Source of the DNA: Planctomycetota bacterium
GTDB taxonomy: Bacteria > Planctomycetota > Phycisphaerae > Phycisphaerales > SM1A02
Length of the DNA: 64,000 bases
Direction: 5' to 3'
Assembly (NCBI GenBank): GCA_017859745.1
Contig: JAFMML010000010.1
Span: forward strand, 1 to 64,000
Part shown: in pieces, positions 1 to 64,000 of the stretch
How positions within the stretch are numbered: position 1 is the stretch's first letter
How the letters are laid out: every line of letters begins with the position of its first letter
Position numbers and translations under genes: made by a program
The notes under the pieces: generated by a model
Told to the model about the DNA's origin: nothing
Seen by the model: only the letters and a program-made list of their open reading frames with translations
The model's database searches: none

Positions 1-1574
1 GGCCCGCCGTAGTCGGCCTCGAGCCGTCGTTCCCGAGCGAGGCCGGGAAACCGGACTGCGACAAACATCGCGGTGGCCGCCAGCATGGCCACACCGGTCC
101 AGGCCGCCGATCGAAATGCGTCCAGGAACGCATCGAGGGCGAGCGTCGTCAGGGCCTTCGCGTCGCTGGCCTCGATCGTCGTGGCGACGTGCTGCGCCGA
201 CGCGAGGGAGGTCCGGGCGGTATCGAGCGCCGACTGGTCGATGCCGACGTCATGGAAGGCCGGCGCACTCACCCCGACATCGAAGGCGTGGTGGTACGCC
301 ACCGCGAGCACGCTTCCGAGGATGGCGATCAGCAGCGCGCCACCGATGCACGATTGGAGATCCGAGGTCGACGAGGCCATCGCCACCTCCTCTCCGGACA
401 CGCTCGCCATGAGGGTTCTCGAGACGGTGGTTCCGACGATGCCCACCGCGCAGCCGAGCCCGAGGTACGACGCGCCGACTGGGAGATAGCTGCTCTCCGG
501 GCTCCAGGCGCTCATCATCGCGATGCTGGCCGCAGCGACCCCCGCGCCGAGGATCAGCATCGTCCGCCCGCCGAACCGAGCGCCCAGCGCGGCGGCTCGA
601 GGGGAGATCAGCAGGATCGCGACCCCGGTCGGAAGCACCGCGAGACCGGACGCGGAGGTCGAGTAGCCGAGGACCTGCTGCAGGAACTGCTGACCCAGGA
701 AGAACCCGCCGAGCATCGTGCCCACCGTGATGGCGCCCGCGACGGCCGCGACGAGAAAGGTCGGTCGCCGCAGGACCCGCAAGTCGAAGATCGGATGGGC
801 CAGCGTCGACTGCCGTCGCAGGAACGCCATAAGGACGATCAGCGCCGCCACTCCCGCCGTCGGACCGACCCAGGGCGCTGCGCCGGTGCCTCCGAGACTC
901 AACGCCGTGGCCAACGTCAACACCCCCACCGCGACGAGCACGCCCGAGAGATGGTCGACGGGGGCGTGATCCTCGCCGGCCCGCCGGGGCAGGTGCCGGG
1001 CGAGGGCCAGGGCCGTCAAGGCCACCGGCACGCTGACGAGAAACGCGACGCCCCACCAGAAGACCGACATGAGGAGGCCCGCCACGACCGGGCCGAGCGC
1101 CGCGGCGCCGATCGTGCATCCGAACCAGAGTCCGATCGCGCGGACCCGTCTCGGTCCGGAGGTGGTGACTGTGATCTCGGCGAGGGTGTTCGGGTAGATC
1201 ATCGCCCCGGCCACGCCGATCGCGAATCGGGCGGCGATCAAGGTGCCGATCGAGGGTGCGAAGGCGGCGGCGATCGACAGCGGGACCGAAAGGAGAAGAC
1301 CCACCCGGACCATGCGCGAACGTCCGACGCTTTGCGAGAGACGTCCGAGGTAGAGGATCAACGCCGCCATGCCGAGCGTCGTGGCGAAACCGACATGCGT
1401 CAGGTCGCTCGACGTCGCCAGAAACGCGCGGCCGATGTCCGGGAGCGCGATGTTGGCGGCGCCGAGGTTGATCGACGACACCATGCCCGCGGCGATCAGC
1501 GCGGCGATCGCGGCAGGGGACGCCTGCTCTGGGGGGTTCTCGGATTGTGCTGTGGTCGAGGACGGACTCGTCAT
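1..1574 (-). CDS. MFS drug-efflux transporter, 14-TM (DHA2/EmrB-QacA) type, C-terminus cut by window edge
   Basis: Reading leftwards from ATG at 1574 there is an uninterrupted frame to the window edge, at least 524 residues. It begins MTSPSSTTAQ and then alternates hydrophobic helices with short basic loops. Helix 1 (about residues 20-45) is followed by a loop holding LGRLSQSVGRSRM, the DHA2 form of the conserved loop 2-3 motif, and further on comes RFAIGVAGAMIYPNTLAEI (motif C region). About 13-14 helices are visible, with a large periplasmic loop near residues 440-480, as in EmrB/QacA proton antiporters. The start is chosen because residues upstream of ATG are not protein-like. No ribosome site is obvious. 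Substrate cannot be told from sequence. The stop codon lies outside the window. Confidence 0.85.
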   Translation of the reverse strand, partial: MTSPSSTTAQSENPPEQASPAAIAALIAAGMVSSINLGAANIALPDIGRAFLATSSDLTHVGFATTLGMAALILYLGRLSQSVGRSRMVRVGLLLSVPLSIAAAFAPSIGTLIAARFAIGVAGAMIYPNTLAEITVTTSGPRRVRAIGLWFGCTIGAAALGPVVAGLLMSVFWWGVAFLVSVPVALTALALARHLPRRAGEDHAPVDHLSGVLVAVGVLTLATALSLGGTGAAPWVGPTAGVAALIVLMAFLRRQSTLAHPIFDLRVLRRPTFLVAAVAGAITVGTMLGGFFLGQQFLQQVLGYSTSASGLAVLPTGVAILLISPRAAALGARFGGRTMLILGAGVAAASIAMMSAWSPESSYLPVGASYLGLGCAVGIVGTTVSRTLMASVSGEEVAMASSTSDLQSCIGGALLIAILGSVLAVAYHHAFDVGVSAPAFHDVGIDQSALDTARTSLASAQHVATTIEASDAKALTTLALDAFLDAFRSAAWTGVAMLAATAMFVAVRFPGLARERRLEADYGG

Positions 1575-1689
1575 GGCGAGCAACGCCGCGACGGCCGCCG
1601 GGGCGAGGACCTTCCAACGCCGGGCGGCGGATTCGGACGTCGGGCCCGAGGGTGGCGACCCGTCTCGGCGTCGCGACCCGCGAGGCGTC

Positions 1690-2247
1690 TCACATCGGCT
1701 TTTCCTCGACGGTCTGGTCGTAGACCTCGAGGAGCTTGGTCTTGTCGAAGATCATCTCCTGCCGCGACAGGCCCGTGACCTCGTAGTGCGGGGTCAGCTC
1801 GATGGCGTCGCAGGGGCAGGCCTCCTCGCACATGCCGCAGTAGATGCAGCGCAGCTCGTCGATGTCGAACTGCTTGGGGTACTTCTCGCGATCCTCCCAC
1901 GGGCTCTCCTCGGCGACGATGTGGATGCAGTTCGCCGGGCAGGCCGTCGCGCACATGAAGCACGCCACGCAGCGGACGCGGCCATCCTCGTCGCGATTGA
2001 GCCGGTGCACCCCGCGAAAGTTCTCGCGGTACTGGCCGCCCTCCTCGACGGGGCGGTCGTCCCGCTTCTGCTCGGGGTACTGGACCACCCAGAGGGTGTC
2101 CTTGTTGGACCCGTTGCGACCGAAGTTCTGGAAGGCGTGCCGCAGCGTGGTGCCGAGGCCCTTGAAGACGCTCGGGATGAAGAGGCTCTCGGTGCGGTTC
2201 AGGCGAGAGACGCTGCAGTCGATGATGTCGCGGTCGGGAATCGGCAT
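1690..2247 (-). CDS. nuoI: NADH-quinone oxidoreductase subunit I (two [4Fe-4S] ferredoxin-type)
   Basis: This is the complex I subunit carrying clusters N6a and N6b, which pass electrons from NuoG toward NuoB in the peripheral arm on the cytoplasmic membrane face. Two CxxCxxCxxxCP motifs are present, with cysteines near 93/96/99/103 and 134/137/140/144. Length (185 aa) fits the family. The ATG at 2247 is chosen over an in-frame ATG at 2322 because a TACCAT hexamer lies 9 nt upstream of it and the longer N-terminus is not conserved-looking. The gene stands alone: no other nuo gene is in the window. It is divergent from the ATP synthase operon. A ferredoxin-like paralog serving another complex is possible but less likely. 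Confidence 0.88.
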   Translation of the reverse strand: MPIPDRDIIDCSVSRLNRTESLFIPSVFKGLGTTLRHAFQNFGRNGSNKDTLWVVQYPEQKRDDRPVEEGGQYRENFRGVHRLNRDEDGRVRCVACFMCATACPANCIHIVAEESPWEDREKYPKQFDIDELRCIYCGMCEEACPCDAIELTPHYEVTGLSRQEMIFDKTKLLEVYDQTVEEKPM

Positions 2248-2256
2248 GGCGGCGGC

Positions 2257-2262
2257 ATGGTA
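2257..2262 (-). promoter_or_regulatory. Putative -10 element TACCAT for nuoI
   Basis: TACCAT on the minus strand ends 9 nt before the nuoI ATG at 2247, and no ribosome site is present. It is one of a recurring set of TAnnnT-start arrangements in this window. The 9-nt spacing is longer than the usual 6-7. Confidence 0.4.
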
Positions 2263-2336
2263 GCGCAACGTCGTCCACGCCGCTGATCCGGACGGCGACG
2301 GTTGCGGCCGCCGATCCGTCACGCCCCGCCGGTCGC

Positions 2337-2342
2337 TACCGT
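2337..2342 (+). promoter_or_regulatory. Putative -10 element TACCGT for the atp operon (leaderless start)
   Basis: TACCGT is followed by exactly 6 nt and then ATG at 2349, so transcription would begin at the start codon. It faces the nuoI element across a 101-bp divergent region. Confidence 0.5.
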
Positions 2343-2348
2343 TCCCGC

Positions 2349-2648
2349 ATGGTCGGACTTCGAACCACAGGTCGCGGCTCCCGCGAGGCCGAGGAGACCC
2401 GCATCGGCTACCGGATGCTGGGCCTGGGCTTTCAGGTGGTCAGCGAGGTCGGTGCCGGCCTGCTCGGGGGATGGCTGCTGCAGTGGGCGACCGGGTGGCG
2501 GTGGGGGATCGTCGTCGGCGGAGCAGCGGGCATCGTGGTGGGTCTCTACACCCTGATCCGCTCGGCTTGGAAGTTGAACGCCGGTTTGGAGGCCAGCGAA
2601 CGTCGCGGCAAGGCCCAGGCGAGGGGTTCCGGCGAGGTCCCGCGGTGA
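2349..2648 (+). CDS. AtpZ/AtpI-family F0F1 ATPase accessory protein, 2 TM
   Basis: A 99-residue protein with a polar N-terminus, two hydrophobic helices (about residues 27-45 and 50-67) separated by a short WATGW turn, and a basic tail. This is the AtpZ/AtpI pattern of small proteins encoded at the head of ATP synthase operons, thought to assist c-ring assembly or ion uptake. It is the first gene of the operon and its stop overlaps the GTG of the next gene (GTGA). Length and topology match the family; the exact role in this organism is inferred from position. Confidence 0.75.
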   Translation: MVGLRTTGRGSREAEETRIGYRMLGLGFQVVSEVGAGLLGGWLLQWATGWRWGIVVGGAAGIVVGLYTLIRSAWKLNAGLEASERRGKAQARGSGEVPR

Positions 2649-3133
2649 GTGGGGCAGGCCGACCTTCCGGCGGAGGAGTCGAACCCCGGTTCGCCGTGTC
2701 GGCGGGGCCCCTCTACGGCATCGTCCTCGCCGCCGCGATGGTGTCGGCGGTGGGTGCGTCCTGGGCGACCGATCGCTGGGCGGGCGACGCCTCCGCCGGG
2801 GCCCTCGGGGCGGCGGTTGCCGGGGCGACGGGCTTGCTCGGCGTGGTGATCCTGCGTCCCGGGAAGGCGCGGGAGGCCAGCATGTGGATGACCATGTGGC
2901 TTGCCGCGACCGTCCTGCGTCTGCTGTTGACGCCGCTCGTCGCCGGATCGCTATACTTCGCCCTCCCGTTGCCGGGAAGAGCGTTTCTGCTCTCGGTGGC
3001 GGGGGCGTATCTGGTGTGCCTGCTGGCGGAAACGCTTTGGCTCGCCCGATCCGTCCACGACGCTCTCGCCCGCGCCGCCATGTCCAGCGGGGCTTCGACC
3101 CCCGCGGGCGATCGCCCTTCAGATCGGGCCTGA
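2645..3133 (+). CDS. ATP synthase subunit I-like membrane protein
   Basis: Starts at GTG 2645 inside a GTGA overlap with the previous gene, giving 162 residues. Four hydrophobic helices lie near residues 20-38, 50-68, 85-105 and 112-130, and the tail is polar. Size and topology match AtpI, the poorly conserved fourth-frame protein between AtpZ and subunit a that helps c-ring assembly. The family assignment rests on order (just before atpB) and topology, because the sequence itself is not diagnostic. The upstream part of the same frame (from 2471) is not protein-like and is excluded. Confidence 0.65.
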   Translation: MSGAGRPSGGGVEPRFAVSAGPLYGIVLAAAMVSAVGASWATDRWAGDASAGALGAAVAGATGLLGVVILRPGKAREASMWMTMWLAATVLRLLLTPLVAGSLYFALPLPGRAFLLSVAGAYLVCLLAETLWLARSVHDALARAAMSSGASTPAGDRPSDRA

Positions 3134-3205
3134 GCCCGCTCGCCCCGACGCTCTTCTCGCCCTGCATTCCCAGTTCGCTTCCGACACCTTCGCCACCCCG
3201 GACGC

Positions 3206-4156
3206 ATGCACGACACGCTGACGCTTCTCGCCGCCGGAGGCGAGTTCAACCCACTCGGACACGTCCTCGACCAGGGCGTCCACGGCACCAGCGGCAACGT
3301 GAAGTTCAGCCTGGTGATGGTGCTGCTCGGCGCGGTACTGGTGTACTGGATGCTCTCCTCGGCGGCGAAACGCATCGCGATCGGCGCCGAGAGCGACGGG
3401 CACGACCGCTGGGTGACGAGGGGCCGCCTCGCCCAACTGGTCGAGTCGATGGTGGTCTACCTCCGCGACGAGATGCTCGGCCCGGTGATGGGCGAACGAC
3501 TGACGCGGAAGTACCTGTCCTACCTGCTTTCGCTGTTCTTCTTCATCCTCGTCCTGAACCTGCTCGGCCTCGTGCCGTTCATGGATCTGCAGCACTTCGT
3601 CAGCCGCGGCGTCTTTTCGATGGACGAGGCCACGGTCTTCTTCGGCGGCACCGCGACGGCGAGCCTCGCCGTGACCGGGGCGCTCGCGTTCATCTCCTTC
3701 GTGGTGATCCAGGTCCACTCGATCCGCGAACTGGGCTTCGGGGGATGGCTCGAGCACCTGTGCGGCGGCCACGAGCTGGTCCATGGGCCGAAGGGCCTCT
3801 ATCTGGTCATCCCGATCATCTTCGTCGTCGAGGTGCTGGGCCTCTTCATCAAGCCTGCGGCGCTGGCGATCCGCCTGTTCGCCAACATGGTCGGCGGTCA
3901 CACGCTGATGGCGACGCTGCTGATGTTCGGCGCTCTCGCCCTCAACAGCGGCCTGAACATCGTCGCGGTGGGCAGCATCTCGCTGGTCTCGGGTCTGTTC
4001 GCGGTCCTGATCGGCGTTCTGGAGGTCTTCGTCGCCTTCCTGCAGGCGTTCATCTTCATGTTCCTGACCGCGGTGTTCATCAGCACCATGAGTCACGAGG
4101 ACCACGAAGAGCACGACGATCACGCCCCCGCCGGCGCGGAGGCCGCGGCCCACTGA
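3206..4156 (+). CDS. atpB: ATP synthase F0 subunit a
   Basis: Forms the proton half-channels against the c-ring. The 316-residue protein has the family's C-terminal core with the essential arginine in PAALAIRLFANMVGGH (about residues 213-228), followed by the last two helices. The N-terminus is longer than in E. coli and includes two extra stretches between helices 1 and 3, as is common in bacteria other than proteobacteria. The tail after the last helix is rich in His and acid (SHEDHEEHDDH). Start ATG at 3206 has no strong ribosome site; 72 nt separate it from the previous gene. Function is near certain. Confidence 0.95.
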   Translation: MHDTLTLLAAGGEFNPLGHVLDQGVHGTSGNVKFSLVMVLLGAVLVYWMLSSAAKRIAIGAESDGHDRWVTRGRLAQLVESMVVYLRDEMLGPVMGERLTRKYLSYLLSLFFFILVLNLLGLVPFMDLQHFVSRGVFSMDEATVFFGGTATASLAVTGALAFISFVVIQVHSIRELGFGGWLEHLCGGHELVHGPKGLYLVIPIIFVVEVLGLFIKPAALAIRLFANMVGGHTLMATLLMFGALALNSGLNIVAVGSISLVSGLFAVLIGVLEVFVAFLQAFIFMFLTAVFISTMSHEDHEEHDDHAPAGAEAAAH

Positions 4157-4205
4157 CCAGTTCCCCCGTTCAACGCCGGCGCGGCCGGCGAAAGTCGTTA
4201 GAGTT

Positions 4206-4242
4206 CTCCCCTTCGTTTGGCGGCGGTCCGGCGAAAGGGGAG
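4206..4242 (+). promoter_or_regulatory. Intercistronic hairpin between atpB and atpE
   Basis: CTCCCCTTCG (4206-4215) can pair with CGAAAGGGGAG (4232-4242), with one bulged A and a 16-nt loop. It lies 79 nt before the atpE start, inside a 164-nt atpB-atpE spacer that is unusually long for this operon. No T-run follows, so it looks like an RNA-processing or stabilising element rather than a terminator. This could favour the high copy number needed for subunit c. Confidence 0.4.
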
Positions 4243-4320
4243 TCGGAATTCCCCGAACACCACCGCCAGCACGTCCCCGAATCGACCCGGACTGTTTCGG
4301 ACCTTGGAGCGGATCCAATC

Positions 4321-4647
4321 ATGAAGAACCTGCTGACCCTCTCGATCCTCGCCTTCCTCGGCACCGCCCTCGTGGCCGCCGACCCCGCCATGGCCCAGGA
4401 CGGCGCCGCAGCCGCGGCCGCCGGCGGCATGAGCCTCAAGGGCCTCGGCGCCGGTTTCGCCGCCGGTCTCGCGGTGCTCGGTGCAGGCATGGGCATCGGC
4501 CGCATCGGCGGCAGCGCCGTCGAGTCGATCGCTCGCCAGCCCGAGATGGCCGGCAAGATCTTCATCAACATGATCCTCACCGCCGCGCTCATCGAGGGTG
4601 TCGCCCTCTTCGCGGTGGTGGTCGGTCTCATCGGCTTCACCGGCTGA
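4321..4647 (+). CDS. atpE: ATP synthase F0 subunit c with N-terminal signal peptide
   Basis: Forms the proton-carrying rotor ring. Residues 1-26 are a classical signal sequence (charged start, hydrophobic core, APAMA-like end), which makes this 108-residue precursor longer than the usual 70-80. Two helices follow: a glycine-rich helix 1, the polar loop ESIARQPE, then helix 2 with the ion-binding glutamate in AALIEGVAL. Positions that hold Gln and Ser/Thr in sodium-type rings are Ile and Gly/Val here, so a proton ring is expected. A GGAGCGG site sits before ATG 4321. Function is certain; signal cleavage is inferred. Confidence 0.95.
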   Translation: MKNLLTLSILAFLGTALVAADPAMAQDGAAAAAAGGMSLKGLGAGFAAGLAVLGAGMGIGRIGGSAVESIARQPEMAGKIFINMILTAALIEGVALFAVVVGLIGFTG

Positions 4648-4805
4648 GTCGGCGTCGCGGCGGCCCCGGGATCGCTTCGGCGGTCCTGGAGGCCGGATGT
4701 GCCGCGATGCTCCACTCTCGGTCGCCGGAACGATCCCGCGGGCCTTCGTCCGCAGGTTTCCTCCGACGCCAGCCGAACCACGCGTCCTCCCTGGGAGCTC
4801 CACCG

Positions 4806-5348
4806 ATGGAATCCCTGTTGCTTCTCGCCGCTGGCGAAGGCGGTCCGATCCCCTCCGAAGGTGCGGACATTCTCACCGCCGTCACCACGTTGGTGGTGTC
4901 GGCGCTTCTGTTCACGCTGCTGGCCGTGAAGGTCTGGCCGCCGGTCGTGAAGGCGCTCGACGCCCGAAACGAGAAGATCCTCGGCGAGATCCGATCCGCC
5001 GAGGAGGCCGGTCGCAAGGCCCGCGAGGCCATGGAGAAGCATGCCGCCGAGCTGGCGAAGGCCCGCGAGGAGTCTGCGGCCATGATCGCCAATGCCCGCG
5101 AGGAGGCTCGTCGGGCCGCCGAAGAGCTGAAGACTCGCAACGAGGCGGAACTCGCCTCCATGATGAGTCGTGCCAACGCCGACATCGACGCGGCCAAGCG
5201 TCGGGCGGTCGGCGAACTGCACGAGCAGGCCGCGTCGCTCGCCGCCAGCGTGGCGACCCGAATCCTCGGCCGGGAGATTCGTCCCGAGGATCAGCAGCGT
5301 CTCGTCGAGGAGACCCTCACCGAGATGAACGGCGGAAGGGTCAACTGA
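4806..5348 (+). CDS. atpF: ATP synthase F0 subunit b (peripheral stalk)
   Basis: One N-terminal membrane helix (about residues 18-40) is followed by a long, highly charged Ala/Glu/Arg helix to the C-terminus, the dimeric stator that links subunit a to delta and alpha. At 180 aa it matches family length. ATG 4806 is chosen because GGGAG lies 7 nt upstream and the sequence before it (from an in-frame ATG at 4707) is not protein-like. A 158-nt spacer separates it from atpE. Confidence 0.93.
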   Translation: MESLLLLAAGEGGPIPSEGADILTAVTTLVVSALLFTLLAVKVWPPVVKALDARNEKILGEIRSAEEAGRKAREAMEKHAAELAKAREESAAMIANAREEARRAAEELKTRNEAELASMMSRANADIDAAKRRAVGELHEQAASLAASVATRILGREIRPEDQQRLVEETLTEMNGGRVN

Positions 5349-5397
5349 CCGGCGGACCCCGAGGCATCAGACGACGCAGGACCCAGAAGCAAGACCC

Positions 5398-6006
5398 ATG
5401 AGCACCGCCACCGATCCCGTCGCGAAGGTCTATGCCGACAGCCTGCTGCAGCTTGCGCAGCAGGCGGGCGGGCTGGAGAAGGCCGGGGCGGTGGCGGATG
5501 AACTCGCCGCCCTCGACGCGGCGATCCAGGCCGAGCCGGCATTCGGGGAACTTCTTCGGTCGCCGATGGTCGATCGGGACCGGCGGGCGGAGGCTCTTCG
5601 CCGGGTCCTCGCGGACTGGGCGAGCGATCTCGTGCTTCGCACCGTTCTGGTGATGAACCGCCGCGGCCGTGCCGCCTCGGTGGCGAACCTCTCGGTCTCC
5701 TATCGAGACCTGCTCGACGAGGTCGCGGGTCGCGTCTCGGTGACCGTGTTCACGCCGGGCGAATCGATCGACTCCGCTCTCGAGACCCTGGTGCGAGACC
5801 GGGTCAAGCAGGCCTTCGGTCTCGACGCCACCATCGAATCGCAGCAGGACGAGGCGATGATCGGGGGACTCAAGCTTCGCATCGGCGATCGTCTCGTGGA
5901 CGGGTCGGTCGCGACCCGCCTCCGCCGACTTCGGCAGTCGCTGCTCGGCGAGGGCAACCCCGAGGTTCGCAGCCGTTTCACCGAGTATCTCGAAGACACC
6001 AACTGA
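5398..6006 (+). CDS. atpH: ATP synthase F1 subunit delta (OSCP)
   Basis: A 202-residue soluble protein starting [20 protein letters not shown]. It has the N-terminal six-helix domain that caps the alpha3beta3 head and the C-terminal signature region [28 protein letters not shown] (seen from about residue 160), which contacts subunit b. It sits between atpF and atpA, the standard bacterial order. The 49-nt gap to atpF carries no clear promoter. Confidence 0.93.
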
Positions 6007-6073
6007 CCAGGACCCGGACCGGCGCCGCCGCCGGCGGCGAAACGCGGCTCCCGCCGCGAGGAGAAGACCAGAC

Positions 6074-7636
6074 GTGAAGATCAAGACCGACGAGATCGCC
6101 TCCGTCATCAAGCGCGAGATCGAGCAGTTCGGAAGCGAACTCGAGGTCTCGGAAGTCGGCCAGGTGATCGAGGTGGGCGACGGCATCGCCCGCGTCTACG
6201 GCCTCGGCAAGGTGATGGCGGGCGAACTGGTGGAGTTCGAGGGCGCCGACGGCACCGTCACCGGTCAGGTCATGAACCTCGAGGCGGACACGGTCGGCTG
6301 CGTGCTCTTCGGCAGCGATCGCGGCATCCGCGAGGGCGACACGGTCCGCAGCACCGGTCGACTGCTCGAGGTTCCCGTCGGCGAGGAGCTGCTCGGACGC
6401 GTGGTCGATCCCCTTGGACGCGCCGTCGACGGCGGTCCGGCGATCAACACCAAGCAGACCCGCAAGGTCGACATCGTCGCGCCGGGCATCGCCGCCCGTC
6501 AGCCGGTGAAGGAGCCCCTGCAGTTCGGCATCAAGGCCGTCGACTCGATGATCCCGGTGGGCCGCGGCCAGCGTGAGCTGGTGATCGGCGATCGCAAGAC
6601 CGGCAAGACCGCGGTCTGCCTCGACGCGATCATCAACCAGAAGGCCTACTGGGGCACCGAGAACGCGGTCGTCTGCATCTATGTGGCCGTCGGCCAGAAG
6701 GAGTCGACCGTCTCCGGCGTCGTCGAGACGCTCAAGGAGAACGGCGCGATGGACTACACCATCGTCGTCTCCGCTCCGGCCTCCAACTCCGCACCCCTGC
6801 AGTACATCGCTCCCTACGCGGGCACCGCGATGGGCGAGTACTTCATGTGGCAGGGCAAGGATGGCAAGACGCCCAAGCACGTCCTCGTCGTCTACGACGA
6901 CCTCTCCAAGCAGGCCGTCGCCTATCGCCAGCTGTCGCTGCTGCTTCGTCGCCCGCCGGGCCGCGAGGCGTACCCGGGCGACGTCTTCTATCTGCACAGC
7001 CGCCTGCTCGAGCGGGCGACCAAGTTGTCGGACGCGAACGGTGGTGGATCGCTGACGGCGCTGCCGATCATCGAGACCCAGGAGGGCGACGTCTCCGCGT
7101 ACATCCCGACCAATGTGATCTCGATCACCGATGGTCAGATCTACCTGCAGCCGGAGCTGTTCTCCGCCGGTGTCCGTCCCGCCATCAACGTGGGCATCTC
7201 CGTGAGCCGCGTGGGCGGAAACGCCCAGATCAAGGCGATGAAGGAGGTTGCGGGTTCGCTTCGTCTCGACCTCGCGGCGTTCCGTGAACTCGAGGCGTTC
7301 GCCCAGCTCGGCACCGAGCTCGACACCGCCACCCAGCGTCAGCTCGACCGCGGCATGCGCATGGTCGAGCTGCTCAAGCAGGGGCAGTACCAGCCCTTCG
7401 ACGTCATCGACCAGTGTCTTTCGATCTTCGCCGGCAGCAAGGGTCTCCTCGACGATCTGCCGTTGCCGCAGGTCGACGCGTTCGAGGCGGGTCTGCTCGA
7501 GCACTTCCGCGGCGCCAAGAGCGACCTTCGGTCGAAGCTCGAGGAGGCGCGATCCTTCAAGGGTCTCGAGGACGACTTCCTCGCGGCGATGAAGGACTTC
7601 AAGGCGACCTGGAACGCCACGCACGCGAAGGCCTGA
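6074..7636 (+). CDS. atpA: ATP synthase F1 subunit alpha
   Basis: A 520-residue protein with the N-terminal beta-barrel, the nucleotide-binding domain with P-loop GDRKTGKT at 172-179, the arginine finger in SVSRVGG near residue 375, and the C-terminal helical domain. It is the non-catalytic hexamer partner of beta. The start is GTG 6074 (MKIKTDEIA), which matches the family N-terminus. The next gene is not atpG: the operon ends here, so gamma, beta and epsilon must be encoded elsewhere. Confidence 0.97.
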
Positions 7637-7643
7637 GCGCCTC

Positions 7644-7679
7644 GGGTCCGACAAGTCCGACGGGTCCGACAAGTCCGAC
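7644..7679 (+). repeat. Tandem repeat, 2 x 18 bp (4 x 9-mer GGGTCCGAC/AAGTCCGAC)
   Basis: Directly after the atpA stop, the 18-mer GGGTCCGACAAGTCCGAC occurs twice without a mismatch. Each 18-mer is two related 9-mers. It lies between atpA and the following hairpin. No other copy was seen in the window. Confidence 0.85.
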
Positions 7680-7682
7680 GTG

Positions 7683-7728
7683 GGCGATCCATCATGCTTC
7701 CAGCCGGCATGCACCCGGCCGGATCGCC
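7683..7728 (+). terminator. Inverted repeat after atpA, possible terminator
   Basis: GGCGATCC (7683-7690) pairs perfectly with GGATCGCC (7721-7728), and inside it GCCGG (7703-7707) pairs with CCGGC (7715-7719). No T-run follows, so it may work with Rho or stabilise the atp mRNA 3' end. It ends 16 nt before the next gene's start. Confidence 0.45.
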
Positions 7729-7744
7729 TCGTTCAGGAGTCGCC

Positions 7745-8197
7745 ATGATCGATCCAGACATCGCCCGTAGGGGACTCGACGCCGCCATCGAGCAGGCCCG
7801 CAAGAGCTGGGCCGAAGGCGGGATTCCGATCGGTTCGGCCCTGGTGGACGCTCGCGGAGAGATCGTCGCCGCCGGTCACAACGAGCGGGTCCAGTCCGGC
7901 GACCCCATCGCCCACGCCGAGATGTCCTGCATCCGTCATGCGGGACGACGACGCGACTGGCGCGAGCTCACGCTGGTCTCCACCTTGTCGCCGTGCCCGA
8001 TGTGTTCGGGGACGGCGATCCTCTACAAGATCCCCCGGGTGGTGATCGGCGAGCATCGCACCTTCATGGGCGCGGAGGAGTGGATGCGCAAGGAGGGGAT
8101 CGAGCTGCTGGTTCTCGACGATCCACGCTGCATCGAGTTGATGGAGACGCTTCAGCGTGAGAAGGCGGACCTCTGGGCGGAGGACATCGGCGAGTAG
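7745..8197 (+). CDS. Cytosine deaminase, fungal Fcy1-like zinc deaminase
   Basis: A 150-residue member of the CDA fold. The zinc site is HAE (near residue 58) plus SPCPMCSG (about 84-91). Beyond the generic motifs, several features match yeast cytosine deaminase specifically: GIPIGSALVD, GHNERVQSGD, and a C-terminus ending EDIGE, which closes the active site in Fcy1. It should convert cytosine to uracil and ammonia in pyrimidine salvage. ATG 7745 is chosen because AGGAG precedes it by about 6 nt; an in-frame ATG at 7694 adds non-conserved residues. Guanine or other nucleobase deaminase activity is the main alternative. Confidence 0.8.
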   Translation: MIDPDIARRGLDAAIEQARKSWAEGGIPIGSALVDARGEIVAAGHNERVQSGDPIAHAEMSCIRHAGRRRDWRELTLVSTLSPCPMCSGTAILYKIPRVVIGEHRTFMGAEEWMRKEGIELLVLDDPRCIELMETLQREKADLWAEDIGE

Positions 8198-8221
8198 CCG
8201 GAAGGCTCCGCACCCAGGAAA

Positions 8222-8249
8222 CGACGCCGCCCCCTTGGGGACGGCGTCG
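8222..8249. terminator. Hairpin between convergent genes, bidirectional terminator candidate
   Basis: CGACGCCG-CCCC pairs with GGGG-A-CGGCGTCG around a 3-nt loop, giving 12 bp with one bulge. It sits in the 85-bp gap between two converging genes. No T-run on either side. Confidence 0.55.
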
Positions 8250-8282
8250 AGTCGAATCCGTTGGAAGTGCCGGGCGTCGATC

Positions 8283-9245
8283 TCAGCGTCGAGAGCCGCC
8301 GCTCGGCGCCGCGGGCCGATACACGGGACGGTGCGATCGGGCCCAGTTGCGAATGCCGGGACGACCGAACTCGGGGTAGTAGCCGTTCCACAGGTTGTTG
8401 CCGTAGGAGCCCGCCGGGAAGTTCAGGTGGGTGTTGTCCCACCAGATGTCGTAGTAGGGGTCGGCGTAGCCGTTGTAGTAGCTGCCGCCGTAGTAGCCCA
8501 TCTGCGATCCCGGGGCGACGCCCTGGCTGAACTGGGTGTCGCCGGTCTGCGATCCCGGCCGAACGCCCTGGCTGAACTGGTAGTTGTAATCGATGCCCGT
8601 GGAGACGTAGTGCATGCTGTCCATGCGCTTCTGCAACTCCTTCAGGGCCTTGTCGCGAGCGTCGGCCTGCTGCTTCGCGTCGGCGTCGGCGGCCGCACGC
8701 TGCTTGGCGATCGTGGCGGCCTCGAGCTTCTTGCGATCGGACTCGTAGCTCCGGGACCAAGAGACGTACTCGTCCATGAGGCCCTTGCTCGAGAGGAAGG
8801 CGCTCATGGTGTGGACGGTCGCGAGGTTCGCGTTGAGCGCGTTCCACGCGTCCTGCACCATCGAGGTGGTGGCGGAGATCTCTCGCTGCAGCGTCGCGAG
8901 GTCCTCGCCCGCGCCCGAAGCCTTCCCGTGCATCGACTGCTGCTGCAGCGCGGCCTGGTAGGCCTGCTGGAACGTGAGCGGCGGATGGCTGTTGGCCGGC
9001 GTGAACGCCTTGAACTCGGCGGCGAGCCCCTTCTCCGCGACGAACGTCTTCATCTGCTCGATCCTCGCCTGCGAGTGCGCTCTGGCGGGTCCGATGGCGT
9101 CGTTCATCAGCTGCAGGGCGGCGAGCTCGTCCTGCAGGTTTCCGGTGGCCGCGGTCACGGCGTTCTGGGGCGTTGCGAAGGCGGAACCGGCGAAGCCTCC
9201 GCAGAGGACGGCGGCGAGAGCGGTGCAGGCGGCAAGTCGGGTCAC
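8283..9245 (-). CDS. Secreted protein of unknown function with Tyr/Asn/Gly-rich tail
   Basis: No family is recognised. GTG 9245 is chosen because GGAG lies 8 nt upstream and it opens a clean signal peptide (basic start, hydrophobic stretch, cleavage near SAFA-TPQ at about residue 25). Residues 40-215 are mostly helical and charged, with a coiled-coil-like Ala/Lys/Gln segment (about 170-205). The last 100 residues are rich in Tyr, Gly, Asn and Pro and contain an imperfect duplication FSQGVRPGSQ / FSQGVAPGSQ. The protein is 320 aa and probably periplasmic or surface exposed. Confidence 0.7.
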   Translation of the reverse strand: MTRLAACTALAAVLCGGFAGSAFATPQNAVTAATGNLQDELAALQLMNDAIGPARAHSQARIEQMKTFVAEKGLAAEFKAFTPANSHPPLTFQQAYQAALQQQSMHGKASGAGEDLATLQREISATTSMVQDAWNALNANLATVHTMSAFLSSKGLMDEYVSWSRSYESDRKKLEAATIAKQRAAADADAKQQADARDKALKELQKRMDSMHYVSTGIDYNYQFSQGVRPGSQTGDTQFSQGVAPGSQMGYYGGSYYNGYADPYYDIWWDNTHLNFPAGSYGNNLWNGYYPEFGRPGIRNWARSHRPVYRPAAPSGGSRR

Positions 9246-9465
9246 GATCTGATCTCCATGGGCAGGCGCCCGGCCCGATCCGGCAGTACCGGTCGAAGCT
9301 CGTGGGCGGGAATGGTCCGAGGATGCTACCGACGATCGTGGAATCGGCGGACCTGCGGCATGGCGCCGGGGCGACGATCGGGGTGAGGGGACGAGGCCAA
9401 GGCCGGTGTGGCGACGTGGCAGCGGCAACGGAGGCCTCTCCGGCGCTCGCGACGAGCGACGGGGT

Positions 9466-12081
9466 TCAGGCGCGATACTCGCCGGGAAGCTCGGCGGGGA
9501 CGCCGGCGTCGACCTCGTCGAGGTCGGCCCCTTCGCTCTCGTCCTCGTCGAGACCCTGCTCCATCGCCTTCATCCGCTGCCAGTCCTCGAGCGTGATCAG
9601 GACCTCCCGCGCGACCGAGCCCTTGTGCTCGCCGATGATCCCGGCGAGGCCCATCTGGTCGATCAGACGCGACGAGCGGCCGTAGCCGATCGCAAGACGT
9701 CTCTGCAGGAACGAGACCGAGCCGCGGCCGCTTTCGATGACGATCTCGACCGCCTTCTCGAACAGCGGATCCCGCTCCTGCGGTCCGTCGGCGGCGCCTT
9801 CGCCCTCGCCTGCGGCGGATCGATCGCCGCGAATCGCCACGAGGCTGCGCTCGAAGTTGGGGCCGGCGACGGTCTTCAGGAATCGGGTCACCTTGCGGGC
9901 CTCGCCGTCGGAGACGAGGGTGCCCTGGCAGCGGCGCAGCTCGCTGCCCGCAGGTGTCAGCACCAGCATGTCGCCCTGCCCGAGCAGGAGTTCGGCGCCC
10001 TTGCTGTCGAGCACGATCCGACTGTCCATGCCCGAGGCGACCTTGAAGGCGACGCGGCAGGGCATGTTGCTCTTGATGAGGCCCGTGACGACGTTGGCCT
10101 GGGGGCGCTGGGTGGCGAGGATCAGGTGGATTCCGACGGCTCGGGCCTTCTGGGCGATCCGCACGATGAAGTGCTCGACCTCCCTCTGGGTCATGATCAG
10201 GTCGGCGAGCTCGTCGATGACGAAGACCATGTAGGGCAGCCGCTTGGGAATGCGGGCCCGCTCGAGATCGTTGGACGGCTGCAGGCGTTCGACGAGCTCC
10301 TCCTCGCCGAGCCGGTTGTAGCCGGCGATGTCGCGAACGCCGGCCTCCTTGAGGAGTTCGTATCGCTCCTCCATCTTGTCGACGGCCCACTCGAGGATCG
10401 CCGCGGCCCGGCCCATCTCCGTGACCACCGGGCACATCAGGTGGGGGACGTCGCCGAACATGCTCAGCTCGACCATCTTCGGATCGACGAGGATCAACTT
10501 CAGCTCGTCCGGCCGCCGGGTGTAGAGCCACCCCATGATGATCGTGTTGATGCAGACGCTCTTGCCGCTGCCGGTGGTGCCGGCGATCAGCATGTGGGGC
10601 ATGCGGGCGAGGTCGAGCACCAGCGGATCGCCGGAGGCGTCCTTGCCCAGGAACATCGGCAGCGACATGTCGTCGGCGTGTCCGCCCGACATCAGTTCCT
10701 TGAGACGGACCTTCTCCTTCTGTCGGTTGGGCACCTCGATTCCCACCGTGGTCTTGCCGACCATGTTGGGAATGATTCGGATGTTCTGGGCCTGCAGACT
10801 GCGGGCCACGTCGCTCGAGATCGCCTGCAGACGGGCGACTCGGGTGCCCGGGGCGAGCTGCACCGAGTAGAGCGTGACCACCGGTCCGCTTTCGATGCCC
10901 ACGACCTCGGCGTCGATGGAGAAGGTCCGAAGCGCCGTCTCGAGCAGGCGTGCCTGCTCGCGGACGAACGCCTCCATGCGCTCGGAGTAGTTGTCTTCGG
11001 GATCCTCGAGGAGTTCGAGGCCTGGGAACTGGTAGCCCTCGAAGTTCTCCGGCCGAGGCAGATCCTCATCGCGGGCGACCGACCGCTGCGACGAGGCCAT
11101 CCGCACCGGCAACTTGGCGATCTTCTCGCGGAGGGCCTGCTCCGACAGCGCAGCGCGTTCGGCTTCCTCGGCCTCGTCGAGTTCCTCTTCGTCCTCCTCT
11201 TCCCACTCTTCTTCCTCGTCTTCTTCCTCCTCTTCCTCGTCCTCGTCCTCTTCCTCCCACTCGTCCTCGAGTTCTTCCTCCTCCTCTTCCTCCTCTTCTT
11301 CTTCTTCTTCTTCCTCATCCTCTTCCGCAGCCACCGGCCGCCACCGCGTCCCCCGTGCGGAAGGGGCGTCTGCCTCCTCGTCCTCCTCGACCTCGACCGC
11401 ACCACGGCCGGCCGCGGCGAGGCGAGGCTTCATGCTCCAGCGCGGCAGGGGGAGGCGGAGGCCCCGCAGGGTCTCGAGGCTGCGAAGGCCTCGGAGGACC
11501 ATCAGGCTGCAGAACCGAACCCAACGCTCCGCCGCCACCACCGCGCCGATCGCCATCAGGGTCAACATCACCAGCGAGGTGCCCGCGGTCCCGAATCGCG
11601 GGAGCAGCGGATCGACGATGGCGAGGGGAACGAGGCCGCCCTTCATGCCGGGCAGTCGGCCGATCTCGGGCATCCAGAGGGCGTGCAGGCCGCCAACCGA
11701 CAAGGCCAGGCAGCAGACCCCGAGCAGGCGAACCACCGGGTGATCGATCGCACGGCCCCGTGCCGTTGCAGTCAGGGTTCCAGCGCCGGCGACCAGCAGC
11801 ACCCAGACGCCCGGGCCGATGGCCGCGATCGCCCAGTAGGCGGCAAAGGCCCCGAACGCGCCGGTGATGTTCGAGACGGGATTGTTCAGCGGTGCCACCG
11901 CCGTGCTGGGTGGATCCGCCGGCGAGAACCACAAGATCGCCAGCAGCAGATAGAGCCAAAGACCCGCTCCGATCAACCAGATCGTGCGAACCCACCACGA
12001 TGCCGCCTCACCGGCGGCATCCGTTCCGCTCCCTCGGCCTCGCCGGGGGCGGGCCTTCGCCTTGCGTCCTGCACGCGCCAT
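9466..12081 (-). CDS. ftsK: DNA translocase FtsK/SpoIIIE with acidic linker
   Basis: Septum-located motor that pumps chromosome termini into daughter cells. Four N-terminal membrane helices lie within residues 35-190. A linker at about 250-305 is almost entirely Glu/Asp. The motor follows, with Walker A GTTGSGKS at about 501-508 and Walker B VFVIDELADLI. A C-terminal gamma winged helix (about 772-840) would recognise KOPS-like DNA. Length 871 aa from ATG 12081; the in-frame ATG at 12111 is possible. The usual FtsK linker is Pro/Gln-rich, so the poly-acidic one is odd. It is divergent from the dehydratase module. Confidence 0.95.
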   Translation of the reverse strand: MARAGRKAKARPRRGRGSGTDAAGEAASWWVRTIWLIGAGLWLYLLLAILWFSPADPPSTAVAPLNNPVSNITGAFGAFAAYWAIAAIGPGVWVLLVAGAGTLTATARGRAIDHPVVRLLGVCCLALSVGGLHALWMPEIGRLPGMKGGLVPLAIVDPLLPRFGTAGTSLVMLTLMAIGAVVAAERWVRFCSLMVLRGLRSLETLRGLRLPLPRWSMKPRLAAAGRGAVEVEEDEEADAPSARGTRWRPVAAEEDEEEEEEEEEEEEEEELEDEWEEEDEDEEEEEEDEEEEWEEEDEEELDEAEEAERAALSEQALREKIAKLPVRMASSQRSVARDEDLPRPENFEGYQFPGLELLEDPEDNYSERMEAFVREQARLLETALRTFSIDAEVVGIESGPVVTLYSVQLAPGTRVARLQAISSDVARSLQAQNIRIIPNMVGKTTVGIEVPNRQKEKVRLKELMSGGHADDMSLPMFLGKDASGDPLVLDLARMPHMLIAGTTGSGKSVCINTIIMGWLYTRRPDELKLILVDPKMVELSMFGDVPHLMCPVVTEMGRAAAILEWAVDKMEERYELLKEAGVRDIAGYNRLGEEELVERLQPSNDLERARIPKRLPYMVFVIDELADLIMTQREVEHFIVRIAQKARAVGIHLILATQRPQANVVTGLIKSNMPCRVAFKVASGMDSRIVLDSKGAELLLGQGDMLVLTPAGSELRRCQGTLVSDGEARKVTRFLKTVAGPNFERSLVAIRGDRSAAGEGEGAADGPQERDPLFEKAVEIVIESGRGSVSFLQRRLAIGYGRSSRLIDQMGLAGIIGEHKGSVAREVLITLEDWQRMKAMEQGLDEDESEGADLDEVDAGVPAELPGEYRA
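11165..11335. repeat. Low-complexity CTC/CTT trinucleotide tract inside ftsK
   Basis: The plus strand reads as nearly uninterrupted TCC/TCT/TTC triplets, encoding about 55 residues of Glu/Asp on the minus strand. The third-base mix (GAG and GAA alternating) suggests drift after replication-slippage growth. Confidence 0.85.
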
Positions 12082-12194
12082 CGGGTGTCTATCGGTTCCT
12101 GGTGCCCGCACCGGTGAGAAAGCCGGCCACCGAGACCCGCTGGATTCGGGTCGTGGTCCCCGCTGGGGAGTCCGCCTGATACCCTCCGCCGGAC

Positions 12195-12617
12195 ATGCGA
12201 TTCACCCTGATCGACGAGGTGCTCGAGTCGACGCCCGAGCGGATCGTGGCGGTCAAGAACGTCACCGCCGCAGAGGAGTATCTCGGGGACCACTTCCCCG
12301 GATTTCCGGTGCTGCCGGGGGTCTTCATGCTCGAGGCGATGGTTCAGGCGGCCCGCCGGTTGATGCGCGAGCAGGGGCGTCCGCGGATGGTGCTCGGCGG
12401 CGTGCGAGCCCTTCGATGCGGGAACTTCGTGCGTCCCGGCGAGACGCTGCGGGTGGAGATCTCCCTCGATGGTGATGCGGGAGCCTCCGAGGTCCGCTTC
12501 CGCGGAAGCGGCAACGTGATCCGCCCGGACGGCAGTACGGACACGGCGGTCTCGGGACGCTTTACAATGCGGGATCGCCATCGGGAAGCCTCCTCGGCGG
12601 AGAGGTCCCACCCATGA
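12195..12617 (+). CDS. FabZ-like 3-hydroxyacyl-ACP dehydratase (hotdog fold)
   Basis: A 140-residue hotdog protein with the FabZ active-site pattern: His33 in HFPGFPVLPG and Glu47 in MLEAMVQA, spaced 14 apart as in FabZ. It should dehydrate 3-hydroxyacyl groups carried on an acyl carrier protein. It is followed after 22 nt by an acyl carrier protein and then a second hotdog protein, so the three probably act on one acyl chain. TACCCT lies 9 nt before ATG. The C-terminal 20 residues are polar and variable. Confidence 0.82.
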   Translation: MRFTLIDEVLESTPERIVAVKNVTAAEEYLGDHFPGFPVLPGVFMLEAMVQAARRLMREQGRPRMVLGGVRALRCGNFVRPGETLRVEISLDGDAGASEVRFRGSGNVIRPDGSTDTAVSGRFTMRDRHREASSAERSHP

Positions 12618-12639
12618 ACCCATCGAGGAACACACGGCC

Positions 12640-13038
12640 ATGAGCCGAGACGAAATCACCAAGAACGTGCAGGAAGTCCTCGAGGAGGCGTTGGGTGTCG
12701 ATCCGGACGAGGTCACCATGGAGGCGACGCTGACGGGCGACCTCGGTGCCGAGTCGATCGACTTCCTCGACATCGTGTTTCGTCTCGAGAAGGCGTTCTC
12801 GACGCCCGACAAGCCGTTCAAGATCGCTCAGGGCGAGCTGTTCTCCGAGAACCTGCTGAACGATCCCGAGCTCGTCGCCGACGGCCGGATCACCGAAAAG
12901 GGGATGGCGGCGCTCAAGGAGAAGATGCCCCATCTGGACTTCGCCATCATCGAAGGCGATCCGCAGGTGTCGAAGCTCCCGGAACTGTTCACAGTCAAGA
13001 GCATCGTGGACTTCATCGAGCGCAAGCTCGACGCCTGA
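12640..13038 (+). CDS. Acyl carrier protein, long form
   Basis: A four-helix carrier protein with the phosphopantetheine serine in GAESIDFLDIVFRLEKAF (Ser39), preceded by the usual acidic helix. At 132 residues it is about 50 longer than AcpP: the extra part (about 60-110) sits between helix II and the last helix and reads as amphipathic helices. Lying between two dehydratase-like genes, it is probably the dedicated carrier for a specialised lipid rather than the housekeeping ACP. GGAACACACGGCC before ATG is a weak ribosome site. Confidence 0.85.
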   Translation: MSRDEITKNVQEVLEEALGVDPDEVTMEATLTGDLGAESIDFLDIVFRLEKAFSTPDKPFKIAQGELFSENLLNDPELVADGRITEKGMAALKEKMPHLDFAIIEGDPQVSKLPELFTVKSIVDFIERKLDA

Positions 13039-13061
13039 ACGCGGGACCTCGGGAATCACCC

Positions 13062-13574
13062 ATGCGGTGGATGTGGATCGACTCGGTCCTCGAGCACGAC
13101 CCGGGACGGCGTCTCGTCGCGATCAAGAACTGCTCGCTGGCGGAGGAGCACGTCCACGATCACTTTCCCGACGACGAGGACGGCCCCGCCGACCCGATCA
13201 TGCCGGCGAGTCTTCTCCTGGAGGGGATGGCCCAGACCGCGGGCATCCTCGTCGGGTCGCTCAACGCCTTCCGGGAGAAGGTGGTCCTGGCGAAGGTCGT
13301 TTCGGCGTCCTTTCAAGACGAGGTGCGACCGGGCCAGTCGGTCCGGTACGAGGCCGAGATCGAGCGGGCCGACGAGGCCGGAGCCGCAGCGGGCGGCGTG
13401 ATCTCCCGGTGGGATCACCGGGACGGCGGGTGGGCGGAGATCGGCAGGGTCGATCTGGTCTTCAGCCATCTCGACCACAACCGCGCCGGGCATCGATTCC
13501 CTGACGAGAACTTCGTCTTCGGCGACAACTTCCGCACGATCCTGCGAGGGACGGGTCTCGATCGACTCGCCTGA
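13062..13574 (+). CDS. Second hotdog dehydratase-like protein, active site with insertion
   Basis: A 170-residue FabZ relative. The catalytic histidine is kept (His34 in DHFP) and so is the glutamate (Glu54 in LLLEGMAQTAG), but the gap between them is 20 instead of 14, owing to an acidic DDEDGPAD insert, and the usual PG is MPAS. It may act on a different acyl chain, as an isomerase-type partner of the first dehydratase, or as a non-catalytic subunit. It is the third gene of the dehydratase-ACP operon and is followed by a terminator-like hairpin. Confidence 0.75.
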   Translation: MRWMWIDSVLEHDPGRRLVAIKNCSLAEEHVHDHFPDDEDGPADPIMPASLLLEGMAQTAGILVGSLNAFREKVVLAKVVSASFQDEVRPGQSVRYEAEIERADEAGAAAGGVISRWDHRDGGWAEIGRVDLVFSHLDHNRAGHRFPDENFVFGDNFRTILRGTGLDRLA

Positions 13575-13610
13575 GTTCGCTGCCCCGAGGACATGGTTCA
13601 AGAAATGGAC

Positions 13611-13641
13611 CGCCCCGCCCGGGGAGGCAATCCGGGGCGGG
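13611..13641. terminator. GC-rich hairpin downstream of the dehydratase operon
   Basis: CCGCCCCG (13611-13618) pairs with CGGGGCGG (13634-13641). It lies between the converging hotdog gene and DNA ligase gene, in a 188-bp gap. No T-run. Confidence 0.45.
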
Positions 13642-13762
13642 GTCGATCCCGATTCTCGACGTCGCTGCGGCCGGAGCCCGATGGTCGCAGTCGTCGGCGG
13701 TGCCAGGCACCGAACACAGGAACCGTACGAACCACCGGACGCGATGCCAGCGTCGGTCCCGA

Positions 13763-15436
13763 TCAATCGCTCGATGGGGGTGGGCTGGCGCGGTCTGGAG
13801 GAGATGGACCGCGATCGGCATCGGGCAGGAGGGCTTTCAACTCCTCGAGGCGGTTCGCGTCGGCGGGCGTCTTGTCCCGACGCCACCGGGCGATCCGCGG
13901 AAAGCGGAGGGCCACGCCGCTGCGATGGCGTGTCGAGGTCTGGACGCCGTCGAACGCGATCTCGAGGACGATCGACGGCTCGAGGATCCGGACCGGTCCG
14001 CGCCGCGCAACCACCGTCCGCTTCAGCAACCGGTCCAGTTCGGTCATCTCGGCATCGGTCAGGCCCGAGTAGGCCCGTGCGACCGGCACCAGTTCCTCCC
14101 CGTCCCACAGGGCCAGCGTGTGGTCGGTGAGCAGACCCGCCCGCCGCCCGTGGCCACCCTGCGTGTGCACCAGCACCGCATCGATGGTCCGCGGATCGGT
14201 CTTCCACTTCCACCACGAGCCTCGCGTCCGTCCGCCGGTGTAGGGGGCGTCGCGGCGCTTCACCATCAGACCTTCGACGCCTGCAAGGCGCGCTTCACTT
14301 CGGATGCGGTCGGCGTGCGCCCACGAGTGGATGGTGATGGTCGGCGAGATCCTGATCGCTCCGTCTCCGATCTCGGAAGCGGAATCGAGCGTCAGCGCCT
14401 GCAGTTGCGCCCGTCGGAACTCGAGCGACCGTTCCCGAAGGTCCTCGCCATGGATCTCGAGCAGATCGAAGGCCATGAAGACCACGTCGTCCGGATCGAA
14501 CAGGCCGGTCTGGATGTGGGTCGTGCCGAGACGCCGCTGCAGGATCGTGAAGGGCCGCGGGCGGCCCGAAGCCCGATCCACGAGCAGCACTTCACCATCG
14601 AGCACCACGCCACGCGGCAGGCTCGCCGCCGCGGCGATCAACTCGGGGAAGGCGGCGTCGAGGCGTCCTTCACCTCGACCGACGAGCACCGGCACCTCCC
14701 GATGGATCAACTGGGCGCGGACGCCGTCCCACTTGGACTCCACGAGGTGGTCGGCCACGGGACCGAGTTGGTCGGTGGTCTCGAGGCCGTGGGCAAGTTG
14801 AAACGGGAGTGGGCGCGTGGCCAACTCGTCCGGCGTCGGAGGTCGCGACAGGCGTCTCCACTGTTCGGGGGTCGGGTCGAAGCCGCCGGCGAGCCGTTCG
14901 CGCAGCATGTCCACTTCGACGCCCAAGGCCTGGGCCGCGCCTCGCTCGGCAACACCCGCGGCCACGCCGAGGCGGAACGCGCCGGTCAGCAACTTGTGGA
15001 AGGCGTAGAGGCTCTCTTCGTCGAGTCGATCCCAGATCGCCTCGACGCACGCCTGCCGTTCGCTCGCATGGCATTGCGAGAGCGGAAGGATCGACGACTC
15101 GATGAACTCGGCGAGGGGTGGATCGTCGTGGCGAGGGTGTCGCGTTCCGGTCGTCGCGGCGACCAGCAGCGTCAACGTCTCGGCGAGGTCGCCGACGTGG
15201 TCATGACAGATCCCCGCCAGGTGTTCGGAGATGTCCGCACGCGCCGCGGCCCAACGGCGGAGGACCGATCCCGCCACGGCGCGACGCAGATGCCGGCCCC
15301 TCAGGAACCACATCGTCCAGGCGGCGGTGGCGTCGTCGCACGCCCCCAGATGTTCGGCGATCAGACGAGTCCTGGCAGAGGGCCCAGCGGCCTCGGCGAG
15401 CTCACGCATCAGTGAGGCGAATCGTCGGAGGCTCAC
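13763..15436 (-). CDS. ATP-dependent DNA ligase (ligase-associated-exonuclease type)
   Basis: A 557-residue ligase with an N-terminal helical DNA-binding domain (about 1-215), then the adenylation domain with nucleophile Lys235 in ESKWDGVR, motif III DGEVLL, motif IV EGLMVKRR, motif V WWKWK, and an OB-fold. It seals nicks using ATP and is separate from the NAD-dependent housekeeping ligase. Its start overlaps the stop of the upstream nuclease gene (ATGA), the known pairing of this ligase family with an SNM1-like exonuclease. The Lhr-type helicase and phosphoesterase often found with the pair are absent here. Probable role: DNA repair. Confidence 0.92.
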   Translation of the reverse strand: MSLRRFASLMRELAEAAGPSARTRLIAEHLGACDDATAAWTMWFLRGRHLRRAVAGSVLRRWAAARADISEHLAGICHDHVGDLAETLTLLVAATTGTRHPRHDDPPLAEFIESSILPLSQCHASERQACVEAIWDRLDEESLYAFHKLLTGAFRLGVAAGVAERGAAQALGVEVDMLRERLAGGFDPTPEQWRRLSRPPTPDELATRPLPFQLAHGLETTDQLGPVADHLVESKWDGVRAQLIHREVPVLVGRGEGRLDAAFPELIAAAASLPRGVVLDGEVLLVDRASGRPRPFTILQRRLGTTHIQTGLFDPDDVVFMAFDLLEIHGEDLRERSLEFRRAQLQALTLDSASEIGDGAIRISPTITIHSWAHADRIRSEARLAGVEGLMVKRRDAPYTGGRTRGSWWKWKTDPRTIDAVLVHTQGGHGRRAGLLTDHTLALWDGEELVPVARAYSGLTDAEMTELDRLLKRTVVARRGPVRILEPSIVLEIAFDGVQTSTRHRSGVALRFPRIARWRRDKTPADANRLEELKALLPDADRGPSPPDRASPPPSSD

Positions 15437-16569
15437 GACGAGCGATCCTCCAAGGGATCCTGCTCGAACAGCAGGGACTCGGGACGACGCTCCAACGACG
15501 TGCCGCCGGAGGCGGCATCGGCGGAGCCTTCGCCCGGGGCCTCGGTGGCCGATTCGGAAGGCAGGTCGGCGTCGCCCTCCTCACCGTCGCCGAATCGAGT
15601 CGCGAGGATGTCCGCGTCATGGCCTTGCCGGCGAAGGTGGTCTCGAAGCGGCGCCGTGAAGCCGTGGGTCAGTGAGACCCGTTCGCATCCGGTCGCCTCG
15701 ATGGCTCCGAGCAGTCCGGGCCAGTCGGCGTGGTCGCTGATCACGAATCCCCGTTCGACGTTCCGGCGGCGTCGAAGTCCGCGCATTCGCATCCATCCCG
15801 AGGCCGCTGCGGTCGAGGCCGGAAGGAACGTGCGGACCCACGGTCCCGCAAGGGCACTGGGGGGCGCGAGGATCAAGGCTCGTCCGCGATGGGTCTGGGC
15901 GTGTTCGCGCGTGGCGGGCAGGACCTCGGGCATCTCGACGCCGGCTTCGCGGTAGGCGTCGATCATCGGCCGAAGCGCGCCGTGGACGAGGATGGGGGCG
16001 TCATCGGCATCGAGCGCCGCCAGCACTCGTTGGGCCTTGCCAAGGGCGTAGGTGGCGAGGATGGCGTTGCGACCCTCCTCGCGGCACCGTCGTCGCCAAC
16101 TTCGCAGCCGGGACAACTCGGTGTCGGGATTCGGCCAGCGATACACCGGCAGGCCGAAGGTGCTTTCGCTGACGAAGTGGTGGCATCGGACCACCTCGAA
16201 CGATCGGCACGTCGGATCCGGCTCGAGCTTGTAGTCGCCGCTGAAGACGCAGACCTCACCGCGTCTCTCGATCCGGATCTGGGCTGCGCCGAGCAGGTGC
16301 CCAGCGGGGTGGAGACTGACGACGACGTCGCCGATCGACCGGCGTTCACCGTACCCGAGGCCCTCGTGACGGCCGGTGGGCAGACGACGCCTCATCACTC
16401 CAAGTCCATCCGTTGCAGAGAGGTATCGCTTCGAGCCGGGGCGTGCGTGATCGGCATGGGCGTGGGTGATCACCGCGCGTTCCACCGCCCCCCACGGATC
16501 GATGTGGAATCCACCGCTGGGGCACCAGAGTCCAGTGGGCGACCGTTCGATCAGGGATCGGTGTGACAT
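15433..16569 (-). CDS. Ligase-associated metallo-beta-lactamase-fold exonuclease (SNM1/Artemis-like)
   Basis: A 378-residue protein with metal ligands His36, His38, Asp40 and His41 in THAHADH, a second motif HPAGHLLGAAQI, and FSGDYKLEPDPT, all typical of the putative exonuclease found beside ATP-dependent ligases. A beta-CASP insert follows and the last 50 residues are an acidic Ser/Glu/Ala tail. It probably trims DNA ends before the ligase (translationally coupled, 4-nt overlap) seals them. Nuclease activity is inferred from the family. Confidence 0.88.
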   Translation of the reverse strand: MSHRSLIERSPTGLWCPSGGFHIDPWGAVERAVITHAHADHARPGSKRYLSATDGLGVMRRRLPTGRHEGLGYGERRSIGDVVVSLHPAGHLLGAAQIRIERRGEVCVFSGDYKLEPDPTCRSFEVVRCHHFVSESTFGLPVYRWPNPDTELSRLRSWRRRCREEGRNAILATYALGKAQRVLAALDADDAPILVHGALRPMIDAYREAGVEMPEVLPATREHAQTHRGRALILAPPSALAGPWVRTFLPASTAAASGWMRMRGLRRRRNVERGFVISDHADWPGLLGAIEATGCERVSLTHGFTAPLRDHLRRQGHDADILATRFGDGEEGDADLPSESATEAPGEGSADAASGGTSLERRPESLLFEQDPLEDRSS

Positions 16570-16783
16570 GGCAGAGGTTTGCGATCGCTGGATCGCCGTG
16601 GCCGATTCGTCTCCAACGGCAGATTGGACTCCGGGAGCATGCCGACTTCCATCGGCCGGTGGGAGTCGATGTTCCGGCCTCAGGCGGCCCCGACACCCGG
16701 ACGCGGGCCGACGCCGGGTCCCGCCGATGGACGGACCGTTCAGCGGGTCTCGTCACGAGGCGCCTGCGGTTCCGTATGGATCC

Positions 16784-16800
16784 GGGGTATATTCCACATG
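16784..16800 (+). promoter_or_regulatory. TATATT -10 box within a GGGGTAT..TCCA motif upstream of the HTH gene
   Basis: TATATT (16788-16793) is the best -10 match in the window and stands out in this GC-rich DNA. It is embedded in GGGGTATATTCCACATG. A shorter copy, GGGGTATTCCATG (16850-16862), contains the start codon of the downstream regulator. The pair could be an operator bound by that regulator. The 290-nt stretch 16570-16859 holds no convincing gene otherwise; a 33-codon frame (16798-16899) begins at the ATG inside the motif. Confidence 0.4.
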
Positions 16801-16859
16801 AACGACTTCGGGGACGGGGCGCGTCTCGCCTACGTCGAGGCATCCAGTGGGGGTATTCC

Positions 16860-17453
16860 ATGTCAGACCAAGGGCACGCGCTTCCCGGCGAGGACCTGAT
16901 CACGATCGAGGAGGCGGCCAGGCATGTCGGATTGAGCGTTCGGACCCTCCGTCGCTATCAGTCGTCCGGTCGCCTCGCGGTGGTCAGGGTGGGGCGGAAC
17001 GTGATGTGCACCCGTGCCGCAGCCGAGCGGGCGACCCGAAGTGGCGGCCTCGAGTTGGCGTATCAGAGGCTGGTGGAGTCGGAGTGGGACTCGCGTGCGG
17101 TTCGGGAGTGGATGGCGGCTTGGGCCGACTACGTGCGCATGGTTCCACCGGAGGGACGATCGCCGGAGTTCTCCTCGCGGTACGTCGAGATGGTTGCCGA
17201 CCGATTCGGCGAACTTCCCGTTCGCTCCTATCTGCTGAAGCACCTCGGCGAGGTCCACAAGGAGGCGAAGGACGGTGGCTTCGACGTCCTCGAGGTGGGC
17301 ATGATGCTGGCCTTGCCCGAGGACACCCCCGTCATCGACGCCGTGCGCCACATGCAGTTTCGATTTGCGGGCCGACTGATCGACGGGCAGGATGCCCAGG
17401 CGAGCCTTGGCACATCCGGGCCTCGGAGCACGGCCTTTCGCGGCGAGTTCTAG
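16860..17453 (+). CDS. MerR/excisionase-type helix-turn-helix protein with unknown C-terminal domain
   Basis: Residues 12-60 form a helix-turn-helix domain of the MerR/excisionase kind: LITIEEAARHVGLSVRTLRRYQ, then a wing GRLAVVRVGRN. The remaining 135 residues are mostly helical with no recognised family (SRYVEMVADRFG, LLKHLGEVHKEAKDGG) and end in a polar tail. It is probably a transcription regulator, possibly of itself given the repeated motif over its promoter and start. ATG 16860 is the only start that begins just ahead of the domain; the frame upstream is not protein-like. No neighbour suggests a specific target. Confidence 0.72.
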   Translation: MSDQGHALPGEDLITIEEAARHVGLSVRTLRRYQSSGRLAVVRVGRNVMCTRAAAERATRSGGLELAYQRLVESEWDSRAVREWMAAWADYVRMVPPEGRSPEFSSRYVEMVADRFGELPVRSYLLKHLGEVHKEAKDGGFDVLEVGMMLALPEDTPVIDAVRHMQFRFAGRLIDGQDAQASLGTSGPRSTAFRGEF

Positions 17454-17524
17454 TTGTCCCGGTGGGACCGCCCCCGATGCTCCCGACCGCGGCCGGAGGC
17501 TCGCGGGCCTGCCGCGACGATCCG

Positions 17525-17950
17525 TCAATCCGATGCCGACTCGACCCCGAGCCGATGCCGAAGGGCCGCGGCACGTGACGCGGCATCGGGATCCGCCGCG
17601 GCGTTCCAGACCAGATCAAGGCCTCGCCCGTCGGCAAACTTCGGGATGACGTGGAAGTGGACGTGCATGACCGCCTGATGGGCGATGGTGCCGTTGTTCT
17701 GGAGCACGTTGCACCCTTCGGCGCCCGTTTCGGCGACCACGGCACGGCAAAGTCTGGGAAGCACGCGACCGATCGCCGCCGCCGATTCGTCGGAGAGTTC
17801 GTCCAGACGGGCCTTCGCCTCCTTGGGAATCACCAGCAGATGACCCGGGGCGAGCGGCGCCACATCGAGGAAGGCAAGCACCTGCTCGTCCTCGTAGACG
17901 CGGTGGCAGGGGATCTCGCCAGCGAGAATCTTCGAGAAGATCGTGGACAT
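17525..17950 (-). CDS. HIT (histidine triad) family nucleotide-binding protein
   Basis: A 141-residue protein beginning MSTIFSKILAGEIPCHRVYED with triad His96/98/100 in HVHFHVIP, the HinT-like pattern. Such proteins hydrolyse adenosine phosphoramidates and related AMP conjugates in the cytoplasm. The C-terminal 25 residues extend past the usual HinT end. It is divergent from nadC with only 72 bp between the start codons. Confidence 0.92.
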   Translation of the reverse strand: MSTIFSKILAGEIPCHRVYEDEQVLAFLDVAPLAPGHLLVIPKEAKARLDELSDESAAAIGRVLPRLCRAVVAETGAEGCNVLQNNGTIAHQAVMHVHFHVIPKFADGRGLDLVWNAAADPDAASRAAALRHRLGVESASD

Positions 17951-17956
17951 CGCCGG

Positions 17957-17962
17957 ACGGTA
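17957..17962 (-). promoter_or_regulatory. Putative -10 TACCGT, leaderless start of the HIT gene
   Basis: TACCGT on the minus strand is followed by 6 nt and then the ATG at 17950. No ribosome site is present. Confidence 0.5.
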
Positions 17963-18009
17963 CCCGGGAGTCCCGGAGGACGCCCGGCCTCGCATGCCGG
18001 GCGATCGGG

Positions 18010-18015
18010 TACGGT
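18010..18015 (+). promoter_or_regulatory. Putative -10 TACGGT, leaderless start of nadC
   Basis: TACGGT is followed by 7 nt and then ATG 18023. It lies back to back with the HIT-gene element in a 72-bp divergent region. Confidence 0.5.
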
Positions 18016-18022
18016 TCGCGGC

Positions 18023-18964
18023 ATGGCCGTCGATGAACTCGACCGAATCGAGCTGCCGGACCTCGCCAAGCGCCTTCTGGGCACGCCGCTGGTGGCGCGT
18101 CTGCTCGATCTGGCGATCGACGAGGACCTCGGCCGCGGCGACATCACCACGGAGCTCTTCGTGGATCCGTCCCGTCGCGCCGCCGGGGCGATCGTCGCTC
18201 GCGGGCCCGGCGTGCTGGCCGGCGTGCCGCTGCTGGAGATCGTGCTGCGGAAACGAGCCGGAGCGACGCGGTTCAAGGCCCTCAAGGCCGACGGCGACCG
18301 GTTCGAGGCCGGCGATCCGGTGCTCGAACTCGAGGGGCCGCTGCGAGGGATCCTGCCGCTCGAGCGCACCATGCTCAATCTGCTGGGACGTCTCAGCGGC
18401 GTCGCCACGCGAACGGCGAGGTTCGTCGCCGCGGTCGAGGGCAGCGGTGCCGTGGTCTGCGACACCCGCAAGACGACGCCGGGTCTCCGGATGCCCGAGA
18501 AGTACGCCGTCCGCTGCGGAGGCGGAACCCTCCATCGCCTGGACCTCGCCGAGGCGATGCTCGTCAAGGACAACCATGTGGCCTCCGCGACGCCCGATCG
18601 CTTTGCGGCCAAGGTCGCGGAAGTGGCCGCCGCGGCGCGGCGGGATCGCTCGGTCCGCTTCGTCGAGGTCGAGGTGGACACGCTCGAGCAGCTCGATCGG
18701 ATCCTCGATCTTCCGGAAGGCACCGTCGATCTGGTGCTTCTGGACAACATGGACGACGCGACCTTGCGAGAGGCCGTCGCGCGTCGGGATCAGGTTCGCC
18801 CCGGCGTCCGACTCGAGGCGTCGGGTGGGGTGACCCTCAAGTCGGTCGCCGCGACGGCCGCCACCGGTGTGGAGCGGGTCGCCTGCGGCTCATTGACCCG
18901 CGACGCCGTCTGGATCGACTTCGGGCTCGACCTGTTGAACGCGGTTCCGCCCTCCGGTGGCTGA
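18023..18964 (+). CDS. nadC: Nicotinate-nucleotide pyrophosphorylase (carboxylating), quinolinate phosphoribosyltransferase
   Basis: Converts quinolinate and PRPP to nicotinate mononucleotide in de novo NAD synthesis. The 313-residue protein shows the family signatures: EDLGRGDITTEL near the N-terminus, ERTMLNLLGRLSGVAT, DTRKTTPGLR (substrate-binding Arg/Lys), LVKDNH, VEVEVDTLEQ and the C-terminal EASGGVTL...ACGSLT barrel end. Its stop overlaps the GTG of birA by 8 nt, so the two are co-translated. nadA and nadB are not in the window. Confidence 0.96.
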   Translation: MAVDELDRIELPDLAKRLLGTPLVARLLDLAIDEDLGRGDITTELFVDPSRRAAGAIVARGPGVLAGVPLLEIVLRKRAGATRFKALKADGDRFEAGDPVLELEGPLRGILPLERTMLNLLGRLSGVATRTARFVAAVEGSGAVVCDTRKTTPGLRMPEKYAVRCGGGTLHRLDLAEAMLVKDNHVASATPDRFAAKVAEVAAAARRDRSVRFVEVEVDTLEQLDRILDLPEGTVDLVLLDNMDDATLREAVARRDQVRPGVRLEASGGVTLKSVAATAATGVERVACGSLTRDAVWIDFGLDLLNAVPPSGG

Positions 18965-19757
18965 GTCCTCCTCGGATCGGTTGGCGATCTGGCGACGCGC
19001 TCTTTCGGAGGCCGTGGAGCGCTCGTGCGTGTTTCATCGCGTCGAAGTGGTCGCGTCGACCGACTCGACCATGGAACTCGCACGCGGCGTGGACGCCGGC
19101 ACGATCATCGTCGCTCTCGAACAGACGTCGGGCCGGGGCCGACGCGGCCGGACCTGGTTCGATGGTGGTGGGGGCGTGGCGGCGACGGCGGTCCTCGAGA
19201 TGGCGTCGGAGGACCCGCTGCTGTCGACGCGGGCAGGACTGGCGATGGCGGCCGCGGTGGAACCATGGCTCGATCGGAGGGCCGGCCTCAAGTGGCCCAA
19301 CGATCTCGTGATCGCCGAGCGCAAGGTCGGCGGAGCGCTGATCGAGCGGAGCGGTTCCCGGGTGCATGTCGGCATCGGCATCAACGTCGATCGGATGGCC
19401 TGGCCTGCGGAACTCGAGAACATCGCTGCGAGCCTCGCCGAGGTGGCTCCGATGGCGACGACGCGACTCGACGTCGCCTGCTCGCTGCTCTCGGCGGTCG
19501 ACAGGTGCATGAGGGCGCCGGAGCCGGCGACCCGGGAGGCCTGGGGCGCCCGGGACTGGCTTCGCGGCCGTCTCGTGCGGATTCGGGATCGAGAGATCGA
19601 GCATCTCGGTCGGATCGTCGTGATCGAACCGGACCGACATCTGGACCTCATGGACGCCGAGGAGCGACTCGTCCGAGTGCCCGCGGCCACCGCCGAGATC
19701 GTCGAGGTGATGTCCCTCGGTCATCGGCTGGGCGTGGGCGACCCCGACCGCCGATAG
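18957..19757 (+). CDS. birA: Biotin-[acetyl-CoA-carboxylase] ligase
   Basis: Attaches biotin to carboxylase carrier protein. The 266-residue protein has the catalytic core only: STDSTMELARG, the biotinyl-AMP loop GRGRRGRTW, LKWPNDL, KVGGALIE and GIGINV, then a small C-terminal SH3-like domain. The N-terminal DNA-binding domain of E. coli BirA is absent, so it is a monofunctional (type I) enzyme. It starts at GTG 18957 within the nadC coding end. Confidence 0.93.
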   Translation: MAESSSDRLAIWRRALSEAVERSCVFHRVEVVASTDSTMELARGVDAGTIIVALEQTSGRGRRGRTWFDGGGGVAATAVLEMASEDPLLSTRAGLAMAAAVEPWLDRRAGLKWPNDLVIAERKVGGALIERSGSRVHVGIGINVDRMAWPAELENIAASLAEVAPMATTRLDVACSLLSAVDRCMRAPEPATREAWGARDWLRGRLVRIRDREIEHLGRIVVIEPDRHLDLMDAEERLVRVPAATAEIVEVMSLGHRLGVGDPDRR

Positions 19758-19809
19758 TCCAGAGGTGCGGAGCGTCGCTCGGGCATCTTCAAGCGGTCGA
19801 GAGGTCGGC

Positions 19810-20526
19810 GTGGTGATCGACATCGTCGCGGCGCTGGCGATCGGAAGCGTCTCGCTCGGCGCGGTGATCGGTGTGGCGTCCGCGGCCCCGCAGAGCGATC
19901 CTTGGAGTGTCCAGCGGGCCGACGAGGCTCCGCGCGACCTGCGGCGACCGATCGATCAAGGCCTTGCCGATCGCAACACCCTCGGCACGAGTCTGCGAAG
20001 CCTTCCGCAGGCGATCGACGAGGGTCGGAGTTTCGGACGTCTGTACGTGGATCCCCAGCGGTCCGACCGCTTTCTACGGCGGCAGGGCGGACTTGCGGCG
20101 GTGTTCCCGCAGTCGGTCTACATCGGCGAGGGTGCCAACGGCATTGCGGTGGTGCCGCCGGGGACGATCTTCGAACTGGGATGGAATCGCGAGGCGGTCC
20201 CCGGGATCGGATCGGTCGGGACTCGTCCGAAGACGCCCCCGAAGGAACTCGTGCCGCCGGGCGAGAACCGACTCGAGTCGAGTGGGTTTCTGATCGCACC
20301 GACGAGATGGACGCTGGATGGCGAACCTGCCGTTGCCGCGGATGTTCCCGATCGCGGAGTGGCGGGATTCGGGGATCCGCTCGAGGCGTTCGAAGCCGGA
20401 CGCGAGGGCTCGGGCCGGCCGTCGAGTCGGAATCGACCGAGGTTCGTTCGAGACGCCGCGTACCGCCACCAGCGACTCGATGAGTTGTTCCGGAGGGCCG
20501 TTGCGGCGTCCCGTGCCGGGGACTGA
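19810..20526 (+). CDS. Exported protein of unknown function
   Basis: No family recognised. GTG 19810 (or GTG 19813) follows a GAGAGGTCGG site and opens a hydrophobic signal/anchor (about residues 3-25, ending ASAAPQ). The remaining 210 residues are rich in Arg, Pro and Gly. One segment (about 80-120) reads as beta-strands around YIGEGANGIAVVPPGTIFELGW, and the C-terminus is basic and helical. It is third in line after nadC and birA with a 52-nt gap. Expression as a protein is supported by a clean frame and signal; role is unknown. Confidence 0.6.
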   Translation: MVIDIVAALAIGSVSLGAVIGVASAAPQSDPWSVQRADEAPRDLRRPIDQGLADRNTLGTSLRSLPQAIDEGRSFGRLYVDPQRSDRFLRRQGGLAAVFPQSVYIGEGANGIAVVPPGTIFELGWNREAVPGIGSVGTRPKTPPKELVPPGENRLESSGFLIAPTRWTLDGEPAVAADVPDRGVAGFGDPLEAFEAGREGSGRPSSRNRPRFVRDAAYRHQRLDELFRRAVAASRAGD

Positions 20527-20550
20527 TCTCCGAGTCCCTGCGACTCGATC

Positions 20551-20835
20551 TCAGAGGTCGGCCAGGCGACTTCGGCAGTGCCCCAGCTCGTCGCGGACGA
20601 TGGTGCGGATGCCCGGGTCGAGCACCCAGAACCGATCGTCCACGAGGTAACGGAAGTCGAATCGGGCGTCCCGATCGCGATCGATCTGGACCGAGGCGGT
20701 CCAGCGGCCGCTGTCGCCGGCGGTCATCGGCCAGGATCGCTCGAGGCCGTCCGGACCGGTGGCGTGGATCTCGACCCGCGATGCGTGCGGGTCCTCGAAG
20801 ATGAACTGCAACGCCCCGGGCAGCGTCCGTACCAT
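20551..20835 (-). CDS. Stand-alone CBM48/AMPK-type glycogen-binding domain protein
   Basis: A 94-residue protein consisting of one beta-sandwich of the CBM48 (isoamylase-N/AMPK-beta) type: VEIHATGPDGLERSWPM, then GRWTASVQI, DFRYLVDDRFWVLDPG. In glycogen branching and debranching enzymes this domain precedes the catalytic barrel, which is missing here. It may bind glycogen or act as a small regulatory subunit. AGGGAGAAGG precedes ATG 20835. It converges on the gene at 19810 with a 24-bp gap. Confidence 0.72.
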   Translation of the reverse strand: MVRTLPGALQFIFEDPHASRVEIHATGPDGLERSWPMTAGDSGRWTASVQIDRDRDARFDFRYLVDDRFWVLDPGIRTIVRDELGHCRSRLADL

Positions 20836-21039
20836 CGTGCCTTCTCCCTTCCGCCCACGTTGTGCTTCACACCAGGGACCGCAACCGCGGGACCTCCGAA
20901 CCGACTCATGCGACCGTCCGTTCCACGGCTCTCTTTCCTGCGACATGCCGTCGATCGATGTCGCCGCCCGAGGGCATCGGCGTCGAAGGCCAGCGGCTTC
21001 GCCAGCGTGGGTCGCCATCGGGCGATTGGCCTGCGGGAG

Positions 21040-22668
21040 ATGCCGGTGGTGACGATCGCGATGGTGGCCGCGGTCGCCTCTGCCGAGTACCGGTCCTTGG
21101 ACAAGGCCCCTGTGGCGGTGGAGGGGGGTGTTCTTCTGGTGCCGATCGCCCGGGACACCGCCGCACCACCGGCGGAATGGCCGGCGGAGATTCCCGCGAA
21201 GCTCGACGACGGTCGGGAGCTGGTCGCGAGGATCGGTTGGCTTGTTCCGGCGCCGAGTCCCGGGCCGACGTCCTGGACGGCGTCCGGCGAGCCGTTCACC
21301 ATCGTCGACCGCACCAGCAACGAGTCGGCGCTGCCGATGCTGCTGCTCGATCTTCCGAAGGGATATCGGGGCGGAGTGAGATGGGATGGCGACGACGTCG
21401 CACCGCGATGGCTGATTCCCGCGTCGTCGCGGGTCCGAGAGCCTCGGGCGGAGCCGAGCGATTCCGCAGACGCCTTGCCGGACGCTGGACATCCCCTCGA
21501 GTGGTTCCGTTGGGTGCTGCTCGCCGAGCGGGTCGGTGGCACGCCGCCCCCGCCGCCGGGGGACGCGGCGGGTCGCCTCGCGGCACGACACCTTTCCGAA
21601 GTGTGGCAGGCGGCGATCGCCCGCATCGAGCGGACGAGTCCGGGCGTCGCCGAGGAACTTCGGCAACGACTGACCGCGACCTGCACCCTTGTGGATCCAA
21701 CCGGGCCGCAGCGAGAACTCGCCGCATGGATCGCCGACCCGCAGGACCTCCGAACGTTGCTGGCGCTCGCCATCGATTCGGAGCGTGACGACTCGGCGGT
21801 GATGCAGAGCGTGCTGGCCTGGCTTCGCAACGAGCCGTCGGTGCTGCTTTGGGCCGAGGAGGCCCGCGGCGAGGAGGTCGCGTTCGGCGTCGCCAATCCC
21901 GAGACGACCGGTGCGGTGCTTCGTTGTCGCTGGCTCGAGGACGATCCGGTCCCGATCGCGGTCGTGGTGCCTCCGCGGACGGCGCAGCGTGTGGTCCTGC
22001 AACGCCCGAATCGAGACGGCGTGTCCACCGACGGCGGCGTGCTGATCATCGAGCACGGTCTGCACCGTCGGCGTCTGGAGTTCGGCAATCGCCCCGCGGC
22101 GGTGCGTCCACCCGGGACCTCCATGGGTCGGTTCAGCCGGGGGTTGTCCCTGGCGTCGCTGCAGGCCGGGCGCAGCACCTCCCCATCGCCGGAGCGAGGC
22201 GGATCCGCCGAACTGAGGCGACGGCAGGGGCGGTGGGAACTGTTCGTGGAATGCTTCCGGCCTGCCGATGCGCGAAAGGACGAGTTGGTCGTGCGGGTCG
22301 GAGACGTCGAGGCCCCGGCGGCGGTGCTTCGAGTCCCCGAGACCGGGCCGCTTCGCAGCGGCGATGCCGAGGTGCATCGGGCTTCTCATGCCGATCGATG
22401 GCGATGCCGCGTGGTGCTTCCCGAGACGTGGCTGGCGGCCGGCCTGGTCGGCACGAGCGCTCCGGGAGTGGGATTCTCGATCGAACGGCGACTGACCCTG
22501 CCCGGCGGCGACGTGGAGCGAACCTCCACGGGACCACCTCGCCCCCCATGGATCGATCGGCCTGCGACGGAGGTCCACGACCTGTCGAGGTGGCCGCGCG
22601 GCCCGGGCGATCCGGTCGGTCCCGTCGTGCCGGAACCGCAGGGCCGAGGTCGTATACTCGCGCCATGA
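21040..22668 (+). CDS. Large exported protein of unknown function
   Basis: No family recognised. About 540 residues, beginning with a signal-like stretch (VVTIAMVAAVASA-EYR). GTG 21049, 9 nt after GCGGGAG, and GTG 21007, which would give the signal a basic N-region, are alternative starts. The body alternates beta-rich segments (IVDRTSNESALPMLLLDLPKGYRGG; GFSIERRLTLPGG) with a helical middle (about 170-260) that includes a DPQDLRTLLALAIDSERDDSAV segment. The tail is Pro/Arg-rich. Its last 4 nt overlap the parA start, which suggests coupled expression. Confidence 0.55.
   Translation: MPVVTIAMVAAVASAEYRSLDKAPVAVEGGVLLVPIARDTAAPPAEWPAEIPAKLDDGRELVARIGWLVPAPSPGPTSWTASGEPFTIVDRTSNESALPMLLLDLPKGYRGGVRWDGDDVAPRWLIPASSRVREPRAEPSDSADALPDAGHPLEWFRWVLLAERVGGTPPPPPGDAAGRLAARHLSEVWQAAIARIERTSPGVAEELRQRLTATCTLVDPTGPQRELAAWIADPQDLRTLLALAIDSERDDSAVMQSVLAWLRNEPSVLLWAEEARGEEVAFGVANPETTGAVLRCRWLEDDPVPIAVVVPPRTAQRVVLQRPNRDGVSTDGGVLIIEHGLHRRRLEFGNRPAAVRPPGTSMGRFSRGLSLASLQAGRSTSPSPERGGSAELRRRQGRWELFVECFRPADARKDELVVRVGDVEAPAAVLRVPETGPLRSGDAEVHRASHADRWRCRVVLPETWLAAGLVGTSAPGVGFSIERRLTLPGGDVERTSTGPPRPPWIDRPATEVHDLSRWPRGPGDPVGPVVPEPQGRGRILAP
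22653..22658 (+). promoter_or_regulatory. Putative -10 TATACT, leaderless start of parA
   Basis: TATACT, followed by 6 nt, then ATG 22665. It lies inside the end of the upstream gene, so parA could be transcribed on its own. Confidence 0.5.
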
Positions 22669-23657
22669 GCGAACCACGGCAGGAGGCCGCGGAGGCGGGC
22701 GACGCCGCGCTTCCGGTCGGCGATCGGAATCCCCCTCGCCCCCGTCTCGTCGCCCTGATCAACCAGAAGGGTGGCGTCGGCAAGACGACCTCGACGGTCA
22801 ATCTCGGCGCCGCCCTCGCGGACGCCGGGCGACGGGTGCTCTTGATCGATCTCGATCCTCAGGGGCACCTGTCGCTGCATCTGGGCATCGATCCGGACAC
22901 CTGCGGCGAGACCGTGTACGACGTGCTGCTCGACCCGGAGGTCGGCCTCGACAGCGTCGTCCACAAGGCCCGCCCCAATCTCGACGTGGTCCCGGCCAAC
23001 GTCGATCTCGCCGCGGCGGAGAGCGAACTCGCGTCGGTCGAGGATCGCCACGCGATCCTGACCCGGAAGTACCGCGCCGCCGCTGGCGCGTGGGATGTCG
23101 TGCTTCTCGACTGCCCGCCGAGTCTCGGCATGTTGACGCTGAACGGCCTTGCGCTGGCGGAAGAGGTGATCGTTCCGATGCAGGCGCACTTCCTCGCTCT
23201 GCAGGGACTTGGTCGACTGCTCGAGACCGTCTCGCTGGTGGGACGCGGGGTGAACCCCGACCTGCGGGTCTCGGGCGTGCTTCTCTGCATGCACGAGCGG
23301 CAGAGCAGTCACGGCCGCGAGGTCGTCTCCGAACTGAAGCAGTTCTTCCGGGAGGCGAAGGGCGGAGATCAGGCCTGGAGCGGCGCATCGGTGCTGCTGC
23401 CGGCGGTGCGTCGGAACATCAAGTTGGCCGAGGCGCCGAGCTTCGGTCAGACCATTCTCGACTACGCCCCCAACTGCCCCGGGGCGATGGACTACCGCAC
23501 CCTTGCGCAGCGTCTCCTCGAACGCTGGGACAAGGAAGATGGCCGTGCGGGCGACGCAGGCCGGCTCGCGCCGAGTGCTTCGGTTCAGACGGCCGTCGTC
23601 GAGACCGTGCGCGAGGAGTCTTCGACTCCGTCCGCGACGGTGTCCGTCGAGGACTGA
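22665..23657 (+). CDS. parA: ParA/Soj-family chromosome-partitioning ATPase
   Basis: A 330-residue Walker-type ATPase with deviant Walker A KGGVGKTT (35-42), switch I/Walker A' DLDPQGHLSLHLG, Walker B VVLLDCPPSLG, and the ParA motif VPMQAHFLALQGLG. A 20-residue acidic start and a 45-residue Ser/Thr/Glu tail flank the core. Chromosomal ParA normally works with ParB on parS; neither a ParB gene nor a parS site was seen here, so it could also be an orphan ParA that positions another cargo. Confidence 0.9.
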   Translation: MSEPRQEAAEAGDAALPVGDRNPPRPRLVALINQKGGVGKTTSTVNLGAALADAGRRVLLIDLDPQGHLSLHLGIDPDTCGETVYDVLLDPEVGLDSVVHKARPNLDVVPANVDLAAAESELASVEDRHAILTRKYRAAAGAWDVVLLDCPPSLGMLTLNGLALAEEVIVPMQAHFLALQGLGRLLETVSLVGRGVNPDLRVSGVLLCMHERQSSHGREVVSELKQFFREAKGGDQAWSGASVLLPAVRRNIKLAEAPSFGQTILDYAPNCPGAMDYRTLAQRLLERWDKEDGRAGDAGRLAPSASVQTAVVETVREESSTPSATVSVED

Positions 23658-23658
23658 C

Positions 23659-24789
23659 GTGGCCGAATCGAGATCGAGTTCCCTCACGGCGCTGGAACGA
23701 CGCGGCTGGCGCATCGTGTTCGCATCGTCGGCGGGCCTCTACCTCGTGGGCAGCCACTGGCCGCGCCTCGAGATGGATCCGGTCGGTGAGGCCGGACCGA
23801 GCCCGGACAAGATCCTGCACTTCCTCGCGTTCCTGCTGCTCACCTTGCCGGCGTGGTGGACCGGGTGGTTCCGGACGCTGATCGGCCTGTGGCTTGCGGG
23901 CGTCGGGTTCGCGGTCTTCGACGAGGTCACGCAATGGCTGTTGCCGATCGAGCGCAACATCACCGCCGGGGATCTCCTGTGCGACGCCTGCGGGATCACC
24001 GCGGGTGTGGCGATCCTCGCCGCTTCGAGGCCGATGGACGATCCTCGCAGCCGCCGCCTTGCGGCGCAACGCGGCATCGCCGAGGCGACCCTGCTGTCGA
24101 AGACCTCGAACTGGCTGGTGCTCGGCGTCACCGGCATGCTCGGTGCCGTGGTGCTGGTCCCGCTGGCGGTCCTGCTCGCGGACCCGCTTCGCATCGAGGC
24201 CCGGGCGATGGCGGTCGCCGGCGGAGCGCTCGGCATCGCCGTCGCCGGACTCGTCGGGCTGGAGTTCGGAACGCGTGCGACCGTGCGGCGTCTGCGTCGC
24301 GCGAACGCCTGCGTTCGGTGCGGGAGCGCCGACGCCGCAGCGAACTGCGACAACTGCGGTGCAGAAGGCGTCTCGCAGGCCTGGTTCGAACCTCCTCGCC
24401 CGACCGCGGCGGCGGTGTTCGATGCGGCGTGGTGGCCGCTGCTTCGTGCAGGCGTGGTGGCGACCGCGACCATCGTCCTGCTGGGCGTGTTCGGTCTTGT
24501 CGAGCGCTGGTGGCCCGACGAGACCACGATCGCTCGGGTGGTGGACTTCACCGTTCTCGTCGTCGCCGCGGCGTGGGGGATCCATGGTGCTCGGCGGCGC
24601 CTTGCACGCCTTGCGTCGGAGGCGGATCGCCGTTGCGTCCGATGCGGGCACGATCTCCGTGGCTTGCAGGATGCCCATGGGATCGCGAACTGTCCGGAGT
24701 GCGGGAGTCCGTTCCTCTTCGGAACCGACCGGATCGAAGGCGCGGTTCGCTCGACGCAGGCGTCCGACGGGGAGACGATGTCCGGATGA
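23659..24789 (+). CDS. VanZ-like membrane protein with two zinc-ribbon segments
   Basis: GTG 23659, one base after the parA stop, gives 376 residues. The first 120 residues form a VanZ-like domain with three to four helices and the acidic signature FAVFDEVTQWLLPIERNITAGDLL. Two more helices (about 150-195) precede a cytosolic CVRCGS...NCDNCG ribbon. Two further helices then precede a C-terminal CVRCGHDLRGL...NCPECG ribbon, a tail style common in planctomycete membrane proteins. The role is unknown; teicoplanin resistance should not be inferred from VanZ alone. Translationally linked to parA and the oxidoreductase. Confidence 0.78.
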   Translation: MAESRSSSLTALERRGWRIVFASSAGLYLVGSHWPRLEMDPVGEAGPSPDKILHFLAFLLLTLPAWWTGWFRTLIGLWLAGVGFAVFDEVTQWLLPIERNITAGDLLCDACGITAGVAILAASRPMDDPRSRRLAAQRGIAEATLLSKTSNWLVLGVTGMLGAVVLVPLAVLLADPLRIEARAMAVAGGALGIAVAGLVGLEFGTRATVRRLRRANACVRCGSADAAANCDNCGAEGVSQAWFEPPRPTAAAVFDAAWWPLLRAGVVATATIVLLGVFGLVERWWPDETTIARVVDFTVLVVAAAWGIHGARRRLARLASEADRRCVRCGHDLRGLQDAHGIANCPECGSPFLFGTDRIEGAVRSTQASDGETMSG

Positions 24790-26057
24790 AGCGAACGCCC
24801 GCACCTCGCATCGTCATCGTGGGCGCCGGCGTGTCCGGACTCGCCTGCGGCCTGCACGCGGTTCGACTCGGCGCGCGGGTGCTGCTGATCGATCGCGCCC
24901 GGCAGGTCGGAGGGCGAGTCGCCACGGCTTCGCGGGACGGCTTCCTGATCGATCGGGGATTCCAGATCCTGCTCACCGCGTACCCCGAGTTGACGCGGTT
25001 GATCGACCTCGATCGCCTGCATCTGGCCCGCTTTCCATCGGGGGCGATGGTTCACGATGGCCGCGGATTCCGCCGCGTCGCCCATCCACTGCGTCATCCG
25101 ATCGCGGCGATCGGGTCGTGGATGTCCGGACTGGTGTCGACTCGCGATGCCCTCGCGATGGGACGACGTGCGTTGAGGGCGAAGTTGCGGCGCCCGTCCG
25201 CACCGATTGTCCTGGGACGCTCCGTCGCCGACGGCCTTGTGCCCGATCTCTCGCCGCCCTTCGTGGAGGGTTTCCTGAGGAGCTTCTTCGGGGGGGTCTT
25301 TCTCGACCGCTCGCTCGACACCGACCTCGGGCAGTTCGAGTTCTGCCTGGCGATGTTCGCGGCCGGTGCGGCGGCCGTGCCCCGGGGCGGGATGGCGGAG
25401 ATTCCAAGGGTCCTGGCCGCGGACCTGCCGCCGGGGTCCCTCCGTCTCGGGACCGCCGTCGACCGGATCGGCGACGGCACGGTGCACCTTTCCGACGGAA
25501 CCACCGAGTCCGCGGATGCGATCGTGGTCGCGGTCGAATCGGGCGAATCCGAGCGTCTGCTCGAGCGGCCCGCAGCCTCGCCCCGGCCCTGGCGCTCGAC
25601 GGCGATGCTCGCCTTCGATCTGCCCGAATCCGATGCGATCACCCCGTGGCTGATGCTGGATGGGACCGGTCGCGGACCGGTCAATCACGCAAGCTTCATC
25701 TCGCGAGTGTCGCCGAACTACGCGATCAGGGGGCGGGGTCTGCTCTACGCCAACATCGTGGACGAGGCCATGCTGCGGTCCTCGGACGAGGATCTCGAGA
25801 GGGCGGCGCGACGTCAGCTTCAGGGGTGGTTTCCGGCCGCCGACCTCGCCGCGTGGCGTCGCATCGATCTGGTGCGGATCTCTCACGCGCTTCCGCGGCA
25901 GCATCCGGAGGACCTCGCCGGTCCCAGGGACGTCGCGGTCCGTCCCGGCGTCTACCGCTGTGGCGATCATGTCGGGGACGCGTCGCTCAACGGAGCGATG
26001 CGGAGCGGCCGCCTCGCCGCCGAGGCGGCCGTCGCGTCGGCGGGCGCGGCGACGTAG
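24786..26057 (+). CDS. FAD-dependent amine oxidase/phytoene-desaturase-like oxidoreductase
   Basis: A 423-residue flavoprotein with an N-terminal dinucleotide fold GAGVSG (13-18), IDRARQVGGRV, and the C-terminal FAD motif VYRCGDHVGDASLNGAMRSG (seen from about 397), the arrangement of the amine oxidase/carotenoid desaturase superfamily. Substrate cannot be told; plant-type homologues of this length include uncharacterised NAD(P)-binding desaturases. Starts in an ATGA overlap with the VanZ-like gene. Confidence 0.83.
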   Translation: MKRTPAPRIVIVGAGVSGLACGLHAVRLGARVLLIDRARQVGGRVATASRDGFLIDRGFQILLTAYPELTRLIDLDRLHLARFPSGAMVHDGRGFRRVAHPLRHPIAAIGSWMSGLVSTRDALAMGRRALRAKLRRPSAPIVLGRSVADGLVPDLSPPFVEGFLRSFFGGVFLDRSLDTDLGQFEFCLAMFAAGAAAVPRGGMAEIPRVLAADLPPGSLRLGTAVDRIGDGTVHLSDGTTESADAIVVAVESGESERLLERPAASPRPWRSTAMLAFDLPESDAITPWLMLDGTGRGPVNHASFISRVSPNYAIRGRGLLYANIVDEAMLRSSDEDLERAARRQLQGWFPAADLAAWRRIDLVRISHALPRQHPEDLAGPRDVAVRPGVYRCGDHVGDASLNGAMRSGRLAAEAAVASAGAAT

Positions 26058-26060
26058 CAT
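26055..26060 (+). promoter_or_regulatory. Putative -10 TAGCAT for the small exported protein at 26068
   Basis: TAGCAT, a 7-nt spacer, then ATG 26068. This favours 26068 over the in-frame ATG 26059. Confidence 0.4.
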
Positions 26061-26067
26061 GCCCGCG

Positions 26068-26496
26068 ATGACCCGGACGCCGTCGAGTCTGATCCTTGCC
26101 GTGGTCCTGGGAAGCGCTCCGGTGCTCGCAGCCGGGTCCTGTTCGAGCACGCCGTCGATGGTCCTCGACAGCGATCTTCCGGCGGTGCCCGGCCTCGAGT
26201 CGGTGTACGCCCGCAACCTCGAGCGCCGCGACGGCTCGCTCGTCGCCGGTCGCATCGTCTACCGAGGCCGAATCGAGGATGCCGGCGCGCTGCTCGATCG
26301 GACCATCGCCCTCTACAGCTCCGCGGGATGGACGGTGCTTCGGAAGGACTCGAATCGGATCTCCGCCGAGGCGTTCGTGGCCCGCGGGGACCGACGCTGC
26401 GCGATCTCGATCCGCTCCAATCGAATCGACCCCGCGATGAGCCAGGCCCAGCTCGTCCTGGGGACCACGTCTCCCGACGGACCGTCGTCGTCGTGA
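26068..26496 (+). CDS. Small exported protein, possible lipoprotein, unknown function
   Basis: A 142-residue protein with a signal peptide (about 1-22) ending LAAGSC, a weak lipobox. The mature part is a compact alpha/beta unit: YARNLERRDGSLVAGRIVYRG, a helix with TIALYSSAGWTVLRKD, then RRCAISIRSNRID. It resembles small planctomycete lipoproteins found before membrane genes, but no named family is recognised. It lies between the oxidoreductase and murJ. Confidence 0.62.
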   Translation: MTRTPSSLILAVVLGSAPVLAAGSCSSTPSMVLDSDLPAVPGLESVYARNLERRDGSLVAGRIVYRGRIEDAGALLDRTIALYSSAGWTVLRKDSNRISAEAFVARGDRRCAISIRSNRIDPAMSQAQLVLGTTSPDGPSSS

Positions 26497-26524
26497 CGCA
26501 CCGGGCCGGCGGCCTCGTCGACCC

Positions 26525-28099
26525 ATGAGCGGCCGCTTCGAACGGCACGCTCGCACCGTCGCCGCCCTCACCGTCGCCAGTCGCTTCTCCGGTCTCGCCC
26601 GCGATGCGGTGCTGAGCCGCATCTTCGGCGTCGGCGCGGCGATGGACGCCTTCGCGTTCGGGTTCATGGTGCCGAACCTGTTCCGCCGCCTCTTCGGCGA
26701 GGGAGCCCTGACGGCGTCGTTCCTGCCGACCTACACGCGCCTCGTGGACTCCGATCCGGCGGCGGCACGGCGGGCCGCGACGCTGGTCGTGGGTGGCGCC
26801 ATGGCGCTGCTGGGCGTGCTCGTGCTGCTCGGAGAGGTCCTGGTCTGGCGGTTGTCCGTCGCCGGAATCGTCGAAGGGCAGCCCGCACGGCTCCTGATGA
26901 TCATGCTTCCCTTCGCGCCGCTCATCTGCACGACGGCGCTGCTCGGCGCGATGCTGCAGGCCCGTCGGCGATTCGGTCCCACCGCCGCGGCGCCGATCCT
27001 GCTGAACCTCGCGGTGGTCGCTGCGGCGCTGGCGGTCGCGACAGGGCGAAGCGAGGAGTCCGGGATCGTCGCGGTGGCGGTCTCGGTGCTCGTGGCCGGA
27101 GCAGCTCAGGTCGCCTGGTCGTGGGTCGCACTTCGGCGGGCGACGCGAGGCGAGGTGGTGTCGCCGTCGGCGGCGTCCGATGCGGCGGCACGGCTCGAGG
27201 TGGGAGGGGTGGTGCGTCGGACCCTGCCGATGGTGATCGGTCTCGGGGTGCTCCAGGTGAACACCCTGCTCGATGGAGTCATCGCCAGCTGGCCCACCGC
27301 GGTGGGCCCGACGGTTCTGGGTGTGGACTATCCCCTGGAACCCGGTGCGATGGCGACGCTCGCCTGGGCCCAGCGTCTCTACGAGTTTCCCCTCGGGGTC
27401 TTCGGGATCGCGGTGGCGACGGCGATCTTCCCGGCGCTCTCCCGACTCTCGTCGGAGCCCGCGGAGTTTCTCGAGACGCTCAGGCGCGGGGTGCGCCTCG
27501 TGCTCTTCATCGGATTGCCCGCAAGCGCGGGACTCGTGCTCGTCGCGGAACCGCTGACCGCGGTGATCCTCGAGGGCCGGGCATTCACCGCCGCCGACAC
27601 CGTCGCCACCGCGGGGGTGCTTGCGGCGTACGCCGCCGCGGTCTGGGCGTACTCGCTCAACCAGGTGCTCGTCCGGGCGTGCTATGCCAGAGGCGACACG
27701 CGATCTCCGGTGCGCATCGGCATCCTGCTGGTGGGTCTCAACGCCACCCTCAACCTGCTGCTGATCTGGACGCCGCTGGGGGTGGCGGGACTCGCGGTGT
27801 CGACCGCGACCTGTGCGATGCTGCAGCCGTGGCTGCTGTTGCGAACCCTCCGCTCGAATGGGGTCGGTCCCGTTCTGGATTCCCAGGTTCGGGTGTCCGC
27901 ATTCCGATCTCTCGCGTCGACCGCGGCGATGGTCGTCGTGGTGCTGGCGGTTCGGAGCCTGCTGCCGCCTGCGACCGCCTCCTGGTGGTCGGCACTCGCG
28001 ACGCTCGGCGCGTGCGTCGTCGCCGGAGGCGTGGTCTTCGCCGCGGGCGGAGCCGTGTGGCGCATGCCCGAACTTCGATGGATCCTCGGTCGGTCCTGA
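26525..28099 (+). CDS. murJ: Lipid II flippase MurJ (MviN)
   Basis: A 524-residue MOP-superfamily transporter with 14 helices. Conserved features are the N-terminal SRFSGLARDAVLSRIFG, AFAFGFMVPNLFRRLFGEGALTASFLPTY, and helix 7-8 YEFPLGVFGIAVATAIFPALSRL. It moves lipid II across the cytoplasmic membrane for peptidoglycan synthesis, of interest because peptidoglycan in planctomycetes was long doubted. It converges on mqnE with a 13-bp gap. Confidence 0.96.
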   Translation: MSGRFERHARTVAALTVASRFSGLARDAVLSRIFGVGAAMDAFAFGFMVPNLFRRLFGEGALTASFLPTYTRLVDSDPAAARRAATLVVGGAMALLGVLVLLGEVLVWRLSVAGIVEGQPARLLMIMLPFAPLICTTALLGAMLQARRRFGPTAAAPILLNLAVVAAALAVATGRSEESGIVAVAVSVLVAGAAQVAWSWVALRRATRGEVVSPSAASDAAARLEVGGVVRRTLPMVIGLGVLQVNTLLDGVIASWPTAVGPTVLGVDYPLEPGAMATLAWAQRLYEFPLGVFGIAVATAIFPALSRLSSEPAEFLETLRRGVRLVLFIGLPASAGLVLVAEPLTAVILEGRAFTAADTVATAGVLAAYAAAVWAYSLNQVLVRACYARGDTRSPVRIGILLVGLNATLNLLLIWTPLGVAGLAVSTATCAMLQPWLLLRTLRSNGVGPVLDSQVRVSAFRSLASTAAMVVVVLAVRSLLPPATASWWSALATLGACVVAGGVVFAAGGAVWRMPELRWILGRS

Positions 28100-28112
28100 A
28101 CCGCGATCGAAC

Positions 28113-29444
28113 TCAGGATTCCCGCTCGGCCAGTCGCCAGTCGATCCCGTGGGGGCCGAAGCGCTCGACGGGGCGATAGAGCGTGTCGCGTTCGACGGGG
28201 CGGCAGCCCGCTTCGCGGATCGCCTTGAGCAGCTCGGTCACTCCCACCTCCTGATGGGTTCCCGCGCCGCCGACGTGGGTGATGTCGTACCAGACCACGG
28301 TCCCGTCGATGTCGTCGGCGCCGTTCTGCAGCATGAACTGCGCCATCGGCAGCGTCTGCATGATCCAGAACGCCTTGGCATGCGGCACGTTGTCGAGCAT
28401 CAGGCGGCAGATCGCGAGAGTCCGCAGGTTCTCGAGGCCGCTCGGCCCGGGCAGGCGTTCGAGTTCGCTGGCGTCGGGGAAGAACGGCAGCGGGATGATC
28501 GTCTGGAAGTAGCCGCCGTCGAGACCGTCCGCACCGGGCATCGGCTGTCGAGCTCGCGGGTATCGCTCGTCGGGGCCGGTCAGCACGACCGCCTCGCCGT
28601 CGAGGTCGATGCCCTGGGTCTCCGCCCACGGCCTCAGGGTGCGGTCCTGCTCCTGCCGCAGCAGTTCGAGATGGGTGAGACGATCCTCGCGGGTCTCGAC
28701 ATGGCCGTACAGCATGGTGGCGTTGGAGTTCAGGCCGATCTCGTGCGCCACGCGATGCACGTCGAGCCACTGGTGGGCGCGGATCTTGCCCTTGAAGGCC
28801 TCGTCGTGCACGCGATCGTCGAAGACCTCGGCGCCGCCGCCCGGAAGGGATCCCAGGCCCGCATCGCGAAGGTCTTCGAGCACGCCCCGCAGTCCGGCCA
28901 GTCCGTCGCGGCCCCGCTTGGAGATCCGCTGGAGGTGCACGATCTCGACCGCCGTGAACGCCTTCAGATGCACCTTCGGCGCCGACGCGCGGATCGCGCG
29001 AAGCATGTCGGTGTAGTAGGCGAAGGGGAGGTGCGGATGCAGGCCGCCCACGATGTGGAGTTCGGTGGCGCCGGCCGCCTCGGCGGCGGCCGCCTCCGAG
29101 GCGACCCGCTCGACATCCATCTCGTAGGCGCCGTCCTCGTCGCGTCGGCGTCGGAAGGCGCAGAACGTGCAGCGGAGGGCGCAGACGTTCGAGTAGTTGA
29201 TGTGGCGGTTGACGTTGTAGTAGGCGACGTCGCCGTGGAGACGTCGTCGCACGAGATCGGCGAGTCCGCAGACGGTGTGCAGATCCGGAGTCTCCCACAG
29301 CAGTCGGCCGTCCTCGCGATCGAGGCGTCGGCCCTCGGCGACCTTGGCCACGATCGGGGCCAGTCGCTCGTCGCCGCCGCGTCGCAGACGAGGCTCGGCG
29401 GGTGGCGAGAGGGTCGCGGCGTTGGGGGGATCGAGCAGGCTCAT
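28113..29444 (-). CDS. mqnE: Aminodeoxyfutalosine synthase (radical SAM)
   Basis: Joins enolpyruvyl-benzoate and SAM in the futalosine pathway to menaquinone. The 443-residue protein carries the radical-SAM cluster Cys88/92/95 in VCALRCTFCAF after the MqnE-specific NVNRHINYSN, then HIVGGLHPHLPF, LPGGGAEVF and the C-terminal DDIDGTVVWYDITH. MqnC, the other radical SAM enzyme, lacks this N-terminal region. TAAAGT lies 6 nt upstream of ATG 29444. No other mqn gene is in the window. Confidence 0.93.
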   Translation of the reverse strand: MSLLDPPNAATLSPPAEPRLRRGGDERLAPIVAKVAEGRRLDREDGRLLWETPDLHTVCGLADLVRRRLHGDVAYYNVNRHINYSNVCALRCTFCAFRRRRDEDGAYEMDVERVASEAAAAEAAGATELHIVGGLHPHLPFAYYTDMLRAIRASAPKVHLKAFTAVEIVHLQRISKRGRDGLAGLRGVLEDLRDAGLGSLPGGGAEVFDDRVHDEAFKGKIRAHQWLDVHRVAHEIGLNSNATMLYGHVETREDRLTHLELLRQEQDRTLRPWAETQGIDLDGEAVVLTGPDERYPRARQPMPGADGLDGGYFQTIIPLPFFPDASELERLPGPSGLENLRTLAICRLMLDNVPHAKAFWIMQTLPMAQFMLQNGADDIDGTVVWYDITHVGGAGTHQEVGVTELLKAIREAGCRPVERDTLYRPVERFGPHGIDWRLAERES

Positions 29445-29450
29445 CGAGTC

Positions 29451-29456
29451 ACTTTA
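29451..29456 (-). promoter_or_regulatory. Putative -10 TAAAGT, leaderless start of mqnE
   Basis: TAAAGT on the minus strand, a 6-nt spacer, then ATG 29444. No ribosome site. Confidence 0.5.
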
Positions 29457-29686
29457 TGGGGCGGTGGGGATCGGGGCGAGGGATCGGAACACCCGGTTCG
29501 TCCCCCCGTGGTGCGATCTTCGCGGACCGGCCCGTCCGGCTTCGCGCGATCCCGAGAGCGGCGGCAATCCCTGCGGAAACCAATGGGGCAATCGGCCTTC
29601 AGAGGCCCCGGTGGTCGGTCGATAACCCGAGTCGCGGGCCGGTTCGAGGTTCGATCCGGAGTCCCGCGGCCCCGAAGGAGTCGTGC

Positions 29687-32056
29687 ATGCACCCGACGCA
29701 GCAACCCATCGCGATCGACGTTCCCGGATCCGCCGACGAGGCGTTGGGCCTTCTCGAGCAGATCGAGACCCAACTCGCCCGTCTCCAGTCCGCGCAGGCG
29801 GGCGGGGCGGACCAGCTTGCGCAGATCGATCGTCGATGGAGCGAACTGCTTCATCGGGAGGCGCAGGTCTCCGAGGCGTTCGGTCGGCTCGACCAGCAGG
29901 AGCGATGGTTCGCTTCTCAGGTTGCCGAACTCGAACGACGACAGGGGGACCTGGCGGCGCGGGAGGCCTCGGTCGGATTCGAGCGCCTCGAGTTCGATCG
30001 CCAGCGACAGTCCGTCGTCGATCTGGTGACGGCACGACGCGAGGCCGATGCGGAGATCGCTCGCCTCGGCGGTGAACTCGAGACGATTCGGCGCGAGTCG
30101 GCGAGCCGCCGTGCGGAGCTCGAGGCGCGGGCCGCGTCGATCGAGCGCGAGAAGCAGGCGCTTGCCCAGCAGGTGCAGCGACTCGAGGCCGAGTTGTCGG
30201 ATCGAACGGATCTCGTCGAGCGGAGCGAACTCGAGGCCGCGATCGAGCGGTCGCAGTCCCTCGAGACCCGTCTCGCCGATCGCGAGCGGAGCGCCGCCGC
30301 GACCGAGCAGACGATGTCGCGCCGCCTTGCCGGCCTCGAACGATCCCTCGCCGCGGCGAAGTCCGCGGTGGAAGAGGCGACGCGGCGCACCGAAGACTCG
30401 GAAGCGACCGCTGCGAACTCCAGGCGTCTCGGCGAGCAGGTGACGGCGCTCGAGGCGAAGCTCGCCGCTGCGGAACGAACCGACCAGACCCAGCGCACCG
30501 AGGTCGAGCGGCTGCGGTCCGAACTCGAGCGGGCTCGCGCGGAGGTCTCGTCCCTTCGCAGGTCCGGCGAGGCCGACGAGCAGGCTCGAACGGAGCGGCT
30601 CGGCAAGGCCAAGGCCCTCGAGGAGGAGGCCGCCGGCCTTCGGACGCGCCTCGATCGCAGCGAGAGCGAGTGCGCCTCGCTGCGAGGGGCACTCGAGAAG
30701 TCCCGCGAGTCGGCCTCGCAGCATGAGCGCCGCATCGCGACGTTGCAGCGGCAGCTCGATCACCAGGCGTCGCAGGACGATGCCGCCACCCGTCTCGAGA
30801 GCGAACTGGCGGCGGTGCGAGGCCGCTTCGACAAGGCGTCGAAGCGAATCACCGAACTCGAGCAGTCGCTGAAGGACGCCGAGACCAGCCGCAACGGGCT
30901 GGAGGCCGAGATCGCGAAGTTCCGCTCGCAGACCGAGCCCGCGCCGCAGGCCAGGCAGGAGGCCGACGCGGATGCCGCCGGTCTCGAGGCCCTCGAAGCC
31001 TCGCTCGAGCAGGCCAAGGCCGCCCTTCGCGAGCGCGACGCCCGCATCGAGGCTCTGGCCGCGGATCTTCGCGCAGCACGGGAGTCCTCTCGCGATGCCT
31101 CCAACGTCGAAGTCGGAAAGCTCCAGGAGAAGGCCCGGCAGCTCGCTCGGATCGCGAACCTTCTTCGCTCGCGACGCGATCGCCTGCATCGGCTTCGTGT
31201 CGCCCTGAGGGGTCGAGTCCGACAAGGCCGCGAGACCGCGGTCGGCGGATCCACCGCGACCGAGTCGGTCGTCGCTCGTCCCTCGGGACAGGCGGCCCTG
31301 CACGAACTGCGGCAGGTCCAGCAGAAGCGAGAGGAGCTGCGACAGATCCAGAAGTTCCTCGCGGACAGCGAGGTCCGAATGGTCCGACGTTGGGCGACCA
31401 GAAGCGCCGCGAGTCTTGCGATGGTGGTGACGCTCTTCGTGGCGGGCCTGTGCGCGGCCGCCTGGGTCGCGAGCGACCACGTGTGGCCCGCGCCCGGCAC
31501 CGCCAGCGTCGACATGATCGCCCGTGGCGCGAAGGGCCAGCCGCTCGATCCTCGCCTGGCCGACGAGTGGAAGCAGTGGCACGCCGCGATCCTCGCCGAT
31601 CCGATCTTCGCCGAGGAGGTCGCCACCCGACTGGCGGCCCGGGGCCTTTCACCCAGCGACGCCTCGACGGTGGCGGCCCTGCTCGAGCGGGACCTCGAGA
31701 TCGACAGCGACGGCCCCGGACGCATGCGCCTGGTGCTGAAGGGAGAGGATCGCCGACTCCTGCCGCCGGTGCTGGACACCGTGGCGACCACCCTCGCGGC
31801 GGAGAGCGCCTCGCAGGCTCCGCGTCGCCCGGATCGCACGCCGGCGATCGTGATCGGCGAGCGAGCCCGCGACGGTCGCATCGCCTACAGCCTGCTGGAT
31901 CCGCGACCGGTCGACGAGCAGCGTGTCGTCCACGCCGGAGTCCTTGCGGGCTCGGGCCTCGCCATCGCCCTCGCCGTCGCGGTGCCGGCGGCGTTCCTGC
32001 TGCGGCGGGTCCGGCGGGTGGTGCCCGAGGAGGACCTCGGGGCGCTCGCGAACTGA
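29687..32056 (+). CDS. Long coiled-coil protein with C-terminal Wzz-like membrane domain
   Basis: 789 residues from ATG 29687 (AAGGAG 8 nt upstream). Residues 10-560 are nearly continuous Ala/Glu/Arg/Leu heptads, a cytoplasmic coiled coil. TM1 lies at about 570-592 and TM2 at about 753-775. The 160-residue loop between them has chain-length-determinant character: DEWKQWHAAILADPIFAEEV, LEIDSDGPGRMRLVLKG, a helix VLDTVATTLA, then Pro-rich residues before TM2. This is the topology of Wzz/polysaccharide co-polymerases, but with a huge N-terminal coil. No glycan gene is adjacent. The Wzz relation is an inference from topology and short motifs. Confidence 0.7.
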   Translation: MHPTQQPIAIDVPGSADEALGLLEQIETQLARLQSAQAGGADQLAQIDRRWSELLHREAQVSEAFGRLDQQERWFASQVAELERRQGDLAAREASVGFERLEFDRQRQSVVDLVTARREADAEIARLGGELETIRRESASRRAELEARAASIEREKQALAQQVQRLEAELSDRTDLVERSELEAAIERSQSLETRLADRERSAAATEQTMSRRLAGLERSLAAAKSAVEEATRRTEDSEATAANSRRLGEQVTALEAKLAAAERTDQTQRTEVERLRSELERARAEVSSLRRSGEADEQARTERLGKAKALEEEAAGLRTRLDRSESECASLRGALEKSRESASQHERRIATLQRQLDHQASQDDAATRLESELAAVRGRFDKASKRITELEQSLKDAETSRNGLEAEIAKFRSQTEPAPQARQEADADAAGLEALEASLEQAKAALRERDARIEALAADLRAARESSRDASNVEVGKLQEKARQLARIANLLRSRRDRLHRLRVALRGRVRQGRETAVGGSTATESVVARPSGQAALHELRQVQQKREELRQIQKFLADSEVRMVRRWATRSAASLAMVVTLFVAGLCAAAWVASDHVWPAPGTASVDMIARGAKGQPLDPRLADEWKQWHAAILADPIFAEEVATRLAARGLSPSDASTVAALLERDLEIDSDGPGRMRLVLKGEDRRLLPPVLDTVATTLAAESASQAPRRPDRTPAIVIGERARDGRIAYSLLDPRPVDEQRVVHAGVLAGSGLAIALAVAVPAAFLLRRVRRVVPEEDLGALAN

Positions 32057-32066
32057 GTCGATTCGA

Positions 32067-33653
32067 TCAGTGACGGAAGTGGCGGATGCCTGTGAGCAGG
32101 CAGGTGATCCCGCGGGCGTCGCAGAGTGCGAAGGTCTCGTCGTCCCGCTTCGATCCGCCGGGATGGACGAGGCAGCGGACGCCGGCATCGGCGAGCACCT
32201 CGGGACCGTCGGGGAACGGGAAGAACGCGTCCGAGGCCGCGACCGACGCGGTTTCGGACGAGAGGCGATCGCCCGCCTTCGTCACCGCGTTTCGGCAGGC
32301 GTTGACCCGGTCGACGCACCCGGCACCGCCGCCGAGCAGCATGCCGCCGGACGTGATCGCCACGGCGTTCGACTTCAGATGCTTCACGACGCTGAACGCG
32401 AACGCCGCCTCCTGCCTCAACGCCTCGTCGGGGGCCGGGCCGGCGGCGTGTCGAAAGTCGTTGGCGTTGACCGGATGGTCGTCGGGTTCCTGAAGCAGCA
32501 CGCCTCCGGCGATCGAGCGGACCTGCGGACGGCTCGGCGCGTGGGCGGGGGGACCGGTCTCGACCAGCCGAGCCGAGGGCCATCGCTGCGACAGGATCGA
32601 CGCCGCCTCGGGCGTGAACCGGTCCGCGACGATCACCTCCAGAAAGCGGGATCCATCCGAGATCGAGGTTGCGGTGTCGCCGTCGACGTCTCCGCCCAGA
32701 ACGACCACGCTGCCGAACGCGGCCAGCGAATCGCCGTCCCACGCCCGGCGGAACGAATCGGCCAGCGAGTCGCCGATGGCGGCGCCACACGGATTGGTGT
32801 GCTTGATGACCGCCGCCACCCGCCGCTCACGGGCCAGCGATCGCAGGTCCAGCACGAGTTCGAGTCCGGCCGACGCGTCGAGGATGTTGTTGTAGCTCAG
32901 GGCCTTGCCGCCGAGGACCCCGGCTCCTGCGATGGAGGGACCCGCCGCCGCGGGATCGCGATAAAGCGCCCCTCGCTGGTGCGGGTTCTCGCCGTAGCGG
33001 AGGGGGGTGCCGCCGGTGAAGGTCATCCGGAGGGTCTCGGCGAAACGGTCCGCCTGGCGGTGTCCCATCCAGGCCGAGATCGCCGCGTCGTACTCGCAGG
33101 TTCTCGAGAACGCCGCGGCGGCGAGGTCCGCCCGCAGGGCGCGGGAGGTTCGCCCTTCGTTCGCGGTGAGTTCCGAGGCGACGGCGTCGTACTGCGACGG
33201 GGAGGTCACCACCGCGACCGACTCGAAGTTCTTGGCGGCGCTTCGCATGAGGGCGGGCCCGCCGATGTCGATCTGCTCGATCGCCTCGGCCTCCTCGATG
33301 CCCTCGCTGCGGATGGTCCGCTCGAACGGGTACAGGTTGATGCAGACCAGGTCGATGGCGGAGATCCCGTGGGTCTCCAGCGCCTCGAGGTGCGCCGGGA
33401 GATCGCGTCGGGCCAGCACGCCTCCGTGGACGCGGGGGTGCAGCGTCTTCACGCGGCCATCGAGGATCTCGGGATGACCGGTCAAGGTCTCGACCGTGAC
33501 CACTTCAAGACCGGCCTCCGCAAGGGCGCGGGCCGTGCCTCCGGTGGAGACCAGTTCGACTCCGAGCGAGGCGAGCGTCTTGGCGAAGGGGATGAGATCG
33601 GTCTTGTCGCTGACCGAGAGCAGCGCACGACGAACCGGAACGAGATCGAGCAT
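32067..33653 (-). CDS. purH: Bifunctional AICAR transformylase/IMP cyclohydrolase
   Basis: Last two steps of purine synthesis. The 528-residue protein has the N-terminal MGS-like cyclohydrolase domain (RRALLSVSDKTDL, STGGTARAL, HPEILDGRVKTLHP) and the transformylase domain with KHTNPCG, SYNNILDASAG and the C-terminal DAFFPFPDG...PGGS. Length and motifs are standard. It lies 23 nt downstream of the PQQ-type gene and is probably co-transcribed with it. Confidence 0.97.
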   Translation of the reverse strand: MLDLVPVRRALLSVSDKTDLIPFAKTLASLGVELVSTGGTARALAEAGLEVVTVETLTGHPEILDGRVKTLHPRVHGGVLARRDLPAHLEALETHGISAIDLVCINLYPFERTIRSEGIEEAEAIEQIDIGGPALMRSAAKNFESVAVVTSPSQYDAVASELTANEGRTSRALRADLAAAAFSRTCEYDAAISAWMGHRQADRFAETLRMTFTGGTPLRYGENPHQRGALYRDPAAAGPSIAGAGVLGGKALSYNNILDASAGLELVLDLRSLARERRVAAVIKHTNPCGAAIGDSLADSFRRAWDGDSLAAFGSVVVLGGDVDGDTATSISDGSRFLEVIVADRFTPEAASILSQRWPSARLVETGPPAHAPSRPQVRSIAGGVLLQEPDDHPVNANDFRHAAGPAPDEALRQEAAFAFSVVKHLKSNAVAITSGGMLLGGGAGCVDRVNACRNAVTKAGDRLSSETASVAASDAFFPFPDGPEVLADAGVRCLVHPGGSKRDDETFALCDARGITCLLTGIRHFRH

Positions 33654-33676
33654 GGGTGTTGGGGAACTCCGCAGGG

Positions 33677-34939
33677 TCACTGCTGCGGAACGATCCGCAT
33701 GACCGTGCCGTTCGAGGCGAGGAACTGCAACGCCGGGTTCTCGAAGCCCTCGGCGACGACGTCGGCCACAGCCGGCAGCTCGATCTGCTCGACCACATCG
33801 CCGGTGGCGACGTCGACGGTGCGCATCGTCCGGGTCGGGGCGTCCCAGAGCAGCAGGCGACTGCCGCGTCGACCGAGGATTCGCCCCGTGGCTTCGGTGG
33901 ACCGCCACTGCACGTCGCCGGCGATGCTCCCCTCGGGACGAAGCGAGAGCTTGACGAGACCCTCGGTGGGGACGAACTGGTAGACCGAATCGCCGTCGGC
34001 GACCGGGGAGGTCGTCAGCGGGCTCTCGGTGAAGTATCGCCAGAGTGTTCGGCCGGTCTTCGCGTCGAGGGCCCAGAGGTACTGGTCCCGCCCCGCCACC
34101 AGAAGGACGCCGTCCTGGCACGCCGGTCCGTCGTCGATGCCCGCGATCAGCTGCTTCTCCCAGACCAGGCGGGTGCTGGCGGCGTCGAGGGCGAGAATGC
34201 GACCGGTCGAACCGACCACGTAGACGAGATCGTCGACGATCAGCGGCGTCGCGGAGACCGATCCGGGAAGGCTGTTGCCCCGCCAGGGGTATCCCACTTC
34301 GTACTGGTGCCAGATGATCTGGCCGTCTCTCGTGCCGTAGATGAAGTAGGGCCCGAAGACCGCGCCGCTGGTGTACAGGGTCCGCTCGATCTCCTGCCGG
34401 CGTTCGGCGATGCCGTTGGCGTTGTCGACCACGAACACCTCGAGACGTCCGATGGCCACGGCCTTCTCCTGGTCGCCACGACGAAGGCGGAGCACGTCGA
34501 TCAGCTCGTCGCGTGGCGAGCCGATCGGGGACTGCCACAGCACCTCGCCGCGATCACGGGAGACCCGGCTCAGCAGGTTGTTGGTGTCGCGGGTGTAGAG
34601 GGCGTCGCCGCGAAGGAACAGGGTGTCGAGGGAGGCACCGGGCGACGGCGGCACCTCGGTCTGCCAGTCGGCGCGGTAGCCGAGCTCGCGAAGTCGGGAA
34701 GGCGGGAACAGCGATCGGGCATCGAGCTGCTGCTGCATCTGCTCGAGACGCTCGCGGTTGGCGTCGGCGACGTCCGAACCGGTTCCGCTTTGCCGGGCCC
34801 AGGCCCCGGTGGAGAGGCCTGCGAACAGGGCGGTGATCAGTCCCGCCTGCATGATCCGGATCGCGGGGCCGCCCGAGCGGACCGCCGATCGTCTCGGTGA
34901 GGTGGATCGGGATCCGCGGCGGTTCGGGGTGCGGTGCAT
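33677..34939 (-). CDS. PQQ-like beta-propeller repeat protein, exported
   Basis: A 420-residue protein with a long basic N-region and a signal peptide ending STGAWA-RQ (about residue 48), a short helical linker (residues 55-75), then about seven propeller blades with repeats of the type LYTRDTNNLLSRVSRDRGEVLW, ILALDAASTRLVWEKQ and LWALDAKTGRTLWRY. These match outer-membrane BamB/PQQ-repeat folds without the PQQ ligands, suggesting a scaffold rather than a dehydrogenase. Function unknown; it precedes purH in the same direction. Confidence 0.78.
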   Translation of the reverse strand: MHRTPNRRGSRSTSPRRSAVRSGGPAIRIMQAGLITALFAGLSTGAWARQSGTGSDVADANRERLEQMQQQLDARSLFPPSRLRELGYRADWQTEVPPSPGASLDTLFLRGDALYTRDTNNLLSRVSRDRGEVLWQSPIGSPRDELIDVLRLRRGDQEKAVAIGRLEVFVVDNANGIAERRQEIERTLYTSGAVFGPYFIYGTRDGQIIWHQYEVGYPWRGNSLPGSVSATPLIVDDLVYVVGSTGRILALDAASTRLVWEKQLIAGIDDGPACQDGVLLVAGRDQYLWALDAKTGRTLWRYFTESPLTTSPVADGDSVYQFVPTEGLVKLSLRPEGSIAGDVQWRSTEATGRILGRRGSRLLLWDAPTRTMRTVDVATGDVVEQIELPAVADVVAEGFENPALQFLASNGTVMRIVPQQ

Positions 34940-35059
34940 GCGGGTTCTCGTGGTTCGAAGGTGAGGAACTTGGGAGGGCGGGCGTCGGCCCGGCGACCGC
35001 CTCCGGAGAGGAGGTCGGGACCCGCGGGTCGGACGCCCCGGAGTTGTCCCGAAGCGACG

Positions 35060-35066
35060 AGTATCA
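35060..35066 (-). promoter_or_regulatory. Extended -10 TGATACT upstream of the PQQ-type gene
   Basis: TGATACT on the minus strand would start a transcript with a leader of about 110 nt for the beta-propeller gene. It lies in the 190-bp divergent region shared with ribE. Confidence 0.35.
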
Positions 35067-35117
35067 GAGGGCACGTTCGGAGCGTCAAGATCGGCGGTTC
35101 ACCGAGATCGGGGTCGC

Positions 35118-35123
35118 TACGCT
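35118..35123 (+). promoter_or_regulatory. Putative -10 TACGCT, leaderless start of riboflavin synthase
   Basis: TACGCT, a 6-nt spacer, then ATG 35130. No FMN riboswitch-like structure fits in such a short leader. Confidence 0.5.
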
Positions 35124-35129
35124 CATTCC

Positions 35130-35789
35130 ATGTTCACAGGACTGGTCCAGCAGCTCGGTCGGGTCGAGTCGCGTGTCCCCAGCGACAGTGGAGAGGCCCT
35201 CTGGATCTCGCTGGAGGGGTGGGGACATCGACCGGAACCGGGTGCCTCGATCGCGGTGGCGGGGTGCTGCCTGACGGTCGCGGACCGGCGGCTCGACGGC
35301 GACCGGATCGAGGCGGTGCGGTTCGACGTGGTCCCCCAGACCCTTCGACGGACCACCATCGGCTCGCTCTCGGAGGGCGACCGGGTGAACCTCGAGCCAT
35401 CCGCAACGCCGGAGACCCTGCTCGGCGGCCACCTCGTCCAGGGACACGTCGACGAGGTGGGCAAGGTTCTCGCGATCACCACCGACGGCGAGTGGAGGGT
35501 TCGGATCGGCGTCGGTGGGTCGTTCGCCCCGCTCCTGGTGGCTCGAGGATCGATCGCCGTCGAGGGCGTCTCGCTGACGATCGCCGGCCTCGACCACGAC
35601 TGGTTCGAGGTGGCGCTCATTCCGGAGACGCTCGATCGAACCACGCTCCGCGATCTGAAGGTCGGCGACGGGGTGAACCTCGAGGGCGACTGCATCGCGA
35701 AGATGGTGGTGCGGGTGCTCGAGACCCGACTGGGTTCCGATCTGCCTGGTGCGATCGACGCGATCAGGAGCACCCCGGCGTCGGATTGA
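35130..35789 (+). CDS. ribE: Riboflavin synthase, alpha subunit
   Basis: Converts two 6,7-dimethyl-8-ribityllumazines into riboflavin plus a pyrimidine. The 219-residue protein has two lumazine-binding repeats: first MFTGLVQQLGRV...VAGCCLTV, second GHLVQGHVDEVGKV...EGVSLTI, and ends with a short helix. No other rib gene is in the window, so riboflavin genes are dispersed. The start is fixed by the family N-terminus MFTGL. Confidence 0.95.
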   Translation: MFTGLVQQLGRVESRVPSDSGEALWISLEGWGHRPEPGASIAVAGCCLTVADRRLDGDRIEAVRFDVVPQTLRRTTIGSLSEGDRVNLEPSATPETLLGGHLVQGHVDEVGKVLAITTDGEWRVRIGVGGSFAPLLVARGSIAVEGVSLTIAGLDHDWFEVALIPETLDRTTLRDLKVGDGVNLEGDCIAKMVVRVLETRLGSDLPGAIDAIRSTPASD

Positions 35790-35931
35790 GGACGCCGTCG
35801 CACTGGACGGGTGATCGACCCCAATCACGTACGAAAGGATGGGAATCGATGCCGCGCACCAGCGGGTCGGACGTAGCGTCGCAGGTCGCGAGCTGCGTAC
35901 GTCCGGAGGACGAAGGCGGAGTGGCGAGATC

Positions 35932-35982
35932 GACCGTGGCGAGAGACCGTGGCGAGAGACCTTGACGAGAGAACGCGGCGAG
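35932..35982 (+). repeat. Tandem 13-bp repeats upstream of the first PEP-CTERM-like gene
   Basis: GACCGTGGCGAGA occurs twice without change (35932-35957), followed by two degenerate units GACCTTGACGAGA and GAACGCGGCGAG, with a partial unit upstream. It ends 35 nt before the start of the next gene. The wider gap 35790-36017 holds no other gene. Confidence 0.7.
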
Positions 35983-36017
35983 TTCCGATGCCGGACGGGA
36001 TGCGAATGGAGATTGAC

Positions 36018-36740
36018 ATGCGACAGGCCCATCGATCGAGAACCGCAGCTTGGTGCGCGGGAGGCTCGCTGGCCGCGGCGTGCCTCACGGCGCCGGTCTC
36101 GGCGGACTTCACCGACTGGATGTTCGACTGGTACACCGCCAGCGGGGTGGAATACATGGTGATCGACGTGTACGCGCAGTTCGACGATCCGCTCGACACG
36201 GTGTCGTCGGTCTTCAATGCGCAGGTCTCGACACCAACCGGCGCCGCATTCCACCACGACGACTTCCACACCCTGTCCGGCCAGCCCGGCGCCTGGAGCG
36301 TCGAGCACTCCGGGGACATTCCGGGAGTGGTCGATGCTTCGATCGACTCGTTCGTGCTGATCGGCGGTCCGATCGGCGCCTCCAACACGACCGAACTCGA
36401 CGACCTCTTCGTTCCCGGGACCGGCGGAGCGGTGCCGACGAACGCAGGGTGGTTCAACGTCGAGCCGGCGAATCTCAACGGCCGCGTCGATCCGGAGAAC
36501 CTGCGGCTGCTGATCGGCCGCTTCGTTCTCGAGGACTTCGCGGGAGGGGACCTTCTGATGTCCTTCGGCGCGAACCTCGCCTACGACCAGGGCCCCGGGA
36601 CCGAGTTGCGATACGCGTGGGACGGCGGCGAGGGATCGGGGCCGATCCACGAGGTCTACATTCCATCGCCCGCGACGCTCCCGACCCTTCTCCTGGCCGC
36701 CGGATGGTCGAGCCGAGGCCGCCGTCGTTCTCGATCGTGA
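36018..36740 (+). CDS. PEP-CTERM-like sorted exoprotein, copy 1
   Basis: A 240-residue secreted protein. ATG 36018 has GGAG 6 nt upstream and begins a signal peptide ending APVSA-DF (about residue 29). The body is a beta-rich domain of unknown family, shared with the next gene. The tail is IPSP followed by a hydrophobic helix and an Arg cluster (GRRRSRS), the planctomycete form of the PEP-CTERM signal, which is cut by an exosortase or anchors the protein during export. No exosortase gene is in the window. Confidence 0.75.
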   Translation: MRQAHRSRTAAWCAGGSLAAACLTAPVSADFTDWMFDWYTASGVEYMVIDVYAQFDDPLDTVSSVFNAQVSTPTGAAFHHDDFHTLSGQPGAWSVEHSGDIPGVVDASIDSFVLIGGPIGASNTTELDDLFVPGTGGAVPTNAGWFNVEPANLNGRVDPENLRLLIGRFVLEDFAGGDLLMSFGANLAYDQGPGTELRYAWDGGEGSGPIHEVYIPSPATLPTLLLAAGWSSRGRRRSRS

Positions 36741-36838
36741 TCCACCGGTGGGCGTTGGGCGATCTCGACCCGTGCCGCCCGATTCGACGCCTCTCCTCCA
36801 TCCGATCGACCAGACCCGCCTTTCCCGAGGACACGACC

Positions 36839-37558
36839 ATGAACGACTTCTTTGCGACGTCTCGATCGATGTCGGCCGCCCTGCTGACCGCGGCGGTCGT
36901 GGCGACACCCGCTGCGGCGGAGTTCACCGGCTGGATGTTCGACCACTACGCCAGCAGCGACCAGGAGTTCTTCGTGGTCGACGTGTACGCCCAGTTCGAC
37001 GATCAGATGGACACCGTGCTTTCGGTGTTCAACGCGCAGATCGGCACCGCCGCGGGCATGGCGTTCCACCACGACGACTTCCGCACGCTGAGCGGCCTGC
37101 CCGGAGCTTGGAACGTCAAGGACTCCGGGGACATCCCGGGAGTGGTCGATTCCTCGATCGACTCGTTCGTGATGATCGGCGGCCCGATCGGCGGCATCAA
37201 CACGACGGCTCTCGACGACCAGTTCGTTCCCGGGACCGGTGGGGCGGTTCCGGAGAACGCAGGCTGGTTCAACGCCAATCCGTCGAATCTCCAAGGCCGC
37301 GCGGAGGAGTGGACCTGGCGGCTCTGGGTTGGTCGCTTCGTTCGCGACCTGGTCTGGGGCGACGGATTGATCCTCTCCTTCGGCGCCAATCTGTCCTACG
37401 ACCAGGGACCCGGGACTTCGCTGCAGTACGGATGGGACGGCGGGAAGGGCTCCGGACCCATCACCAACATCTACATTCCCGCCCCGTCGGTCGCAGCGGT
37501 CCTTCTGATCGGTGGGGCCGTGGTCGGCCGCCGACGCTCACGAACCGCTTGCGGGTGA
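36839..37558 (+). CDS. PEP-CTERM-like sorted exoprotein, copy 2 (paralog)
   Basis: 239 residues, clearly homologous to copy 1 over the full length: shared blocks VDVYAQFDD, FHHDDF, SGDIPGVVD, SIDSFV, IGGPIG, FVPGTGGAVP and YDQGPGT. Signal peptide ends TPAAA-EF; the tail is IPAPS, a hydrophobic helix and GRRRSRTACG. A 98-nt gap separates the copies, so they arose by tandem duplication. The function of the shared domain is unknown. The stop region overlaps the converging phosphatase gene by 21 nt. Confidence 0.77.
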   Translation: MNDFFATSRSMSAALLTAAVVATPAAAEFTGWMFDHYASSDQEFFVVDVYAQFDDQMDTVLSVFNAQIGTAAGMAFHHDDFRTLSGLPGAWNVKDSGDIPGVVDSSIDSFVMIGGPIGGINTTALDDQFVPGTGGAVPENAGWFNANPSNLQGRAEEWTWRLWVGRFVRDLVWGDGLILSFGANLSYDQGPGTSLQYGWDGGKGSGPITNIYIPAPSVAAVLLIGGAVVGRRRSRTACG

Positions 37559-38788
37559 ACCGACGTCCCGGACGTCGCGCGAGACGCCGCCGCCGGACGC
37601 CGCCGCCTCTTCGTTGGAGACGATCGGCCCGAATCCCAAGTCGATCAGGGTGACGTCGTCCAGGCCTGCCGCGCAGCCGCCGGAGGCCTCGATGCGCGAG
37701 ATCAAGTCGGCGAAGAGCGCCGGTGCCCGTCGCGTCGAGGCCATCGAGGTCAGATGCTCGATGTAGCCCTCCGGGCCGTCGTCGTCGAGCACCGTCTCGA
37801 CGCCGTCGGTGTGCAGCAGGACCCGATCGCCGTCACGCAGTGCGACGTCGTGCTCCGCGTAGCGTTCGCCTTCGAAGATTCCGAGCAGGCCGCCGGTCGC
37901 ACCGAATCGCTCGCGGGTGCCGTTCGAGCGAAGGACCACGATCGGAGGGTGACCGGCCGAGGCCGCTTGCAGGCGACCGGTCTCCACATCGAGCAGGGCG
38001 TAGGCGGCCGTGGCGAACCACGTGGCGCCGGCGGACCGCTGCAGCAGGGCGCCGTTGAGATGGCCCAGCACCTCGGCGGGCTGCATCGGCGTGCCGTCCA
38101 CCGTCGTGAGGTTCAGACGTCTCAGGAGTCCCATGGCCAGAATGGCGGCGGAGACGCCATGCCCCACGGCATCGGCGATGAAGAGGCCCACGTGACGACG
38201 ACCGAGACGGGCCACGTCGTAGATGTCCCCGCTGACGTGCTTCGACGGTCGCCAGAGCACCGAGCAGTCGAAGCGGTCGCCACGGGGCAGGTGCCTTGGA
38301 AGGAACTCCCGCTGCAGGGACGCAGCCTCCTGAAGTTCGAACTCGTGTCGACGAAGCGTCTCGACGGCGCGATGCCCGCGCCGGCGACTCTCATCGAATC
38401 GCACGGCGGATCGCCGGAGACTCTCCAACAGGCACATGGCGGCCGCGACGCGGGCGCTCCGCGGCATGTCGAGATCGAGAAAGCGTCCTCCTCCGCCGGA
38501 CCGGAGGCAGACCACGGGGATGGACGCGTTCTCGAAGTCCTCGAGGATCGCGACGAGCGTGGGGTCGGCGGCCCCGTCGAGGGGATCGCCGACGACGATC
38601 AGCCCGTCGGGACAGGGTTGGCCCGGCGTCGGCAACGCAAGGCGGATCCGCCACGGAGTCGCGCCCGCCGAGGCGGCGAGATCCTCCGCCAACTCGGTCG
38701 CTGCGGGGCGATGGGCCCGCGATCCGGCCAGCACCACGACCTCCGGCGGATCGACCGCCGAGGTCGTCTCTTCCTTCCCATGCTGCAT
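37538..38788 (-). CDS. SpoIIE/RsbU-type PP2C serine phosphatase with receiver-like N-domain
   Basis: 416 residues. The C-terminal half is a PPM phosphatase: SGDIYDVARL (Asp188), GLFIADAVGHG (Asp206, His210), LHTDGVETV, and LDDVTLIDL with the last metal ligand. A helical linker (about 135-165) joins it to an N-domain of about 125 residues that reads like a response-regulator fold (VVVLAGS, GLIVVGDPL, SIPVVCLRSGG). No clear phospho-Asp is visible. It probably dephosphorylates an RsbV/STAS protein, such as the one at 52499. GGAGGAGG precedes the ATG. Confidence 0.85.
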   Translation of the reverse strand: MQHGKEETTSAVDPPEVVVLAGSRAHRPAATELAEDLAASAGATPWRIRLALPTPGQPCPDGLIVVGDPLDGAADPTLVAILEDFENASIPVVCLRSGGGGRFLDLDMPRSARVAAAMCLLESLRRSAVRFDESRRRGHRAVETLRRHEFELQEAASLQREFLPRHLPRGDRFDCSVLWRPSKHVSGDIYDVARLGRRHVGLFIADAVGHGVSAAILAMGLLRRLNLTTVDGTPMQPAEVLGHLNGALLQRSAGATWFATAAYALLDVETGRLQAASAGHPPIVVLRSNGTRERFGATGGLLGIFEGERYAEHDVALRDGDRVLLHTDGVETVLDDDGPEGYIEHLTSMASTRRAPALFADLISRIEASGGCAAGLDDVTLIDLGFGPIVSNEEAAASGGGVSRDVRDVGSPASGS

Positions 38789-38833
38789 CCGTGCGCCTCC
38801 TCCTCCCGCGATTCGCGTCGGGAGGGGATCGGC

Positions 38834-39349
38834 TCAGCGGACCAGCGACTTCAAGCGAGGGCCGTCGAGTTCGACCCGGGTGTTGGGCTCGAGTCCGAGT
38901 CGATCGATCGTGCCGGCTGGGAACTCCAGCGCGAAGCGGACCGGGAACCGACTGGAGTAGCGTGGCAGACGCGAGGCGTACTCGTTCTCGGTCTCGCCCT
39001 CGGCACGCGGAGGCTCGAAGGGCATCTCGTGGACCGCGGTGATCGTTCCGAGATCGTCTAGGAAGACGAGATCGATCGGCATCAGGCAGTCGTACATCCA
39101 GAAGCGTCGAACGCCCAACTCCGGGAACACGAACAGCATCCCCTGACCGGGAGGAAGGGATTCCCGGCCGCCGAGCCCGCGGGTGCGACTGGCGTCGTCC
39201 GCGGCGACCTCGAAGGCCCAGATCTCTCCGCGAACCTCGATCCGTTGGAGTCCGGAGGGGTCGGCCGGGCCGTCGCAGGCGGCCGTGAGCACCGACACCA
39301 GGAGTGGAACGACGATGGCGACGACGCGCCTCAGCCCGAGCACAGCCAT
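38834..39349 (-). CDS. DUF192 family lipoprotein
   Basis: A 171-residue protein with a lipoprotein signal (VLTAAC, Cys at about residue 25) and the DUF192 core: RGLGGRESLPPGQGMLFVFPE, FWMYDCLMPIDLVFLDDLG, then FALEFPAG and a final RVEL. The family is widespread and exported, with no established biochemical role. The start lies inside the end of gluQ (19-nt overlap), so they form one transcription unit. Confidence 0.88.
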   Translation of the reverse strand: MAVLGLRRVVAIVVPLLVSVLTAACDGPADPSGLQRIEVRGEIWAFEVAADDASRTRGLGGRESLPPGQGMLFVFPELGVRRFWMYDCLMPIDLVFLDDLGTITAVHEMPFEPPRAEGETENEYASRLPRYSSRFPVRFALEFPAGTIDRLGLEPNTRVELDGPRLKSLVR

Positions 39350-40293
39350 GTGATCGTCTCCTGTTCGACCCTCGGCCGGTGGTCGGGGTCGGACTCGAGG
39401 ACCGCGACCTCGCGGAGACGCTCCGGCGAGGCGAGATCCGGCAGGCGTCGCGGTTCGACCGGCGCCGGTTCGTCGATCCATCGGCACCACCAGGCCACGA
39501 GGCCGCAGATTCGCTCGGGGGTCGCGCCCTGCGACCGCAGCGTGTCGATCGAGAGGGCGTCGTTCCGCTTCGCGAGGCGGACGCCGTGGGCGTCGTGCAC
39601 CAGCGGAAGGTGCCACCATCGCGGCGATGGCAGATCGAGCTCCAGCTGCAGCAGCCGCTGCCGAGCGGTCGATGCCAGAAGGTCGTCGCCCCGGACGACG
39701 TCGGTCACGTCCTGGCGAGCGTCGTCGACGACGACCGCCAACTGGTACCCGGGCAGCCCGTCGCGGGTCCACACCGCGAAGTCCCCGCACTCTTCGGCAG
39801 GACACGTCCGCTGCGGGCCAAGCAGTTGGTCCTCGAACTCGACGACGACGTCGGGCGTGGCGAATCGACGGCCACGGGCGGGATCTTCGAAGCGCCACGC
39901 GGGTCCCGGCGGAGGTCGAAGAGCCGGATCGAATCGAAGTTCGCCGCCCGCGTGCGGCGCTGCGACGGCCTCTCGGATCTCGCGGCGACTGAGATCGCTC
40001 GCGAAGACCAGCCCGCGTTCGGCCAGACGCCGCATGGCCGCCCGATACGGCGCGGGATCCGCGGACTGCGTCAGCGGATCGCCGTCGTGGTCGATGCCCA
40101 GAAACGCCAGCACGTCGAGCGTTCGGTCCCGGGAGTCCGCGGTTGCGCGTTCAGGATCGAGGTCCTCGAACCGCAGGACGATCCGCCATCCCTCGCGACG
40201 GGCCAGCGCCCACGTCAGCAGGAAGGTGCGGGCGTGGCCGAGGTGCAGGTCGCCGGTGGTCGACGGGGCGAGGCGGGTGGTTCGGGTGCTCAT
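39331..40293 (-). CDS. gluQ: Glutamyl-Q tRNA(Asp) synthetase
   Basis: A truncated glutamyl-tRNA synthetase lacking the anticodon-binding domain; it attaches Glu to queuosine in tRNA-Asp. The 320-residue protein has the class I HIGH motif as LHLGHART, RFEDLDPERA, VDDARQDVTDVVRGDDL and a KMSKS-like RLAKRND. The cysteines that bind zinc in E. coli GluQ (a CxC...C cluster after residue 100) are absent: the region reads FASDLSRREI and later RFDPALRP. A discriminating GluRS paralog is unlikely because of its short length. Confidence 0.88.
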   Translation of the reverse strand: MSTRTTRLAPSTTGDLHLGHARTFLLTWALARREGWRIVLRFEDLDPERATADSRDRTLDVLAFLGIDHDGDPLTQSADPAPYRAAMRRLAERGLVFASDLSRREIREAVAAPHAGGELRFDPALRPPPGPAWRFEDPARGRRFATPDVVVEFEDQLLGPQRTCPAEECGDFAVWTRDGLPGYQLAVVVDDARQDVTDVVRGDDLLASTARQRLLQLELDLPSPRWWHLPLVHDAHGVRLAKRNDALSIDTLRSQGATPERICGLVAWWCRWIDEPAPVEPRRLPDLASPERLREVAVLESDPDHRPRVEQETITWLCSG

Positions 40294-40339
40294 GCCTTCG
40301 ATTCGGCCGGGCCCGAGGTGAATGCCGGCCTGCCGGAGA

Positions 40340-40345
40340 TATCAT
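40340..40345 (+). promoter_or_regulatory. Putative -10 TATCAT upstream of the pterin dehydratase gene
   Basis: TATCAT in a 113-bp divergent gap, about 62 nt before ATG 40407, would give a short 5' leader. Confidence 0.3.
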
Positions 40346-40406
40346 GCGTCGATCGGTCGAGTCGTCTCCTCCGATCCGCAGATTCTCCCCGACTTCGGAC
40401 GCCCCC

Positions 40407-40697
40407 ATGACCATCGAGAAGCTCGCCGACGCCGACCTTGAACAGGGCCTGCAGCGGCTCTCCGAGTGGAGCCGCAGCGGCGAGTCGATCCAGCGGACCT
40501 TCGCCTTCGCCGACTTCGTGGCGGCGATGGCGTTCGTCGACCGCGTGGCCGAGAGGGCCGAGGAGGTCCAGCATCATCCGGACATCCTCGTGCGGTGGAA
40601 CAAGGTCACCTTGACCCTCTCCACGCACGATGCCGGCGGCCTGACCGAGAAGGACCTCGCGCTTGCCGCCGAGTGCGACGGATTCGCGATCGACTGA
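40407..40697 (+). CDS. phhB: Pterin-4a-carbinolamine dehydratase
   Basis: A 96-residue protein with the family signature EEVQHHPDILVRWNKVTLTLSTHDAGGLTEKDL (from about residue 55). It recycles hydroxytetrahydrobiopterin after aromatic hydroxylases; in many bacteria lacking them it is thought to support pterin cofactors more generally. No phenylalanine hydroxylase gene is nearby. The gene converges on the sialidase-fucosidase gene with 11 bp between stops. Confidence 0.93.
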   Translation: MTIEKLADADLEQGLQRLSEWSRSGESIQRTFAFADFVAAMAFVDRVAERAEEVQHHPDILVRWNKVTLTLSTHDAGGLTEKDLALAAECDGFAID

Positions 40698-40708
40698 CCA
40701 GTTCGGTC

Positions 40709-43252
40709 TCACTCGCGACGCGGGTCGTCGAACAGCGAGACGTCTCGAAGCAGGGGGGACGCGAGGCTCTCGCGGATCGAGATCCGCAGCCGCGTCGTGG
40801 AGGTCTGCGGCACCTCGAGGATGCGGCGGGGGCCGATCGTCGTGCCCTCGGCGAGCGGGCGCCATGCGGATCCGTCCCAAGTCTCGATTCCGAACGCGGC
40901 GATCCGCTGGCCGAACTCGATCGGTTCGCGCAACCGCACCACGTCGAAGGCGAGCGGTTCGTCGAAGCGAAGTTCGATCGTCGCCGTTCGGGCGTCGTCG
41001 TCTGCGGCCCAGAGCGTCGCGTCGTCGCCGTCGATCAGGTTCGTGGGCCCGAAGCGGGGGCTGTCGCCGCGGGTCTCGTCCGCGGTCGCCGCCACCACGC
41101 GGTTCAGGATCAGATCCGTCGAGAAGATCTCGTCGAGACGTGTGCGAAGGCCCTCGAGCGAGGCGATGTCGCGCTCGTGGACCAGTCCTCTTCGATCCGG
41201 TGGCAGGTTCAGCAGCAGGTTGGCGCCGCGACCCACCGAGGCGAACCAGATCTCCAGCAGCTGCTCGGGGCTCTTGACCCGCTCGTTCTCCGACTCGTGG
41301 AAGAACCAGCCCGGGCGGATCGAGACGTCCGCCTCGACGCCGATCCAGTGGGAGCCGCCCGGCTCGCCCTTCGCAAGGTCGACTGCGCCGGACATCCCCG
41401 GGTGGCGACCCTCGCGATCCATGGTCTGCCAGCTCGTCTCGGCGGAGAAGCCGCGCTCGTTGCCGACCCAGCGGCATCCCGGCCCGACGTCGCTGAAGGC
41501 GATCGCCTCCGGCGCCATCGCGAGGATCCACGGCATCGTCTCGTCCCAGCGGTAGTAGGTCGCCCGGTCGATCCGCCTGGTCTCGCGGGCGCCGCCGTAG
41601 TGGCCGTCGCCGCCGTTGGCACCGTCGAACCAGAGTTCGAACGCGTCGGGATGCCGCTCGAGCAGTTCACGCCACTGCCCTCGAAAGGCCTCGAGGTACT
41701 CCGGTCGTCCGTACTCGGGGTGGTTGCGGTCCCACGGGCTGACGTAGAAGCCGTAGCGCAGGCCCTCGGCCTCGCACGCCGCGACGAACTCGGCGACGAG
41801 GTCGCCCTCGCCGTCGCGCCACGGGCTCGCGGCGATGTCGTGCTCGGTGGTCTCGGTGGGCCAGAGGCAGAAGCCGTCGTGATGCTTCGCGGTCAGGACG
41901 AGTCCCTTCATGCCGGCGGCCTTCGCGACCTTCGCCCACTGTCGGACGTCCATGGACTCGGGATCGAAGAGCGTGGGCGATTCGTCGCCGAAGCCCCATT
42001 CGCGATCGGTGAACGCGTTGATGCCGTAGTGGATGAAGCCGTAGTACTCGAGTTCGTGCCACGCCTGCTGCGCGGAGCTCGGCAATGCCCCGAAGGGCGC
42101 CGGGGCCGCGACCTCGAACTCCGTCGGATGCAGGCGCACCGAGACGACGTAGGGCGGCTCGTCGGGCGTCCAGTGGCCGTAGGTCGTGAACACCACCGTG
42201 CCGTCGGGAAGGCGCTCGACGCCCGGATACGCGCAGTCCCAGCGATGGTGGTTGTCCATCAGGCGCACCCGGAACGCCGACTCGGCGCGAGCGTTCCTCT
42301 CTCGCACCAGTTCCGACCACGGCCCGATCCAGGCGATCCAGTCGCCCGCGGTGGGGCTGCCGGGTCGGGTGTCCCGGAAGGAGACCGCCACGCGTCCGTC
42401 GGGAAGCACCACCCCCGCGTGGCGATCGCCCACGAGATCGTCCGGCACCTCGCGAGGCTCGCTCCAGGAGAGACCTTCGTCGGTCGAGAACATCACGTGG
42501 GAGTTCAGGCGCCGACGGTTCTCGCGCAGGAACATCGCGAGCGTGCCTCCGTCGGGCGATCGGAACACGCCCGGCTCGCAGAGGTGCACCTCGCCTCCCG
42601 ACCAGAGCTCCCGCGGCTCGGTCCACGTCAGGCCGCCGTCCTTCGACCGGGTCTCGAAGAGGCGGAAGGTCCCGGTGGCGCGACCGTCGGTCTCCTGCGG
42701 CCTGAAGAAGCGGCCGTCGTCGTGGAAGTACGCCGCGTGCGTGCCGTCGGCGAGGGCGACCACCGAGCTCATCGCGACGATGCCGCCGAAGTCCCCGATG
42801 GGTTCGAGCGGCGTCCATGTCGCGCCGTCGTCTTCGGAGTACGCGCGGCGGATCGGATGCAGCCCCGAGAAGACCACGAGCCGCTTCGTGCCGTCGCGGG
42901 GATCGACGAGGCGATGGATGGTCGGCGTCTCCTTGCTGGTCGCCCAGTTCTCCGGCACCGGGAGGCGATCGCTCCAGGTGCGGCCGCCGTCTTCGCTTCG
43001 CTTCATGACGATCGGGCCGCGGCCGTGGCCCTTGGGATAGACCGCGATGACGGTGCGTCCGTCTTCGAGCAGCACCGTGGTCGGGTGCCCCAGATACCGG
43101 CCGGGTTCGCGATCGACGACGACCTGCCGGGAGGCGTCGCGGGACAGGTCGAACTGCGGCACGATCGGATCGCCGGATGTCGACGGGGCTGCGGCGACCG
43201 ATCCGGCCGCGACGAGGAGGAGGACGTGCGGGAGGAGGGTTCGAGCGGGCAT
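40709..43252 (-). CDS. Secreted sialidase - alpha-L-fucosidase (GH29) fusion with C-terminal beta-sandwich
   Basis: 847 residues. A signal peptide (about 1-22) is followed by a six-bladed sialidase-like propeller (about 40-380) with Asp boxes SEDGGRTW, SEDDGATW, SKDGGLTW and STDEGLSW. Residues about 395-700 are a GH29 fucosidase barrel: YYGFIHYGINAFTDREWG, AKHHDGFCLWPT, and the nucleophile region ELWFDGANG (Asp near 542). The last 140 residues form a discoidin-like sandwich. A stop or linker between domains is not seen, so this is one polypeptide. It should remove terminal sialic acid and fucose from glycoproteins or algal and mucin glycans. Sialidase catalytic Arg residues were not confirmed. 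Confidence 0.85.
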   Translation of the reverse strand: MPARTLLPHVLLLVAAGSVAAAPSTSGDPIVPQFDLSRDASRQVVVDREPGRYLGHPTTVLLEDGRTVIAVYPKGHGRGPIVMKRSEDGGRTWSDRLPVPENWATSKETPTIHRLVDPRDGTKRLVVFSGLHPIRRAYSEDDGATWTPLEPIGDFGGIVAMSSVVALADGTHAAYFHDDGRFFRPQETDGRATGTFRLFETRSKDGGLTWTEPRELWSGGEVHLCEPGVFRSPDGGTLAMFLRENRRRLNSHVMFSTDEGLSWSEPREVPDDLVGDRHAGVVLPDGRVAVSFRDTRPGSPTAGDWIAWIGPWSELVRERNARAESAFRVRLMDNHHRWDCAYPGVERLPDGTVVFTTYGHWTPDEPPYVVSVRLHPTEFEVAAPAPFGALPSSAQQAWHELEYYGFIHYGINAFTDREWGFGDESPTLFDPESMDVRQWAKVAKAAGMKGLVLTAKHHDGFCLWPTETTEHDIAASPWRDGEGDLVAEFVAACEAEGLRYGFYVSPWDRNHPEYGRPEYLEAFRGQWRELLERHPDAFELWFDGANGGDGHYGGARETRRIDRATYYRWDETMPWILAMAPEAIAFSDVGPGCRWVGNERGFSAETSWQTMDREGRHPGMSGAVDLAKGEPGGSHWIGVEADVSIRPGWFFHESENERVKSPEQLLEIWFASVGRGANLLLNLPPDRRGLVHERDIASLEGLRTRLDEIFSTDLILNRVVAATADETRGDSPRFGPTNLIDGDDATLWAADDDARTATIELRFDEPLAFDVVRLREPIEFGQRIAAFGIETWDGSAWRPLAEGTTIGPRRILEVPQTSTTRLRISIRESLASPLLRDVSLFDDPRRE

Positions 43253-43258
43253 GGCGCG

Positions 43259-43264
43259 AGTCTA
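43259..43264 (-). promoter_or_regulatory. Putative -10 TAGACT, leaderless start of the sialidase-fucosidase gene
   Basis: TAGACT on the minus strand, a 6-nt spacer, then ATG 43252. Only 45 bp separate the two divergent start codons here, so the two promoters overlap. Confidence 0.5.
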
Positions 43265-43284
43265 TCCACGCCTGTCGTCGGAAC

Positions 43285-43290
43285 TATCAT
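43285..43290 (+). promoter_or_regulatory. Putative -10 TATCAT, leaderless start of coaD
   Basis: TATCAT, a 7-nt spacer, then ATG 43298. Its -35 region would fall on the opposing -10 element. Confidence 0.5.
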
Positions 43291-43297
43291 CCGAGGC

Positions 43298-43861
43298 ATG
43301 TCCGACGCGAAGCACGTGGCGCTCTATTCCGGCTCGTTCGACCCGATGACCCTCGGTCACCTCGACGTGCTTGGCCGGGCCCGCGGCATCTTCGACGAGA
43401 TCGTGGTGGCGGTCGGCCGCAATCCGGAGAAGGAGCCGCTGTTCTCGAGCGCCGAACGGGTGGACATGGCCGAGCGTCTCGTCGCCGAACTCGTCGCCAC
43501 GACCCCGGGCGGGGCGCCGGTGCGGGTCGAGGGCTACCACGGCCTCACCGTGGACTTCGCCCGGCAGATCGGCGCCAACGTGCTTCTTCGAGGACTTCGG
43601 CACGGCAGCGACCTCGCCTCGGAGTGCCAGCTCGCGATCGCCAACCGACAGGTCGCCGAGATGGAGACGGTCTTCGTGGTCGCCGGCGAGATCCACGGCT
43701 ACACCAGTTCGAGCCTGATCAAGCAGGTGGCGGCGCTCGGCGGCGATCTCGAGCGACTGGCGACCATGGTCCCGCCGATCGTGCTCGAGGCCCTGCGGGC
43801 CAGGCGGAACCAGGCGGACAACCCGCTCGGTCGACTCGCTCGCAACGCTCCGGAGGAGTAG
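43298..43861 (+). CDS. coaD: Phosphopantetheine adenylyltransferase
   Basis: Penultimate step of coenzyme A synthesis. The 187-residue protein has the nucleotidyltransferase start ALYSGSFDPMTLGHLDVLGRA, the NVLLRGLRHGSDLASE loop and YTSSSLIKQVAALGGD in place of the usual ISSS-VRE. The C-terminal 20 residues are a polar extension. Substrate preference cannot be doubted much because every CoaD block is present. Confidence 0.95.
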   Translation: MSDAKHVALYSGSFDPMTLGHLDVLGRARGIFDEIVVAVGRNPEKEPLFSSAERVDMAERLVAELVATTPGGAPVRVEGYHGLTVDFARQIGANVLLRGLRHGSDLASECQLAIANRQVAEMETVFVVAGEIHGYTSSSLIKQVAALGGDLERLATMVPPIVLEALRARRNQADNPLGRLARNAPEE

Positions 43862-43936
43862 CGCGGGCGTGCACGCACGACCGCGTCCCGTTCCACGGAT
43901 CCGCACGCCGCGGCCGGTTCATGCGACACTGGCGTC

Positions 43937-44620
43937 ATGAGCGTCCAGTTCCGCGTGATCTCGATCGGCGCCCTCGGCACGCACCCCTTGTGGGAGGAGC
44001 GCACGCCGCAGCGGGCCGATCACGCCACCACCGTGCTCGTCGCATCCGGCGACGAGCGGATCCTCGTCGATCCCTCGCTGCCGCCGCAGCTGCTCGAGGC
44101 CCGGATGAAGGACCGCACCCGCATCCGCCCCGCGGAGATCACGCGGGTCTTCCTCACCTCGTTCCATCCGATGCGACGCCGTGGTCTGGCGCTGTTCGAC
44201 GAGGCGCGGTGGTGTCTCGACGCCCGCGAGCGCGATGCGCTTCAGGTGTCGTTGCAGGAGAAGCTCGAGGAGGCCGATCGGGCCGGCGACACCGAACTCG
44301 CCGCCACCGTGCGCAGCGAGCTGTCGGTCCTCGGTCGGTGCGAGCCGGCGCCGGACCATCTCGCCGAGGGCGTCGATCTCTTTCCGCTGCCGGGGGACAC
44401 GCCGGGCACCTGCGGCCTGCTGCTCGCGTTGCCGGGTCAGACCGTGCTCGTCTGCGGCGACGCGGTCGCGACCGTCGAGCACCTCGAACGGGGCATGGTG
44501 CTGCCGGGGGCCCACGACGTGAAGCAGGCCCAGACCTCCTTCATGGAGGCGGTCGAGATCGCGGACCTGCTCGTGCCGGGCCGGGACAACCTCGTCCTCA
44601 ACCCGATGCGGCGGTTCTGA
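43937..44620 (+). CDS. Metallo-beta-lactamase-fold protein with degenerate metal site
   Basis: 227 residues with the MBL-fold layout (TTVLVASGDERILVDPSLPP, PGDTPGTCGLLLALPGQTVLVCGDAV, and a C-terminal LVPGRDNLVL). However, the metal motif HxHxDH is replaced by LTSFHPMRRRG: only one histidine remains. It is therefore a probable non-hydrolytic member or one with another metal mode. A long helical insert (about 90-135) follows. It is 75 nt downstream of coaD; no functional link is evident. Confidence 0.72.
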   Translation: MSVQFRVISIGALGTHPLWEERTPQRADHATTVLVASGDERILVDPSLPPQLLEARMKDRTRIRPAEITRVFLTSFHPMRRRGLALFDEARWCLDARERDALQVSLQEKLEEADRAGDTELAATVRSELSVLGRCEPAPDHLAEGVDLFPLPGDTPGTCGLLLALPGQTVLVCGDAVATVEHLERGMVLPGAHDVKQAQTSFMEAVEIADLLVPGRDNLVLNPMRRF

Positions 44621-44710
44621 GGCGATCACAAGCGAAGCGGGCGTCCCGGCCGCCATGGGGTCGGGACGGCGGGGTCGGGCCATCCGAACGTCGGCGGAAC
44701 TGGATCCGCC

Positions 44711-46240
44711 TCACCGCAGCGGGATCGGCACGGTCTGCTCGCGGCCCTGTGGATCGACGATGTTCAGCATCAGGTCCCGCACCCGCATGCCACGACCCAT
44801 CTGCATCAGCACGCGGCCGGTGCGGGTGAAGAAGTCGTCGATGTTGAGGACCGGCTGGTTCATCACCGCGACGATCACGGAGCCTTCGGGAAGCGCTTCG
44901 GCCAGCGAGGATCGCTCGTCGATGTCGAGCACCACGACGCCGCGTCGGTAGGGCACCTCGAAGCGTCGTGCGGTCTCCTCGGTGTGGGTGTCGAAGTCGA
45001 GCAGGCCCAGCATCCGGAGGCCGCGCACGATGCCCTCGTGGTTGACCTCGGCGGCGAGCCGGTCGAGCACCACCTCGAGATGCAGGACCTCGGAGGTGTC
45101 GGAGACGCGGTCGCCGCGCCAGATCTCGAAGACGACGCGATCGCCGGGACGCCGCGAACTGATCAGCGCCGGGACGAGTTCGCGGCTGGTGACCCGGTTG
45201 TCGTCGATCGCGACGATGACGTCGCCGACCCGAATGCCCGCCCGCTCTGCGGGGCTGCCGTCGGTGACCGCGGTCACGAGGGCGCCGCTTCCCGCGAACC
45301 GGTCCGCCACGTAGGCCATCGACGGATCACGATCCTGCATCGCGGTGGCGAGTTCGATTGGAGCGACGCTGACGCCGAGAAAGCCCTTGGCGACCTCGCC
45401 GGTCTCGATCAACTGGTCGACCACGGTCTCGATCATCGAGGTGGGGATCGCAAGGCCGATGCCGGCGAACTGGCCCTGGCCCACGGCGTTGCCGCGCCCG
45501 GTGGCGATGGCGGTGTTCATGCCGACCACGCGTCCCCGCACGTCGGTGAGCGGGCCGCCGGAGTTGCCGGGATTGATGGCCGCGTCGACCTGGATGAAGT
45601 TCTCGTAGTCGATGTCCTCGAGGCCGGCGATGCGACCCACGCCCGACACGATGCCCTTGGACATCGAGAAGCGGAAGTCGAAGGGGCTTCCGAAGGCGAA
45701 GACCAGGTCTCCCTGATGGACGCCGTCGCTGTCGCCGCGGGCGGCCGGATGGACGAGGGCTCCATCGATCTTCAGGACCGCGATGTCGGTTCGAAGGTCC
45801 ATGCCCACGAGTTCGGCGTCGTGGCTCTCCCCGTTGTAGAGCTGGACCTCGATTCGTTCGGAACCGTCCACGACGTGGGCGTTGGTGACGATGTGGCCGG
45901 CCTCGTCGTAGATCCAGCCCGAGCCCGTCGACAGGTAGGGCCGAATGCCGCGCCGACTCGGAGCTCGCCCGCTGGTGCCGATGTGCACGACCGCCGGCTC
46001 GACCACGCGCGCGATGTCGCGATAGGCCTCGTTCAGCTCGTCGAGCACCGTGCCCTGCGCAAGTCGCTGCGACGCCTGCACGATCTCGACCTGACTGTGG
46101 GCGTGCCCGATCCGGCGGATCGCCTCGGGTGTCGCGAAGAGCAGCGTCGCGGCCGCCGCGACCACGAGAACGCTCGGACCCCAGTGGATCGGGAGAACGC
46201 GGCCTTGGGCAGCGGCGTCGGAGTTCGCGGGATCGTGCAT
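44711..46240 (-). CDS. htrA: HtrA/DegP-family periplasmic serine protease with two PDZ domains
   Basis: 509 residues. An N-terminal membrane anchor (about 20-38) precedes the trypsin-like domain with triad His122 (TNAHVV), Asp152 (LRTDIAVL) and Ser227 (NPGNSGGP). PDZ1 (about 290-390) carries AGIRVGDVIVAIDD; a second PDZ-like domain (about 415-500) includes RRGVVVLDIDERSS. It is an envelope protease and chaperone. GGAGCC lies 8 nt before ATG 46240; the longer frame upstream is not protein-like. Confidence 0.94.
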   Translation of the reverse strand: MHDPANSDAAAQGRVLPIHWGPSVLVVAAAATLLFATPEAIRRIGHAHSQVEIVQASQRLAQGTVLDELNEAYRDIARVVEPAVVHIGTSGRAPSRRGIRPYLSTGSGWIYDEAGHIVTNAHVVDGSERIEVQLYNGESHDAELVGMDLRTDIAVLKIDGALVHPAARGDSDGVHQGDLVFAFGSPFDFRFSMSKGIVSGVGRIAGLEDIDYENFIQVDAAINPGNSGGPLTDVRGRVVGMNTAIATGRGNAVGQGQFAGIGLAIPTSMIETVVDQLIETGEVAKGFLGVSVAPIELATAMQDRDPSMAYVADRFAGSGALVTAVTDGSPAERAGIRVGDVIVAIDDNRVTSRELVPALISSRRPGDRVVFEIWRGDRVSDTSEVLHLEVVLDRLAAEVNHEGIVRGLRMLGLLDFDTHTEETARRFEVPYRRGVVVLDIDERSSLAEALPEGSVIVAVMNQPVLNIDDFFTRTGRVLMQMGRGMRVRDLMLNIVDPQGREQTVPIPLR

Positions 46241-46615
46241 GGTCGTGGCTCCTCGGGATCGCCGGGCTGGCGACGGGACCGTAGAAGGCGGCGAGCGCCG
46301 CGGGACGAACTGGCGGACGACTCGCCATCGGAGTGTCGGTCCGATCCTCGCTGCGGGGCAGCAGGAACGTCGCGACGAGGCACGATGGTCCGCATCGAAT
46401 CCTTCGCAGCCGGTCCGCAGTGGATTCTCGGTCGGAACCGACGGCGAGAAGGAACTGTGGCCGAGACCATCGTCTCGACCTCCTGGGTCTACGCCGTCCG
46501 GCGACATCGGTTTGCCGAAGTCGGGGACGACAGGGGTGTTTGGGAACGATTCGAAGCCGGTTGCAGCCCGGCTCGAGATCGGGGAACCGGGGCGGACTCG
46601 GTGGCCGGTCCGGAA
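46241..46615. other. 375-nt intergenic region upstream of htrA
   Basis: No gene is supported here. Frames in both directions lack a start with a ribosome site, conserved motifs or a plausible composition. It probably carries the htrA promoter region and the panB 3' end, but no specific element stands out. Confidence 0.5.
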
Positions 46616-47515
46616 CTAGGACTCGAGAGAGCGTCGAAACGCCTCGCGTTCCTCGTCCGACATCGAGTACGGATGCGGACCCAGATCGCCGCCGTCGACC
46701 CGTTGGCACCAGGTCGACGCGGCCTTGACGATGGCATCGCCGATTCTCGCCGTCGGCGTCGCGAACGCCGGCTGCCAGTCGGTCAGTCCGAGCAGGTCCT
46801 GCAGGACCACGATCTGCCCATGGCAGGCGGGACCCGCCCCGCATCCCACCACGGGAAGCCGACTTCGTTGAACGATCTCCTCGGCGACCTCCGCCGGACA
46901 CGCTTCGACCAGCAGCATCGTGGCCCCGGCCTCCTCCAGACAGCGGGCGTCCTCGAGGAGTTCGCGAGCGGTCTCGGCGGTCTTGCCGGCGGACCAGTAC
47001 CCGCCGCGCAGGCGAGCGTGCTGCGGGCGCGATCCGATGTGGGCGACGACGGGAATGCCCGCGAGACTCATCTTCTCGACCAGCGTGGCGTGACGTCGGT
47101 CGACCTCGAGCTTGACCGCATCGGCATGACCTTCCGTCATGAACCGACCGGCGTTGCGGATGCCCTCGGCGTCCTCGGTGCCGTAGGACAGAAACGGCAT
47201 GTCCGCCATCACGAACCGCGAGGGACCGCCGCGCTTCACCGCGGCCGTGAGGGTGATCATGAAGTCCAGCGGCGCGTGCAGGGTCGCCGGGTGGCCCAGA
47301 ATCACCTCGGCGGCGGTGTCTCCCACCAGCAGCACGGGAACGCCGGCTCGTTCGAGCCAGCGCGCGGTGGTCGCGTCGTAGCAGGTCAGCGCCGCGAACT
47401 TGACGCCTTCGCGGCGCCACTTCGCAAGGGTGCGGATGGTGATGGGAGTCGCTGCCGCGTCGCTCGCCGGCAACGCCGCAGAGGTCTCGGACCTGGTCGA
47501 AGAGGCGCGGGTCAT
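46616..47515 (-). CDS. panB: 3-methyl-2-oxobutanoate hydroxymethyltransferase
   Basis: First step of pantothenate synthesis, here near coaD. The 299-residue protein has the barrel motifs [78 protein letters not shown] and [13 protein letters not shown], where the usual H-I-G-LTPQ is slightly altered to HIGSRPQH. The N-terminal 25 residues are a polar extension. TACACT lies 6 nt upstream of ATG. Confidence 0.94.
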
Positions 47516-47521
47516 GCTTCA

Positions 47522-47527
47522 AGTGTA
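47522..47527 (-). promoter_or_regulatory. Putative -10 TACACT, leaderless start of panB
   Basis: TACACT on the minus strand, a 6-nt spacer, then ATG 47515. It is divergent from the ABC ATPase with 61 bp between start codons. Confidence 0.5.
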
Positions 47528-47563
47528 CGAGGCGGACGAGGCGGAATCCGCAGGAGCGGGTGC

Positions 47564-47569
47564 TACCAT
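47564..47569 (+). promoter_or_regulatory. Putative -10 TACCAT, leaderless start of the ABC ATPase
   Basis: TACCAT, a 7-nt spacer, then ATG 47577. Confidence 0.5.
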
Positions 47570-47576
47570 CGGGAAC

Positions 47577-48455
47577 ATGGTCGGACCCTCCACCAACTTC
47601 TCCGCCTCCGGGGCCTCCTCGGGAGACGCCCTGCTCCAGGTGATCGACCTGCAGACGCACTTCCCGATTCGGCGGGGGCTGCTGCAGCGGGTGGTGGGGC
47701 ACGTCAAGGCCGTCGACGGGGTCAGCTTCCGAATCGGCGTGGGTGAGACCCTCGGTCTCGTGGGAGAGTCCGGCTGCGGCAAGACCACGGTCGGACGAAG
47801 CCTCCTCAAGCTGATCCCGGCCACCGGCGGACGGGTGCTCTACCGGGGCGAGTCGGTGTTCGACCAGCCCGCCGGCGAGATGCGGCGCCTGCGACGCGAG
47901 ATGCAGATCATCTTTCAGGATCCCGCGGGCAGCCTGAACCCCCGCATGCGGGTCGCGAGCATCGTCGGCGAGCCGCTCGAGGTGCACGGCATCGCGACGG
48001 GCGAGGAGTTGCGAGATCGCGTCGAGCAGCTGCTCGTGCGGTGTGGTCTGTGGAAGACCGCGGCGGATCGGTATCCGCACGAGTTCAGCGGCGGCCAGCG
48101 GCAGCGGATCGGCATCGCCCGCGCGCTCGCGCTCGAGCCGAAGCTCATCGTGTGCGACGAACCGACCTCGGCCCTCGACGTCTCGATCCAGTCCCAGATC
48201 CTCAACCTGCTGAAGGACCTTCAGGAGGAGTTCGGCCTGTCGTACCTGTTCATCAGCCACGACATGGCGGTGATCCACCACATCTGCGATCGCGTCGCGG
48301 TCATGTACGACGGTCGAATCGTCGAGGAGGGCGATCGGGACACCATCATCAACCGACCGACGCATCCCTACACCCAGGCGCTGCTCTCGGCGGTTCCGGA
48401 GGCGGACCCTCGTCGCAAGCGGAATCGAATCAGGTACGAAGGGATGCGGATGTGA
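47577..48455 (+). CDS. Oligopeptide/dipeptide-type ABC transporter ATPase (OppF/DppF-like)
   Basis: 292 residues: Walker A GESGCGKT (63-70), Q-loop [15 protein letters not shown], signature [16 protein letters not shown], Walker [15 protein letters not shown] and H-loop ISHDMAV, then the Opp-specific tail with [20 protein letters not shown]. The typical C-terminal cysteine cluster of OppD is lacking, so it is OppF/DppF-like. Permeases and binding protein are not adjacent. The start is placed at ATG 47577 from the TACCAT element. Confidence 0.9.
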
Positions 48456-48970
48456 GCGGATCGCCGCCACGCGGCAACCTGCCGCCGGACCGTGCCAACC
48501 CGACGCAGATCAGGATTCTCGTGTGGCTCTTCGTGGTCGCTGCGATCGCGGTGACGATCTGGGGCTTCACCGTGGTCTCCGAGGCGCGGAGCACCGCCGC
48601 GGACACCGATCGGGACGTTCGCCTGGCCGCATGGCTCACCCTGGCCGAGGCCGACCGCTCCGGGGCGATGCCGAGCGAAGAGGCCCCGTTGCGGCAGATG
48701 CTGGTGGAGGGATGGCCCGAGGAGATCGCCCCCGACGCGGCGTTCCCCAACGCCCCGCGATGGCCTCGTCTGATCGTCGATGCGGGACTGCCGGAGGAGC
48801 TGGCTGCCGGAGATCGGGTCTTCGAGCACGTCCGTCTGGTCTTCTCGCCGGATCGGCCGCCTCAGGTGACCGTGGTCGGGCTGCCGACCCGCAACGGCAC
48901 CCTCGAGGAGGTCAACGACTGGATCGAGTCGTGGGCCGAGGCCCGGGCGGAGGCGACCTCGAGCCGGTAG
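48452..48970 (+). CDS. Membrane-anchored protein of unknown function
   Basis: GTG 48452 in a GTGA overlap with the ABC ATPase; 172 residues. One N-terminal helix (about 23-42, [18 protein letters not shown]) anchors a soluble domain with helices ([21 protein letters not shown]) and a strand-rich end ([19 protein letters not shown]). No family recognised. Coupling to the ATPase suggests a joint function, but nothing confirms it. Confidence 0.65.
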
Positions 48971-49045
48971 TGTGACGACGCCCGCGGGACGATCGACCCG
49001 CGACCCCCCAAGGTCCCCAGTCCTCTGGGACGAGCAGGAGTCAGG

Positions 49046-49987
49046 ATGAGCGCTTCTTCGACGACGCCCGAGACGCCCCACGAACTCCATCAGGACGCGG
49101 CGGAGGCGGCCAATCGCCTCGAGATCAGGAAGGTCGAACCGGAGACGCCGCTCGGCGACGTGATGGGCGGCGCCGCCCGTTGGGAGATTCCCGTCGACGA
49201 GCACGGCTTCGTGGCCCTCGTCGACTGCATGCCCCGGCTCGTGGGCGAGGGGCAGACCGCCGACGGCGCCATCGTCCAGGCGGCACGAGTCTCGTACGGG
49301 CAGGGGACCAAGAAGGTGAACGAAGACCGCGGTCTGCTGCGCTACCTGATGCGGCACCGCCATTCGACGCCCTTCGAGATGGTCGAGTTCAAGTTCCACG
49401 TGGCGATGCCGCTGTTCGTCGCGCGTCAGTGGATTCGACATCGAACCGCCAACGTCAACGAGTACTCCGCCCGCTACTCGATCGTGCCGGATCGCTTCTG
49501 GCGACCCACCGTCGAGAGCGTGCGCAGCCAGTCCAAGACGAATCGACAGGGCGGCGACGAGCCGATCGAGACGGGCACCGCCGAGCGGTTCCTCTCGCTT
49601 CTCGACCGGGCCGAGGCGAACTACCGCGAGTATCTGGACCTGACCGAGCAGGGGGTCGCTCGGGAACTCGCTCGGGCGGCGCTGCCGGTCAGCGTCTTCA
49701 CCGAGTGGTACTGGAAGTGCGATCTGCACAACATCCTGCACTTCCTCTCGCTTCGCATCGATCCCCACGCCCAGCGGGAGATCCGCGTCTATGCCGAGGC
49801 GATGTACCGCCTCGTCCGCGAGATCGTGCCGCTGACATGCGAGGCGTTCGAGGACTACCGCCTCGGTGCGATGCATCTGACCCGTCTCGAGGTCGAGGCG
49901 ATCCGCTCGGGCAATCCGCTGGCGACGGAAAATCGTCGCGAGCAGGCCGAGTGGGAAGCGAAGCGGCAGCGACTCGGCCTGGACTGA
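49046..49987 (+). CDS. thyX: Flavin-dependent thymidylate synthase
   Basis: Makes dTMP using FAD and methylenetetrahydrofolate. The 313-residue protein has the ThyX motif RHR(x7)S as RHRTANVNEYSARY near residue 130, STPFEMVEFKFHV, SVFTEWYWKCDLHNILHFLSLR and the C-terminal basic region. An N-terminal extension of about 45 residues is polar. GGAGTCAGG precedes ATG 49046. No thyA was seen in the window, so this may be the sole route to dTMP. Confidence 0.96.
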   Translation: MSASSTTPETPHELHQDAAEAANRLEIRKVEPETPLGDVMGGAARWEIPVDEHGFVALVDCMPRLVGEGQTADGAIVQAARVSYGQGTKKVNEDRGLLRYLMRHRHSTPFEMVEFKFHVAMPLFVARQWIRHRTANVNEYSARYSIVPDRFWRPTVESVRSQSKTNRQGGDEPIETGTAERFLSLLDRAEANYREYLDLTEQGVARELARAALPVSVFTEWYWKCDLHNILHFLSLRIDPHAQREIRVYAEAMYRLVREIVPLTCEAFEDYRLGAMHLTRLEVEAIRSGNPLATENRREQAEWEAKRQRLGLD

Positions 49988-49989
49988 TC

Positions 49990-50433
49990 TCAGAACGGTT
50001 CGGCGACCACCTCGACGGCGATCAGACCGACCAGCGGCGAGGTCTCGTCGACCTGGATCTCGGCGAGAACGATCGGGGTGGGCTCGCGAGTGGCGAAGAA
50101 GCCGCCGACCTGAGGTCCTTCGCCGACGTCGTCCCAGAACGTGTCGAGGCGCAGCGTGATGGACTCGCCGGCGCCGAGTCTCGGCAGGAATCGGCAGAAG
50201 CGGCGATTCAGCCAGAGATCGACGTCGCGGTAGGTGGTCGACGTCGCGTTGACGACGTCGATGGTGATCCCGTTGCTCAGCACCTGCACCCGGACGGTTT
50301 CGCCTTGGGGAAGGTGCGCCGGATACGGCCGCGACGCCCGGTCGGGGGCATAGGTGAACTGTCGGCAGCCGGCAGCCGAGGCCAGGACGGCGGTCATCGC
50401 GAGGAGCAGCAGCGATCGGAGGCCAGCCAACAC
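49990..50433 (-). CDS. Lipoprotein of unknown function, beta-rich
   Basis: 147 residues with a lipobox ASAAGC (Cys at about 23). The mature part is beta-strand-rich: GETVRVQVLSNGITIDVVNATSTTYRDVDLWLN then ESITLRLDTFWD. It ends 2 bp from the thyX stop, convergent. No family recognised. Confidence 0.7.
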   Translation of the reverse strand: MLAGLRSLLLLAMTAVLASAAGCRQFTYAPDRASRPYPAHLPQGETVRVQVLSNGITIDVVNATSTTYRDVDLWLNRRFCRFLPRLGAGESITLRLDTFWDDVGEGPQVGGFFATREPTPIVLAEIQVDETSPLVGLIAVEVVAEPF

Positions 50434-50646
50434 GCCGGCAGTCTACGGGAGGCGTCCGCGGACGCGCGACCTGTCCGCCTGAAGGCGGCCGCGGGCCGAC
50501 GCGAAGCCGGCCTGCCGTCGGGCGATCCCTCCGAAGGATCCTTCCTCCGGCGGCACGAGGAGGGCGTGCCCCGATGCCCGCACGGGCTACGCTCCGGACG
50601 CGCAACGAGTCCGAATCTGCCCGAGGCCCGGCAGGACCGACACGTC

Positions 50647-51123
50647 ATGAAGCTCCCCGTTTCCATCGTGTGCCGCGTGATGCTCCTGCTCCCAGGCCTC
50701 GTCGCGGTCGTCCTGCTGGGGGGCGTCGCCTCGATGGGAATCCCCGGGTGTGCCGCACCCGCCGCGGGACTCTCCGCCTCGTCGAGATCGGCGATGGAGT
50801 TCGTGGCCTCTCGGCGGGGCGTGGAGGAGATCGAGCTCGAGATCCGGATCCTCGATGCCGTTGGCGACTGCATCTCCGAGATGCCGGTCGTCGTTCGAAT
50901 CGGGGAGACCGCCACGGTGTCGCTCGGTGGCGGGGTGGATGGCGATGGCCCCCGCCCGCAGGCCGAGGTCGAGATCAATTGCCGATTCGCCACGGCGGGC
51001 CGTGGCGGTCTCGTCGAGATCGAGGTCGCCGCGGTGCTCACCCGGCGCGACGGTCGCGTCGATCGCCCCGTGGGCCGGTTCACCGTCGGATTCGGGTCGC
51101 GGGCCCGAGTCGTGGTGGGTTGA
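50647..51123 (+). CDS. Exported protein, possible lipoprotein, unknown function
   Basis: 158 residues from ATG 50647 with a hydrophobic start (MKLPVSIVCRVMLLLPGLVAVVLLGG) ending GIPGC, a weak lipobox. The rest is a beta-rich domain (ELEIRILDAVGDCISEMPVVVRIG; VEIEVAAVLTRRDGRV; RFTVGFGSRARVVV). Reminiscent of secretin-adjacent or tail-type beta domains but not assignable. The 213-nt region upstream (50434-50646) holds no other gene. Confidence 0.6.
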   Translation: MKLPVSIVCRVMLLLPGLVAVVLLGGVASMGIPGCAAPAAGLSASSRSAMEFVASRRGVEEIELEIRILDAVGDCISEMPVVVRIGETATVSLGGGVDGDGPRPQAEVEINCRFATAGRGGLVEIEVAAVLTRRDGRVDRPVGRFTVGFGSRARVVVG

Positions 51124-51207
51124 TCCGAGTCTCCGCGGAGTTCCGGCGCCGGACCTTGCCGATTCCGTTTGACTCGACTCGATCCGAGGACGACACTCCC
51201 ACCCGTT

Positions 51208-51297
51208 GGACAGGTGGCCGAGCGGCTGAAGGCACCGGTTTGCTAAACCGGCGTACCGCTACTAGCGGTACCGCGGGTTCGAATCCCGCCCTGTCCG
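51208..51297 (+). tRNA. tRNA-Ser, anticodon GCU
   Basis: A 90-nt class II tRNA. Acceptor GGACAGG pairs with CCTGTCC, with discriminator G at 51297. The anticodon stem CCGGT/ACCGG encloses loop TTGCTAA with anticodon GCT, reading AGC/AGU serine codons. A long variable arm forms GTACCGC/GCGGTAC around TACTA, and the T-arm contains GGTTCGAATCC. CCA is not encoded. Confidence 0.97.
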
Positions 51298-51487
51298 TTG
51301 TCGTCGCGGCCGAACCGATTCGGTCGCGGTCGAAGCTCCAAGCGAGTGGTCGACGCCCGGGTCGACCGGTCGCAACGACCCCCGGACCGCTCGGGCGACC
51401 AGATCCCCCGCGAACCGGCTCTCGGGCAAGTCAGGTCCCGGCCGCACCAGCTCCCGGGCGCACGACGTTGCGGAGATCCCCACGCCG

Positions 51488-51976
51488 ATGACCCCGACGC
51501 TCCGCGGCCGACAGTCAGCGCTGGTTGCTGCCGCCAAGCGGATCGTCGTCGCGACGCTCGTCGTGGGCGTCCTTGGCGGATGCGTGTCGGCGTGGCCGCC
51601 GGACTTCGAGTCTCCCAACCCGCCGGACCAGACCGCGGCGATCATCGCTGCGGTGAACCGCTATCGGCCGTTCGAAGCGACGGATGCGGACTCGGAATGG
51701 ACCCCGCCGTGGACCTCGGAGCCGTTCCGCGACGACGTGGCGTGGCTCGTGGTGTTGCTGCAGTCCGACGATCCCGGCGTCCGGTTCCTCGCGATCGAAG
51801 CACTCGATCGACTCGTGGGCGAGCGGCATGGATTCGAGGCCTCCTCGCCGTGGTCGGATCGAGCGGTGGCCGTCGCCGAGTGGGCGAGGTTCCTGCACGA
51901 GCGCGGCTACGTCGGCGCATCCCCGTTGCCACCGGCGGGTCTGTTGCCGCCGGCTCCCGAGGCTGGCGATGCCTGA
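51488..51976 (+). CDS. Lipoprotein of unknown function
   Basis: 162 residues with a lipoprotein signal (VVGVLGGC, Cys at about 32). The mature part includes PWTSEPFRDDVAWLVVLLQSDDPGVRFLAIEALDRLVGE, which resembles one HEAT-repeat pair, then a Pro/Ala tail. Its stop lies within the start of the downstream kinase (8-nt overlap), so it is part of the RsbW-STAS-MlaE operon. Confidence 0.68.
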   Translation: MTPTLRGRQSALVAAAKRIVVATLVVGVLGGCVSAWPPDFESPNPPDQTAAIIAAVNRYRPFEATDADSEWTPPWTSEPFRDDVAWLVVLLQSDDPGVRFLAIEALDRLVGERHGFEASSPWSDRAVAVAEWARFLHERGYVGASPLPPAGLLPPAPEAGDA

Positions 51977-52499
51977 ATCGCGACCAACGCCTTCGGACGC
52001 GATGTCGCCGCCGGAGATCCAGGTCTGCATGCTCAGCCAGCCGCGGCTGCTCGGCGCGGTGCGGGCGCTGCTCGAGAACTTCGCAGAGCGGATCGGCTTC
52101 TGCGAACGGGGCCGCGGGGAGTTGATCCTCGCCGTCGACGAGGCCCTGACCAACATCATTCGGCACGGCTACGACCACGCGCCGGACTGCCGGATCTGGC
52201 TGTCGCTGCGGACGATCGAGTCCCCGCGCCACGGGATCCGGGTCGAGGTCGAGGATCATCAACCGGAGTTCGACCCGGAGAATCTGCCCGAGCGGGACCT
52301 CGACGAGGTCCGGCCGGGCGGCCTGGGCGTCCACCTCATGCGAAGCGTGACGCACCTCTGCCGTCACGAGCGGAGAGACGAGGGCGGGATGCGACTCGTC
52401 ATCGAGAAGTTCTGCGAGGATGGGGCCGACGCAGACGAATCCGGTTCGCCTACGTCTCGTTCCGAGGACGGTTCCGCCCCCCCCGAGGAGTCGATGTGA
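51969..52499 (+). CDS. RsbW/SpoIIAB-type serine-protein kinase (anti-sigma factor-like ATPase)
   Basis: 176 residues of the HATPase_c_2 kind: N-box ELILAVDEALTNIIRHGYDH, G1-type VEDHQPEFDP, then GGLGVHLMRSVTHLCRH. Such proteins phosphorylate a STAS partner and often hold a sigma factor. Its STAS partner is the next gene, coupled through an ATG/TGA overlap at 52494-52499. The last 30 residues are a Ser/Glu tail. Confidence 0.87.
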   Translation: MPESRPTPSDAMSPPEIQVCMLSQPRLLGAVRALLENFAERIGFCERGRGELILAVDEALTNIIRHGYDHAPDCRIWLSLRTIESPRHGIRVEVEDHQPEFDPENLPERDLDEVRPGGLGVHLMRSVTHLCRHERRDEGGMRLVIEKFCEDGADADESGSPTSRSEDGSAPPEESM

Positions 52500-52831
52500 T
52501 GCCCGGCGACAGCATGACCATCAACGAGCGCAGTGTCGGTGAGAGCCTCGTGCTTCAACCGGAGGGCGACATCGACCTGAGCCGCTCTCCGCAACTGCAG
52601 GCTCGCCTGGCCGAGGCGCTCGGCCGAAAGCCCGCCCGCATCGTCGTGGATCTCTCCAAGGTGCCGTACATGGACAGTTCGGGCGTGGCGACCCTGGTGC
52701 AAGGCCTTCAGCACTGCCAGCGCGCAGGCTGCGAACTGGTGATCGGCTCGCTGCATCCGAAGGTGCGATCCATCTTCGAGATCGCCAAGCTCACCGAGAT
52801 CTTCGCGATCGTGGACGACGTCGAGGCCTGA
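52499..52831 (+). CDS. STAS-domain anti-anti-sigma factor / MlaB-like protein
   Basis: 110 residues: the STAS fold GDIDLSRSPQLQARLAEAL, VDLSKVPYMDSSGVATLVQGL with the phosphorylatable serine at residue 60 or 61. It lies directly between an RsbW-type kinase and an MlaE permease. MlaB in Mla systems is also a STAS protein, so either partnership is possible. The DSSG motif favours phosphorylation by the kinase. Start is ATG 52499; GTG 52496 and ATG 52514 are alternatives. Confidence 0.88.
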   Translation: MPGDSMTINERSVGESLVLQPEGDIDLSRSPQLQARLAEALGRKPARIVVDLSKVPYMDSSGVATLVQGLQHCQRAGCELVIGSLHPKVRSIFEIAKLTEIFAIVDDVEA

Positions 52832-52834
52832 TCG

Positions 52835-53677
52835 GTGAGCGACGCGCCCGACGCCAACGCGGCCCCATCGTCGCCGGTCCGCTTCGTCGAGACCCTCGGG
52901 GCGATGGCGCTGGCCACGCTCGAGTTCGTCGGAGCGCTGATGTGGCTGCTGCGCGACGTGTCGGTCTGGACGGGACGAGCGTTGCTGCTGCGACGCGTGC
53001 GATTCGGCTCGGCGGCGCTCGTGGGGCAGACCGTTCGGGTCGGCGTGCGGGCGATCGGCATCGTGCTGCTCGTGTCCGGCGCCATCGGAGCGATCCTCGC
53101 CCTGCAGACCGAACCGAGCCTCGCCGACTTCGGACAGAGCGACAAGGTCGCCAACATCATCGTGGTCGCGGTCTTTCGCGAACTCGGTCCGCTGATCGCG
53201 GCGATCGTGCTGACGGGATTCGCAGGAGCGGCGATCGCGGCCGAACTCGGCACCATGGTCGTCGGAGAGGAGATCGAGGCCCTCGAGTCGATGGCCCTGA
53301 ATCCCATCCGGTTTCTGGTGGTGCCGCGGGTCATCGCGACCGCGATCAGTCTCTTCGTGCTCTCGGTGCTGTCGGATCTGACGGCCGTGATCGCCGGCGG
53401 TCTCGTCGGCGTCGGCGCGATGGGCATCCCCTACGAGGTCTACGTCGACAACACGCTGCAGCAGGTCTCCTCGGGCGACTTTCTCAGCGGCCTCGTGAAG
53501 TCGGTGGTCTTCGGGACGATCCTCGGCCTCATCGCCTGCCACAACGGGCTCAAGGTGACCGGCGGGGCCGCGGGGGTCGGCAAGGCCACGACCGACACCG
53601 TGGTGCAGACGGTGGTCACGATCATCTTCGTCGACCTGTTCTTCACCGCGTTCTTCTTCGCGGTGGGTTGGAACTGA
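52835..53677 (+). CDS. mlaE: MlaE/YrbE-family ABC transporter permease
   Basis: 280 residues from GTG 52835, with five to six membrane helices and family blocks LQTEPSLADFGQSDKVANIIV, RELGPLIAAIVLTGFAGAAIAAELGTM, EIEALESMALNPIRFLVVPR and VDNTLQQVSSGDFLSGLVKSVVFG. It forms the membrane channel for retrograde phospholipid transport between inner and outer membranes. The ATPase (MlaF), MCE protein (MlaD) and periplasmic MlaC are not adjacent. It is placed 3 bp after the STAS gene. Confidence 0.93.
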   Translation: MSDAPDANAAPSSPVRFVETLGAMALATLEFVGALMWLLRDVSVWTGRALLLRRVRFGSAALVGQTVRVGVRAIGIVLLVSGAIGAILALQTEPSLADFGQSDKVANIIVVAVFRELGPLIAAIVLTGFAGAAIAAELGTMVVGEEIEALESMALNPIRFLVVPRVIATAISLFVLSVLSDLTAVIAGGLVGVGAMGIPYEVYVDNTLQQVSSGDFLSGLVKSVVFGTILGLIACHNGLKVTGGAAGVGKATTDTVVQTVVTIIFVDLFFTAFFFAVGWN

Positions 53678-53755
53678 CGTCGGTTCGGCCGGCGCGACGG
53701 GAACCGATGTCGTCGACATCCCGGCCGCGGCATCGAAGACTCGGAGACGGACGAC

Positions 53756-54529
53756 TCAGGCGCCGACCGCGAGTCGCGACGAGATCCTCTCGGGGAGGCC
53801 GGCGGCTTCCACCGCCCGCTGCGCCGAGGCGATGTCGTACTCGATGCGTCGAATGGTGAAGGTCCTCCGCTCGAGGTCCAGCACGCCGTAGCTTGCACGA
53901 CAGTCGGCGTCGCGTGGTTGCCCCACCGAGCCCGGATTCAGGATGAACCGATGCCCCGATTCGAGCGGGATCGCCTCGTCCTCGTGCAACAGTTCTGCGA
54001 CGATCTCCTCGAACTTCGGCGCCGCATCGGGGGTTCCTACCGAGGTCCGGAACACCAGCGGCACGTGGGTGTGGCCCACGAGGCAGATCTCTCGGGCGAC
54101 GCCCTGGAAGGCGACCGCCGCACCGCACCGGTCGCGAAGGTAGGTGTTGGCGGCGGGCATCGGCGAGTCGTGGATCGCCTGCAGGCAACCCAGATCGGCG
54201 CCGCCGGGGACATGTCGCAGCCAGTCGAGGTGGTGACGGGAAAGGCGATCTCGCGTCCATCGGATGGCGGCGCGGGCGACGGCGTTCATCTCGGCGAACG
54301 CATCGGGATCGAACAGCGCGTCCTCGTGGTTGCCTCGAACATGCGCGACGAGACGTTGGCCGAGCGCCGCGATCATCGAGACGCAGTCCGACGGCGAGGC
54401 GCCGTATCCGACGGTGTCCCCGAGGCAGGCGACGTCGTGGAGGCCTTGACGGTCGATGTCCTCGAGCACCGCCGTCAGCGCTTCCGCATTGCCATGGACA
54501 TCCGAGATGATCGCGAGCCTGGTCTGCAT
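53756..54529 (-). CDS. Calcineurin-like metallophosphoesterase (YfcE/serine phosphatase type)
   Basis: 257 residues beginning MQTRLAIISDVHGNAEALTAVL, then CLGDTVGYGASP, HVRGNHEDALF and LVGHTHVPLVF, and finally RFILNPGSVGQPRD. All four metal-binding blocks are present. It probably hydrolyses phosphodiesters or phosphoproteins; substrate unknown. It converges on mlaE with a 78-bp gap containing a GATGTCGTCGACATC palindrome. Confidence 0.9.
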   Translation of the reverse strand: MQTRLAIISDVHGNAEALTAVLEDIDRQGLHDVACLGDTVGYGASPSDCVSMIAALGQRLVAHVRGNHEDALFDPDAFAEMNAVARAAIRWTRDRLSRHHLDWLRHVPGGADLGCLQAIHDSPMPAANTYLRDRCGAAVAFQGVAREICLVGHTHVPLVFRTSVGTPDAAPKFEEIVAELLHEDEAIPLESGHRFILNPGSVGQPRDADCRASYGVLDLERRTFTIRRIEYDIASAQRAVEAAGLPERISSRLAVGA

Positions 54530-54753
54530 CGGCGATGCTCCGACGACGATCCTGGTTCCCGACGGACCATACCGTTGATCGGCCACCGGGCTGCTTCGGT
54601 GATCGGAAGTTCCAATGAAGACTCCGCAAGATCGGTGGTTTCGCCCCCCGGGGCCGATGCGGACAGCGTGGGCGCATTCGCCAAGCGGCCTCGATGACGC
54701 GATGCTGTGCCGCCGGCGGGACGTCGAGAGTGCGATCGGACCGACCGGGAAAT

Positions 54754-54773
54754 CAAGTGTGATCAACCACTTG
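54754..54773 (+). promoter_or_regulatory. Inverted repeat abutting the ribosome site of the 62-residue gene
   Basis: CAAGTG (54754-54759) pairs with CACTTG (54768-54773), directly followed by GGGAG. In RNA the stem would end at the ribosome site of the gene at 54788. The stretch is AT-richer than its surroundings. The 258-nt gap 54530-54787 holds no other feature. Confidence 0.35.
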
Positions 54774-54787
54774 GGAGCCGATTCGCC

Positions 54788-54976
54788 ATGTCCGCATTGA
54801 CCGCCGTCGCCGTCGCCAGTCACCTTCGCGCCGTCAACGAGATCGCCAAGAGCCTCTCGAGCCTCGAACGCAGGCTCGAGCCTCTCGAGAACCTCGAACG
54901 CCTCGACGATGTCGTTCGTCGCCTCGAAGCGATCGAGCGGGCGATCGAGCGGCACACCGACAAGGTCTCCCGCTGA
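54788..54976 (+). CDS. Small coiled-coil protein, unknown function
   Basis: 62 residues from ATG 54788 with GGGAG 10 nt upstream. After a short hydrophobic start it is entirely helical and heptad-like: SSLERRLEPLENLERLDDVVRRLEAIERAIERH. It probably oligomerises through a coiled coil. No family recognised and no clear partner nearby. Confidence 0.6.
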   Translation: MSALTAVAVASHLRAVNEIAKSLSSLERRLEPLENLERLDDVVRRLEAIERAIERHTDKVSR

Positions 54977-55069
54977 CGTCGAATCGGCGTCGATGCCGTT
55001 TGGCATGCGTTCTCGTGGCGGCCCCGTGGCGCCGGTAGGGTCGATTCGGGCCGACCGGAGGATCGCGAC

Positions 55070-56356
55070 ATGCATGCGAGATGGCGACGGGGGCGGGAGA
55101 TCGCGCGGGCGGTCTCGGTCGGTGGAGTGCTCGCCGGAGCCGTGGGCGAAGGATTCGCGTCCTCCCGGCCGGTCGAGGTCGAAGCGGCCTCCGACGGCCT
55201 CGCGCGGGGATCGGCGGTGCTCACCGCGCCGGATGCCTCCTCGACCTTCGGGGTGGCGGTGGCGGCCTGGGGCGATTGGATCGCCGTCGGCGACGACCGG
55301 GCGGCGGACGGCCTGGTGGAGAGCGGACGGGTTCATCTCCACCGTCGCTCGCCTCGCGGCGCGTGGCCGCGGATCGAGACGATCTCGGGAGCCGACGCCA
55401 CGCCGTTCGATCGCTTCGGGGCGACGGTGTCGATCTCCGAGGATCACCTGCTCGTCGGCGCGCCGGGACCCGACGGCGTCGGCGGGGGCCGCGCGGAGGT
55501 GTTCGCCCTGCAACAGGGACGCTGGGTGCCCGAGGCGGTGCTCGAGGCCCCGGGGGTCGAACCACTCGACCGATACGGCGCTGCGGTCGCGATCTGCGGG
55601 ACGCTCGCGGTGGTCGCGGCGCCGCGTCGGGACGGCCCGGGACTCGACGCGGGCGGGGTCGCGGTGTTCTTGCGCGAAGCCTCGGGGTGGAGCGACGGCA
55701 TCTGGCTCGAAGCGCCCGACGCCGCCGCGGGCGACCGATTCGGCACGAGCGTCGCCACCGATGGCGAACGGATCGTCGTCGGCGCGATCGGCGACGACGA
55801 CTTCGGGGAGAAGTCCGGCTCGGCGTGGGTCTTTCGGCAGGTCGACGGGGTCTGGCAGGCCGAATCGAAGCTGCTGCCGCCTCACGGCGCCGCCCGCGAG
55901 TGGTTCGGACATGCCGTCGCCATCGACGGAACACACGTGCTGGTGGGAGCGCCCCGGGCGAGTTCGCAGGGAACTTCGAGCGGTGCCGTCTGGGCGTTCG
56001 CACGGGAGGACGGCGACTGGTCGATCACATCGTCCGTCCCGGCGATCGACGGTCGGTCGGGGGACTGGTTCGGATTCGCCCTGGCCATCGACGGGGGCGA
56101 CGCGATCGCCGGCAGTCCCGGTCGCGACGTGTTGGGCGACGGCGTCGAACTCGAGGACGTCGGCGACGGCGTGCTGCTGTCCCGACTCGGCAGCCGCTGG
56201 CGCAGCGAGCGTCGGGAGCAGATCGACTGGCGCGACACCGTGCGACTTCGAGGATCGTCGGTCGCGATCTCGAAGCGGGCGATCGTGGTCGGACACCTGC
56301 CCGTCGAGGACGGCCCCGTGGTTCCCGGAGAGGTGTGGGTGGTGTCGCGCCCCTGA
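55070..56356 (+). CDS. FG-GAP/integrin-alpha-like beta-propeller secreted protein
   Basis: 428 residues with a signal-like start (basic, then AVSVGGVLAGAVGEGFA). About seven repeats of the type DRFGATVSISEDHLLVGAPGPDG, DRYGAAVAICGTLAVVAAPR, DRFGTSVATDGERIVVGAIGDDD and WFGHAVAIDGTHVLVGAPRA form a propeller like those in extracellular integrin-type proteins. GGAGGATCGCGAC precedes ATG. It converges on the Dus gene with 16 bp between stops. Confidence 0.85.
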   Translation: MHARWRRGREIARAVSVGGVLAGAVGEGFASSRPVEVEAASDGLARGSAVLTAPDASSTFGVAVAAWGDWIAVGDDRAADGLVESGRVHLHRRSPRGAWPRIETISGADATPFDRFGATVSISEDHLLVGAPGPDGVGGGRAEVFALQQGRWVPEAVLEAPGVEPLDRYGAAVAICGTLAVVAAPRRDGPGLDAGGVAVFLREASGWSDGIWLEAPDAAAGDRFGTSVATDGERIVVGAIGDDDFGEKSGSAWVFRQVDGVWQAESKLLPPHGAAREWFGHAVAIDGTHVLVGAPRASSQGTSSGAVWAFAREDGDWSITSSVPAIDGRSGDWFGFALAIDGGDAIAGSPGRDVLGDGVELEDVGDGVLLSRLGSRWRSERREQIDWRDTVRLRGSSVAISKRAIVVGHLPVEDGPVVPGEVWVVSRP

Positions 56357-56372
56357 ACCGGCTTCGGCGAGT

Positions 56373-57599
56373 TCAGTCCGCGCGTGTCGTGGGTACATCG
56401 CCCGAGGCCCCGGCCGCACCCGGGCCGATCGCGATGCCCGCCGGCTCGTCGCGATCGGAAGCCGGATAGTGGGCGTCGATCACCGCCTTCCAGGTCTCGA
56501 CGGAGTCGCAGGCGATGAAGGCCTTCCGCACGACCTCGGATTCGCGGTGGTGCGCCGCGAATCGAATGCCGAACTTCCGCATGGTGCGCGAGGCGAGGCG
56601 TTCGCCGTGCAGCACCACGGCGAGGCGGAAGTGTTCGAGCAGCGCGTCACGCTGCTCGCCGATGGTCGGACGTCTTGGAGGACGCCCGGCCATGAGTTCG
56701 CGGGCCTGCCGGAAGATCCAGGGGTTGCCGATGCATCCTCGAGCCACGCTGACCGCGGCGACGCCGGTGTGCTCGAGCATCAGGAAGATGTCCTCGGCGG
56801 TCCAGACGTCGCCGGATCCGAAGATCAGACGGTCGGGCCGCCGCCGCACGATGTCGGCGAGGATCTCCCATCGGGAGGGACCGAGGTACCGCTGGACCAC
56901 GGTGCGACCGTGCACCGTCGCCCAGGCGTAGCCCAGATCGAATGCCGCATCGGCGATCCGATCGAAGTTGCGGGCCATCTCGGGCGTGTCGTCGAAGCTG
57001 CGGCGAAGCTTGACGGTGCAGGGGATCGATTCGGGCACCGCCGCCCGAACCGCCTCGAGCACTTGGGACGCCTCCTCGGGCACCGTCAGGAAGTGACCGC
57101 CCCGATGGGCCTTCTTGATCTTCTTGACCGGGCAGGCCATGTTCACATCGATGACTTCGTAGCCCATTCCTGCGAGGATCGCAGCGCCTTGGGCCATCTC
57201 GTGGGGGGTCGTGCCCATCACCTGACCGGCGATCGGATGGTCCTCGAGACCCGCCGCGCGATTCTCGTCGAGGTCGCCGGTGCCGCATTCGCACGCAAGA
57301 AGGTCGGGATCCTCCTTGCGGCGACCCTTGCCGCCGTTGACGAGCGTCCGATCGAGCAGGGCCTCGGTCACGCAGAACGGACAGCCGTGCCGACGGGCGA
57401 CGAGGCGCATGGGCCCGTCGGAGTAGCCGGCGAGCCCGGCCTGGAAGAACGGCGCATCGAACCCCGGAACGAGACGCACGAGACGCGGATCCGGCCCCCG
57501 ACGGCCATGGTCGACGGCGATGTCGCGCGGCGACCTCCCGGCCTCGAGCACGGCGCGAGGCAGGGGCGTCTCGGGTGGGGGATCCATCTCGACGCTCAT
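56373..57599 (-). CDS. tRNA-dihydrouridine synthase
   Basis: 408 residues with the FMN barrel and catalytic cysteine in VIDVNMACPVKKIKKAHRGG (near residue 155), QVMGTTPHEM, VHGRT and GSGDVWTAEDIFLMLEHTGVAAVSVARGCIGNPWIFRQ. Reduces uridines in tRNA D-loops using NAD(P)H. N- and C-terminal extensions of 45 and 30 residues are low-complexity. The subfamily (DusA, B or C) cannot be assigned from motifs alone, although the length and motif spacing are DusB-like. Confidence 0.93.
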   Translation of the reverse strand: MSVEMDPPPETPLPRAVLEAGRSPRDIAVDHGRRGPDPRLVRLVPGFDAPFFQAGLAGYSDGPMRLVARRHGCPFCVTEALLDRTLVNGGKGRRKEDPDLLACECGTGDLDENRAAGLEDHPIAGQVMGTTPHEMAQGAAILAGMGYEVIDVNMACPVKKIKKAHRGGHFLTVPEEASQVLEAVRAAVPESIPCTVKLRRSFDDTPEMARNFDRIADAAFDLGYAWATVHGRTVVQRYLGPSRWEILADIVRRRPDRLIFGSGDVWTAEDIFLMLEHTGVAAVSVARGCIGNPWIFRQARELMAGRPPRRPTIGEQRDALLEHFRLAVVLHGERLASRTMRKFGIRFAAHHRESEVVRKAFIACDSVETWKAVIDAHYPASDRDEPAGIAIGPGAAGASGDVPTTRAD

Positions 57600-57605
57600 C
57601 CCCGG

Positions 57606-57611
57606 ACTGTA
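57606..57611 (-). promoter_or_regulatory. Putative -10 TACAGT, leaderless start of the Dus gene
   Basis: TACAGT on the minus strand, a 6-nt spacer, then ATG 57599. It lies between the small upstream gene and dus, so dus can be read on its own. Confidence 0.5.
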
Positions 57612-57648
57612 CGGCCCGGTCGTCGCCCGGGCGACAGGAGCGTTCGTC

Positions 57649-57765
57649 TCAGGGCAGCATGACGGCGGCGATCAGCATGCCGATCGCGAACGCCGCAAGC
57701 GTCCATCGGATGGTCGTGTTCGTCGCGCTCTCCGCGGGCGCGGGACAGGTGTTGGTTCGTGCCAT
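57649..57765 (-). CDS. Small single-pass membrane protein, 38 aa
   Basis: A short frame from ATG 57765 to a stop at 57649 encodes 38 residues: a polar start MARTNTCPAPAESATNT, then one membrane helix of about 18 residues (WTLAAFAIGMLIAAVM). It has the strongest ribosome site seen in the window, GGAGGAGAG, with 8 nt from GGAGG to ATG. It is upstream of and co-directional with dus (49 nt). No family recognised; the case rests on the ribosome site plus a clean helix. Confidence 0.55.
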   Translation of the reverse strand: MARTNTCPAPAESATNTTIRWTLAAFAIGMLIAAVMLP

Positions 57766-57939
57766 CTTTCTCTCCTCCATCGAGGCCCTCGGCCCCAAGG
57801 TCGAGATCGACGTCCCGGCGGCGCGACTTCAGGTCTCCGGCGCCCGAACGCGAATCGCCGGTTGGGACGCCTCGGTCGCTCCGGTCGTGCCGGTCACGCG
57901 GATCCGACCGCCGGCGCGCCTCGCTGCGGGGCGGCGCGG

Positions 57940-57945
57940 TACCGT
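57940..57945 (+). promoter_or_regulatory. Putative -10 TACCGT, leaderless start of gcvT
   Basis: TACCGT, a 6-nt spacer, then ATG 57952. Confidence 0.5.
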
Positions 57946-57951
57946 GCCGGG

Positions 57952-59121
57952 ATGGCCAACGACACCCCTTCGCTTCTCAAGACGCCCTTCCACGCCTACC
58001 ACGTCGAGCAGGGCGGCCGCATGGTCGACTTCGCCGGCTGGGAGATGCCCCTTCTCTTCACGTCGATTCTCGAGGAGCACCGTCAGGTGCGGACCTCCGG
58101 CGGGTTCTTCGACGTCAGCCACATGGGCCGACTGCGGTTCTCGGGCCGTCATGCGCGACGGTTTCTCGATCGGGTCTGCACCCGACGGGTCTTGGGCATG
58201 GAGAACGGGCAGTGCCGGTACTCGCTGGTCTGCAACGAGCAGGGGGGCTGTCGCGACGACGTCCTGATCTATGCGATCGACGACGACGAGTTCCTGATGG
58301 TCTGCAACGCGTCCAATCGGGCGAAGCTGCTCGAGCACTTCGAGGCCCAGCGCGGCGACATGGTCTTCAAGATGAAGGACGAGACCGAGTCGACGGCGAT
58401 GGTCGCCATCCAGGGGCCGAGAGTGATGGAGGTGATCGGACGCTTCAGTCGGGAGATCCCGACGCTCAAGCGGTACCGGTTCGCCCGCAAGAACCTGCTC
58501 GTCATCAAGCTGCTGGTCTCGCGGACCGGGTACACCGGAGAGGACGGCGTCGAGGTGATCCTTCCGGCGGGCGGCCTTGCCCGGCAGGCCCTGAAGCTGA
58601 TGCTCGACGCCGATGGCGGCGAGTCCGACCTGCTGAAGCCCGCGGGTCTCGGGGCCCGCGACACGCTGCGGATGGAGGCGGGAATGCCCCTCTACGGCCA
58701 CGAGATCGAGGAGGACGTCGACCCGCTCACCGCCGGACTGGGATTCGCGGTGAGTCTCGACAAGGGCGAGGGCGACGATCGGGCCGGCCGGTTCATCGGA
58801 CAGGATGCCCTCCAGCGCATCCATGCGGAGGGGCCCGCCCGACGCCTCGTCGGGATTCGCCTGACCGGCCGTCGCAGTCCCCGTCAGGGCATGAAGGTGC
58901 TTCACAACGGCGAAGAGGTGGGACGTGTGACCAGCGGCTGCGTCAGTCCGACCCTCGAGGTTCCCATCGCGATGGCCCTGGTGGCCTCGGCCGCCGCCGA
59001 AGTCGGCACCGGTCTCGAGGTCGATCTGGGGCGCGAAACGTCCGCCGGCGAAGTCGTGCCCATGCCGTTCTACAAGGCTCCCAAGCCGGCCGCCGCGCCC
59101 GCAACGAACACCTCGTCCTGA
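57952..59121 (+). CDS. gcvT: Aminomethyltransferase, glycine cleavage system T protein
   Basis: Transfers the methylene group from the lipoyl-H protein to tetrahydrofolate. The 389-residue protein has LLKTPFHAYHVEQGGRMVDFAGWEMPLLF, FFDVSHMGRL, VAIQGPRV, SRTGYTGEDGVEVIL, GLGARDTLRMEAGMPLYGHEI and GRVTSGCVSPTLEVPIAMALV. gcvH and gcvP are not adjacent. The N-terminus is fixed by the TACCGT element and the family start. Confidence 0.95.
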   Translation: MANDTPSLLKTPFHAYHVEQGGRMVDFAGWEMPLLFTSILEEHRQVRTSGGFFDVSHMGRLRFSGRHARRFLDRVCTRRVLGMENGQCRYSLVCNEQGGCRDDVLIYAIDDDEFLMVCNASNRAKLLEHFEAQRGDMVFKMKDETESTAMVAIQGPRVMEVIGRFSREIPTLKRYRFARKNLLVIKLLVSRTGYTGEDGVEVILPAGGLARQALKLMLDADGGESDLLKPAGLGARDTLRMEAGMPLYGHEIEEDVDPLTAGLGFAVSLDKGEGDDRAGRFIGQDALQRIHAEGPARRLVGIRLTGRRSPRQGMKVLHNGEEVGRVTSGCVSPTLEVPIAMALVASAAAEVGTGLEVDLGRETSAGEVVPMPFYKAPKPAAAPATNTSS

Positions 59122-59570
59122 CGGGACGGATCCCGCGCCTCTCCGTTTTCGGACGAGGGCGGGGCGGTCCGTGCCCCGTACAGACCTTCCGACTGCGGCA
59201 TCCCGCAGGGGTCTGCCGCATCGCCGTCCCATTGCGGCGACGGCTCGCATTCGTCGGGGTTCCATGGTCGATCTGCATGTGGCGGCGTCGCCTCGGATGG
59301 CGATGCCCGGTCGGCGGATCGGGACCTGTTCACGGGAATCCGAGCCGTCAAGGAGGACGATGCGTGCCCAGGGCACGCGGGAGGAGGCGATCTCCGGCGT
59401 CGAGGCATCGGCCCGGAGCGAGTGGGAGCCCGAGGCGTCGCGAACCGACTCGATGAGCGGAGAGTTCCAGTGGTCGTCCCGGCGACCTCGGCGAACCCGT
59501 CCGCCATCTCGGTGCGTATCGAGACGCATGCAGCACCCCAGTCGCGAGATCGTCGTCTAGGAGGCGGAAG
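59122..59570. other. 449-nt intergenic region before the sigma factor gene
   Basis: No gene can be supported. All frames are either antisense continuations or lack a ribosome site. One minus-strand frame around 59340-59440 faintly resembles an FHA-domain start but has no recognisable core and no start. The region may hold the promoter and 5' leader of the sigma factor gene. Confidence 0.5.
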
Positions 59571-60548
59571 ATGTCGCGTTCGGAACTGCAATCGGATCTC
59601 CAGCTCTACCTTCGTCAGGTCAACGAGACCGCGCTGCTCACCCCTGAGCAGGAGAAGGAGCTCGGCTGGAGGATCATCAACGAGAACGACGCGGCGGCGA
59701 AGGATCACATGATCCGCGCCAACCTGCGTCTCGTCATCGCGATCTGCAAGAACTACTCCAACCGGGGCCTGCCGCTGACGGATCTGATCGAGGAGGGCAA
59801 TCTCGGTCTGATCCGCGCGGTCGAGGGATTCGATCCTGCGCAGGGCGCACGCTTCTCGACGTACGCCGCGTGGTGGATCAAGCAGTCGATCAAGCGGACG
59901 CTGATCAACGCGGTGCAGCCGATCCACATTCCGGCGTACATGGTCGATCTGATCGCCCGTTGGAAGGACGCCTCCCGAAAGCTGGAGGAGGAGCTCGGAC
60001 GCCCCGCGACGACGCACGAACTGGCCCGGGAGATGGACGTGCCGGTTCGCAAGCTGCTCGCGATTCGCCGAGCGGTGCGGGCCTTCAACAGTCCCAATGC
60101 CGCGCCGACCACGGAAGGGGGCGAGCCGCTGGATCTCGCGGACATCTTCGAGGACACCCGCAGTCAGAGTCCCGAGGACCGCGTCACCCAGCAGGAGCTT
60201 CTCCAGCGGATCGTGAAGCTGCTCGAGGACATCGACGAGCGCTACGCCCGGGTGTTGCGTCTCCGATTCGGTCTCGAGGGGCGCGAGCCGCTGACCTTGA
60301 AGCAGATCGGAACCGTCGTGGGGCTGACCCGCGAGCGGGTTCGGCAGATCGAGGTCGAGGGCCTTCGCTGGATGCAGCAGATGCTGAATGGCGAACGCCC
60401 GAAGCGGATCACCCGACGAGAGCCTGCGCGAAGCGAGGCGCGAATGCAGTCGCGTCGTCACGGCGCCGATGCGGATCGCCCCGGGGCCGACGAATCGGTT
60501 TCGGGAACGCGGCGCCGTCCGGTCCGACGAGCCGGCACGACCGACTGA
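59571..60548 (+). CDS. RNA polymerase sigma-70 factor, primary/group 2 type
   Basis: 325 residues: region 1.2 ([24 protein letters not shown]), region 2 with [32 protein letters not shown] and the -10-reading [17 protein letters not shown], region 3 (about 130-205), region 4 with [25 protein letters not shown]. Region 1.1 and the non-conserved insert of RpoD are missing, as in RpoS/SigA-like group 2 factors or short primary factors. A Arg/Ala/Asp-rich tail of 50 residues follows region 4. TAGGAGG precedes ATG 59571. Confidence 0.93.
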
Positions 60549-60743
60549 GTGTCGAGGGTCGCGCCGGGGCGCGCCGGATCGCGCCGTGAGCACGTCCCCA
60601 TGGCACGTGTGCGACCTCGGACCGTGCCCGATCTCGGGCAGTTGCCGCCTTCGACGTCGATCGACACTCCGAGAGCGGCGTCGGTCCGGTGACGGTGGCC
60701 GGGGGCGACCGGCCTGTGTGGGCGGACGCGGAACGCCTCGTCG

Positions 60744-63404
60744 TCAGGGAATCGAAAGAAGCAGGGTCTCGAACTGACGTCGGATCCCCTCGCCGCCGAG
60801 TTCGGGATCGACGGCGCGAAGGCGTTCGATGCGTGGCGGAATTCGATCGACGTCCTTCCCCACTCGCTTCAGAATCTGCAGTTGACGCAGTTCCGCCAAC
60901 CACCAGGACGGACTCTCCGGCGGCGAGCCTGCCGCGATGCGGCGGTAGAGGCGCATGGCGTCGCCGAGTTCCTCGAATCCGGCGATCGCAAAGAGACACT
61001 CGGCCCGCTCGACCGCGTACTCCCGAACGCCGGCGTAGCGCTCGTCGAGCCGGTCCAGGGCCCGGGACGCGTCGGTCGGGCGTCCGGCGCGGCGCAACCC
61101 CTCGGCGATCAGCAGGATCGCCCGAGGATCGGGCGTGCCGTCACGGGCCTCGAGCCATGCAAGCGACGCCTCCGCGAGAGGGCCGGCGGACTCCGCGCCG
61201 ATGCGGGCGACCCGGTCGCCGTCGCCCACCGCGTCGGCGCGGCGGATCGCTGCAAGGGCCACCGCGAGTCGTCCCTGAAGCAGCGAGCCCGACTCCGCAT
61301 CTCCGCCGTCGCTCAGGCGGCGCAGTTCCTCTGCGGCGTCCTCCGGCCGGTCCAGACGGTCGAAGGCCGCGAGTCGGATCCGGACGCCCTCGACGATCTG
61401 CTCGCGAGTGAGGACGGCCGCCTCGCGAACCGTCGCCACTTCGACCAGCGCCGCCGCGGGACGATCGGCCAGGAGATGGAGCCTCGCTCGTGCCAGCGCC
61501 ACCCGGACGCCCAGCGAGTCGTGCTCGTTCCGATCCCGGCCCGACGGCGGTGAGGACGGCCACGGTTCGAGGCGACGCAGCCAGGCCTCGGCTCGATCGA
61601 TCCAGCGGGCGACATCCTGCCCGTCGGCGGTTTCCGCAGCTCGAGTGGCCACCTCGAGGGATTGGACGTCGCTGTGCTTCGACAACGGTCGGTCGGGACG
61701 AATGCGTCCCAGAGTCTCCATGGCCGACTCGAACTGCTCGTCCGCGGCCTCGAAGCCCGCCTGGCGCAGCAGCCAGCGATCGGACTCGGCATGCCGCGGG
61801 AAGGTGCGGAGCGCTTCGGCGACGGTGTCGCGGGCGATGCGCTCGTGTTCGGGCGTGCCGGTGGCTTCGACCAGAGACATGGACAGGTCGACCGCGGCGT
61901 CGATGGCGGCCGGGGCCTGGGCTTCGCCGCCGTACTCGATGGCCAGTCTCCGCAGGCCGGCGATCGCCGACTCCCAGCGCCGATCCTCGACGTCGAGTTG
62001 CGTGAGACGACGCAAGGCGATGAGACGGACGACGTCTCCGGCCTTGGAGCGATCCCGCGCCGACTCGAGGAGACTTCGCTGGCGCTCGACCGACAGCTCG
62101 TTCGCCTCGAATGCATGGGCCAGAAGAACCGCCGCCGGGATGCCGTCGGGCGACGAAGGGAATGCCGTCACCGAGCGGACGCGATCGAGCGCCAACTCCA
62201 GAACCGCCTCCCGCTCGAGGGGCGGACGCGTCTCGATCAGATCGATCCAAGGCGAGATCGCGGCGCTCTCGGCGGCGTCCCTCCCGCTGCCCCGGTCCAT
62301 CGCCTCCTCGACAAGCAGGCGATGCTCGAGATCGGCCCACGGCAGGGCGAAGACCCCGTTCTCAAGGCTCTCCAGATGCCGGCGGCGAAGGGAAGCAAGG
62401 CGTTCGAGGGCGTTGTCGGGATCCTCGCGAGCGGCGGTATCCAGCACGATGCCGGCCAGCGACTCGAAGCGTCGACGCGGCGCCGCCGCGGCATCGGCGG
62501 CCAGCGCCGTCAGATCGCGAATCGCGAGACGATGCTCGCCGAGCCCGCTTCTCGCGAGTGCCATGTGCAGGCGTCCGAGCTCCTCGAGATCGGGGGCGGC
62601 GTCTCTCATGTTCGCCTCGATCAACTCGATCGCGGCGCGGCGCCCGGCCGCGGGATCCGAAACGTCGTCGAGCAGGTCCGCGGCGATCGCGAGCGTGAGA
62701 CCTCGCAACAGGCGGGCGCGCGCGAGGTCGCTCGCCAACGCGCGAACCGCCGGATCCCCGGACGCGTCGTCGCCGCGATCGTCCAGGCCAGCCAGCCTCG
62801 ACTCCGCAAGGGCGACCGCATCGGCGCTTGCGGCCTCGGCCAGCGGCAACCACCGTCCGACCGTGGCCCGTTGCGACTCCGACGCGGTGTCGAAGCGGAC
62901 GGCGAGATCCGCCCCCTCCGAAGGGACGATCCACAGCAGGATGTCCTCGGCCTGATCGGAGAGCCATCGCACTCGCAGCGGATTCCGAGGCTCCGCAGCA
63001 TCCAGCAAGGCGCTTCGCAGAGCCACCGCGGTGCTTGCCGCGGCGACCGCCTCCGCGGGATCCCGTTCGGAGGCGAACAGTGGAAGTCGGGATCTGGCGA
63101 TTCGTCGCGTGAGCGTCTCGATCTCGTCGGCGGAGGGCTCGGTCGTCTCGAGCGCCTCGAGGGTGCGTTCCAGTCCGAGCGATCCGAGCCGTTCGACGAA
63201 CCGGTCGTGGTCGAGACGATCCCAGATCGGCGACTCGTCCGTGCCTGCATGCTGCGAGGCGTCGCCGGCGGCATGGACACCCGGCCATCCCGCAACCTCA
63301 CCGTTCGGAATCGCCACCACGCCGAGCGCGATCGACACCCCGACCGCGTGCTTCCTGCACCGGACCGACCAGCTCTCGAACGAGGTCGCGACGGCAGCGT
63401 TCAT
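60744..63404 (-). CDS. TPR-like helical repeat protein, exported, following ExbD genes
   Basis: 886 residues from ATG 63404, which overlaps the ExbD stop (ATGA). After a signal-like segment (about 18-45, VGVSIALGVVAIPNG) the whole protein is helical with degenerate TPR-like pairs, e.g. LGRLHMALARSGLGEHRLAIRDL, RRLTQLDVEDRRWESAIAGLRRLAIEYGG and EGLRRAGRPTDASRALDRL. No catalytic motif is seen. Its coupling to ExbD-like genes suggests a periplasmic component of a TonB/Tol-like energy system. Confidence 0.72.
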   Translation of the reverse strand: MNAAVATSFESWSVRCRKHAVGVSIALGVVAIPNGEVAGWPGVHAAGDASQHAGTDESPIWDRLDHDRFVERLGSLGLERTLEALETTEPSADEIETLTRRIARSRLPLFASERDPAEAVAAASTAVALRSALLDAAEPRNPLRVRWLSDQAEDILLWIVPSEGADLAVRFDTASESQRATVGRWLPLAEAASADAVALAESRLAGLDDRGDDASGDPAVRALASDLARARLLRGLTLAIAADLLDDVSDPAAGRRAAIELIEANMRDAAPDLEELGRLHMALARSGLGEHRLAIRDLTALAADAAAAPRRRFESLAGIVLDTAAREDPDNALERLASLRRRHLESLENGVFALPWADLEHRLLVEEAMDRGSGRDAAESAAISPWIDLIETRPPLEREAVLELALDRVRSVTAFPSSPDGIPAAVLLAHAFEANELSVERQRSLLESARDRSKAGDVVRLIALRRLTQLDVEDRRWESAIAGLRRLAIEYGGEAQAPAAIDAAVDLSMSLVEATGTPEHERIARDTVAEALRTFPRHAESDRWLLRQAGFEAADEQFESAMETLGRIRPDRPLSKHSDVQSLEVATRAAETADGQDVARWIDRAEAWLRRLEPWPSSPPSGRDRNEHDSLGVRVALARARLHLLADRPAAALVEVATVREAAVLTREQIVEGVRIRLAAFDRLDRPEDAAEELRRLSDGGDAESGSLLQGRLAVALAAIRRADAVGDGDRVARIGAESAGPLAEASLAWLEARDGTPDPRAILLIAEGLRRAGRPTDASRALDRLDERYAGVREYAVERAECLFAIAGFEELGDAMRLYRRIAAGSPPESPSWWLAELRQLQILKRVGKDVDRIPPRIERLRAVDPELGGEGIRRQFETLLLSIP

Positions 63405-63886
63405 GGTTCGTCCGCAAATCCCACGTTCGTGTAGCCGGCCCGCACCACGGCGTTGAACGCGTCGACGGTGACGTCCCATCGCACCGACGGGCCGGGATCG
63501 ATCAGTACCGGATGATCTGGAGCGAACAGTCCGGCCGGTCGATCCGCATCGATGCGGCGGCTCTCGAGAAAATCGTGGAGTTCCTCGAAGCTCGACGGCT
63601 GGGGCCACGGCCCCTCGATCCGAATGGCGACGAGTCCCGGCGTGGCGTCTCCCGCGGCGAGGAGTTCGATGCGCAGCGGCTCCTCGTCGAGAGCGAACGG
63701 ATCGGCGGCGCCCTCCTCGCGGTTGGGCAGGTCCACGCGGTAGACCTGCTCGCCGAGGGCGAAGTTCGTCGAGACGAGGAAGTAGATCAGCAGTTGGAAC
63801 ACCACGTCGATCATGGGCGTCAGGTTGAGCGTCAGCCGCGGGCGAGCCCGACGGGAGATCGCATGTCTGGCGCCGTGCCGGCTCAC
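63401..63886 (-). CDS. exbD: ExbD/TolR-family protein
   Basis: 161 residues. One membrane helix with the family signature LTPMIDVVFQLLIYFLVSTNF (Asp27) follows a basic cytoplasmic start; the periplasmic domain ends FNAVVRAGYTNVGF. It transmits proton-motive force with ExbB-type motors. GTG 63886 starts in a GTGA overlap with the upstream gene and its own stop overlaps the TPR-like gene. The central part (about 60-115) is larger than in E. coli ExbD. Confidence 0.9.
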   Translation of the reverse strand: MSRHGARHAISRRARPRLTLNLTPMIDVVFQLLIYFLVSTNFALGEQVYRVDLPNREEGAADPFALDEEPLRIELLAAGDATPGLVAIRIEGPWPQPSSFEELHDFLESRRIDADRPAGLFAPDHPVLIDPGPSVRWDVTVDAFNAVVRAGYTNVGFADEP

Positions 63887-64000
63887 CGCGCGACGCTCCG
63901 GCGTTGGTCGTTGACGACGACCAGGTTGATCCGAGTGGATGCGGCACGGTCCGAGGTTCGGCCGGCTGCGGCGACGGCCTCGAGAGCGGGGGAGATGTCC
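63883..64000 (-). CDS. C-terminal end of an upstream gene, probably a second ExbD-like protein (partial)
   Basis: Minus-strand frame open to the right edge, ending at stop 63883-63885 within the next gene's GTG. The visible 38 residues, ISPALEAVAAAGR...ASTRINLVVVNDQRR, resemble the C-terminal helix-strand of ExbD/TolR. Assignment is tentative because only the last 38 residues are in the window. Confidence 0.45.
   Translation of the reverse strand, partial: DISPALEAVAAAGRTSDRAASTRINLVVVNDQRRSVAR

Follow-up and report, generated by a model that had tools for sequence, protein, structure and literature searches.

The gene at positions 40709 to 43252 of the window, i.e. the 64,000-nucleotide stretch of contig JAFMML010000010.1 from a Planctomycetota bacterium that was analysed here, encodes a fusion of a sialidase-like propeller and a GH29 fucosidase that is real but local to one genus. 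By its active-site residues, the propeller differs from orthodox GH33 sialidases; it represents a GH33-related family of its own, referred to here as family X, and the GH33 fusions and nan-gene neighbours of some members tie this family to sialic-acid biology.

An earlier note, made from the letters of the DNA, had described a sialidase and a GH29 alpha-L-fucosidase fused in one secreted polypeptide. A sialidase-propeller region and GH29 indeed lie in one open reading frame (ORF) of 847 residues uninterrupted by a stop, the four Asp boxes are present, and the HHDGFCLWPT and WFDGANG blocks are both found in the sequence. When each domain was checked against Pfam, BNR_2 (62.5 bits, cut-off 31.4) and GH29 (PF01120, 112.4 bits, cut-off 25.2) scored above their cut-offs, and F5/8 type C scored just under its own at the C terminus (27.7 bits, cut-off 28.2). 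The discoidin-like sandwich claimed for this end thus falls short in Pfam; it does align with the galactose-binding-like domain (GBLD) of the fucosidase AmGH29D. The GH29 match starts at residue 385, directly behind the end of the propeller at about residue 383, so that there is almost no linker between the two halves. The product is probably secreted, to judge from its sequence. The gene, its parts and its neighbours are as follows:

40709..43252, minus strand: fusion gene encoding 847 amino acids (propeller of family X, GH29 and C-terminal sandwich) without an inner stop; orthologues L034 and L035
43187..43252, minus strand: likely signal peptide, residues 1-22, recognised by eye from a basic start, a hydrophobic stretch and AAA before residue 23
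42104..43162, minus strand: propeller of family X, residues 31-383, from the BNR_2 match and the predicted fold
41108..42100, minus strand: GH29 barrel, residues 385-715, from PF01120 and the match to AmGH29D (8ayr; E 7.7e-137, Z 49.2)
40712..41107, minus strand: C-terminal galactose-binding-like sandwich, residues 716-847, with F5/8C at 27.7 bits and covered by the 8ayr match
43298..43861, plus strand: coaD, divergent neighbour (TIGR01510, 156.7 bits, cut-off 103.3)
40407..40697, plus strand: 4a-hydroxytetrahydrobiopterin (pterin-4a-carbinolamine) dehydratase, convergent neighbour (PF01329, NF002017)

The fusion gene stands alone, flanked by coaD on one side and the pterin dehydratase gene on the other. 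As stated earlier, coaD is the neighbour, and the start codons of the two divergent genes are 45 bases apart (43253-43297). The ten neighbouring ORFs scanned include no sugar gene and are housekeeping or regulatory, except for a dipeptide-type ABC ATPase (47430-48452) and one ORF without any match. Elsewhere in the window, positions 36120-36737 and 36839-37555 (plus strand) encode two adjacent, similar, secreted-looking proteins with tails that by eye resemble sorting signals, the second of which has no match in Pfam or NCBIfam.

The distribution of the fusion was followed in a class-wide sample of 298 genomes and in 181 genomes of the family; scoring was confined to the top few candidates of each genome, such that a distant fusion could be missed. 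A single match across both halves was found in the window genome and the two others of its genus (77-79% identity), and in all three the fusion occupies the same locus between coaD and the pterin-dehydratase gene; none of the remaining 178 family and 295 class genomes searched showed it. Elsewhere in the family, the halves were matched at separate places, and usually just one half was matched. Since the fusion recurs at the same locus in two further species (L034 and L035), in which the order of the neighbouring genes, judged by sequence starts, is also the same, an assembly or frameshift artefact is ruled out. Over the three species pairs, dN/dS was lowest in the propeller (0.14-0.16), higher in the barrel (0.21-0.22) and highest in the C-terminal sandwich (0.28-0.42). 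Thus, propeller and barrel are both maintained by purifying selection, constraint is strongest on the propeller, and a decaying propeller is ruled out.

The GH29 alpha-L-fucosidase half is supported by sequence, predicted fold and catalytic pair. The sequence matched AmGH29D (8ayr) with E 7.7e-137, and the predicted model of this half (pLDDT 89.1) matched the same structure along the full extent of residues 385-844 with Z 49.2, 45% identity and 1.8 A over 459 residues, AmGH29D ranking ahead of SpGH29 and BiAfcB. As in GH29-B enzymes, the profile and fold match extends across the barrel and the following sandwich, and the BiAfcB-type catalytic pair, with Asp as nucleophile and Glu as acid/base, is present:

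41624..41626, minus strand: Asp543, counterpart of BiAfcB D172 by alignment to 3mo4; invariant in 15/15 sequences
41456..41458, minus strand: Glu599, counterpart of BiAfcB E217 by the same alignment; invariant in 15/15 sequences

D172A/E217A of BiAfcB are the mutations given in the title of 3uet. The fusion therefore shares with the GH29-B fucosidases AmGH29D, SpGH29 and BiAfcB both catalytic residues as well as an attached galactose-binding-like domain. AmGH29D is described as carrying a GBLD, a linker domain and a C-terminal CBM32 (PMC10067855); the C-terminal sandwich of the fusion corresponds to the GBLD, whereas the fusion has the propeller in front and is without the linker domain and the CBM32. 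In total, sequence and model identify the GH29 half as an orthodox GH29-B (alpha-1,3/4-type) fucosidase that is closest to AmGH29D of Akkermansia.

For the propeller, the AlphaFold2 model (pLDDT 92.5) has the six-bladed Asp-box fold of GH33 type. Treating fold matches within 1 Z as ties, the best among those listed was 5hx0 (Dfer_1899), a protein of unknown function that shares the fold at only 18% identity (Z 31.6, 3.0 A over 313 residues) and for which a literature search found no paper; behind it, GH33 sialidases dominate at Z about 29, and a GH93 arabinofuranosidase appears at Z about 28. Comparison with a viral fold library returned generic sialidase and propeller matches only, and plasmid records gave no match to the propeller. 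AmGH181 of Akkermansia was not among the best 50 fold matches, which is not evidence against a relation. What the four Asp boxes indicate is the fold rather than an activity.

Family X was defined by 58 aligned sequences that are 53-85% identical to the window propeller. They derive from 60 homologues aligned after fragments, identical copies and the duplicates L003, L034 and L035 had been left out, less rows L016 and L032. By record titles, the members come from Planctomycetota, Verrucomicrobiota, Acidobacteriota, Gemmatimonadota, Hydrogenedentota, Sumerlaeota and Poribacteria. BNR_2 matches 58/58 of the sequences. A search of titles and abstract starts, with subscription journals outside its scope, found no paper on the fusion or on family X. 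In a profile comparison with hhalign between family X and nine GH33 domains, three of seven canonical GH33 positions were kept, three were lost and one, Arg3, had no aligned Arg. The names of these positions follow literature usage; the columns themselves come from the alignments. The Asp boxes and the kept residues are:

42974..42997, minus strand: Asp box 1, residues 86-93, conserved in the X alignment
42815..42838, minus strand: Asp box 2, residues 139-146, with Gly143 and Trp146 conserved in the X alignment
42623..42646, minus strand: Asp box 3, residues 203-210, conserved in the X alignment
42464..42487, minus strand: Asp box 4, residues 256-263, conserved in the X alignment
42575..42577, minus strand: Glu226, counterpart of the Glu partner of the nucleophile Tyr in GH33 (hhalign; 58/58)
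42524..42526, minus strand: Arg243, counterpart of GH33 Arg2 (hhalign; 58/58)
42227..42229, minus strand: Tyr342, counterpart of the GH33 nucleophile Tyr (hhalign; 58/58)

The nucleophile Tyr and its Glu partner are thus in place, and of the arginine triad Arg2 alone is kept. The RIP motif of GH33, which holds Arg1, aligns with GHP in family X, the residue being Gly55 in 58/58 sequences, and the HMMER alignment to the solved sialidase 8um0 also places RIP on GHP. The loop with the acid/base Asp is deleted, and YPKGHGRG stands in its place; the Glu of the LYE motif, which supports Arg1 in GH33, is Gly359 (Gly in 55/58). No Arg of family X aligns with Arg3; Arg293 and Arg277 are invariant nearby. 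Most of 36 tabulated positions are invariant polar residues across several phyla, and among the invariant residues His56, His76, Glu108, Arg135, Asp178, Asp179, Arg181 and Asp304 are candidates, from the alignment, for filling the gaps. Together with Tyr, Glu and Arg2, kept in all 58 sequences, these many invariant polar residues argue for an active site. The earlier note had called the propeller a sialidase and named absent catalytic residues as the finding that would speak against this; with Arg1, its supporting Glu and the acid/base Asp lost, the catalytic residues do not support that name, and the finding applies in part, Glu226, Arg243 and Tyr342 being kept.

Compared to GH33 enzymes (L086, Neu2, NanA and P. 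gingivalis PG_0352), family X shares the fold, Tyr, Glu and Arg2, but has Gly for Arg1 and for its supporting Glu and is without the acid/base Asp loop, an Arg aligned with Arg3 and a fifth Asp box; identity to the GH33 of its own genome is about 26% over 254 residues. The window genome encodes two GH33 domains (L086 and L087) with the orthodox residue set and, therefore, the loss of residues in family X is not a habit of the clade. AmGH181 is described with Gln for the nucleophile Tyr, Gln for one triad Arg, and B and CBM-like domains (PMC10067855). Like family X, it has a GH33-like propeller with an altered triad; family X appears to differ from it, as far as that description goes, in having Tyr at the GH33 nucleophile column and lacking Arg1. 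GH177 was set aside as the identity of family X, being given as NAD-dependent in one paper (PMC11701701); two others place GH177 among sialidases (PMC11929135, PMC13096917).

Partner domains were counted by Pfam scan in 27 distinct X ORFs that run past the propeller. An orthodox-looking GH33 domain is present in nine of them (key residues read in seven of the nine) and a GDSL esterase in seven, two of which also have GH33; the other partners are sulfatase (two ORFs), ThuA, DUF1080, a divergent BNR domain and a partial BNR match (one each), and seven ORFs have no further Pfam match. Four X ORFs (L060, L068, L092 and L093) have 230-390 N-terminal residues without a Pfam match; these are stop-to-stop ORFs, part of which is perhaps untranslated. 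The divergent BNR domain, a second one without an orthodox acid/base region, occupies residues 375-739 of the L071 ORF (5998-8214), which lies in a gene cluster from Verrucomicrobiales together with sulfatase, AGE, NanA-like and NanM-like genes as assigned by sequence cluster.

Partner labels switch 14 or more times across the tree of family X. That the propeller was joined again and again to catalytic domains of unrelated kinds (GH33, GDSL, sulfatase, GH29), together with the loss of the general acid and Arg1, is what would be expected if it were a non-enzymatic, sialoglycan-binding module that brings the fucosidase or another partner to its substrate. We consider this unlikely, if the least unlikely of the alternatives: many X proteins consist of the propeller without a partner, look secreted and are about 380-400 residues long, the nucleophile pair is intact, and we infer that the invariant polar residues are more than would be expected of a lectin.

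Neighbouring genes were examined at 37 of 52 loci, leaving out the fusion loci L034 and L035 and 13 loci without an X gene call; 117 of 129 neighbour ORFs were scanned, with assignments made via representatives of sequence clusters. The scan that yielded the loci had the window protein as its seed, and the loci therefore lean to its near relatives. A NanA-like, AGE or NanM gene lies near X in 7/37 loci, two or more of them in five, and no such gene is nearby in 30/37. L057 and L077 each encode one GDSL-X-GH33 protein, directly after which NanA-like, NanM-SSF and AGE genes lie on the same strand, their ends overlapping; for the NanA-like neighbour in L057, the best model is N-acetylneuraminate lyase, below its cut-off (164 of 281 bits). 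L052 (7822-10221) and L077 (9373-12048) each encode, near X, a NanM-like kelch domain and an SSF sodium symporter in one protein, i.e. an apparent mutarotase-transporter fusion. Among the 298 class genomes, NanM Pfam matches, which include weak kelch matches, were found in 19/34 genomes with X vs 84/264 without (Fisher p 0.007, kinship ignored); NanM lies within about 4 kb of X in 4/34 genomes (G060, G069, G131 and G210). The tie of the propeller to sialic-acid biology, claimed earlier, is thus supported by GH33 in 9/27 ORFs and nan genes in 7/37 loci, and the link between GH33 and X may in part reflect module shuffling.

That the propeller is an ordinary GH33 sialidase, and the fusion an ordinary sialidase-fucosidase pair, appears improbable. 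The dominance of GH33 sialidases among the fold matches, the kept Tyr, Glu and Arg2 and the sialic-acid genes near relatives speak for it, as does AmGH181, a GH33-like propeller that is a sialidase with only two triad Arg (PMC10067855). However, family X has lost Arg1 in every member, the acid/base loop and, nearly throughout, the LYE Glu; the two GH33s of the same genome keep these residues, and AmGH181, as described there, altered other positions.

Hydrolysis by the propeller of a sugar other than sialic acid, e.g. another ulosonic acid or, as in GH93, a neutral sugar, we likewise doubt, in spite of the GH93 match, the best fold match of unknown function and nan genes at so few of the X loci, given that a Tyr nucleophile is typical of enzymes acting on carboxylated ketosides and that NanM and AGE, which from their family names we take to function in sialic-acid use, lie beside X.

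We give about an even chance to the explanation that we prefer, namely that a secreted two-enzyme protein strips caps from fucosylated glycans that also bear sialic acid or another nonulosonic acid. The GH29 half, as its family suggests, would use Asp543 and Glu599 for a double displacement that releases alpha-1,3/4-linked fucose. The propeller would hydrolyse sialic acid or a relative, with the pair Tyr342/Glu226 as nucleophile and the carboxylate held by Arg243 and other invariant Arg residues (Arg277 or Arg293). The missing acid/base Asp may be replaced by an invariant residue, either a His (His56 or His76) or an Asp (Asp178/179); the choice among these is a guess. Probably, the propeller would take a form or linkage beyond the reach of the two orthodox GH33s of the genome. 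Against this explanation stand the absence of Arg1, its supporting Glu and the acid/base Asp from all or nearly all X sequences, and the lack of a nan gene near X at 30/37 loci and anywhere in the window genome.

The window genome is 96.96% complete and has two GH33, three GH29 and 13 sulfatase matches; it has no match for NanE, NanM, AGE, the NanA/DHDPS family or fucose isomerase. With two orthodox GH33s and none of these genes, decapping rather than eating is likely: the released sugars would not be eaten by the organism, and uncapping would expose the inner glycan. Akkermansia is reported to uncap glycans without eating the caps (PMC10067855), and we infer that the set of GH33, GH29 and sulfatase matches would fit a similar habit. 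The DHDPS family (PF00701), without a match here, has one in all 14 control genomes; its absence is odd for a bacterium and may reflect a gap or another route to diaminopimelate.

For family X as a whole, we tentatively propose, at somewhat less than an even chance, an uncharacterised glycoside hydrolase family with the GH33 fold that dropped Arg1 and the acid/base Asp in favour of another general acid and carboxylate grip. In Planctomycetota, Verrucomicrobiota, Acidobacteriota and other phyla, it would help to scavenge sialic acid, working alongside orthodox GH33, esterase and sulfatase domains, perhaps on modified sialic acids that are out of reach for GH33, and would have been captured by a fucosidase in one genus.

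From the sequence comparisons, this half is better labelled a sialidase-like propeller than a sialidase; its family is uncharacterised and has ties to sialic-acid genes. Family X, rather than the fusion, is the part of most interest. Its members, by their BNR_2 match, could easily be taken for sialidases in genome surveys even though half of the catalytic set is missing. The fusions of family X name likely partner reactions, i.e. desialylation, deacylation, desulfation and defucosylation, and make the substrate directly testable. If family X is an enzyme, it would represent an unassigned activity inside the sialic-acid gene clusters of some free-living bacteria.
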